DNA from: Chloroflexota bacterium
GTDB taxonomy: Bacteria > Chloroflexota > Dehalococcoidia > Lucifugimonadales > Lucifugimonadaceae
Assembly (NCBI GenBank): GCA_002718455.1
Contig: PBER01000002.1
Location: forward strand, 117,811-156,826
Direction: 5' to 3'
Length of the DNA: 39,016 nucleotides
This document shows positions 1 through 39,016 of this stretch, piece after piece. The notes beneath the pieces are model-generated. The model was not told where the DNA came from. It worked only from the letters and a program-made list of their open reading frames with translations, and did not search any database. Position numbers and translations under genes: made by a program. Numbering within the stretch: position 1 is the first letter of the stretch; each line of letters opens with the position of its first letter.

Positions 1-1251
1 ATAAAAAAAATAATTGAAAATAAAGAAATTTTTTCCACAGGATTATCAAATAGAGGTTATGATATTTCCAATTTAGATTCGATCATAAATTTTGATTCAA
101 AAAGAAGAGAATACATAAAAAAAGGTGATCAAAAAAGATTTGAAAGAAATGAAATATCTAAAAAAATTGGATTGGAAAAAAGGAAACCAACAGAAAATGA
201 AACTACATATATAAAAAAACTCTCAGAAGATCTTAAATCTCTTGATAAAAATCTTTCAAATATTAATAAAAAAATTATAGAAATTATGCTTGAAATTCCA
301 AATCTTCCTGCTGATCAAGTACCAATAGGAAAAGATGAATCATCCAACATAGAAAAAAATACTAAAGGGATTCAAAGAGATGAAGAATTTATAAGACCTC
401 ATTGGGACATTGGACCAGAAAAAGATATTTTAGATTTAGAAGCAGGTGCAAATATTTCAGGAGCAAGATTTTTTGTTTTGAAAGGGAAAGGTGCAAAATT
501 GCATCGTGCATTAATGAATTGGATGATGGATGTTCATACAAATGAATTTGGTTATACCGAAATTGATCCTCCTTATTTAGTTAAAAAAGAAACTATGATA
601 GGATCTGGAAATTTACCCAAATTTAGAGATAATTTGTATAGAGATGATGAAACAGATTTGTGGTTAATTCCTACGGCAGAAGTATCTTTAAATGGATTGC
701 ATCAAGGGAAAATTATACCTCCAAATTCACTTCCTCTTTCATATGTTGCTATGACCCCTAGCTTTCGAAAAGAACATGCATCTGCAGGGAGAGATATAAG
801 GGGTATAAAAAGAGTCCATCAATTTTATAAGGTTGAAATGTTTAGATTTGTGACTCCAGAAACTTCAATGGATTATCTAGAAAAAATGATAAAAAATGCA
901 AGAGTTTTATGTGACAGATTAGAACTGAGTTCCAAATTAATTCAGCTATCCACTGGGGATATTGGTTTTCAATCAGCTATAACATATGATATTGAAGTAT
1001 GGGCTCCTGGATCGAAAGAGTGGCTTGAAGTATCTTCAATTTCTAATTGCATGGATTTTCAAACTAGAAGAAATAATACTAGGTATAAGGAAAAGCAAGC
1101 TTCGAGTACCATTTTTCCGCATACTTTAAATGGTTCAGGATTGGCTTTACCAAGGATTTGGGTAGCAATTTTAGAAAATGGTCAACAAGAAGATGGAACA
1201 ATAAAAATTCCTGAAGTTTTGGTTCCATATACTGGGTTTAAAACAATATAA
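1..1251 (+). CDS. serS: Seryl-tRNA synthetase, 5'-truncated by window edge
   Basis: Frame is open from base 1 (IKKIIENKEIFSTGLSNRGYDISNLDSIINFDSKRREYIKKG...), upstream of the ORF-track TTG at 172; class II motifs TAEVSLNGLH, TPSFRKEHASAGRDIRGIKRVHQFYKVE, SSISNCMDFQTRR. Confidence 0.97.
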   Translation: MKKIIENKEIFSTGLSNRGYDISNLDSIINFDSKRREYIKKGDQKRFERNEISKKIGLEKRKPTENETTYIKKLSEDLKSLDKNLSNINKKIIEIMLEIPNLPADQVPIGKDESSNIEKNTKGIQRDEEFIRPHWDIGPEKDILDLEAGANISGARFFVLKGKGAKLHRALMNWMMDVHTNEFGYTEIDPPYLVKKETMIGSGNLPKFRDNLYRDDETDLWLIPTAEVSLNGLHQGKIIPPNSLPLSYVAMTPSFRKEHASAGRDIRGIKRVHQFYKVEMFRFVTPETSMDYLEKMIKNARVLCDRLELSSKLIQLSTGDIGFQSAITYDIEVWAPGSKEWLEVSSISNCMDFQTRRNNTRYKEKQASSTIFPHTLNGSGLALPRIWVAILENGQQEDGTIKIPEVLVPYTGFKTI

Positions 1252-1257
1252 ATATAG

Positions 1258-2343
1258 TTACTCTCTGATGTATTTAATTTTGTCAAAGCTTTCAAAAGAT
1301 CTTTGATATTGGACGGGCCAAGCTTCAACATTTTCTTGAGAATATAAATTCCAATAAGGATTTCTTAGAAGCTCTCTACCTAGAAAAATCACATCTGCTT
1401 CTTCTTTTTCAAGAATTTCTTCAGCCTGTTTAGTTTCTGTAATTAGACCAACCGCACCAGTTAATATACCTGCCTCTGACTTAATTCTTTTGGCAAAAGG
1501 AACTTGATAGCCAGGAGTTAATTTCATAACTTGTTTTGAATAATTCCCTCCTGAAGAACAATCTATAAGATCAATCCCAACTTTTTTTAACATTTTGGCC
1601 AAATTTATCGAAGATTCTATATCCCATCCATTATTATGATATTCTGTAGAAGAAATTCTTGCTAGAATAGGGATCTCTTCACCAACTTTTTCTCTTATTC
1701 GTTTAGAGACTTCTACTCCAAAAATAGTTCTATTTTCAAAGCTTCCACCAAAATCATCTTCTCGGGTATTTGAAATAGGTGAAAAAAATTCACTTGCCAA
1801 ATATCCATGAGCTAAATGTAATTCTATACATCTAAACCCAGCCTCAATAGATCTTTCTGCAGCTTTAACAAAATTACCAATTACTTCCTCGATTTCTTTT
1901 ATTGTTAATTCTGAAGGTATTTGTGATTCTTGATCAAAAGAAATGGCGCTTGGAGCTTTGGGAATCCATCCTCCATCTTTTTTCTCAATTCTTCCTCTAC
2001 CATCCCATGGTCGTTTAGTTGAAGCTTTTCGCCCTGCATGGGCAAGTTGAATTGCAGGAGTAGAATTTTGTTCTTTTATAAAATCTGTAATATTTTTAAG
2101 TGGACCTATGTGTTCATCTTTCCAAATCCCTAGATCCCAAGGACTAATCCTTCCTTCAGGCTCTACAGCAGCAGCCTCAGTCATTACTAATCCCGAACCT
2201 CCAACCGCCCTTGAACCTAAATGTACCATATGCCAATTATTTGCGTAGCCATCTTTAGAAGAATATTGACACATGGGAGAAACCCATGACCTATTTTTTA
2301 TTTTTTCTCCTCTTATTTGAATAGATTTAAAAAGTTTATTCAT
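1258..2343 (-). CDS. Old yellow enzyme-family NADH:flavin oxidoreductase (YqjM/NamA-like)
   Basis: N-terminal KNRSWVSPMCQYSSKDG, IQLAHAGRKAS, HLAHGYLASEFFSPISNTREDDFGGSFENR. Confidence 0.92.
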   Translation of the reverse strand: MNKLFKSIQIRGEKIKNRSWVSPMCQYSSKDGYANNWHMVHLGSRAVGGSGLVMTEAAAVEPEGRISPWDLGIWKDEHIGPLKNITDFIKEQNSTPAIQLAHAGRKASTKRPWDGRGRIEKKDGGWIPKAPSAISFDQESQIPSELTIKEIEEVIGNFVKAAERSIEAGFRCIELHLAHGYLASEFFSPISNTREDDFGGSFENRTIFGVEVSKRIREKVGEEIPILARISSTEYHNNGWDIESSINLAKMLKKVGIDLIDCSSGGNYSKQVMKLTPGYQVPFAKRIKSEAGILTGAVGLITETKQAEEILEKEEADVIFLGRELLRNPYWNLYSQENVEAWPVQYQRSFESFDKIKYIRE

Positions 2344-2914
2344 CTTTTACTCCATTATATTTTTCCATTGAAATTTTAAGACCTTCGTCTATAATACTAA
2401 GACAAGCCTCTGCAGCTTTTTCACAACTTTTATACATTGTTTTTTTGTTTTTTACTTTTGATAAAACATATTTGATTTGATCTTCATTTGATCTTGGTTT
2501 ACCAATTCCAATTTTAAGTCTTATGAAATTTTCTGATCCAATATGGTTGATAATAGAATTTAAACCATTGTGGCCGCCACTACTTCCTTTTCTTCTAATT
2601 CTGAGTCTTCCTTCACCAAGATTAATGTCATCAGAAATAATTATTGCATTATCCAAACTGAATTTATTATTATTTAATAAATATTTAAGGGCTAATCCTG
2701 AATTGTTAACATATGTTGTAGGATAAATTAAATATACATTCCAATTTTGGTGATCAAATCTATATTCAATATGATTTTTTTCTTTTTTTTCATACTTTTT
2801 ATATCCTGAGAGTTTGTTTGAAAGAATATCTAAAACCCACCATGATATATTATGTCTGGTATTTTCAAATTTTTCACCGGGATTACCAAGGCCTAATATT
2901 ATCCAATTTATCAT
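2336..2914 (-). CDS. pth: Peptidyl-tRNA hydrolase
   Basis: IILGLGNPGEKFENTRHNISWWVLD, YPTTYVNNSG, RRKGSSGGHNGLNSI. Confidence 0.95.
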   Translation of the reverse strand: MINWIILGLGNPGEKFENTRHNISWWVLDILSNKLSGYKKYEKKEKNHIEYRFDHQNWNVYLIYPTTYVNNSGLALKYLLNNNKFSLDNAIIISDDINLGEGRLRIRRKGSSGGHNGLNSIINHIGSENFIRLKIGIGKPRSNEDQIKYVLSKVKNKKTMYKSCEKAAEACLSIIDEGLKISMEKYNGVKDE

Positions 2915-4956
2915 GAAAAGTTTCTTTCTTTTGTAGAGATCATTTGAAGAAATTCTGAAAGATTAATTATTGCAATACTATTATTTTTTGCTTCTGACAA
3001 TTTTGTTCCTGGATTTTCACCTTGTAATAAATAATCTGTATTAGAAGATACTCTATTAATTACTTTTCCGCCATTGTTTTTGATCATATTCTCTAATGTA
3101 CTTCTATTGTAATTTTCAAATCTTCCTGTGATGACAAAAGTTTTATAGTTTAGTGAATTTGATTGATTTGTTACATTTCTATTTTTAGTTCCAATCCCTA
3201 GATTGATAAAATTTTCAATTAGAAAAATATTTCCTTCTTGTTTCATCCATTCAATAATTTTGTTTGCTACTATTGGGCCTATGCCTTCAATATCTATTAA
3301 TAAATCCTCTAAATTATGAAGATTATTCTTTTTTTCATATAATATGTCTAAACTTTTGATTCTTTCAGCAATCAAATCTGATATTTCTTCACCAACCCCT
3401 TCAATTCCAAAGGCTGTTAATAAATTATTAAATGATTTATTTTTCGACTCTTCTATGTTCGCCAATAGCTTATTTACACTTCTTTCTCCAAACCCTTCTA
3501 ATTGCATTAATTGTTTTCTTTTTTGTTCTAAAATGTATATCTCATCTAAAGTATTAATAAATCCTTCCTTATATAATATTGAGCAAATTTTTGATCCTAA
3601 CCCTTCTATATCCATACATTTTTTTGAAGAAAAATATTGTAGTAATCTTTCAAATTTATTTGGGCAAGATGAACTGACACATCTCACTGAAACTTCATTT
3701 TGATCTGATAACAATTTGCTATTGCAAGGTTCAGGACAATAATCTGGGAATTCAAATTTTTTTGATTTATTATTTCTTAAATTTTTGTTTGAAACTTTTA
3801 TTATTTGAGGAATAACTTCACCAGCTCTTTGAAGTTCTACTAAATCGTTTTCTCTAATATCTTTTCTTTCAATTTCATCTCTATTATGAAGAGTTGCTCT
3901 GCTAATTTTTACTCCATCTATCATGATTGGTTCTAATTCCGCCCAGGGGGTCAGAACTCCTGTTCTACCAACATTAAAATTAATTTTATTTAACTTTGTT
4001 TCTACTATTTCTGGAGGAAATTTATATGAAGTGGCCCATCTAGGGTTTCTTCCTGTAGTTCCTAAATTTTTTTGTATGTTTATATCATCTATTTTAATTA
4101 CAATTCCATCAGTCCCATAGTCTAGTTTTGCTCTATTTTTACTCCAAAATAAAATATAATTTTCCAATTCTTCAAAATTATGTATTTGTTTAGAATTTTT
4201 TTCAATTCTAAGCCCTAATTTTTCTAATATTTCTAAAGATTTATAATGAGAGTCCACTATTTCTTTTCCTTGTTCATCAAATAAATTGTAAAAGAAAATA
4301 TTAATAGGCCTCTTAGAAGTTTCGTTAGGATCTAATTGTCTTACAGATCCTGATGATGCATTTCTTGGATTTGAATATGAATTTAATCCTGCTAATTCTC
4401 TGCTTTCATTATATTGGTTGAATTTAGAAATAGGGAAATATATTTCACCCCTAGCTTCGATATTTTTTGAGTCATTTATTTTTAAAGGTATTGATCTAAT
4501 TGTTTTGACATTGTTAGTAATGTCTTCGCCTATTGTTCCATTTCCTCTAGTTGATGCTTGATTTAGTAGTTTGTTTTGGAATTTAACAGAGACAGCTAGC
4601 CCATCTATTTTTAATTCACAAACTAAGGGGAAAATATCTTGATCTACAGTTTTAGATGTTTTTTTAATCCAATCTTTTAACTCATTTAAATCGAAAACAT
4701 TGGAAAGACTCAACATTGGTATATTATGTTCAACCGTATTGAATTGAATAGAAAGATTACTTCCAATTCTCTGAGTTGGAGATTCTTCTACTATAGAATC
4801 TGGATACTCGTTCTCTAGAGTTAAAAGTTCCTTGAATTTTTCATCGTATTCAAAATCAGTTAAAGAAGAATTTTCCTTTATATAATATTCATGATTTGCT
4901 TGGTTTAATTCTTCTCTAAGATCTTTTATTTTTTTCTGTATTTCAATTGGAATCAT
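2911..4956 (-). CDS. ligA: NAD-dependent DNA ligase
   Basis: CELKIDGLAVSV, TRGNGTIGEDITNNVKTI, HhH repeats, C-terminal BRCT (FVITGRFENYNRSTLENMIKNNGGKV). Confidence 0.97.
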   Translation of the reverse strand: MIPIEIQKKIKDLREELNQANHEYYIKENSSLTDFEYDEKFKELLTLENEYPDSIVEESPTQRIGSNLSIQFNTVEHNIPMLSLSNVFDLNELKDWIKKTSKTVDQDIFPLVCELKIDGLAVSVKFQNKLLNQASTRGNGTIGEDITNNVKTIRSIPLKINDSKNIEARGEIYFPISKFNQYNESRELAGLNSYSNPRNASSGSVRQLDPNETSKRPINIFFYNLFDEQGKEIVDSHYKSLEILEKLGLRIEKNSKQIHNFEELENYILFWSKNRAKLDYGTDGIVIKIDDINIQKNLGTTGRNPRWATSYKFPPEIVETKLNKINFNVGRTGVLTPWAELEPIMIDGVKISRATLHNRDEIERKDIRENDLVELQRAGEVIPQIIKVSNKNLRNNKSKKFEFPDYCPEPCNSKLLSDQNEVSVRCVSSSCPNKFERLLQYFSSKKCMDIEGLGSKICSILYKEGFINTLDEIYILEQKRKQLMQLEGFGERSVNKLLANIEESKNKSFNNLLTAFGIEGVGEEISDLIAERIKSLDILYEKKNNLHNLEDLLIDIEGIGPIVANKIIEWMKQEGNIFLIENFINLGIGTKNRNVTNQSNSLNYKTFVITGRFENYNRSTLENMIKNNGGKVINRVSSNTDYLLQGENPGTKLSEAKNNSIAIINLSEFLQMISTKERNFS

Positions 4957-5236
4957 TCTTTTATAAAAAATAAAATAATAACTTTATATTTTCTAACAGT
5001 TGCAGACCCATTTAAATTTGATCTTTAACCCGCCTGTTACTTACATTATATAATTTTCCTAATAATGAGTATCATGATTTGATTTCAAGATAACTATGAA
5101 CTGCAAACTTCTTAGAAAAATACAAAAAAATATTTTTTCAAACTCAGAAAGATCAGATTAACCAAACAAAATGTAGTTATTTTTTTATCCTTTTATATAA
5201 AATAAGCAGATAATAAAACAAATAACATAATACAAA

Positions 5237-6520
5237 ATGGCAGAATTACGTCCTTTTAAAGGAATTAGATATAATCAAGAAATATCAGGTGATCTTTCTA
5301 AAAATATATGCCCACCTTTTGATAGTATTTCACCGAGCCTACAAAAAAATTTGTATGAAATTTCGAATTATAATACAGTGAGGCTTGAATTGGGATTGAG
5401 GGGTCTCGATTCTGACCCTTATTTTTCTGCTGCAGAAACACAAAAAACATGGATGAGAGAAGGAATTCTAACCCAAGATGATTCTCCTTCAATTTATGTT
5501 ACTGAAGAAGAATTTTCATACAATAATAAAACCATTAAACGAAGAGGATTTATATGTGCTCTTAAAGTTGAAGATTATACATCAAGAATAGTTATTCCAC
5601 ATGAAAAAACTAGAGATCTTTGGGTTGAAGATAGATACAAATTAATGGAGGTTGCAAAATCGAATTATAGTCCACTTTTGTGTCTTTACAAAGATGATTC
5701 AAGAGAAACTATAGCAAATTTAGTAAAATCAATTTCAGGAAAAAATCCATATATAGATATAGAACCTGATGATTTACAAAAAATAAAAGTTTGGAGAGTT
5801 ACAGACTTTGGTACCATTTCTTTGATATGCGAAAAATTTAAAGATTCGAAAATTTATATAGCAGATGGCCACCATAGATATGAAGCTGGATTGAGATATA
5901 TTTCTAATGCTAGGTCAACTCGAGAGATAAGATTTAATGAATCCATTAATTATAGAATGATTCAACTCATTTCAATGAGTGAACCTGGATTGATAACTAG
6001 ATCGTATCACAGATATATCAAGTTGAATAAAAATGAAATAGAAAATTATTCCAAAAAAATATTATCTGATAAAAATACTTTTAATTATGAAGATAGTTTA
6101 AATATCTTAAATTATGAAAATGTTGAAAAATATTATAGATTTATATGTGATGATAAAGATTTCGATTCTATTTCTTTTGGAATAATCCTCAAACAAGGAA
6201 ATAAATTAAAAACTTTAATTTATTCACATTCTGATATTTCTAAAAATAATAATGATTATACATTTTTACATGAAAAATATTTTCAGGAAAATTTAGGACT
6301 AATAAAAGAGGAAAATATTTTATTTGAAACTGATTTAAATGAGATCATCAATCTCTTAAACAGAGAAGAGAATTTGATAATTTTATTGATGAGACCGATT
6401 CCTATGGACAACTTTTTATCTGCAGTAGATTCAGGATACAGATTGCCACCAAAGGTTACTAATTTTCTCCCTAAACCTCCAGCTGGGTTGGTTTTTCAGA
6501 CCTTAGAAGGAGATATCTAA
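5237..6520 (+). CDS. DUF1015 family protein
   Basis: N-terminal AELRPFKGIRYN...CPPFDSISP and central IADGHHRYEAGLRY motif typical of DUF1015. Confidence 0.85.
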   Translation: MAELRPFKGIRYNQEISGDLSKNICPPFDSISPSLQKNLYEISNYNTVRLELGLRGLDSDPYFSAAETQKTWMREGILTQDDSPSIYVTEEEFSYNNKTIKRRGFICALKVEDYTSRIVIPHEKTRDLWVEDRYKLMEVAKSNYSPLLCLYKDDSRETIANLVKSISGKNPYIDIEPDDLQKIKVWRVTDFGTISLICEKFKDSKIYIADGHHRYEAGLRYISNARSTREIRFNESINYRMIQLISMSEPGLITRSYHRYIKLNKNEIENYSKKILSDKNTFNYEDSLNILNYENVEKYYRFICDDKDFDSISFGIILKQGNKLKTLIYSHSDISKNNNDYTFLHEKYFQENLGLIKEENILFETDLNEIINLLNREENLIILLMRPIPMDNFLSAVDSGYRLPPKVTNFLPKPPAGLVFQTLEGDI

Positions 6521-7611
6521 TTTATTTTGTCCAAGGTTTCTTTTAGCGCGTTTATAGAATCTTCAATGTCTTTTTTTTCTACCCAGCCCATATGTCCTAT
6601 ACGAACAATTTTACCTGCTAATTTTTGCTGCCCTCCTCCAAGCACAATATTATAATTTTCCTTAATTTCATTGACTAATTTTTTTCCATCTATGTTTTCA
6701 GGCAGTTTAATTGCAGTAACTGTATCTGAGGCAAATTCTTCTTTGGGTAATATTTGCAACCCTATATCATTTGCTTTTGTTCTAGTAAATTTCGCTATTT
6801 CAGAATGTTTTTCAAAGATATTTTCAATACCTTCTTCAATCATTCTATTTAGAGAATATTGAAGGGCGAACATGGTTGATAGGGCAGGAGTAAAAGGAGG
6901 TTGTCCAATCTCTAGATAATCTTTATATTGTTTAACATCATAATAATATTTGGGGGAACTTGAAGATTCATATGCCTTCCATGCTTTTTCAGAAAAAGAA
7001 ATCATTGCAATACCGGGGGGTGCAATCCAAGATTTTTGAGAAGCTGTAGCTACTATATCAATTCCCCATCCATCAGTAGAAATTCTTGTACCCGCAGCAG
7101 AGGAAACTGCATCAACTAATATTAAAGCATTTGAATTATTTTTAATTACTTCACATATTTCTCTTAAAGGATTTCTTACACCACTTGAACTTTCATTATG
7201 TGTGATTAATACAGCTTTATAATTTTTGTTTTTTAATAACTCTTTTTTTACCTTTTCAGGATCTGCAGGTTCTCCAGATTGAAATTCTAACCTTGTTGTT
7301 TTGCATCCATAGGCATCTGAAATATCTCCAAATCTTTGCCCAAACCAACCTATTGAAATAGATAAGATATCGTCTCCAGGGGAAGTTGTATTCACTATGG
7401 CTGATTCCATTGCACCAGTCCCAGATGCAGTAATAAAATAAACATCTGATTTTGTCATCAAGACTGATTTTAAGTTTGAAGACATTTCTTCTAACATCAT
7501 TGCATACTCAAGACCTCTATGGTTTATCATTTGTCTTGACATGATTTCCAGAGTATCTTTCGGTAAAGGAACAGGTCCTGGGATTCTTAAATTACTATCT
7601 TCCATTTTCAC
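6517..7611 (-). CDS. PLP-dependent alanine/serine-glyoxylate aminotransferase family (PucG-like)
   Basis: RIPGPVPLPKDTLEIMSRQMINHRG, TASGTGAMESAIVN, VDAVSSAAG, ATASQKSWIAPPG (PLP Lys). Confidence 0.9.
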   Translation of the reverse strand: MKMEDSNLRIPGPVPLPKDTLEIMSRQMINHRGLEYAMMLEEMSSNLKSVLMTKSDVYFITASGTGAMESAIVNTTSPGDDILSISIGWFGQRFGDISDAYGCKTTRLEFQSGEPADPEKVKKELLKNKNYKAVLITHNESSSGVRNPLREICEVIKNNSNALILVDAVSSAAGTRISTDGWGIDIVATASQKSWIAPPGIAMISFSEKAWKAYESSSSPKYYYDVKQYKDYLEIGQPPFTPALSTMFALQYSLNRMIEEGIENIFEKHSEIAKFTRTKANDIGLQILPKEEFASDTVTAIKLPENIDGKKLVNEIKENYNIVLGGGQQKLAGKIVRIGHMGWVEKKDIEDSINALKETLDKIN

Positions 7612-7632
7612 TCCATGTGAGTAATAAAAACT

Positions 7633-8331
7633 CTAAGTAGAGGTATCTTCCTCTGTTACTTCACTTTCTTCACTGGAAGCATCATCTTGGGTCTCTTCAT
7701 CACCTTCTTCATCCTCTTCTGATCCTTCAGTAATTGCAGCAGTTGCAGCCATTTCTTCTTCTGTTACCTGTACTCTAGGAGGCTGAATCCACGCTATTTG
7801 TGCATCTTCATCAGAAATCAACTCTGCCCCTTCAGGTAAATCTAAATCTTTAGAGTATATGTACATATCCAAATCTTCTAAAACAGAACAATCAACAGTA
7901 AGTTCAGAAGGAATTTCTAAAGGTTTAGCTAAAACAGTTACTTCATAAACACCTTGAGTGACCACTCCAGCTCCTCCTCTAGTTCCTGGTGCTTCTTCTT
8001 GATTCATTAAGAGAATTGGAACTTGTGCCTCAATAGGTTTATCTAAATCAACCCTAAGAAAATCAACATGTATTACTTTATCAGTCACAGGATGAATTGA
8101 TATGTTTCTTACTAACGTATAAGTTTCTTCTTTTCCACCGATAGAGATTTTTAATGGGGTAGTATATCCTACCTCCTTAAGTGTTTTATATAGGATATCT
8201 TCATTAACTTGTAAACTGATTGAATCTCCAAGACCATACATATTGATGGGGATAATTCCATTTTTTCTCAAAGATTTGTTTTGTTTTCCAAACGTTTTTC
8301 TTGTTTCTGTTTTTAAAATTATTTCAGCCAT
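7633..8331 (-). CDS. rplY: 50S ribosomal protein L25 (CTC family, acidic C-terminal tail)
   Basis: MAEIILKTETRKTFGKQNKSLRKNGIIPINMYG, VDFLRVD; start trimmed from ORF-track 8433 to the internal ATG at 8331. Confidence 0.92.
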   Translation of the reverse strand: MAEIILKTETRKTFGKQNKSLRKNGIIPINMYGLGDSISLQVNEDILYKTLKEVGYTTPLKISIGGKEETYTLVRNISIHPVTDKVIHVDFLRVDLDKPIEAQVPILLMNQEEAPGTRGGAGVVTQGVYEVTVLAKPLEIPSELTVDCSVLEDLDMYIYSKDLDLPEGAELISDEDAQIAWIQPPRVQVTEEEMAATAAITEGSEEDEEGDEETQDDASSEESEVTEEDTST

Positions 8332-8476
8332 TTTCTCATTTCTTAATAAGTCAATTAATTTATTATCTTTTATGTAGACTAACCTAAGTAAAGATAAAAT
8401 TTTCAAATACCAATATACTATTGTATACTTCATATTATAAGAATTTTATTAGAAAACTAGGTTTTATTAAATATTT

Positions 8477-8914
8477 ATGTTAGTTCCAATGAAGATAGAT
8501 TATGCCCTTAGATTCCTTGTTTATTTAACCATGAATAAAGATAAAGGCTTGATTAAGACCACTGAAATTTCAGATATTCAAAAAATCCCTCATAAGTTTT
8601 TACTAAGAATCTCTAACGATCTTCAAAAAGCTGGATATATAAAATCAACCAGAGGACCTTTAGGTGGCCATACTTTGATAAAGAATTCAAAAGAAATATT
8701 AGTATCCGAAATTATAAAACTATTGGATTATACCTTATCTCCTGTTGAATGTTTGGATGATGAAGATAAGTGTATGCATTCTGCTTCATGCAGTCAGAGA
8801 GAGTTGTGGAAAGATGTAGAAAATGTTTTAATTCTACATCTTAGTAGTATTTCAGTTCATGATCTTTCAAAGAGACAATTAGTCTTAGATACAAGCAAAG
8901 TTACTTTTGTGTAA
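8477..8914 (+). CDS. Rrf2 family transcriptional regulator with three-Cys cluster
   Basis: MKIDYALRFLVYLT, wHTH, STRGPLGGHTL, Cys motif CLDDEDKCMHSASC. Confidence 0.88.
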   Translation: MLVPMKIDYALRFLVYLTMNKDKGLIKTTEISDIQKIPHKFLLRISNDLQKAGYIKSTRGPLGGHTLIKNSKEILVSEIIKLLDYTLSPVECLDDEDKCMHSASCSQRELWKDVENVLILHLSSISVHDLSKRQLVLDTSKVTFV

Positions 8915-9480
8915 TGAGTTTTTTTTTATCATGGATAAAAAATTACGTTAAAAACCCATTAGAATTAGGAGCAATTTTACCTACTTATAAATTTGCAGCA
9001 AATTTAATGACTAAGGAAATTATTTCTAATGAAAAAACCATAGTTGTTGAATTGGGAGCTGGTACTGGAGATATAACCAAATCAATCATAAATAGAGGAA
9101 TTTTGCCGGAAAATTTAATTTTGGTAGAGATAAATGAAGATTTTTGTAAAATATTAAAACAAAGATTCCCAAAAGCACAAATTTACTGCGAGGATGCAAA
9201 AACATTTTTTACCAAAAGAATTTTTAATGGAAAAAAAATAAATTATATTGTCTCAGGGTTACCATTTGTAGCTATGTCCAAAGCACAAAAAATGGAAATT
9301 TGCGAATTAAGTTTTGACAATTTATCTAAAAATGGTGTTTTTTTTCAAATAACTTATTTTATCAAATGCTCTTTCCCTGTAGAAATTATAAATAAAAAAA
9401 ATTTAATGAAAAGATTGATTGGTTTTACTTTATTGAATGTACCACCTGCTTTTATTTGGTCAATAGCAAGGAGAAATTAA
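8914..9480 (+). CDS. SAM-dependent methyltransferase, phospholipid N-methyltransferase-like
   Basis: VELGAGTGDITKSII, YIVSGLPF; TAATG overlap with the Rrf2 gene. Confidence 0.75.
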   Translation: MSFFLSWIKNYVKNPLELGAILPTYKFAANLMTKEIISNEKTIVVELGAGTGDITKSIINRGILPENLILVEINEDFCKILKQRFPKAQIYCEDAKTFFTKRIFNGKKINYIVSGLPFVAMSKAQKMEICELSFDNLSKNGVFFQITYFIKCSFPVEIINKKNLMKRLIGFTLLNVPPAFIWSIARRN

Positions 9481-9803
9481 TGGAACGTGTAGGATTTTTA
9501 CTAAAAGTTAAAGAAAAATTTATTAATGAATATAAGGAGCATCATTTAGATGTTTGGCCTAAAATGAAATCCGCATTAACTAAACATGGATGGAAAAATT
9601 ATTCTTTATTCATGAGATCTGATGGATTAATGTTTGGATATTTTGAATCTACAAAATCTTTTTCTGCTTCTCTCAAAGGGATGTCAAATGAAGAAATTAA
9701 CAAAGAATGGCATGATTTAATGTCTCCCTATTTTGAAATACCTGATGGATCTGCTCCTGACAAATCAATGATAGAACTTGAAGAGGTCTTTCATTTAGAT
9801 TGA
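9480..9803 (+). CDS. L-rhamnose mutarotase family protein
   Basis: RVGFLLKVKEKFINEYKEHHLDVWPKMKSALTKHGWKNYSLF; start at TAATG overlap (internal Met of the ORF-track 9456 ORF). Confidence 0.85.
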   Translation: MERVGFLLKVKEKFINEYKEHHLDVWPKMKSALTKHGWKNYSLFMRSDGLMFGYFESTKSFSASLKGMSNEEINKEWHDLMSPYFEIPDGSAPDKSMIELEEVFHLD

Positions 9804-9836
9804 AAAGGAAAAATATATATTGAAAATGGTCATATT

Positions 9837-10700
9837 ATGAAACTAAACGAATTTTCTTTTATTGATTCTCATGTTCATTTTTATGATATGAAACATCCAA
9901 CACTGCATTATGGACATTGGCAACCACATGAGGATTTGCCTTTGAGAGAACTTGGGAATAGAAACTATTTAGCAACTGATTTTCTTAAGGAAGCAGAACC
10001 GCTTGGCATGAGAAAAGTTATTCATGTACAAGCGGCAATTGGATCAAAAGATCCTGTCGAAGAAACGAAATGGCTTGAAGATGTTTTTATTCAAACAGGG
10101 ATTCCTCACGCAATTGTTGGGCATGTGGATTTAAGAGCCCCAAATGCCAGAGAAGTTATAGAAAAACACTTAAAATATCAACACTTTAAAGGGATACGAG
10201 ATTTTTCTTATGGCGACTATCTTGTAAACAAAGATTTTAGAAAAGGATTTGCTTTACATGAAGAATATAATTTGATTTCAAGTATTGCTGTTAGATGGGA
10301 AGAAATGGAGAAATTAGTAGATTTGGCAAATTCTTATCCAAATATAATTATTATTTTAGATCATGCTGGAAATCCTGAATTTCGTACTGAAGAATATTTT
10401 AATAATTGGAAATCTGGAATGACAAAAATTTCTAAAATGGACAATATAATATGTAAAATTTCAGGACTTGGAATGGGTGACCATAATTGGACTCTGGAAT
10501 CAATAACTCCTTATGTAGAAACATGTTTCGAACTATTTGGAATTTCGAGAACTATATTTGCAACAAATTGGCCAGTAGATGGATTATATAGTGATTATTC
10601 AAAAGTGATAAATGCTTATAGAGAGATCACAAAATTTCTATCGTTAACTGAACAGGAAGCTTTTTTTTGTAAAAATTCTGAAAATATTTATGATATTTAA
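9837..10700 (+). CDS. Amidohydrolase 2 family (COG3618/lactonase-like)
   Basis: FIDSHVHFYD, HVDLRAP, ILDHAGNP, KISGLGM, FATNWPVD. Confidence 0.85.
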   Translation: MKLNEFSFIDSHVHFYDMKHPTLHYGHWQPHEDLPLRELGNRNYLATDFLKEAEPLGMRKVIHVQAAIGSKDPVEETKWLEDVFIQTGIPHAIVGHVDLRAPNAREVIEKHLKYQHFKGIRDFSYGDYLVNKDFRKGFALHEEYNLISSIAVRWEEMEKLVDLANSYPNIIIILDHAGNPEFRTEEYFNNWKSGMTKISKMDNIICKISGLGMGDHNWTLESITPYVETCFELFGISRTIFATNWPVDGLYSDYSKVINAYREITKFLSLTEQEAFFCKNSENIYDI

Positions 10701-10703
10701 AAT

Positions 10704-11558
10704 TTATAATTTTTTGTCAAAAGATCTTCCTTGCGGTCTTTCACTATCGTTTAAATCGTCCCACATTGACAGTGGTGAAGCTGCCTGAACTCCAGCATCT
10801 ACAGGAAGAACTACTCCCGTTACCCATTTTGCTTCGTCACTGGCTAAATAAACAACAGCCCAACCTACATCCCATGCTGTTCCTTCAGTTCCCAATGGGC
10901 CAGCTTTTTTTCTTAGATCTCTCCAATCTTCTTCCATTTTTTTAAATCGATTAGGAAATGCTCCGTAAACATGTCCTGGAGCGACACAATTAACCCTTAT
11001 GTTTTGTCTTCCATGATGGACAGCCATGATCCTTGAAAGATGAGATATTGCAGCTTTAGAAATAGAATAAGGAACATTTCTTGTTGATCCTGCTTGCGTC
11101 CCATCAATTGAAGAAACATTTATTATGCATCCTCCACCTGATTTTTCCATTGCAGGAATCGCATATTTTGAACCCATTACAGCACTTTTTATATTTAAAT
11201 CTATTGATCTATGCCAATCTTCTTCGTCTATTTCTGTAACCATTCCTCCGCCTGGTCCACCCACATTATTAAAGAGAATATCTAATTTATTGAATTGTTT
11301 AATAGATTCATTAATCATTGCTTCACAATCTTTTTCAGAAGTTACGTCTCCAACAAAAATCTTTCCTATTCCACCTTCTTTTTCTATCACATTTAATGTT
11401 TCTTCTGCTCTATCTATGTCTATATCACAAAGTAAAATCTTGGCACCTTCTCTAGCCATTAATATCGAAGCGGCTTGTCCTGTTCCTGCTATTTCTCCAC
11501 GAGTTCCGGCTCCAGTCACAATTGCTACTTTATCTTCTAATCTGTTTCCCAAAGCCAT
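10704..11558 (-). CDS. SDR family NAD(P)-dependent oxidoreductase
   Basis: KVAIVTGAGTRGEIAGTG, LFNNVGGPGG, YSISKAAISHLSR, ASDEAKWVTGVVLPVDAG. Confidence 0.92.
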   Translation of the reverse strand: MALGNRLEDKVAIVTGAGTRGEIAGTGQAASILMAREGAKILLCDIDIDRAEETLNVIEKEGGIGKIFVGDVTSEKDCEAMINESIKQFNKLDILFNNVGGPGGGMVTEIDEEDWHRSIDLNIKSAVMGSKYAIPAMEKSGGGCIINVSSIDGTQAGSTRNVPYSISKAAISHLSRIMAVHHGRQNIRVNCVAPGHVYGAFPNRFKKMEEDWRDLRKKAGPLGTEGTAWDVGWAVVYLASDEAKWVTGVVLPVDAGVQAASPLSMWDDLNDSERPQGRSFDKKL

Positions 11559-11699
11559 AATTTTCTCCTAATTTTAGAGATTTACAAATAAATATAATAA
11601 ATTTATATAACAGTGACAAACATAAATGTATCCAATTAATCGATTTTTCAAATATAATAAGTAAATAGTAAACAATTAATTTGGTAGTATTTATAAATT

Positions 11700-11741
11700 A
11701 TGAATAATAATAAAAAATCATTTATTTGTTGTCGAACTTAG
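11700..11741 (+). CDS. Putative Cys-rich leader peptide MNNNKKSFICCRT
   Basis: ATG AAT AAT AAT AAA AAA TCA TTT ATT TGT TGT CGA ACT TAG; tandem Cys codons 88 bp before the MoeB/CysM genes and directly before alternative hairpins and a terminator. Confidence 0.65.
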   Translation: MNNNKKSFICCRT

Positions 11742-11803
11742 TTTTCGAACTGTATTTGCTTTGTGATTATTGTTCGAGACCCCCAAAAGAGGGGTTTTTT
11801 TTT
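11731..11803 (+). promoter_or_regulatory. Candidate Cys-responsive transcription attenuator (competing hairpins plus terminator)
   Basis: Segment 1 tcgaac 732-737, segment 2 ttttcgaac 742-750, segment 3 gttcgaga 772-779: 1:2 (tcgaa/ttcga) and 2:3 (743-750/772-779) are mutually exclusive; segment 3 also overlaps the extended terminator stem (all +11000). Confidence 0.6.
11776..11803 (+). terminator. Intrinsic terminator in leader of moeB-cysM
   Basis: gagaccccc-aaaaga-gggg followed by nine T (ttttttttt). Confidence 0.85.
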
Positions 11804-11828
11804 AGATAATTTTTGATAGGAGAAAATA

Positions 11829-12644
11829 ATGGCATTTACTCAGCTTTCACCATCTCAGGTTGAGAGATATAGTAGGCATTTAATTATGCCGAGTGTGGGA
11901 AGTAATGGGCAAAGAGCTCTAATAAATTCTAAAGTATTAATTATAGGTGCAGGTGGATTAGGATCACCTGTAGCTCTATATTTAGCATTAGCAGGTGTTG
12001 GGAATATAGGGATTGTTGATTTTGACACTGTTGACCTTTCTAATTTGCAAAGACAAATTCTTCATTCTGATCAAGATGTAGGAAAAAGAAAAGTAGAATC
12101 AGCTAAAGAAACATTGGAAGCTCATAATCCTGAAGTTAAAGTAACACTTCATGAAGAACCAATCAATTCAAGCAATGCATTTGAAATAATGGAAAATTAT
12201 GATGTGATAATAAATGGAGCTGATAATTTTGCTACAAGATATTTAGCAAATGATGCTGCATATTTATTAAATAAACCTCTAGTTGATGGTGCAATTTTAA
12301 TTTTTGATGGACAAGCTACAACTTATATTCCTGGGAAGGGATGTTATAGATGTATTTTCCCAGAACCTCCTCCTCCTGGAGAAGTTCCTAGTTGTGCTGA
12401 AGCAGGTGTTATTGGTGCATTACCAGGTTTAGTTGGATCTATACAAGCACTAGAAACCATAAAGATAATCTTAGAAATCGGAGAAACTTTATCTGGGCGC
12501 ATGCTTTTAATTGAGGCATTAAATATGGAATTTAGAGAAATAAAAATAAGACAAAATCCAAACTGTAAGTTATGTGGTAATAATCCTGAAGTTACTGAAT
12601 TGATTGATTATGAAGTTTTTTGTGGAATTTCTGTTGGTCACTAA
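11829..12644 (+). CDS. MoeB/ThiF-family adenylyltransferase (ubiquitin-like protein activating)
   Basis: RYSRHLIMPSVGSNGQ, VLIIGAGGLGSPVALYLA, SNLQRQILH, GCYRCIFPEPPPPGEVPSCAEAGVIGALPG, NPNCKLCG zinc Cys; AGGAG SD. Confidence 0.93.
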   Translation: MAFTQLSPSQVERYSRHLIMPSVGSNGQRALINSKVLIIGAGGLGSPVALYLALAGVGNIGIVDFDTVDLSNLQRQILHSDQDVGKRKVESAKETLEAHNPEVKVTLHEEPINSSNAFEIMENYDVIINGADNFATRYLANDAAYLLNKPLVDGAILIFDGQATTYIPGKGCYRCIFPEPPPPGEVPSCAEAGVIGALPGLVGSIQALETIKIILEIGETLSGRMLLIEALNMEFREIKIRQNPNCKLCGNNPEVTELIDYEVFCGISVGH

Positions 12645-12650
12645 ATAATT

Positions 12651-13610
12651 ATGCAAACTGAAAATGAAATAAGTAAATTTAATACAGGCATATTAAAAGC
12701 AATTGGCAATACAAGCATTGTTGATTTATCTTCATTGAGTCCTAATCCAACAGTACAAATATTTGCAAAACTAGAGTCTGAAAACCCTACAGGATCAATT
12801 AAAGATAGAGTAGCAAGATGTCTTCTTTATGATGCACAAATTTCAGGTGCAATTTCTAAAGGACAAACTATAATCGAACCTACATCAGGAAATACTGGTA
12901 TTGCTTTAGCGATGATTGCAGGTATTAAAGGATATAACATGATTTCGGTTATGCCAGATTCAGTAAGTGAAGAAAGGATTTCACTTTTAAAATCATTTGG
13001 ATCTGAAATTATATTTTCAAAAGGGGATGATGGTACAAATGGTTCTATAAAACTAGCTCAAGAAATCATAAAGAAGCATCCTGAATATTACATGCCATTT
13101 CAGTATGGAAACAAAGCTAATATTATGGCTCATTATTACACTACGGGACCAGAAATAATAAAAGATGTTCCAGATATTTCTCATTTTGTTGCAGGTTTAG
13201 GGACTGGAGGAACTCTTATGGGTGTAGGAAAAAGAATGAAAGAGTTTAATAAAGATATTCAAATTATTGCAACAGCTCCGCATCCAGATGATGTAGTTCA
13301 AGGGTTAAGATCGATAGAACATGGTTATATTCCTCCTATACTTAACCTAGATAAATTAGATGGAAGAATAATTATTGAAGCTGAAGAATCGTTTTATTGG
13401 ACAAAAAAACTTTTGGAAGATCAAGGATTATTTATAGGAGTTTCTTCAGGTGCAACATTTGCAACATGTATCAAAATAGCTAAAAAATTAAATAATGCAA
13501 AAATTGTTACAATCTTTGCTGATGGTGGATGGAAATATCTTTCAAGTGGTATATATGAAAAAAATTTTTCAGAAATATCTGATCAAATCAATGGAAAAAC
13601 ATGGTGGTAA
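12651..13610 (+). CDS. cysM: Cysteine synthase, CysM-like (possible O-phosphoserine sulfhydrylase)
   Basis: KLESENPTGSIKDRVARCL, PTSGNTGIALAM, FVAGLGTGGTLMGVGKRM, GLRSIEHGYIPPIL, ADGGWKYLSSGIY; resembles mycobacterial CysM as recalled. Confidence 0.85.
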   Translation: MQTENEISKFNTGILKAIGNTSIVDLSSLSPNPTVQIFAKLESENPTGSIKDRVARCLLYDAQISGAISKGQTIIEPTSGNTGIALAMIAGIKGYNMISVMPDSVSEERISLLKSFGSEIIFSKGDDGTNGSIKLAQEIIKKHPEYYMPFQYGNKANIMAHYYTTGPEIIKDVPDISHFVAGLGTGGTLMGVGKRMKEFNKDIQIIATAPHPDDVVQGLRSIEHGYIPPILNLDKLDGRIIIEAEESFYWTKKLLEDQGLFIGVSSGATFATCIKIAKKLNNAKIVTIFADGGWKYLSSGIYEKNFSEISDQINGKTWW

Positions 13611-13613
13611 TTA

Positions 13614-15041
13614 ATGAATTTTTCTAAAAGTGACAAACTAACTATTCTTGAGATGAAAGTTTCAGAAATGAAAAACTTGTTGATAAAAAATGAGATAAAG
13701 GCAGAAGAGTTGATTTCTTTACATATAGATCAAGTTGAAAAGTTTAATAAAATAACAAATGCTATATGTACATTTATACCAGATCAGGCAATTTCTAAAG
13801 CAAAAGAAATGGATCTTAAGAATGATTTCGAACTTCCGCTTTCTGGAATTCCTACATTCATAAAAGATTTAACTGCTACAAAAGGGATAAGAACAACTTA
13901 TGGTTCAAGAATATATTCTGAGAATGTACCAATAAAGGATGATTTGATAGTTGAAAGAATAAAGAATTCTGGGGCAATAATAATGGGGAAATCAAATACT
14001 CCTGAATTTGGTGCAGGCTCACAAACTTTTAATGATGTTTTTGGTACAACAAATAATCCGTATGATACTTCTAAAACGTGTGGAGGTTCCAGTGGTGGTG
14101 CTGCTGTTGCATTAGCCTGTAGAATGGCACCAATAGCTCAAGGGAGTGATATGGGTGGTTCTCTTAGAAATCCTGCTGCTTGGAATAACGTAGTAGGTTT
14201 TAGGACTTCTCAAGGAAGGGTACCAAATTGGCCATATGATCTACCTTACAATAGTCTTAGTGTAAATGGTCCCATGGCTAGGACTGTGGATGACACGAGT
14301 TTATTTCTTTCAATAATGGCTGGTTATGATTCAAGATTTGCTACAAGTATCAACGAAGATCCAAAAATATTTGAAACAATTATAAAACCATCAGATAAAA
14401 AAAATTTAAGAGTAGCTTATACTGAAGATTTAAATATATATCCCGTAGATAAACACATAAAAAAAGTATTTAATCATTCTATTTCTGTTTTATCTAAACT
14501 AGGAATAGAAATGGAAAATGCAGCACCTAATTTACCAAATGTTGATAATGTGTTCCAAATTTATAGAGCTTATTCTTTTGCTCACTCTCATAAAAATCAT
14601 ATAAAAAATCATAGAGATTCAATGAAAGACACATTGGTTTGGAATGTAGAAAAAGGAATGAATTTGTCTATTCTTGATATGGCTGAAGCTGAATCACAAA
14701 GATCTGTAATAATATCTTATATGTCAGATTTTTTTAAAAAATATGATTATCTTTTATTACCTACAACAAGTGTGTTGCCTTTTGATAACAAAATTGAATA
14801 TGTTGATGAAATAGATGGAATAAAGTTAAATACATATATAGATTGGATGGGCTTATGTTATGCAATTACAGTAACTGGCTATCCTAGTATAAATATACCT
14901 TGTGGTTTTAGTGATAAAGGTTTACCTGTAGGTATGCAAATTGTAGGAAAAGAAAAAAATGAGCTAGGAGTTTTACAATTTGCTAAATTATTTGAAAATA
15001 ATACAAATTTTTATAAACAAAAACCAAATATAATTTTATAA
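13614..15041 (+). CDS. Amidase signature family protein
   Basis: GIPTFIKDLTATKGIRTTYGSR, CGGSSGGAAVALACRMAPIAQGSDMGGSLRNPAAWNNVVGFR. Confidence 0.92.
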   Translation: MNFSKSDKLTILEMKVSEMKNLLIKNEIKAEELISLHIDQVEKFNKITNAICTFIPDQAISKAKEMDLKNDFELPLSGIPTFIKDLTATKGIRTTYGSRIYSENVPIKDDLIVERIKNSGAIIMGKSNTPEFGAGSQTFNDVFGTTNNPYDTSKTCGGSSGGAAVALACRMAPIAQGSDMGGSLRNPAAWNNVVGFRTSQGRVPNWPYDLPYNSLSVNGPMARTVDDTSLFLSIMAGYDSRFATSINEDPKIFETIIKPSDKKNLRVAYTEDLNIYPVDKHIKKVFNHSISVLSKLGIEMENAAPNLPNVDNVFQIYRAYSFAHSHKNHIKNHRDSMKDTLVWNVEKGMNLSILDMAEAESQRSVIISYMSDFFKKYDYLLLPTTSVLPFDNKIEYVDEIDGIKLNTYIDWMGLCYAITVTGYPSINIPCGFSDKGLPVGMQIVGKEKNELGVLQFAKLFENNTNFYKQKPNIIL

Positions 15042-15053
15042 AAAGGAGTCTGT

Positions 15054-15842
15054 ATGTTAAATTTTTGTGCTAATTTGTCCATGTTATTTAATGAAGTTAA
15101 ATTCATCGATAAATTTAAATTAGCATCTGAAAATGGATTCAAAGGAATAGAATATTTGTTTCCTTATGATTATTCTAAATCAGATATCAAAGACCAGCTT
15201 AGCGATAATAATTTAAGTCAAATCTTATTTGATTTTCCTGCTGGAAATTTTGCTGAAGGAGAAAGAGGTATTGCTATATTTCCCGAAAGAAAAAATGAAT
15301 TTCGAGAAGGAGTACATAAAGCCATTGAGTATGCTACATTTTTAAATTGTGAAAGATTAACTGTTTTAGTAGGAATTGCAGATGGAAAATATACTACAGA
15401 GCAATACAATGAAACACTCATTGAAAATTTATTATATGCAGCAGATCAAGTAAAAAATACTAATATAACGATATTAGTGGAAGCTCTTAATACAATAGAT
15501 GCTCCAAATTATTTTGTATCTTCGACTTCTCATTGTAAGGAAATCATCAAAGCTGTAAATTTACAATCTGTTAAAATTCAATATGACATCTATCATATGC
15601 AAATTATGGAAGGAGATATTATTAGAACTTTTGAAAATAACTTTGACAAAATTGGGCATATTCAAATTGCGGATAATCCCGGGAGAAATGAACCAGGGAC
15701 TGGAGAATTAAATTATAAAAAGATTTTTGAATATCTAAATAATAGTGATTATGCTGGTTGGATTGGATGTGAATATGCACCGAAAAATAATACGTTAGAA
15801 AGTCTTAAATGGATTAGAGAATATGGTGTAATGAATGCCTAA
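15054..15842 (+). CDS. Hydroxypyruvate isomerase family protein (copy 1)
   Basis: YDIYHMQIMEGDI...KIGHIQIADNPGRNEPGTGELNYKKIF...GWIGCEY. Confidence 0.88.
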   Translation: MLNFCANLSMLFNEVKFIDKFKLASENGFKGIEYLFPYDYSKSDIKDQLSDNNLSQILFDFPAGNFAEGERGIAIFPERKNEFREGVHKAIEYATFLNCERLTVLVGIADGKYTTEQYNETLIENLLYAADQVKNTNITILVEALNTIDAPNYFVSSTSHCKEIIKAVNLQSVKIQYDIYHMQIMEGDIIRTFENNFDKIGHIQIADNPGRNEPGTGELNYKKIFEYLNNSDYAGWIGCEYAPKNNTLESLKWIREYGVMNA

Positions 15843-16629
15843 ATTTGAATCAAATTTAATGTATATGTTCAACGAATTTGATTTAATTGATCGATATGAA
15901 CAAGCGTCTTTATCAGGTTTTTCAGGAGTTGAATTACAATCACCTTATTCAATAACAATAGATAATATACTTGATAAATTAGATAAATTTAATCTAAAGC
16001 ACATCATAATTAATTTGCCTGTTATAGATCCTGATACCGGCATTGGGAATCTTGCTTTGCGTCCAGATAAAAAGGATCTATTTTTGGAAAGACTAGATTT
16101 AGGAACAAAATATGCTAAAGCTCTAGGATGTATAGGAATTAATACTGGGATAGGAGTTTACCCATCTGGATTTGAAAATGATGAAGTTTATCAGACTTTA
16201 ATCGAAAACCAGAAAATTGCATCAGAAACATTGTCTAAATGTGGGATTAAAGCTTTAATAGAACCAATTAATACTGTCGATCAACCTGATTTTTACATTA
16301 ATACATCTGCTCAGGCTGTAGATTTAATTAATCAAATTGATCATCCTAACGCTTTTTTGTTGTATGATGTGTATCATATGCAAATTATGGAAGGCAACTT
16401 ATCACGCAATATTAAAAAATTAATAGATAAAATTGGACATATTCAAATTGCGGATAATCCAGGAAGATATGAACCTGGAACTGGAGAAATAAACTACCCT
16501 TATATTTTTAATTTATTGGATGAAATAGGTTATAAAGGGTGGGTTGGATGTGAATATAAGCCTTCTACAACCACTATAGATTCATTGGGCTGGATTCAAG
16601 AATACTTAAATAATTATAATGAAGAATAA
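15835..16629 (+). CDS. Hydroxypyruvate isomerase family protein (copy 2)
   Basis: YDVYHMQIMEGNL...KIGHIQIADNPGRYEPGTGEINYPYIF...GWVGCEYKP; start overlaps end of copy 1. Confidence 0.9.
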   Translation: MPKFESNLMYMFNEFDLIDRYEQASLSGFSGVELQSPYSITIDNILDKLDKFNLKHIIINLPVIDPDTGIGNLALRPDKKDLFLERLDLGTKYAKALGCIGINTGIGVYPSGFENDEVYQTLIENQKIASETLSKCGIKALIEPINTVDQPDFYINTSAQAVDLINQIDHPNAFLLYDVYHMQIMEGNLSRNIKKLIDKIGHIQIADNPGRYEPGTGEINYPYIFNLLDEIGYKGWVGCEYKPSTTTIDSLGWIQEYLNNYNEE

Positions 16630-17167
16630 TTCAGGGAAAAACTACAGAAAATATAATTTATTTTCATCCGAATGGAATATTTATACAATGATATCTACCG
16701 TAATGGGGATTGGTTTTTTCCCATTAAGAGGTGGAGGGAGTTGGGCTGCATTAGTTTGTGTTTTATTTTTTATCTTGTTTAAACTATTGATGATTGATTT
16801 ATTCAACTTAAGTAAAGAATTGTTTTTTGGTCTGAATGTTATCTTATTATTTATTTTTACTTTTATAGGTTTTTTTTCCATAAAGAAAACTACTACAATT
16901 GAAGATCCAGATCCCCATCATATAGTAATTGATGAATGGGTTGGCATGTGGATTCCTCTTATGTTTATTAATTACAATTACTTGAATTTTGTTTTAATTT
17001 TGATAAGTTTTTTTATCTTTAGATTATTTGATATTTTCAAACCTTGGCCTATTAATAAGTTTGAAAAACTGCCTCATGCATATGGAGTTTTAGGTGATGA
17101 TATAATTGCAGGAATTTTCACTTTATTTTGTATGCTTATTATTATTATTTTATTGCCTCTTATTTAA
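16619..17167 (+). CDS. pgpA: Phosphatidylglycerophosphatase A
   Basis: GIGFFPLRGGGSWAAL, DPDPHHIVIDEWVGMW, FRLFDIFKPWPINKFEKLPHAYGVLGDDIIAGI. Confidence 0.9.
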   Translation: MKNNSGKNYRKYNLFSSEWNIYTMISTVMGIGFFPLRGGGSWAALVCVLFFILFKLLMIDLFNLSKELFFGLNVILLFIFTFIGFFSIKKTTTIEDPDPHHIVIDEWVGMWIPLMFINYNYLNFVLILISFFIFRLFDIFKPWPINKFEKLPHAYGVLGDDIIAGIFTLFCMLIIIILLPLI

Positions 17168-17963
17168 TATTCAAAAAACTTCTCATTTCCTGAATGAATA
17201 AATCTTCTTTTTCTACATGAATATTATGACCAGTATTTGAGAAAAACAATACTGTTAAATTATTTAATATTTTTTTGATTTTTTCTACCTCTTTTTTTAT
17301 TAAAACACCACCTGATTTTTGCTCATCAGCAACAATAAGTAAAATTTTTATTTTGTTAATTTTTTTTAAAATTAGATCTGGATTGAAACCTATCAATGCA
17401 GATCCATTTATGGTTTCTTCCAATACTCTGGGATCTAAGTTAAATAAATTTTCTGATATATCTTTATATCTTTCTTTGTCATCCTCCTTGTTATCCTTAA
17501 TTAATGCTTGAAAAATTTCATTTTTATTTATATTTTTTGACAATTCTAGTTGTGTTTTGAATCTTTCTAATATTTTTTCCCTACCTACTCTTTTAAGGTG
17601 ATATAGTGGAGGGTCTTCCAATATTAAAGATCTAATATAATTGGGTTCAATTGCAGCTATCTGAGAAGCTACACATGCACCTAATGAGTGTCCTAATATT
17701 TCCACTGGTTCTTGAATATATCGATTAATTATACTTACAATATCTTCGCTAAAATCTAACCATTTATAAGTAGAGAAGTGGTCTGATTTACCGTGTCCTC
17801 TTAAATCCAATGCAATAATAGTTCTATATTTTTCCATAGTTTTAACAATGTGTTTCCAAGTGTTGGAAGAACTGGTGATTCCGTGAAGCATAATTAAAGG
17901 CTTGCCTTTACCGAATTTTTGGTAATAAAATTTTTTGTTGTTTATGTAAAAATAATTATCCAT
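17160..17963 (-). CDS. Alpha/beta hydrolase
   Basis: LIMLHGITSSSNTWKH, LDLRGHGKSD, LGHSLGACVASQ; likely ATG at 17963 (ATGGATAA overlap), not the TTG at 17975. Confidence 0.88.
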   Translation of the reverse strand: MDNYFYINNKKFYYQKFGKGKPLIMLHGITSSSNTWKHIVKTMEKYRTIIALDLRGHGKSDHFSTYKWLDFSEDIVSIINRYIQEPVEILGHSLGACVASQIAAIEPNYIRSLILEDPPLYHLKRVGREKILERFKTQLELSKNINKNEIFQALIKDNKEDDKERYKDISENLFNLDPRVLEETINGSALIGFNPDLILKKINKIKILLIVADEQKSGGVLIKKEVEKIKKILNNLTVLFFSNTGHNIHVEKEDLFIQEMRSFLNIK

Positions 17964-18771
17964 TACAATTTTCAATAAATTTAACTATTTCACAGGCAAA
18001 TTTTTTTGGGAAATCTCTATGAATATTGTGACCAGAGCCTTCCCAGTCATTTATTTCTATCAATTTATTTAATTTTTTTATTTCTTTTATTTCATCAGCA
18101 GAGTTGATACCTCCTAAGGAAGGATTTGAATTATTTAATATTGTCCTGCAAGGAATGTTTTTGTAAATTTCTTCTATAGAAAAATCGTCATCAAATTTTC
18201 TAGGAACCTCAAGTAAAAATTTATCTGTAAATTTCCTAGCAGTTGCAATTTCTACAGGGATATCATCCCTCCAGTCAGGCCTTAATATTTTTAATTCTTT
18301 TATTGCTTCATCTAACGATTTGGAATTATCAATGATTTCTGCTACTAATTTCCCCCTTTGAGCTCTTCCTGTTTTGTCAACTGGTTGAGAACCTAAAAAG
18401 GGATCCTCTAATATTACGCATGAAATTTTATTTGTTTTTGCAACCGAAGATACTATTGGTCCTCCTAATGAATGTCCAACCAACATCATTTCTTTTTTAT
18501 TTAGTATGTTCACTAAATTCGATATATCTTTTGCCCAGGTGGATCTTTTATGATTAGTTAAAGTTTTACCTGATCTTCCAAAACCTCTCAAATCCACTGC
18601 AAATAAATTATAATGTTTTGGAAGAAAATTCATTGTTTGTTCCCATGATTGCCATCTTTCAAGGAAACCATGTACAAAAAGGATATTGATAGTATTAGAT
18701 TTTTTTTCATAAGATGCAACATTTAGTGCAATATCTTGAGTATGTATATAATTTTCTTCGTAAATTTTCAT
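17956..18771 (-). CDS. Alpha/beta hydrolase
   Basis: ILFVHGFLERWQSWE, VDLRGFGRSGK, LVGHSLGGPIVS, C-terminal GSGHNIH. Confidence 0.88.
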   Translation of the reverse strand: MKIYEENYIHTQDIALNVASYEKKSNTINILFVHGFLERWQSWEQTMNFLPKHYNLFAVDLRGFGRSGKTLTNHKRSTWAKDISNLVNILNKKEMMLVGHSLGGPIVSSVAKTNKISCVILEDPFLGSQPVDKTGRAQRGKLVAEIIDNSKSLDEAIKELKILRPDWRDDIPVEIATARKFTDKFLLEVPRKFDDDFSIEEIYKNIPCRTILNNSNPSLGGINSADEIKEIKKLNKLIEINDWEGSGHNIHRDFPKKFACEIVKFIENCNG

Positions 18772-18813
18772 TAAATAATTTTGATAATGATTATTGATTG
18801 GTATAGATTTTCT

Positions 18814-19182
18814 TTATTGTTTAAAATCGAAGTCAAAAGAAGATAATTTCCATTTATCAGATTCTTTTTTTATACCCCAAGAAACAGGAGTGTAATTTCC
18901 CCAACCTTTGTTATCCAAACTCTCTAACCATGCTTGACCTTTACATTTTAAATTCGAATTGCTTCTCTCTAATTCTTCTATATCTGTGATTTTGCTAACA
19001 ATAGCTTTTGTATAATTAGCTCTTACTATTATTTCTTCTTCTACAAATATTTTTGCGCCAAATTCACAAGTGATAGTTTTCGGCTGTGTTTTAAATAAAG
19101 ATAAAACATCAAAATTTAGCAAAAAAATTACTATTATAATGATTCCTAACGAAACACCTAATATTTTCCTATAATCTTCCAT
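18814..19182 (-). CDS. Hypothetical protein with single N-terminal TM helix
   Basis: ILGVSLGIIIIVIFLLNFDVL hydrophobic segment, no recognised family. Confidence 0.6.
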   Translation of the reverse strand: MEDYRKILGVSLGIIIIVIFLLNFDVLSLFKTQPKTITCEFGAKIFVEEEIIVRANYTKAIVSKITDIEELERSNSNLKCKGQAWLESLDNKGWGNYTPVSWGIKKESDKWKLSSFDFDFKQ

Positions 19183-19283
19183 GGTTTTTCCAGAACTTAT
19201 ATTGTTAAAATACCATAAATTAGATTTTTTATTTATCTGGTAGTTTTACTGGGTTGAAGATTTATATACACAATTCAAAAATA

Positions 19284-20153
19284 TTATAATATTTGTTTTA
19301 TTGTTTCTCCAATTTTTGATAGATCTTCAGTATGATATGCTCCAACTTTTTTTAATGCTAATATTTTTTCACTTGCTAATCCCATTTTGCCGTTTATAAC
19401 GGCCCCTGCATGTCCCATTCTTTTTCCTGGTGGAGCGGTTGAACCAGCAATTGTAAAAATTACTGGTTTGGATACATTGTTATTTATATATTCTGCAGCA
19501 CTTTGTTCTTTTGTCCCTCCAATCTCACCTATTAAGACAATTGCTTTAGTTTCTGGGTCTTCTTCGAACATTTTTAAAACATCTACATAGCTTAAACCAT
19601 GAATAGGATCTCCACCTATACCTACACAAGTAGATTGCCCCATCCCAATTTCACTTATTTGAGCTATTGCTTCATAAGTGAGAGTCCCAGATCTAGAAAC
19701 GATACCAATATTACCTGGATTACAGATGTTCCCAGGAATGATTCCAATTTTTAAATTTAATTTCGGTGAAATTATTCCTGGACAATTAGGCCCTATAAGC
19801 TTAGTTTTTTTATTTTTAATATAATTTTTTATCATCATCATATCATGAATTGGGATGCCCTCTGTGATACAAACGCAAACATCCAAATCTGCATCTATTT
19901 GTTCAATTATTGCATCCATAGCAAAAGGAGCAGGAACGTAGATAACACCCGCATTTGCACCTGTTTTTTCTACTGCTTCTTTTACAGATCCAAAAAATGG
20001 GATTTTTTCCTGAAAAAATTGATCTTTTCTATTTGGATGGACGCAAGAAACTACATTTGTACCATATTCTATTGATTTGATAGCTTGAAAACTTCCATCT
20101 CGACCTACTCCCTGGATTAAGACTTTTGTATTTTTGTCTAATAAAATTGTCAT
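19284..20153 (-). CDS. sucD: Succinyl-CoA ligase alpha subunit
   Basis: VQGVGRDGSFQAIKSIEYGT, GPNCPGIISP, GIVSRSGTLTYE, GHAGAVI (phospho-His). Confidence 0.95.
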   Translation of the reverse strand: MTILLDKNTKVLIQGVGRDGSFQAIKSIEYGTNVVSCVHPNRKDQFFQEKIPFFGSVKEAVEKTGANAGVIYVPAPFAMDAIIEQIDADLDVCVCITEGIPIHDMMMIKNYIKNKKTKLIGPNCPGIISPKLNLKIGIIPGNICNPGNIGIVSRSGTLTYEAIAQISEIGMGQSTCVGIGGDPIHGLSYVDVLKMFEEDPETKAIVLIGEIGGTKEQSAAEYINNNVSKPVIFTIAGSTAPPGKRMGHAGAVINGKMGLASEKILALKKVGAYHTEDLSKIGETIKQIL

Positions 20154-21316
20154 TTTGTTTTTTCTAGTTCTAGTAATAATTTTGATACGTCTCCCAAGTT
20201 ATTCGCAACATGTAAATTCAGATTAGAATTTTTTAAAATTTCAAATCCAGATTCAGAATTAGTCCCTCTCATGGATACTATAATTGGAAGCTTATTATTC
20301 AATTCATTGTTTGCCTCAACTATGCCTTCGGCGATAAGGTCTGCCTTGGCAATTCCTGCAAACAAATTTATCAATATATATTTTATCTCTTTATCTGAAA
20401 CCAAAATTCTAAAAGCTTCTTTTATTTTCTCCTTATCTGTAGAACCTCCTACATCAAGAAAATTTGCAGGATAGCAACCTGATTTTGTAGTAATGTCCAT
20501 TGTAGCCATTGCCAAACCTGCTCCATTAACCATACATCCAACGTTTCCTCCAGTTAATTTGACGTAAGCTAAATCATAATCTTTGGCCCTTGTTTCCATT
20601 GTATTTTCCTGATTAATATCTCTTAATTTTAGAATTTCTTTGTTTCTGAATAATGCATCATCATCGATAGTAATTTTACAATCTAAGGGTACAAGATTTG
20701 CTTTATCATCTATAACTAAAGGATTTATTTCTATTAAACTACAATCATTACTTATAAAAGCTTTATAAATATTGTTTATTAAAGAAACTATTTGAGAATT
20801 ATCGTCTCCTGGTAAATTTAATTTGGCGACAAATTGCTTTAACTTATATGGTTTTATACCCAAAAAAGGGTCACAATTCATTTTAAATATATGGGCTTGA
20901 TTTGATTCAGCTGTTTTTTCAATATCCATACCTCCATGTAAAGAGGCGATAAAAACGGGGCATTCACTATCAGGATCAATCAATAAAGAAAGATATAATT
21001 CTTTTTTTATATCAGTAATTTCTGTAACAAACATTTTTTCTACTAAATATCCTTCAGGACCCGTTTGATTTGTAATGAGTCTAGTATTGATAATTTTTTT
21101 TGAAAATTCTTTAGCTTCTATAGCGGAATTACAAATCTTTACACCTCCAGCCTTTCCTCTCCCTCCTGAATGTATTTGGGCTTTTACGACAACTTTACCT
21201 CCAAAAGATTTTGCAATATTATAAATTTCTTTAGGAGTAGAACCTACTTTACCTTTTGGGAATTTAATATTATGTTTTTCAAGCATATTTCTAGCTTGAT
21301 ATTCATGTATATTCAA
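20150..21316 (-). CDS. sucC: Succinyl-CoA ligase beta subunit
   Basis: MNIHEYQARNMLEKHNI, KAQIHSGGRGKAGGVK, VNGAGLAMATMDI, ANFLDVGG. Confidence 0.95.
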   Translation of the reverse strand: MNIHEYQARNMLEKHNIKFPKGKVGSTPKEIYNIAKSFGGKVVVKAQIHSGGRGKAGGVKICNSAIEAKEFSKKIINTRLITNQTGPEGYLVEKMFVTEITDIKKELYLSLLIDPDSECPVFIASLHGGMDIEKTAESNQAHIFKMNCDPFLGIKPYKLKQFVAKLNLPGDDNSQIVSLINNIYKAFISNDCSLIEINPLVIDDKANLVPLDCKITIDDDALFRNKEILKLRDINQENTMETRAKDYDLAYVKLTGGNVGCMVNGAGLAMATMDITTKSGCYPANFLDVGGSTDKEKIKEAFRILVSDKEIKYILINLFAGIAKADLIAEGIVEANNELNNKLPIIVSMRGTNSESGFEILKNSNLNLHVANNLGDVSKLLLELEKTK

Positions 21317-21469
21317 TGGATAACCACAACTTTTAATTTAGTCACTACATAATTAAATAGCAAAATTATGTTTTTCATAATACTTTTAATGAGAATTTAT
21401 TGTTATTTCTAACAAAATGAAAATGAAATTATATATATTTAATCGTACTATAATTATAAGGAGAAGAAT

Positions 21470-21571
21470 ATGGAAGCATTTTGGGCTTTAATAATAGTTT
21501 TTGGATCCACGGCTGTTTGGTTAATAATTTTACAGTTAATAAATAATTATTTAGCAAAAAAAGAAAAATAA
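21470..21571 (+). CDS. 33-aa putative single-pass membrane protein
   Basis: AAGGAG SD 6 nt before ATG; MEAFWALIIVFGSTAVWLIILQLINNYLAKKEK; below the ORF-track length cutoff. Confidence 0.6.
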   Translation: MEAFWALIIVFGSTAVWLIILQLINNYLAKKEK

Positions 21572-21577
21572 ACTCTA

Positions 21578-21961
21578 ATGTATAACTTTGCTTTGTTTTT
21601 GCATATAATCTCCGCTTTTATAATAGGGTATGTAGCACTTTATGGCGTTATAAATAGAGTTTTTATTACAACCTCTAGTCATTTAAGAATTAATCTAATC
21701 TTGTTATCTATTTCTAGCGTTCTTTCTTTATTAACTTCTGCTTGGATGATTCAAATCGCTGGATTTAGCCATTCTTCTCTATGGATATCTATATCTTATG
21801 CATTATGGGTATTATTAATAATTATTAATGAAGTTTTTATTCGAAGGAAATTTAATATCGCAAAAAGGGGTAAGACAAAAGAAATAAACTTTTCGGTAGA
21901 ATATTCAATAATGACATTGATTGTTGTTTTGTTGACATTATTGATGATATATAAGCCCTGA
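21578..21961 (+). CDS. Hypothetical multi-pass membrane protein
   Basis: 127 aa with about four hydrophobic segments; 6 nt downstream of the 33-aa sORF. Confidence 0.65.
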   Translation: MYNFALFLHIISAFIIGYVALYGVINRVFITTSSHLRINLILLSISSVLSLLTSAWMIQIAGFSHSSLWISISYALWVLLIIINEVFIRRKFNIAKRGKTKEINFSVEYSIMTLIVVLLTLLMIYKP

Positions 21962-21969
21962 TTAAATAT

Positions 21970-22503
21970 TCATCTTTTTTCTTTAGTATTACCTGTATAC
22001 CATATTCTATTTTCAATTATCCCACGAATATAATTTACTTGTCCCCAATGTTGGAAAGTTCCTGTAACCATTCTCATAAGTTCATGTGCTTGCGAATTTC
22101 CAGTTTCTGTAATCTTTTTATTTAAATCCTTCGATTTCTTTGAATTGAAAAAATCTATCATTTTTTTGTTGATTGATTCATAATAATTAATTAAATCTTT
22201 TACTTTTGATGGCTTTATTTTTGAAATATCATCGGTAGTATGTCCTATTCCAAGGTCTTTATTAGATGCAGGTAAATTGTATTTTTCATACCATTTCTCT
22301 GACATCCATAGTTGTTCTATACCATCCAGCAAAGAAATTCTTCTATCAAAACCCCTTGAGGTATGCCAAACTATCCAAGATATAGAATTAGATACCTTTG
22401 ATGGTTGATAGCAAACCTCCTCTAAACTTAGATCTTTTAAATACTCATGAAGTAAATCTTTAGATCTTTCCATACACATTAATATGTAATCATTTGTATC
22501 CAT
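21970..22503 (-). CDS. DinB family protein
   Basis: ISWIVWHTSRGFDRRIS, MRMVTGTFQHWGQVNYIRG. Confidence 0.85.
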   Translation of the reverse strand: MDTNDYILMCMERSKDLLHEYLKDLSLEEVCYQPSKVSNSISWIVWHTSRGFDRRISLLDGIEQLWMSEKWYEKYNLPASNKDLGIGHTTDDISKIKPSKVKDLINYYESINKKMIDFFNSKKSKDLNKKITETGNSQAHELMRMVTGTFQHWGQVNYIRGIIENRIWYTGNTKEKR

Positions 22504-22524
22504 AAAAAAATTATATAGCTAAAA

Positions 22525-22614
22525 TGGCGGAGGGGACAGGATTCGAACCTGCGGTACCCTTGCGGATACTCCTGTTTTCAAGACAGACGCTTTCAACCAC
22601 TCAGCCACCCCTCC
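22525..22614 (-). tRNA. tRNA-Ser(UGA), CCA encoded
   Basis: Reverse strand GGAGGGGTGGCTGAGTGGTTGAAAGCGTCTGTCTTGAAAACAGGAGTATCCGCAAGGGTACCGCAGGTTCGAATCCTGTCCCCTCCGCCA; long variable arm, anticodon TGA. Confidence 0.96.
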
Positions 22615-22704
22615 GTTTGATAAATGAATTAAATCAGACTTTAATAACAAATTCTACTAAAAATTAAAAACGACAATTCGATTATATAATACTAGGCTCT
22701 CTAT

Positions 22705-23481
22705 TTAATATTCAAAAGGTATTTTTTTATCTATGATGGCATCTTTACAGGGATCATGTTGTTCAGGGTGAGAGTCCTTTAACATTTGATTGAATTCTTC
22801 ACTTGTTACATGACATAGTAGATAAATACTAGACTCTTCTAGAAATTTCATTACTTCATGGTGAATATCTTTCCCATTTGGGTTTTTTGCTAAATCAAAG
22901 ATTCCTAATGTTCCATAATAATTATCTTTGGGAGTTCGCCCTTGCGTAAAAGTTTTATTTTTTATTTTTCTTTTGGACAATTCGAAAACAAGATCATTCC
23001 ATTCTTCTTTCTTCAGTTCCTCTATGTTGTACATTAAAGCATTACGTATTGGGAACATTGTTGCCATAACCTGATGAAAAGCTTTTTCATCGTTACTCAT
23101 GTTTTCTTTAGAATATTTTATCAATTCATCTCCATCAAAAGAAGGTGTGCCTCTAGCTTCTAATATTTTCCCTGCACTGTTTATTGCTACAGCTTCCCTT
23201 AATGAAAACAAATAAATACCTTCTCTATCAATAATTTCATTTGATTTAGGCTTTAAGCCAGTTTGATGTGGATTCCCTGTAAAGATACAGTATCCTGATG
23301 CATTAATAACACAAGAATATCTATCTTGAGGTCTGTTACTTTTTTGTTGTATTACTGATTTGTTTGAATCAGATACATTTATATTTTTTTTTTCTGGATT
23401 ATTAATTGAGTCATTCTTACAGCTTAAAATTATTATTAAAAATAAAATTATGAATAAATTTTTCACCCCAAATTTCCCCAT
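22705..23481 (-). CDS. Putative lipoprotein of unknown function
   Basis: Signal-like NLFIILFLIIILSC with lipobox-like ILSC; no recognised domain; overlaps polA 3' end. Confidence 0.6.
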   Translation of the reverse strand: MGKFGVKNLFIILFLIIILSCKNDSINNPEKKNINVSDSNKSVIQQKSNRPQDRYSCVINASGYCIFTGNPHQTGLKPKSNEIIDREGIYLFSLREAVAINSAGKILEARGTPSFDGDELIKYSKENMSNDEKAFHQVMATMFPIRNALMYNIEELKKEEWNDLVFELSKRKIKNKTFTQGRTPKDNYYGTLGIFDLAKNPNGKDIHHEVMKFLEESSIYLLCHVTSEEFNQMLKDSHPEQHDPCKDAIIDKKIPFEY

Positions 23482-26234
23482 GTAATCCCAGTCTTAATAT
23501 CTACTAGAACTGGGACATCTAATTTAATTGCATTTGGCATGATGGAATTTATTATCATGTTTAACTCCATTAATTCACCTGAGGCTACTTCAAAAATCAA
23601 TTCATCATGAACTTGTATAAGAATTTTTGATTTCATATTATTTTTTCTCATTTCTTTGCCTAAATCAATCATTGCCACTTTGATTATTTCTGCTGCAGTG
23701 CCTTGTATCGGCATGTTGATTGCTATTCTTTCAGCAAATGCCTTTTCTCTTGCATAGGAAGAATTGATATTTTCAAGATATCTTCTACGTCCAAGTATTG
23801 TTTCAGAATATCCTTTTGATTTTGCAAATTCTATTAAATGTTGCTGATAAGTTTTGATGCCTGGATATTTACCAAAATATAAGTCAATAAATTCTTTTCC
23901 TTGTTGTCTTGAAAGATCTGTTTGTTGTGAAACTCCATGTGGTCCCAAACCATATAAAACACCAAAATTCAATATTTTTGCTATCCTTCTTTGTTCATCA
24001 CTTACTTCATTAGATGAATACATCAATCTAGCAGTGGAATTATGAATATCCTCTCCATTTATAAAAGCTTTTACTAGATTAGTATCTTTAGAAAAGTGTG
24101 CTAGAACCCTTAATTCAATTTGAGAATAATCTACTGACAACATTTGGACATTTTTCTTTTCTTCAACAATAAATGCAGATCTTACTTCTCTACCAATTTT
24201 GCTTCTGATTGGAATGTTTTGTACATTAGGATTTTGGCTCGATAATCGACCAGTTGAAGTCCCAACTTGATTAAATGTTGTATGTATTCTTTTAGTTTTC
24301 GAATTTACCAAATTTGGTAAGGCATCTACATACGTAGATTTGATTTTTGATAATTCTCTATATCTCAATAATCCCGAAGAAATCTGTATAACTCTTTCAT
24401 CCAAATTTTTATTTTTTGAGTATCGTTCTAGAACATCAGAATCAACTGAGATACCGGTTTTGGTTTTTTTTAGAAGAGGAGCTTTTAAATCATTAACCAA
24501 AATTTCTGATATTTGTTTTCCAGAGTTAATATTAAATTCTTTGTCAGGAAATTGGTGATGAATTGCTTGATTTAATTCCAGTAGTTCATCATTTAACTTC
24601 TTAGACATGGATTCTAATTTAGATACATCTAGTAAAAATCCATTGATTTGCATTTCAATTATTTCTTTTATTAAAGGAATTTCTAATTCATAAAATAGTT
24701 TTTCTTGATTGTATTTTTTTAAATCAGTTAAGAAAAAATCTCTTAATTTGTAAGTAATATATGAATCAGCAGCTGCATATTTATATACATCAATAAGAGG
24801 AGCTTCATTTAATGTTTTTTGATTCTTTCCAGTTCCGATTAGATCAGTGATTTTAGTCATTGAAATATTCAAAATTTCTTCGGATAGATTTTTTAGACTC
24901 AAACTAGATTTAGCACATAAAGCCGCTGCAATCATCGTGTCAAAATTTAGATTCACAACATCAATACCATAATTTTTCAATACCATAATGTCAAAATTTG
25001 CGTTATGAGCAGATTTAGATATTTTTTCATTTTCAAAAAGTTCTTTTATTTTTTTATACTGAGAATCATTAAATAATATTTTTTCATTTTCATGTTTTAA
25101 GACAACATACCAAGATCTTTTTATAGAATTGCAAAATGAAATACCTATTATTTCATCCTCTAATGTGTTTAATCCTGTAGTTTCTGTGTCAAAAGAAAAA
25201 TGATCTGAGTTCATTAATTCTTCATGCATCTTAATAAATGATTCATTGTCATTTACTAGTACAAACTTATCATAATGTTTCTCTATGTTTGGGTTATTGT
25301 ATTTCTTCTGATCGTTTGAAGTTTCAATATATTTTATTGTATTTTTAAAGTTATTTAGACTTGTTTTTAATTCATAATGTTCAAAAGTTTTAGTAATTTT
25401 TTCAATGTCAAAATTTCTAAATTCACACTTATTTAAATTCCAATCAATTACAACGTCTCTAACTATGTTAGTTAAACTTAAACCTTGAATTGCAATTTCT
25501 TTATTTTCTACCAAAAGGTTTTGAACTCTTTTGGCTCCCCTCAAATTAGTTATCTTTTCTATGTTCGCTGTATTTTCAAATAAATTTTTAAAGTGTCCAA
25601 AATTTAATAATAAAGTTCTAGCAGCTTTTTTCCCAATTCCTGGAACACCAGGGATGTTATCAGAAGGATCTCCTTCAAGAGCTTTTATTTCTGCAACGAA
25701 TTCTGGTCCTAACCCATCATACCTTTCTTTAACAGCTTTGTTATCATAAGTTTTGATTTCTCCGAATCCAGAATACATAAGAACATTTGTATTTGAATTT
25801 ACTAATTGTAATTGGTCTGCATCTCCAGTTAAAATCAAACATTGTACTTTATTTTTATCAGCTATTGAACTTATAGTACCAACGAGATCATCTGCTTCAA
25901 ATCCATCTTGTTCAAATACAGGTATATTCATAGATGAAAGAAGATTCTTTGCTATTGGTATTTGTTTATGAAGATTTGGATCTACAGGAGGCCTTTGAGC
26001 TTTGTATTCTGGAAAAATTTTGTCTCTAAAAGTTGGAGCTTTAGTATCAAAACACACCGATACATGAGAAATATTGTTTTCTCTTATAGTTTTTAGTAAT
26101 GTATTGATAAAACCATATGCGCCTCTGGTGTCTGTTTGATTACTGTTGAGTCTTTCGGGAATCGAAAACCAAGCTCTAAAGACCATTGCATGGCCATCAA
26201 CAACTAATAATTTATTTTCTTCAGATTTAGACAT
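23463..26234 (-). CDS. polA: DNA polymerase I (5' nuclease, 3'-5' exonuclease, polymerase)
   Basis: LLVVDGHAMVFRAWFS, FSFDTETTGLN, HNANFDIMVL, YAAADSYITYKLR, DYSQIELRVLAHFS, RRIAKILNFGVLYG, QVHDELIFE. Confidence 0.97.
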   Translation of the reverse strand: MSKSEENKLLVVDGHAMVFRAWFSIPERLNSNQTDTRGAYGFINTLLKTIRENNISHVSVCFDTKAPTFRDKIFPEYKAQRPPVDPNLHKQIPIAKNLLSSMNIPVFEQDGFEADDLVGTISSIADKNKVQCLILTGDADQLQLVNSNTNVLMYSGFGEIKTYDNKAVKERYDGLGPEFVAEIKALEGDPSDNIPGVPGIGKKAARTLLLNFGHFKNLFENTANIEKITNLRGAKRVQNLLVENKEIAIQGLSLTNIVRDVVIDWNLNKCEFRNFDIEKITKTFEHYELKTSLNNFKNTIKYIETSNDQKKYNNPNIEKHYDKFVLVNDNESFIKMHEELMNSDHFSFDTETTGLNTLEDEIIGISFCNSIKRSWYVVLKHENEKILFNDSQYKKIKELFENEKISKSAHNANFDIMVLKNYGIDVVNLNFDTMIAAALCAKSSLSLKNLSEEILNISMTKITDLIGTGKNQKTLNEAPLIDVYKYAAADSYITYKLRDFFLTDLKKYNQEKLFYELEIPLIKEIIEMQINGFLLDVSKLESMSKKLNDELLELNQAIHHQFPDKEFNINSGKQISEILVNDLKAPLLKKTKTGISVDSDVLERYSKNKNLDERVIQISSGLLRYRELSKIKSTYVDALPNLVNSKTKRIHTTFNQVGTSTGRLSSQNPNVQNIPIRSKIGREVRSAFIVEEKKNVQMLSVDYSQIELRVLAHFSKDTNLVKAFINGEDIHNSTARLMYSSNEVSDEQRRIAKILNFGVLYGLGPHGVSQQTDLSRQQGKEFIDLYFGKYPGIKTYQQHLIEFAKSKGYSETILGRRRYLENINSSYAREKAFAERIAINMPIQGTAAEIIKVAMIDLGKEMRKNNMKSKILIQVHDELIFEVASGELMELNMIINSIMPNAIKLDVPVLVDIKTGITWGNLG

Positions 26235-26265
26235 CTTATTTAAGATACTAAACTATTTTTTAGTC

Positions 26266-27561
26266 TTATTGAACCTTAATTATTTTGTGATTTTTTTTAC
26301 CTTTAGAAACAATAATCACTTTACCTGCTTTTAAGTCATTTGTAGTAATAATTTTTTCTTCGTCGTTAATCTTGATACCATTAATAGAAATTCCTCCTTG
26401 CTGTATAAGCCTTTTGGATTCTCCAATTGATTTACAAATATAATAATCAACCGTTAATTTATTTATATCAATTCCTTTTTGCAATAATTTTTTGTTTATA
26501 TTAGCTGTGGTATTTGAATTTCTATATAAATCTTCATAATCAGAATCTACCAATATTTCCCAATCCCCAAAATTTAATCCCTGTGTTTGTCGTTTGGCAT
26601 CTTCTAGTCCTTTTTCACCGTGAACCAGTTTGGTTATTTCTTCCGCAAGATATTTTTGAGCATTTCTAGAAGAAGCATTTTTACTTGCTTCTATTTCTAA
26701 TTCTGTAAATTCTCCAACACTTATATTGGTAAAAATTCTAATATAATTTAGAACATCTTTATCAGATGTGTTGAAAAAATATTGATAAAGCTTATATGGG
26801 ATCGTTTCATTGGAATCAATAGTGATAGCTCCTTCGATACTTTTGCCGAATTTTTCTCCGTTAGCTGTTGTTAATAGCGGGTACGTTATACCATGAGCTT
26901 TATGCTTTTGGGATGGATTTTTTTTTCTTATTAGTTCTATACCAGATAATATGTTCCCCCACTGATCAGAACCTCCCATTTGAAAATTACAATTATAATG
27001 TTCATAAAGGTACAAATAATCATACGCTTGGAGTAATTGATAGCTAAATTCTGTAAATGAAATTCCGTCTTCTCTAGAGATTCTATTTTGAACAGAATCT
27101 TTATTTAACATGGAATTAATATTGAAAAACTTTCCTATTTCTCTCAGAAATTCTATTAAATTTATTTTTGATAACCATTCAGAATTGTCTATGATTTGAG
27201 CAGGGTTTTTTTTGTTTTCAAAATCTAAAAATAATTCTAATTGTTTCCTAATTCCTAATAAATTTTCCTGAAGTTTTTCTTTTGAAAGTAAGTTTCTTTC
27301 GTCAGATCTGCCTGAAGGATCACCAATCATTCCAGTGCCACCACCAATTATGATTATTGGAGTATGACCAAAATTTTGCAATCTTTGTAAACCTAAAATT
27401 GGTATTAAGTTTCCTATATGTAGACTTTTTGCAGTAGGATCAAAACCATTGTAACAAGTAATTTTGTCCTTAATTAAAATTTCTTTGGCACCAGGAGTGT
27501 AATCTTTTATAGATCCTCTCCATTCCAACTCTTCTATAATATTTCTGAATTTGTTATCCAT
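26266..27561 (-). CDS. tyrS: Tyrosyl-tRNA synthetase
   Basis: CYNGFDPTAKSLHIGNLIPIL, MGGSDQWGNI, ANGEKFGKS (KMSKS-like), C-terminal S4 domain. Confidence 0.96.
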   Translation of the reverse strand: MDNKFRNIIEELEWRGSIKDYTPGAKEILIKDKITCYNGFDPTAKSLHIGNLIPILGLQRLQNFGHTPIIIIGGGTGMIGDPSGRSDERNLLSKEKLQENLLGIRKQLELFLDFENKKNPAQIIDNSEWLSKINLIEFLREIGKFFNINSMLNKDSVQNRISREDGISFTEFSYQLLQAYDYLYLYEHYNCNFQMGGSDQWGNILSGIELIRKKNPSQKHKAHGITYPLLTTANGEKFGKSIEGAITIDSNETIPYKLYQYFFNTSDKDVLNYIRIFTNISVGEFTELEIEASKNASSRNAQKYLAEEITKLVHGEKGLEDAKRQTQGLNFGDWEILVDSDYEDLYRNSNTTANINKKLLQKGIDINKLTVDYYICKSIGESKRLIQQGGISINGIKINDEEKIITTNDLKAGKVIIVSKGKKNHKIIKVQ

Positions 27562-28501
27562 ATTTTTTTGGTTTCAAGATTTGAAATATGTTATTAATAT
27601 CTATTTTAATTTGTTTTTTTAATTTATCTAATGATTCATATCTTACTTGATCTCTAATTTTTTTTACTATTGATATTTCAATTGATTTATCATAGATATT
27701 TTCATTGAAATCTATAATATGTACTTCAATTTTATGTTCATGTTTATTTTTGAGTGTGGGTCTGTTACCTATAGATAATGCACCAAAACAGGTTTTATTA
27801 TCAATGTTAACGTAGCAAGCATAGATTCCATCTCCAGGAGCTAAAATTTCTGGGGAAATTTTCAAATTCGCTGTAGGGAATCCTAATTCACTACCAATTC
27901 GATCACCTTTAATTACTTTGCCTTTAACTTTGTAAAGGTCTCCTAAGTATGAGTTAGCCTTCTCAATGTTGCCACTTTTAATCAATGAATTAATTGAAGA
28001 AGTAGATATAATTTGTTCATTTAATTTGTTCATTTTTACAAAAGTTAATCCAAGTTTTAAATTTTCACAAAGTGTAGACAAAACATCACCAGAAAGTTGA
28101 TCGTAGCCAAGTTTAGTTTTTTCACTAACAATTAAATGCTTTATATTAGCTAACTTTATTAACAAACAAAGAAATTCTTTAGCAGATAAATTTTTTATTT
28201 CATTGTTAAAATCCAAGGGATAAATGTAATCTATTCCTTCTTGAGATATTTTGTTTATTCTGAAATTCAAGTCTGAAAGATACAAACGCTTTTCATTTTT
28301 ATTAATGAATTCTCTTGGTCTTTTTTTGAAAACTATAGTTATGGATTTTAAATTATTTTTTTTAGCTATGAAATTTGTTTTTTCCAATAATAGTTTATGC
28401 CCTTTATGAACACCATCAAATGTTCCTATACATAAAGCAGTTTTATTATGATTTATAATTTTTGAAAGATTATTTAACTGATCAACAGTTTTTTTTATCA
28501 T
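27554..28501 (-). CDS. ribF: Bifunctional riboflavin kinase/FAD synthetase
   Basis: ALCIGTFDGVHKGHKLLL, KGDRIGSELGFPTANL, IRDQVRYESLDKLKKQI. Confidence 0.93.
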   Translation of the reverse strand: MIKKTVDQLNNLSKIINHNKTALCIGTFDGVHKGHKLLLEKTNFIAKKNNLKSITIVFKKRPREFINKNEKRLYLSDLNFRINKISQEGIDYIYPLDFNNEIKNLSAKEFLCLLIKLANIKHLIVSEKTKLGYDQLSGDVLSTLCENLKLGLTFVKMNKLNEQIISTSSINSLIKSGNIEKANSYLGDLYKVKGKVIKGDRIGSELGFPTANLKISPEILAPGDGIYACYVNIDNKTCFGALSIGNRPTLKNKHEHKIEVHIIDFNENIYDKSIEISIVKKIRDQVRYESLDKLKKQIKIDINNIFQILKPKKYG

Positions 28502-28515
28502 GCTATTACTATAAT

Positions 28516-29562
28516 TTAGGTGCCTAGTTGTTCATTTGCTTGCAAAATAATTTCTTCTGTTTTTTCCCATCCAACACATTTATCAGTTATGGATACACCA
28601 TATTCTAAAGCAGTTGTATCTGAATTTAAACTTTGGCTTCCTGGATTTATATTACTTTCTAACATTATGCCTATAATGTTTTTATTACCAGATGTTATTT
28701 GATTTATAACATTATCAAAAACAATAGGCTGTCGATTATGATCCTTATTAGAATTCCCATGTGAACAATCAACTACGATATTAGGCTTAAGATTGTTTTT
28801 ATTTAATAATTGTTGAGCATTTTTTACAGATTCTTCATCATAATTTGGTCCCGAAGCTCCTCCTCGTAAAATTAAATGATTTGCCTTATTTCCATTAGTT
28901 ACAACTACTGAAGTTTTTCCATCATGATCAATACCTAAAAAAGCATGTTCCCCTTCACACGCAATCATACCATCTATGGCTAATTGAACAGAACCACCTG
29001 TGCCATTTTTAAAACCTATTGGCATTGATAATCCACTTGCCATTTGCCTGTGTGTTTGACTTTCTGCAGTTCTGGCTCCTATGGCTCCCCAAGAAACTAA
29101 ATCTCCAATATATTGAGGAGTAAAAGGATCTAGAAATTCAGTTGCTGTTGGTAGTCCAATATCAGTGATTTCTGATAAAATTTTTCTAGCCATATTAATT
29201 CCTTTAGGAATATTAAATGTACCATTTAAGTCCGGATCATTAATTAGACCTTTCCAACCTATTGTTGTTCTAGGTTTTTCGAAATAAACTCTCATTACTA
29301 TGAAAATATTTTCTTTTACTTTTTCGGAAAGTTTTTTTAATTTTTTTGCATATTCTATTCCAGCTTTTGTATCATGAATTGAACAAGGGCCAACTAAAAG
29401 TAATAGTCTTTCGTCTTTACCAGAAATAATTTTTTGGATACTTATCCTTGAATTTTCCACCAGTTTTGCTTGATTCACTTTTAGAGGAATTTTTTCAAAA
29501 TATGATTCTGGTGATGGAAGAGTTGTTAGTTCTTTTATATTTAGATTTTGTATTTTGTTCAA
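28516..29562 (-). CDS. aroG: 3-deoxy-7-phosphoheptulonate synthase (type I, AroG-like)
   Basis: LLVGPCSIHD, RVYFEKPRTTIGWKGLINDPDL, WGAIGARTAESQTHRQMASGLSMPIGFKNGTGG, VDCSHGNSNKDH; TTG start at 29562 chosen because AAGGAG (29574-29569) lies 6 nt upstream. Confidence 0.93.
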   Translation of the reverse strand: MNKIQNLNIKELTTLPSPESYFEKIPLKVNQAKLVENSRISIQKIISGKDERLLLLVGPCSIHDTKAGIEYAKKLKKLSEKVKENIFIVMRVYFEKPRTTIGWKGLINDPDLNGTFNIPKGINMARKILSEITDIGLPTATEFLDPFTPQYIGDLVSWGAIGARTAESQTHRQMASGLSMPIGFKNGTGGSVQLAIDGMIACEGEHAFLGIDHDGKTSVVVTNGNKANHLILRGGASGPNYDEESVKNAQQLLNKNNLKPNIVVDCSHGNSNKDHNRQPIVFDNVINQITSGNKNIIGIMLESNINPGSQSLNSDTTALEYGVSITDKCVGWEKTEEIILQANEQLGT

Positions 29563-29595
29563 TTTTTTCTCCTTAAAAATTCTTAATCTCAATTA

Positions 29596-29625
29596 AATAA
29601 AAAAAAGACTCGTATCAGAGTCTTT
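29596..29625 (-). terminator. Intrinsic terminator immediately upstream of aroG
   Basis: Reverse strand AAAGACTC-TGATAC-GAGTCTTT followed by a T run. Confidence 0.85.
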
Positions 29626-29672
29626 AGAGTTATTTAAATCTACGAATGAATACTACAAAGACTCCAATCTTT
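29604..29672 (-). promoter_or_regulatory. Candidate Tyr/Phe-responsive transcription attenuator of aroG
   Basis: Reverse strand: segment 1 AAAGA 672-668, 2 GAGTCTTT 664-657, 3 AAAGACTC 625-618, 4 GAGTCTTT 611-604 (+29000); 1:2, 2:3 and 3:4 can pair, 2:3 mutually exclusive with 3:4. Confidence 0.75.
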
Positions 29673-29709
29673 CAAAAAAATAATAATATGTATAAAATTT
29701 AGTTTTCAT
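29653..29709 (-). CDS. Putative Tyr/Phe-rich leader peptide MKTKFYTYYYFFERLESL
   Basis: ATG AAA ACT AAA TTT TAT ACA TAT TAT TAT TTT TTT GAA AGA TTG GAG TCT TTG TAG; 7 of 18 codons Tyr/Phe, ending inside the alternative hairpin array before aroG. Confidence 0.75.
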   Translation of the reverse strand: MKTKFYTYYYFFERLESL

Positions 29710-29766
29710 CGTTTTTTTGCTTATTCAGTTCTAGTGTAACTTAATTTTTCAGAAATTTCCTACGAT

Positions 29767-30126
29767 TTATAGATCGGGTCTTAATGAAGTAGCTCCGTTA
29801 AGATATACATGTTTTATTTGATTTTGATTTTTTATAGTATTCCAATGAATTAAAATTCTAATACATTTTTTTAATCCGTCAGGGTTATCTATTTCATGCA
29901 TGTTTAATAATGGGACTTCATTCATGGATAATTTTTCTCTAGCGGCTACTGCAGGAAATTCTGCATTTAAATCTTTGGTTGTAGTAAAAAATATAGAGGC
30001 AATGTCTTGAATTTCGACATTATTCAAAGTTGTCATTTCCCTTAATAAACTGAATGTAGAATCTATAATATTTTCTTTAGTATTATTTGATACTGTTGTT
30101 GCTCCTCTGATTCCTCTTACCGACAT
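29767..30126 (-). CDS. aroH: Chorismate mutase, AroH type
   Basis: VRGIRGATTVSNNTKENI, HVYLNGATSLRPDL. Confidence 0.93.
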   Translation of the reverse strand: MSVRGIRGATTVSNNTKENIIDSTFSLLREMTTLNNVEIQDIASIFFTTTKDLNAEFPAVAAREKLSMNEVPLLNMHEIDNPDGLKKCIRILIHWNTIKNQNQIKHVYLNGATSLRPDL

Positions 30127-30150
30127 TTTCCCTCTTGCTTACATAACAAA

Positions 30151-30921
30151 CTAAAATAATTCAGATATAAAATTACTTGCCACTTCAATTATCTTATCAT
30201 TTTTTGTATCTTTTAATTTATTTATTAACGCGGATCCTACTACTGCAGCATCAGCAAATTTAATTATATTAGTTATATCACTTTTAGTAGATATTCCAAA
30301 GCCAACTGCCACAGGTACATTGGTATGCTTTTTTACTTGTTTTACAAGATCCTTTACTCTATCAAAAACAATATTTCTTTCTCCTGTTACCCCTAGTACA
30401 GATACACAATATATAAAACCTGTAGCTAATTTGGTCGCTTTTCTAATGATTTCTTTAGAAGAATTTATTGAAAGAAGTGGGATAAAATCAATTGAATATT
30501 GATTAAGTATATTAACTAGAGGTTTTGATTCATTTACAGGCAAGTCTGCAACAATTAAACCATTAACTCCAGATTCCTTTGCTTCTTTGCAGAAGTTGTG
30601 CATATCATACGCAAGAATATTATTATAATAACCCATTAGAACTATAGGAATTTTTAATCCTTTTTTTCTAGCTAGACGAACAGTTTTAATACATTCCTGA
30701 GTATTTATACCATTTTTTATTGCTATATTACTAGAATATTGAATAGTTAAGCCTTCAGCTAAAGGATCACTGTTTGGGATTCCTATTTCGATTAGGGTAG
30801 AGCCAGATTGCTCTAAAGCAAATAATAAATCAATAAAATTTTTTCTTTTTGGGAAACCACAAGTGATAAAGGGAATAATACTGGTTTTTTTGTTGTTTGT
30901 TATAGTTTCTCTTATAAACAT
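30151..30921 (-). CDS. trpA: Tryptophan synthase alpha chain
   Basis: PFITCGFP, LIEIGIPNSDPLAEGLTIQ, VLMGYYNNIL, GLIVADLP, VSVLGVTGERN, VAVGFGIS. Confidence 0.95.
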   Translation of the reverse strand: MFIRETITNNKKTSIIPFITCGFPKRKNFIDLLFALEQSGSTLIEIGIPNSDPLAEGLTIQYSSNIAIKNGINTQECIKTVRLARKKGLKIPIVLMGYYNNILAYDMHNFCKEAKESGVNGLIVADLPVNESKPLVNILNQYSIDFIPLLSINSSKEIIRKATKLATGFIYCVSVLGVTGERNIVFDRVKDLVKQVKKHTNVPVAVGFGISTKSDITNIIKFADAAVVGSALINKLKDTKNDKIIEVASNFISELF

Positions 30922-30950
30922 TATTCAATCTTAATTTTATTTTGATAATA

Positions 30951-31829
30951 TTATAACGTTTGCATTGTCACTATCAGGGCTAAAAGATTATGCAAAGAAT
31001 GAATTATTGTTGAAGGGATCAAGTTATTTGTTTTAAGTCTTATAAGTGATAGAGAAATTCCCAATATCACTGCCGGAATTATTGCTGACAATTCTATATG
31101 TATTATCCCAAAAAAAATTGAATTTAATATAATTGCGTAGAAATTATTCAATCTAATTTTTAAAATTTTAAATAAATACCCTCTAAATATTATTTCTTCA
31201 CATATAGGACCCAATATTACTGCTAAAAGAAATATCAAAATATAATTATTGTTTAAGGCTTCTACAACCATCCTAGAATAATTTGAATCATTGAAATTAT
31301 CGAGTTTTAAAAATTCAATAATTTTTGCCCATAAAAAAATTATTGGCCATGCCAAAAAATAATATGATAAAGAAATTCCTATTATCATGGCAATTTTGCT
31401 TTTAAAAATTTTTTTTATTTCTAACCAATTTGCAACATTATTATCATATTTAGAAATGATGATTGATATAAAAATAACTACTCCAACGTTAAACATCATA
31501 AATTCAAATAAAATTTGCATACCTTCATTTGAAAAAATATTTTTTATTAAAGAAATCAGAAATGTCAGAATAATAAGAAAACGAATTCTTTTTGTATTCA
31601 AATGATTTTTATGAGCAAATGATAAAAAATATTTAATAATGAAAGCCGATAATAAAAAGAGTAATAAAAATTTTATTAATTCTGAGAAATTTGATTCATT
31701 TAAGCTTATTATGGTTGATAATTTGACTCCCAAAGCATTCAATAAAAAAGTTTGTAGTATAAATAATAGAATTAATAAAAAATCCAAAATGAAAGAGTCA
31801 TTAATTTTGAAATATTTTATTATTCCCAA
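30951..31829 (-). CDS. CPBP family intramembrane metalloprotease
   Basis: Multi-TM; GPICEEIIFRGYLF (EExxxR) and FGIIH motif. Confidence 0.85.
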   Translation of the reverse strand: MGIIKYFKINDSFILDFLLILLFILQTFLLNALGVKLSTIISLNESNFSELIKFLLLFLLSAFIIKYFLSFAHKNHLNTKRIRFLIILTFLISLIKNIFSNEGMQILFEFMMFNVGVVIFISIIISKYDNNVANWLEIKKIFKSKIAMIIGISLSYYFLAWPIIFLWAKIIEFLKLDNFNDSNYSRMVVEALNNNYILIFLLAVILGPICEEIIFRGYLFKILKIRLNNFYAIILNSIFFGIIHIELSAIIPAVILGISLSLIRLKTNNLIPSTIIHSLHNLLALIVTMQTL

Positions 31830-32488
31830 GTAACATCCCCAAAAATGTGACTTTTAAGGTTAAAATTTTTGAATTCTCTCTTAGATTGACGTATATCAGT
31901 GAATTTCCCATGTCCGGGTAATATTTTTGTTTCTCCGGGTAATGTATAAATTTTATTATTGATTGAATTATATATATTTTCAAAATCAATCGAGCTACTT
32001 GTTTTACCTGGACCTCCAGGGAATAATGTATCCCCAGTAAATAAAAATTTACTATCATCATCTGGTTCAAAAAGAAGGCATATTGAGCCTTCAGTATGCC
32101 CTGGTGTTATTAGGGATTTAACTGTGATGTCACCGTTTATTATTGAGTCATCTTTTCGTATTGGAAAAAGATTTTCATTATTAGCTATATACCTTGAATC
32201 TTTTAGGCCTATAGTGATATTAATTTTTCCTATTCTATCAAGAAATAAATCAAGCCCTTCTATATGATCATAATGTCCGTGTGTAATTATTACTTTGATT
32301 TTTTCTTGATTTAATGATTTATCCATTTTGTTTCTCTGAATTTTTGATAATAAGTCTCTGGGATTTTCAGGTACATCAATTATCGTTGCATGTTCTGATT
32401 TTTTTGAAGATATTAAATAAGAATTATTTGATAGAAAGCCTGAAACAAAGTATTCGATTTTATAATTTTCATTTTCAAATAAGTTCAT
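31820..32488 (-). CDS. MBL-fold metallo-hydrolase
   Basis: VIITHGHYDHIEGLDLF, TPGHTEGSICLLF, FTGDTLFPGGPGKT, LPGHG. Confidence 0.93.
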   Translation of the reverse strand: MNLFENENYKIEYFVSGFLSNNSYLISSKKSEHATIIDVPENPRDLLSKIQRNKMDKSLNQEKIKVIITHGHYDHIEGLDLFLDRIGKINITIGLKDSRYIANNENLFPIRKDDSIINGDITVKSLITPGHTEGSICLLFEPDDDSKFLFTGDTLFPGGPGKTSSSIDFENIYNSINNKIYTLPGETKILPGHGKFTDIRQSKREFKNFNLKSHIFGDVTWE

Positions 32489-34407
32489 GAAGATTGAGGT
32501 TCTGGGAATCCTTTCCCTCGCTTAGTTTTGGGGGTCTTCTTCTTCTCTGGATTTATTTGGGTTGGTTTAGGCTTTTCAATTACTATTCTAACTTCGTTAC
32601 CTGCCATAACATCTTTAAATTGATCTGCATCCAAAGTTTCATATTTCAAAAGATATTTGGCTACTAACTCAAGTTTCTCTTTATTTATTGTTAGAATTTT
32701 TTTTGCATTTTCCTGACCAGTTTTTAACAACTTGTCAATTTCATTATCTATTTTTACCGCGGTTTCATTTGAATAATCTCGCTCTTCGTTTTGCTCTTTA
32801 CCTAAAAATATAGCTTGCTGTCTTTTCCCATAGGTTCTATAAGCGAACCCTGTAGCCATTCCGTATCGCATAACAACTTCTCTAGCTATTTTGGTTGCTT
32901 GTTCAAAATCATTTGCAGCACCAGTTGTCAATACACCTTCTGTAAGTAATTCTGCTTCTCTTCCACCCATAGAAGAAGCTATCATGGCTTCCAATTCGGT
33001 CTTAGTTACCAAAGATTGATCTTCTTGCTCGTATCGAGTAAATCCACCTGCGTGTCCTCTAGATACTATTGTAACTTTTCCTATACTTTTTCCATCAGGT
33101 ATAAAATGAGATACTACAGCATGTCCTGCTTCATGATAAGCAACAAGTTTCTTCTCTTTATCAGTAATCACTTTAGATTTTCTGGCCGGGCCCATTGATA
33201 CTCTATCAATGGCTTCAGTAAGGTCTGAAAGAACTATAGTTTTTCCATTTCTTCTTGCAGCAAGTAAGGCTGATTCATTAATTAAATTTGCTAGGTCAGC
33301 CCCTGAAAATCCTGGAGTTTGTCTAGCAATCGTTCCCATCTCAACCTGTTTTTCTATAGGTTTCCCCTTAGAATGGACTGCTAATATTTCTGTTCTTCCT
33401 TGAAGATCGGGGTTGTCGATAGTTACTCTTCTATCAAATCTACCTGGACGTAGAAGAGCAGGGTCTAGAATATCTGGTCTGTTAGTTGCAGCTATAACAA
33501 TAACATTAGTGTTAGTATCAAACCCATCCATTTCCACTAAAATTTGATTTAATGTTTGCTCTCTTTCATCATGACCTCCACCGAGACCAGCGCCTCTGTG
33601 TCGTCCGACTGCATCTATTTCATCAACAAAAATGATACATGGAGAATGCCTTTTTGCTTGACTGAATAGATCTCTTACTCTTGATGCTCCCACTCCCACA
33701 AACATTTCAACAAATTCTGATCCAGAAATAGAAAAGAAAGGTACGCCTGCTTCTCCAGCAACGGCTCTAGCTAACAATGTTTTCCCTGTGCCTGGAGGCC
33801 CAACTAATAAAACTCCTGATGGAATTTTTGCTCCAATTGATGTGAACCTATCTGGGAACTTCAGAAATTCAACTACTTCCTGTAATTCTTCTTTTGCTTC
33901 CGGAACACCCGCAACATCAAAGAAAGTCACGTTGGCCTTACTTCCAACAAACATTTTAGCTCTACTTTTACCAAAGTTCATAGCTTGAGAACCTGAACCT
34001 TGGGCTTGTCTCATAATAAAAAATAAAAATCCAAACATTAAAATAAATGGTAAGAGACTTAGAATGATTGAAAATACTGTACCAAGCCCACTTCCAGATT
34101 TAACCTCCACAGAATACGCTGAAGAATCTACATCTGAGGCCTCCATAATATCATAAACACTTGTACCAGGTTCTTTAGTTGCTTTGAACGTCTCGCTGTT
34201 TTTAGTATATACAAGCTTGTCACCATTAACCTGAATTTTTACAGGACTGGCTGTACCTTCAGAACTCTTTGATATTCTTACCAAATGTCCAAGATCTTTT
34301 TCTGTAGATCCTTCAAAGGATCGATTGAGGAACAGATAAAACACAGCAATTAAAATCAAACCCACAATTACGTATGTAACACTGTTTGAAAATAACTTTT
34401 TATTCAT
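32485..34407 (-). CDS. ftsH: ATP-dependent zinc metalloprotease FtsH
   Basis: [35 protein letters not shown] region [13 protein letters not shown] zinc site. Confidence 0.98.
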
Positions 34408-34602
34408 ATTAAAAAAATGGTCCTAAATAATTTTACTTTATATATTAAAAATCCTATCATATCAAACATAAAAATAGTTATTAAAACTAAAATTTTGCCT
34501 TCATTAAAAGTTATTAAGAGTTATGATAATATAGAATCTGAAAAAAAGAAAAAAAAAAGTTGATTAAAAGTTGATTATTTCAAAAAGATTTAGGAGTAGA
34601 AA

Positions 34603-35154
34603 ATAGCGAAAGATTATAGAGTTAATGAAAGAATCAGAACACCTTCTGTAAGATTGGTTTCTGGTGATGATCAGTCGAACTCTAGAATATTGAAAATTTC
34701 AGAAGCATTAGAAATGGCTTCTGAAAATGGACTTGATCTAGTAGAAGTATCCCCTAACCAAGATCCCCCTGTATGTAGATTGCTTGATTATGGAAAATTC
34801 AAATACGATATTTCTAAACGTGAAAAGAAAAATAAGAGCAAAACAGTACAAAGTCAGAGAGAAGTTAGATTAAGACCTGGAACATCTAATCATGATATTC
34901 AATTGAAGGTAAAAAAAATAAGAGATCTTTTGGATAGTGGATCAAAGGTTAGAATAGCAGTTATGTTAAGAGGTAGAGAACTTGCCCATCCAGAGGTTGC
35001 AATGAAAGTATTGAGAAATGTAGCCGAAGGTGTAAAAGATATCGCCAAATTAGATAAGGCTCCAGCTAATGAAGGTAGAAATATAAGTCTAGTGGTTTCA
35101 CCTGGATTACCACCTGGGACTTTGAAAAAAAATGAAAAAGCGACAAATAAATAA
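34603..35154 (+). CDS. infC: Translation initiation factor IF-3, apparently initiated at AUA
   Basis: AGGAG (34592-34596) then ATA GCG AAA GAT TAT AGA GTT AAT GAA AGA ATC AGA ACA CCT TCT GTA AGA TTG; conserved YRVNERIRTPSVRLV lies upstream of the ORF-track TTG 34654; in-frame TAG at 34597. Confidence 0.88.
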   Translation: MAKDYRVNERIRTPSVRLVSGDDQSNSRILKISEALEMASENGLDLVEVSPNQDPPVCRLLDYGKFKYDISKREKKNKSKTVQSQREVRLRPGTSNHDIQLKVKKIRDLLDSGSKVRIAVMLRGRELAHPEVAMKVLRNVAEGVKDIAKLDKAPANEGRNISLVVSPGLPPGTLKKNEKATNK

Positions 35155-35348
35155 TGCCAAAAATTAAAACAAATAAAGCAGCAAAAAAACGGTTTCATAT
35201 TACTGGATCTGGTAAAGTCATGAGAACTAAAGGCCCCAAAAGTCATCTTAGAAGAAAAAAGTCCAAAAGAGTGAAAAGACTTTTTGGAGGTAAGGTGGAA
35301 TTATCTTCTTCAGTAATATCCGATAAAATAAAGAATCTAATAAAATAA
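35154..35348 (+). CDS. rpmI: 50S ribosomal protein L35
   Basis: MPKIKTNKAAKKRFHITGSGKVMRTK; TAATG overlap with infC. Confidence 0.97.
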   Translation: MPKIKTNKAAKKRFHITGSGKVMRTKGPKSHLRRKKSKRVKRLFGGKVELSSSVISDKIKNLIK

Positions 35349-35361
35349 TTTTGGGAGCAAA

Positions 35362-35709
35362 ATGTCTAGAGTAAAAGGTGGAAAAACTACAAGAAGACGC
35401 CATAAGTCTATATTGAGCCAAGTTAAAGGTCACAGAGGAGCTCGAAGAACTAGGATAAAAGCAGCTAAAGAATCATTAACCCATGCTTTGAATTATGCAA
35501 CAAAACATAGACATTTAAAGAAACGTAACATGAGGAGTCTTTCTATTACCAGAATTAATGCTGCAACTAGGATTCATGGTTTATCTTATTCAAAATTTAT
35601 AAATCTGTTAAGTATTAACAATATAGAATTAGATCGAAAGTCAATAGCTGAGTTAGCTATTAGAGAACCCGAAGGTTTTAAGACTTTGGTTGAATCAATA
35701 AAAAAATAG
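35362..35709 (+). CDS. rplT: 50S ribosomal protein L20
   Basis: MSRVKGGKTTRRRHKSILSQVKGHRGARRTRIKAAKE. Confidence 0.97.
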   Translation: MSRVKGGKTTRRRHKSILSQVKGHRGARRTRIKAAKESLTHALNYATKHRHLKKRNMRSLSITRINAATRIHGLSYSKFINLLSINNIELDRKSIAELAIREPEGFKTLVESIKK

Positions 35710-35713
35710 TTAT

Positions 35714-36610
35714 TTAGAACTCCATAAATTGTATAGAACTATCTATAATCACGAAACTCATTATTACAAAAAGATATAAAAGAGAAAAAATATAAGTAGT
35801 TTTAGCCTCTTTTTTATTTGCTATCTTAAATAAATTAAAAGATTTGTAAATAAATATTCCTCCAAATAACAAGGAAGATATCATAAAAAGCCATCCTAAA
35901 GAATTAGCCACCACGCCAGTTAAAATAGTAATTAGCAGCAAAATTATACTGTACAAAAAAATTTGTAAAGTAGTGTTTTTTATACCTTTAACCACTGGAA
36001 GCATTGGAATTTTTGCCTTTTCATAATCATCTTTTATCATAATTGCTAGTGCCCAAAAATGCGGAGGAGTCCAGAAAAAAATTATCAAAAATAAATATAA
36101 AGCTTCTAAAGTTATAGAATTACTTATTGAAGCATAACCGACCAATGGAGGAATTGCACCAGCTGCTCCTCCAACAACAATATTTTGAACGGTTCTTTGT
36201 TTAATATATAAAGTGTAAAAACCTACATACAAAAAAGAACCTAGAAGCGCCAACAAAGCGGCAAGTAAATTATTTATTGTGAATAAAATGATGAATGAAG
36301 CCAATATAAGAATAATTCCAAACAGCAAAGCATTTTTAGGTTCTATTTTCCCTTCAACTATAGGTCTGTTTTTTGTTCTACCCATATTCTTATCTATATC
36401 TTTTTCGAAGTACATATTTAGCGCAGATGAGCCTCCAGCTGCAAAATATCCTCCAAGTAATAAACCAACTAAACTTATCACATTTGGAACTCCTCTCGCT
36501 GCTAAAAACGCTCCACTGAAACTAGAAAAAACAAGCAGTGTTTGTACTCTTGGTTTTGTGAGCAAAAAATAATTATTGATCACTGAAAAATATTTATTTG
36601 TTAATCTCAT
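35714..36610 (-). CDS. ctaB: Protoheme IX farnesyltransferase
   Basis: LTKPRVQTLLVFSSFSGAFLA, ALNMYFEKDIDKNMGRTKNRPIVEG, FWTPPHFWALAI. Confidence 0.95.
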   Translation of the reverse strand: MRLTNKYFSVINNYFLLTKPRVQTLLVFSSFSGAFLAARGVPNVISLVGLLLGGYFAAGGSSALNMYFEKDIDKNMGRTKNRPIVEGKIEPKNALLFGIILILASFIILFTINNLLAALLALLGSFLYVGFYTLYIKQRTVQNIVVGGAAGAIPPLVGYASISNSITLEALYLFLIIFFWTPPHFWALAIMIKDDYEKAKIPMLPVVKGIKNTTLQIFLYSIILLLITILTGVVANSLGWLFMISSLLFGGIFIYKSFNLFKIANKKEAKTTYIFSLLYLFVIMSFVIIDSSIQFMEF

Positions 36611-37518
36611 GTTTGTTTATCTTGATTGTTTATTTTATAGTCTCTAATAGCGATTATTATAACCACTGATAGCATCCATGTAAGTGTTGCTAAAGACAAA
36701 TGAAGTGTTCTAGCCCAAACCGTAAATTCTGTTAACGGTATTAAGGCTCCACTGAAAAATTGAGATAATCCTATAATTAGAAATAATTTTCCAATTTTAC
36801 TTGCTAAAGTAGATGGATAATACTTCATTAAATTATAGTTAATAATGATTAAATAATAAATTAATCCAATAGAAATGATTCTGTGTATCATATGTATCCA
36901 TTGTGAAGAATGCTTAGGTAGGAAAGAATCAGAGCATAGAGGCCATTTATAACATACTGCCCCCGCTTGCTGCCATACCATATAAGCTCCTGACAAAATA
37001 GTAACTAATGTGAAGATAGAAGATGTGATGGCTAATAATTTTATTTTACGTCCAAAATTAGACTCGGGCTTTATGGTTTCTAGGCTTATACCAGTTGTCA
37101 TGAGAGCAGCAATTATTAAAGCTCCAGCCAAATGAAGAGTTCTTATAGTAGGGTCTAAATCTGATAAAACAACTATCCCACCTATGCCTCCTACAACAAT
37201 TATTAATATTAGAGAAATGGTATAAATAATTGTTATGTTGTTAAATTTTTTATAGATCAAAAAGGAGAAAATTAAAACAGAAATAGAGACTAGCCCAAAT
37301 AATGTTCCAGAAGTTCTATGACTCCATTCTATAATAGCATTGATATCATTTAGAGGAGGAATCCATGATCCAAAACAAGTTGGCCAATCAGGACACCCAT
37401 CCCCTGATCCCGTAACTCTGGTGAAAGCACCACAGGTAGGTTGAAAAAAAGAAAAGAAGCAACCCATGGCCGCAAAAATTAAGAAAACTTTTCTTTTTTC
37501 TTTGTTTATATTCGACAT
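36607..37518 (-). CDS. ctaA: Heme A synthase (COX15/CtaA)
   Basis: FTRVTGSGDGCPDWPTCFGSWIPP, IEWSHRTSGTLFG, CYKWPLC, IHMIHR; overlaps ctaB. Confidence 0.93.
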   Translation of the reverse strand: MSNINKEKRKVFLIFAAMGCFFSFFQPTCGAFTRVTGSGDGCPDWPTCFGSWIPPLNDINAIIEWSHRTSGTLFGLVSISVLIFSFLIYKKFNNITIIYTISLILIIVVGGIGGIVVLSDLDPTIRTLHLAGALIIAALMTTGISLETIKPESNFGRKIKLLAITSSIFTLVTILSGAYMVWQQAGAVCYKWPLCSDSFLPKHSSQWIHMIHRIISIGLIYYLIIINYNLMKYYPSTLASKIGKLFLIIGLSQFFSGALIPLTEFTVWARTLHLSLATLTWMLSVVIIIAIRDYKINNQDKQT

Positions 37519-37604
37519 ATTTTAATTACACTAGATATTAGAAATTTAAGATATATTAAATTTACTTAATTTAATTTTTTTAGGTTAATAACAGGAAAAT
37601 CATT

Positions 37605-38639
37605 ATGGCAATATTAGGTATAGAAACTTCTTGTGATGAAACGGCATGTGGCATTATCAATTTAGATGGAAAAGTTCTTGGTAATGTTGTGGCTTCTCAA
37701 ATAAATACCCATGCTCCATATGGGGGTATTATACCTGAATTAGCTTCAAGAGCACATTTAATAAATATTTATAAAGTATATAAACAAACGCTCCAAGAAT
37801 CGAAAATCTCATCCAAAGAAATAAAGGCAATTGCAGTAACTTATGGGCCAGGATTGGCAGGATCTCTATTGGTAGGTATAAATTTTGCAAAAGGATTATC
37901 CATGTCTTTAGATGTACCCTTGATAGGAGTAAACCATCTTGAGGGACATATTATGGCTGCTTTAATTAGAGATAACAAGCTTATTTTAGATCTTGATAAT
38001 TCATTTTTCCCAAGTCTATGTTTATTAATTTCTGGTGGACACACCGAACTTATTTTAATGAAATCATATGATAAATTTTCACTAATTGGTCAAACTAGAG
38101 ATGATGCAGTTGGAGAAGCATATGATAAAGTATCTAGGTTGTTGGGTCTTGGATATCCAGGAGGGCCAATAATTGAAAAAATGGCAAAAAATTTTTCAAA
38201 TAAAAATAGATATGTTTTACCAAGAGCTTGGCTTAATGATAGTTATGAATTTAGTTTTAGTGGTCTGAAAACTGCGACAATGAATTTGACTAACAAAGAG
38301 CTTTTTTCAAATAATTTAAACAAAGTTGAAACACAAAAGACTATTTCAGATATATCCTATGCCTTTCAAGAATCAGTATTTGATGTTTTATTTTCTAAAA
38401 CAACAAATGCAGCTACAGAATTTAGTTGTAAAAACATTTTGATATCAGGAGGAGTAGCAGCAAATGGTTTTTTGAGAGAAAATTTTTTATCTAAGAGTTC
38501 TTTTAAAGTTATTTTCCCCGAAAAACAATTCTGTACTGATAACGGTATAATGATAGCTTCAAGAGGTTTGATAGACTATCTAAAAAATAAAAAATTAGAT
38601 GAAAATTTGGAAGTTACCCCTCAATTGAATATATTATGA
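37605..38639 (+). CDS. tsaD: tRNA N6-adenosine threonylcarbamoyltransferase
   Basis: MAILGIETSCDETACGII, YGGIIPELASRAHL, GVNHLEGHI, LISGGHTELI, SGGVAANGFLR. Confidence 0.97.
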   Translation: MAILGIETSCDETACGIINLDGKVLGNVVASQINTHAPYGGIIPELASRAHLINIYKVYKQTLQESKISSKEIKAIAVTYGPGLAGSLLVGINFAKGLSMSLDVPLIGVNHLEGHIMAALIRDNKLILDLDNSFFPSLCLLISGGHTELILMKSYDKFSLIGQTRDDAVGEAYDKVSRLLGLGYPGGPIIEKMAKNFSNKNRYVLPRAWLNDSYEFSFSGLKTATMNLTNKELFSNNLNKVETQKTISDISYAFQESVFDVLFSKTTNAATEFSCKNILISGGVAANGFLRENFLSKSSFKVIFPEKQFCTDNGIMIASRGLIDYLKNKKLDENLEVTPQLNIL

Positions 38640-38668
38640 TTTTTTTTTACTCTAATAGTAAAAAAAAA
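38640..38668. terminator. Bidirectional intrinsic terminator between convergent genes
   Basis: tttttttttact-ctaat-agtaaaaaaaaa perfect inverted repeat. Confidence 0.7.
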
Positions 38669-39016
38669 TTACATTTCTTTGGTCATCTCTTTTATATTCC
38701 CAATAAATTTCCTAACTGACATGATCTTATTTTTAGGGAATTCTATAGAAATCAGATCTAGATTTGTTTTTATTGCCAGTTTCATGTAATTACTTTTCAC
38801 AAAATAATCTAAAAGGAAAAATATTGCACACAAAAAAGACAATGTAGATAAAAGGGTATTGAAAATACTTTCGAATAAGAAAAACCAAATTATTAAGGAT
38901 AGAAAAAAGCTTAGAAAAGCCCATATTAATTTTCTATTTGCTACATTATTTTTATCAATGTTAAAGGAGGTAATTTTACTTAAATGAATAGCTTTATAAG
39001 ATTCATCAAAATCTTT
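38669..39016 (-). CDS. Hypothetical membrane protein, N-terminus beyond window
   Basis: Frame open from the window end: KDFDESYKAIHLSKITSFNIDKNNVANRKLIWAFLSFFLSLIIWFFLFESIFNTLLSTLSFLCAIFFLLDYFVKSNYMKLAIKTNLDLISIEFPKNKIMSVRKFIGNIKEMTKEM*; absent from ORF track because it has no start. Confidence 0.7.
   Translation of the reverse strand, partial: KDFDESYKAIHLSKITSFNIDKNNVANRKLIWAFLSFFLSLIIWFFLFESIFNTLLSTLSFLCAIFFLLDYFVKSNYMKLAIKTNLDLISIEFPKNKIMSVRKFIGNIKEMTKEM

Follow-up and report, generated by a model that had tools for sequence, protein, structure and literature searches.

The minus-strand stretch 29709-29599 is very probably a ribosome-mediated transcription attenuator that senses tyrosyl-tRNA, and perhaps also phenylalanyl-tRNA, ahead of a DAHP synthase gene. 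Of the readings considered, ribosome-mediated attenuation is clearly the strongest for a module with defined parts, conservation among relatives, mutually exclusive pairing and a predicted dependence on ribosome position, and we infer that the leader is transcribed and translated with tRNA-Tyr as the signal. The whole stretch of DNA that was analysed (39,016 nucleotides, hereafter the window) comes from a genome of the SAR202 cluster (Chloroflexota, Dehalococcoidia), and the relatives obtained by protein search were SAR202-cluster and other Dehalococcoidia/Chloroflexi MAGs.

Parts of the leader and its probable operon

The features of the leader and of the genes that follow it are listed below.

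29733-29762, minus strand: candidate promoter, TAGGAA, 18 nt, TACACT; low confidence, without a consensus -35
29653-29709, minus strand: leader peptide ORF, ATG to TAG, 18 codons, encoding MKTKFYTYYYFFERLESL
29667-29672, minus strand: segment 1, AAAGAT, partner of the 3' part of segment 2 in a weak protector hairpin
29657-29664, minus strand: segment 2, GAGTCTTT, overlapping leader codons 16-18
29618-29625, minus strand: segment 3, AAAGACTC, common to the antiterminator 2:3 and the terminator 3:4
29604-29611, minus strand: segment 4, GAGTCTTT again, the 3' arm of the terminator
29599-29606, minus strand: T8 tract (eight T) of the intrinsic terminator
28516-29562, minus strand: aroG, AroFGH-type DAHP synthase, the regulated gene; TTG start at 29562 (ATG in relatives) with AAGGAG ahead
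27554-28501, minus strand: ribF, 14 nt after aroG, probably on the same transcript
26266-27561, minus strand: tyrS, overlapping ribF by 8 nt, probably on the same transcript

A sequence-only reading had described the leader ORF, the repeated 8-mer and its complement, and both its coordinates and its letters match the minus strand base for base. The leader peptide contains four Tyr (codons 6, 8, 9 and 10) and three Phe (codons 5, 11 and 12), and segment 3 is the exact complement of the 8-mer whose two copies flank it. The 3:4 hairpin was recovered independently by a terminator scan, and the intrinsic terminator is located between the leader and the first gene. The Shine-Dalgarno sequence of the leader is weak in the window copy, as had been remarked, and in relatives AAGG, AGGA, AGGG or AGAG stands at the expected position.

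Both strands of the 39 kb hold 921 short ORFs, two of which reach 7 Tyr/Phe per 10 residues. Exactly one ORF of the window starts with ATG, has 6 or more Tyr/Phe per 10 residues and is trailed, no more than some 110 nt away, by a perfect hairpin with a T run; 30 dinucleotide shuffles of the window produced none. Segment 3 matches the region of segment 2 better than shuffles do (p = 0.004). The folding stability of the whole leader, an uninformative measure here, is not higher than that of shuffles (z -1.0).

On the minus strand the gene order is trpA, an aroH-type chorismate mutase, the leader, the AroFGH-type DAHP synthase, ribF, tyrS and polA (the last named by sequence only). The identification of the next gene as DAHP synthase stands, and its pathway matches the codons of the leader. 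All nine genomes of the genus retain the order trpA-aroH-aroG-ribF-tyrS, as does most of the remaining family where the contig allows. Since the gap between aroG and ribF is 14 nt and ribF and tyrS overlap by 8 nt, a single transcript is suggested; judging from this spacing the attenuator probably sets tyrS as well, with aroG-ribF-tyrS as the controlled unit. Neither a second DAHP synthase nor a type II enzyme was found by protein search of the window's genome, the assembly of which is 83% complete.

According to the proposed mechanism, a ribosome would begin the leader while RNA polymerase continues. When charged tRNA-Tyr is scarce the ribosome would stall at Tyr6-Tyr10 and leave segment 2 free, which would then pair with segment 3, block the terminator and permit transcription of aroG-ribF-tyrS. 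When Tyr is plentiful the ribosome would reach the stop codon and mask segment 2, and the 3:4 terminator would form.

Predicted dependence of the pairing on ribosome position

In the switch model a ribosome was set at each codon of the leader and the downstream RNA was folded, giving equilibrium numbers, unlike real attenuation, which is kinetic. For the window copy the probability of the antiterminator was 0.92, 0.95, 0.96, 0.94 and 0.70 with the A site at Y6, T7, Y8, Y9 and Y10, respectively; it fell to 0.25 at F11 and 0.16 at F12. With the A site at E13 or beyond it was 0, and the terminator reached 0.98. Ribosome footprints of 9-15 nt moved the switch by 1-2 codons only. When the sequence from the core to segment 3 was shuffled, the mean antiterminator probability was 0.07 and none of 200 shuffles reached 0.96. 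The earlier proposal that stalling at the aromatic run favours 2:3 while reading on gives the terminator is supported by the high values at Tyr6-Tyr9 against 0 past Glu13. Of the stall site it had named, YTYYYFF, the Tyr codons hold the antiterminator, but F11 and F12 come too late in the model.

The other genomes of the genus were folded in the same way. L002-L006 and L008 act like the window copy, with a peak at Y8 or nearby, so that a mutually exclusive antiterminator freed by a stall at Tyr codons is predicted for the window and six of its eight relatives; in L007 and L009 the pairing is kept, yet the equilibrium model gives no switch (0.06 and 0.11). Outside the genus, the antiterminator peaks at or just after the Tyr codons in L048, L039 and L073, which belong to other families, and the thermodynamic switch fails in L049, L061 and L080.

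The hairpin 1:2 is weakly supported in the window copy. A helix of 4-6 bp is possible in all nine genomes (-1.6 to -3.0 kcal/mol), and the hairpin that had been proposed at the 3' end of the ORF is present in every one of them, but in the window its best form, AAAGAT (29672-29667) with GTCTTT (29662-29657), is marginal at just -3.0 kcal/mol. With a ribosome that has got no further than the start codon, the antiterminator still has an equilibrium probability of 0.82, so in this model the window copy gains little from its 1:2 protector. The full window leader without a ribosome has a terminator probability of 0.72.

Within the model tyrosine would be the likeliest signal, and it is favoured over phenylalanine on two grounds: the model requires a stall at the position of the Tyr codons, and tyrS lies downstream. 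That the same attenuator answers to phenylalanine and not to tyrosine appears rather unlikely. A Phe signal gains some weight from the Phe codons that border the Tyr run in almost every leader (26 leaders contain 97 Tyr, 71 Phe and 9 Trp) and from the aroR leader of Corynebacterium glutamicum (Phe-Tyr-Phe), which answers to Phe, not Tyr (PMC11802643). On the other hand, stalls at Phe past the Tyr run cease to favour the antiterminator in the model (window, L003 and L006), Tyr8-Tyr10 are the invariant core of the genus leaders, and tyrS is in the operon. The aroR leader precedes the DAHP synthase of the aroF operon (Neshat et al. 2014, as cited in PMC11802643; also PMC4046766). It resembles the tyrosine-sensing attenuator favoured here in having an aromatic leader peptide before DAHP synthase and ribosome stalling that raises transcription, a comparison of function and layout only; it differs in its phylum and in being Phe-Tyr-Phe and Phe-responsive, whereas the SAR202 leader has a Tyr run and tyrS downstream.

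Conservation within the genus

A leader ORF of 13-18 codons, segments 1-4 and a tract of at least eight T precede DAHP synthase in all nine genomes of the genus. The peptides are MKTKFYTYYYFFERLESL, MKTEFYTYYYFFERLESL, MKIKNYTYYYFRHLESF, MNKNYYTYYYFRLAESF, MNKNYYTYYYFRLTESF (in two genomes), MKKFFYTYYYFRT, MNIFFNTYYYIKT and MKQFI.TYYYFRR; they have the TYYY core in common, and TYYY(F/I) is nearly unchanged. The reading frame through the Tyr codons is intact in all nine, one 3-nt indel preserving it. A 1-nt deletion 3' of the core places the stop just before segment 2 in L006, L007 and L009 and leaves the aromatic frame intact, which is what one would predict if codons past the stall site had no role; from the shifted stop a terminating ribosome is still able to cover segment 2.

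The nine genomes do not differ in segment 2; segments 3 and 4 vary together (A-U to G-C) or through wobble. When the three segments were spliced with N spacers and aligned, the share of paired cells was 96.8% in 3:4 and 98.4% in 2:3, and slid registers did not exceed 73%. The claim that 2:3 and 3:4 exclude each other is supported in that both pairings are kept in all nine genomes and folding by position gives the predicted switch in the window and six of its relatives. The alignment of relatives that the sequence-only reading had suggested likewise finds the frame through the Tyr codons and the pairings 1:2, 2:3 and 3:4 retained throughout, but the covariation is modest: only one position is fully compensatory within the genus (several retain pairing through wobble), so that covariation alone is modest evidence, and column shuffles often reach the pair-level measures. 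Directly 3' of segment 2, L003, L004, L006, L007 and L009 carry a conserved TTAGTGTGT that is missing from the window copy; located between segments 2 and 3, this stretch lengthens the 2:3 helix in some genomes.

It could be argued that the hairpin and T tract merely terminate the upstream trpA-aroH unit and that the short ORF arose by chance in AT-rich intergenic DNA: aroH ends 57 nt ahead of the leader ATG, and Tyr/Phe codons are frequent by chance at 30% G+C. We consider this very unlikely. The leader frame and segment 2 would then not be expected to persist in all nine genomes, and in three of these (L004, L005 and L008) extra DNA parts the module from aroH while the module remains next to aroG. 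The AT-rich sister genera g5, g6 and g8 lack such a leader, which speaks against chance. Beyond the genus, a leader and terminator precede DAHP synthase in nine families, among them that of L048, whose upstream DNA showed neither aroH nor trpA.

At the position of the candidate promoter all nine genomes have TA.ACT, with TTAAG(T/A) just ahead and a poor -35; the TA.ACT box is kept in L004, L005 and L008 despite their different upstream DNA.

Distribution across the order

The DNA upstream of DAHP synthase was taken from the order and the class, and a strict detector was applied that required 5 or more Tyr/Phe/Trp per 10 residues and then a hairpin with a T run 20-130 nt past the core. It was positive for 41 of the 125 upstream regions of the order and for 0 per round in five shuffles. 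The nine positive families are f1 (the window's genus only), f5, f6, f7, f25, f28, f31, f117 and f121; similar-looking leaders in L049 (f3) and L039 (f23) fall under the threshold. No leader of the window's type was seen in g5, g6 and g8 of the window's own family, nor in families such as f18 and f19.

The leaders include FYAYYYFT, RPFYFYAYR, YFTYYYYFK, FYYYFSSL and YGYFGYLF, and in most the T run begins 80-99 nt past the aromatic core. The leader region is complementary to the 5' arm of the terminator beyond shuffles in L039, L048, L049, L061 and L073 (p 0.002-0.006) and not significantly so in L060, L080 and L087. In f31 and f28 (two genera) the leaders show synonymous third-position changes and in-frame indels, which indicates that they are translated. 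L087, from the class but outside the order, has a leader-like ORF ending in RGFWGYFAFPRASGRLSRS before its stop, followed by a GC-rich hairpin and TTT, ahead of DAHP synthase; the attenuator arrangement may thus reach beyond the order. Within the genus, no leaders were seen before trpE, pheA and hisG, which closely trail other coding sequence. The gene just ahead of trpE in the genus (L092-L100) ends like TrpS by eye, which places a synthetase beside its pathway.

Across families the leader peptides are alike in aromatic content only, not in sequence. This counts against an action of the peptide itself, whether in trans or through arrest of the nascent chain, in place of codon-specific stalling. 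The almost constant TYYY(F/I) core of the genus and the trans functions known for peTrpL (PMC7298713) might be cited for such an action; its probability is slight. The families may descend from one ancient leader that has diverged beyond recognition, or their leaders may be of repeated origin.

Among sister genera in the window's family (g2, g3, g4, g7 and g9-g12), short aromatic ORFs precede DAHP synthase, for example those ending in FAFTGGRLYSS, FSFSGYFTRGHLYSS and FTLPGFGYPVYVYTSR before the stop codon. Short aromatic-rich ORFs whose stop codon is enclosed by a long hairpin, and which lack a U-tract terminator, were noted ahead of DAHP synthase in L010, L011, L013, L017, L018, L027, L040, L042-L044 and L051-L054, many ending in GRLYSS, GHLYSS or GRSYRS. 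Folding of the GC-rich sister leaders gave long hairpins around the stop codon in several of them, together with C-rich stretches, and no U tract. These ORFs are possible Rho-dependent or translational attenuators. We put forward only tentatively, and with some doubt, the joint reading that Tyr-codon attenuators govern the first step of the shikimate pathway, in many cases together with tyrS, throughout the order, with a leader turnover so fast that little but aromatic codons and alternative pairing is left, and that in the GC-rich sisters the leaders work without an intrinsic terminator, being Rho-dependent or translational.

Relation to known systems

Leader-peptide attenuation is a textbook mechanism (trp, phe). 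The SAR202 module shares with enteric trpL, pheL and hisL a leader ORF with codons of its pathway and the alternative antiterminator and terminator; it differs in the pathway step, in the lack of recognisable sequence similarity and in its marginal 1:2 protector. The His leader peptides of Firmicutes (PMC2965389, PMC9413887) are likewise cases of attenuation outside Proteobacteria and Actinobacteria, apparently of independent origin, but concern histidine and another phylum.

T-box leaders (RF00230) also sense tRNA charging, but they bind the tRNA directly and without translation. They occur in 143 of the 147 genomes of the order, and the window's own genome has one ahead of its branched-chain operon:

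L199:5306-5527 (G000:C3:81805-82026), minus strand: T-box leader directly ahead of ilvB-ilvN-ilvC-leuA

That aroG is controlled by a T-box, or by some other leader that binds tRNA or a metabolite, is nevertheless extremely improbable: the leader is too short for a T-box, and the Rfam search of the window and 20 related loci detected neither a T-box nor any other element at DAHP synthase, which refutes such an element as far as known families go. In f19, a family without the aromatic leader, a T-box is located divergently upstream of trpA (L200:546-759 and L201:621-850) and precedes an ilvB-like ORF in L200.

The mechanism is already known, and its lineage and its emphasis on Tyr are undescribed as far as the open-access literature goes. 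A search of that literature gave nothing relevant on attenuation in SAR202 or Dehalococcoides and no report in the phylum, in agreement with the sequence-only reading, which knew of no description in this lineage.

Biological implications

The attenuator would imply that transcription and translation are coupled in SAR202 cells, which are uncultured and in which leader peptides could reveal the amino acid that a gene answers to. One small genome would combine two sensors of tRNA charging, with branched-chain amino acids read by a T-box and aromatic ones by a leader peptide. The order-wide and quickly changing aromatic leaders in Chloroflexota argue for a repeated or an ancient origin elsewhere, and if the joint reading for the order is true, a single gene would display the conversion between modes of attenuation.
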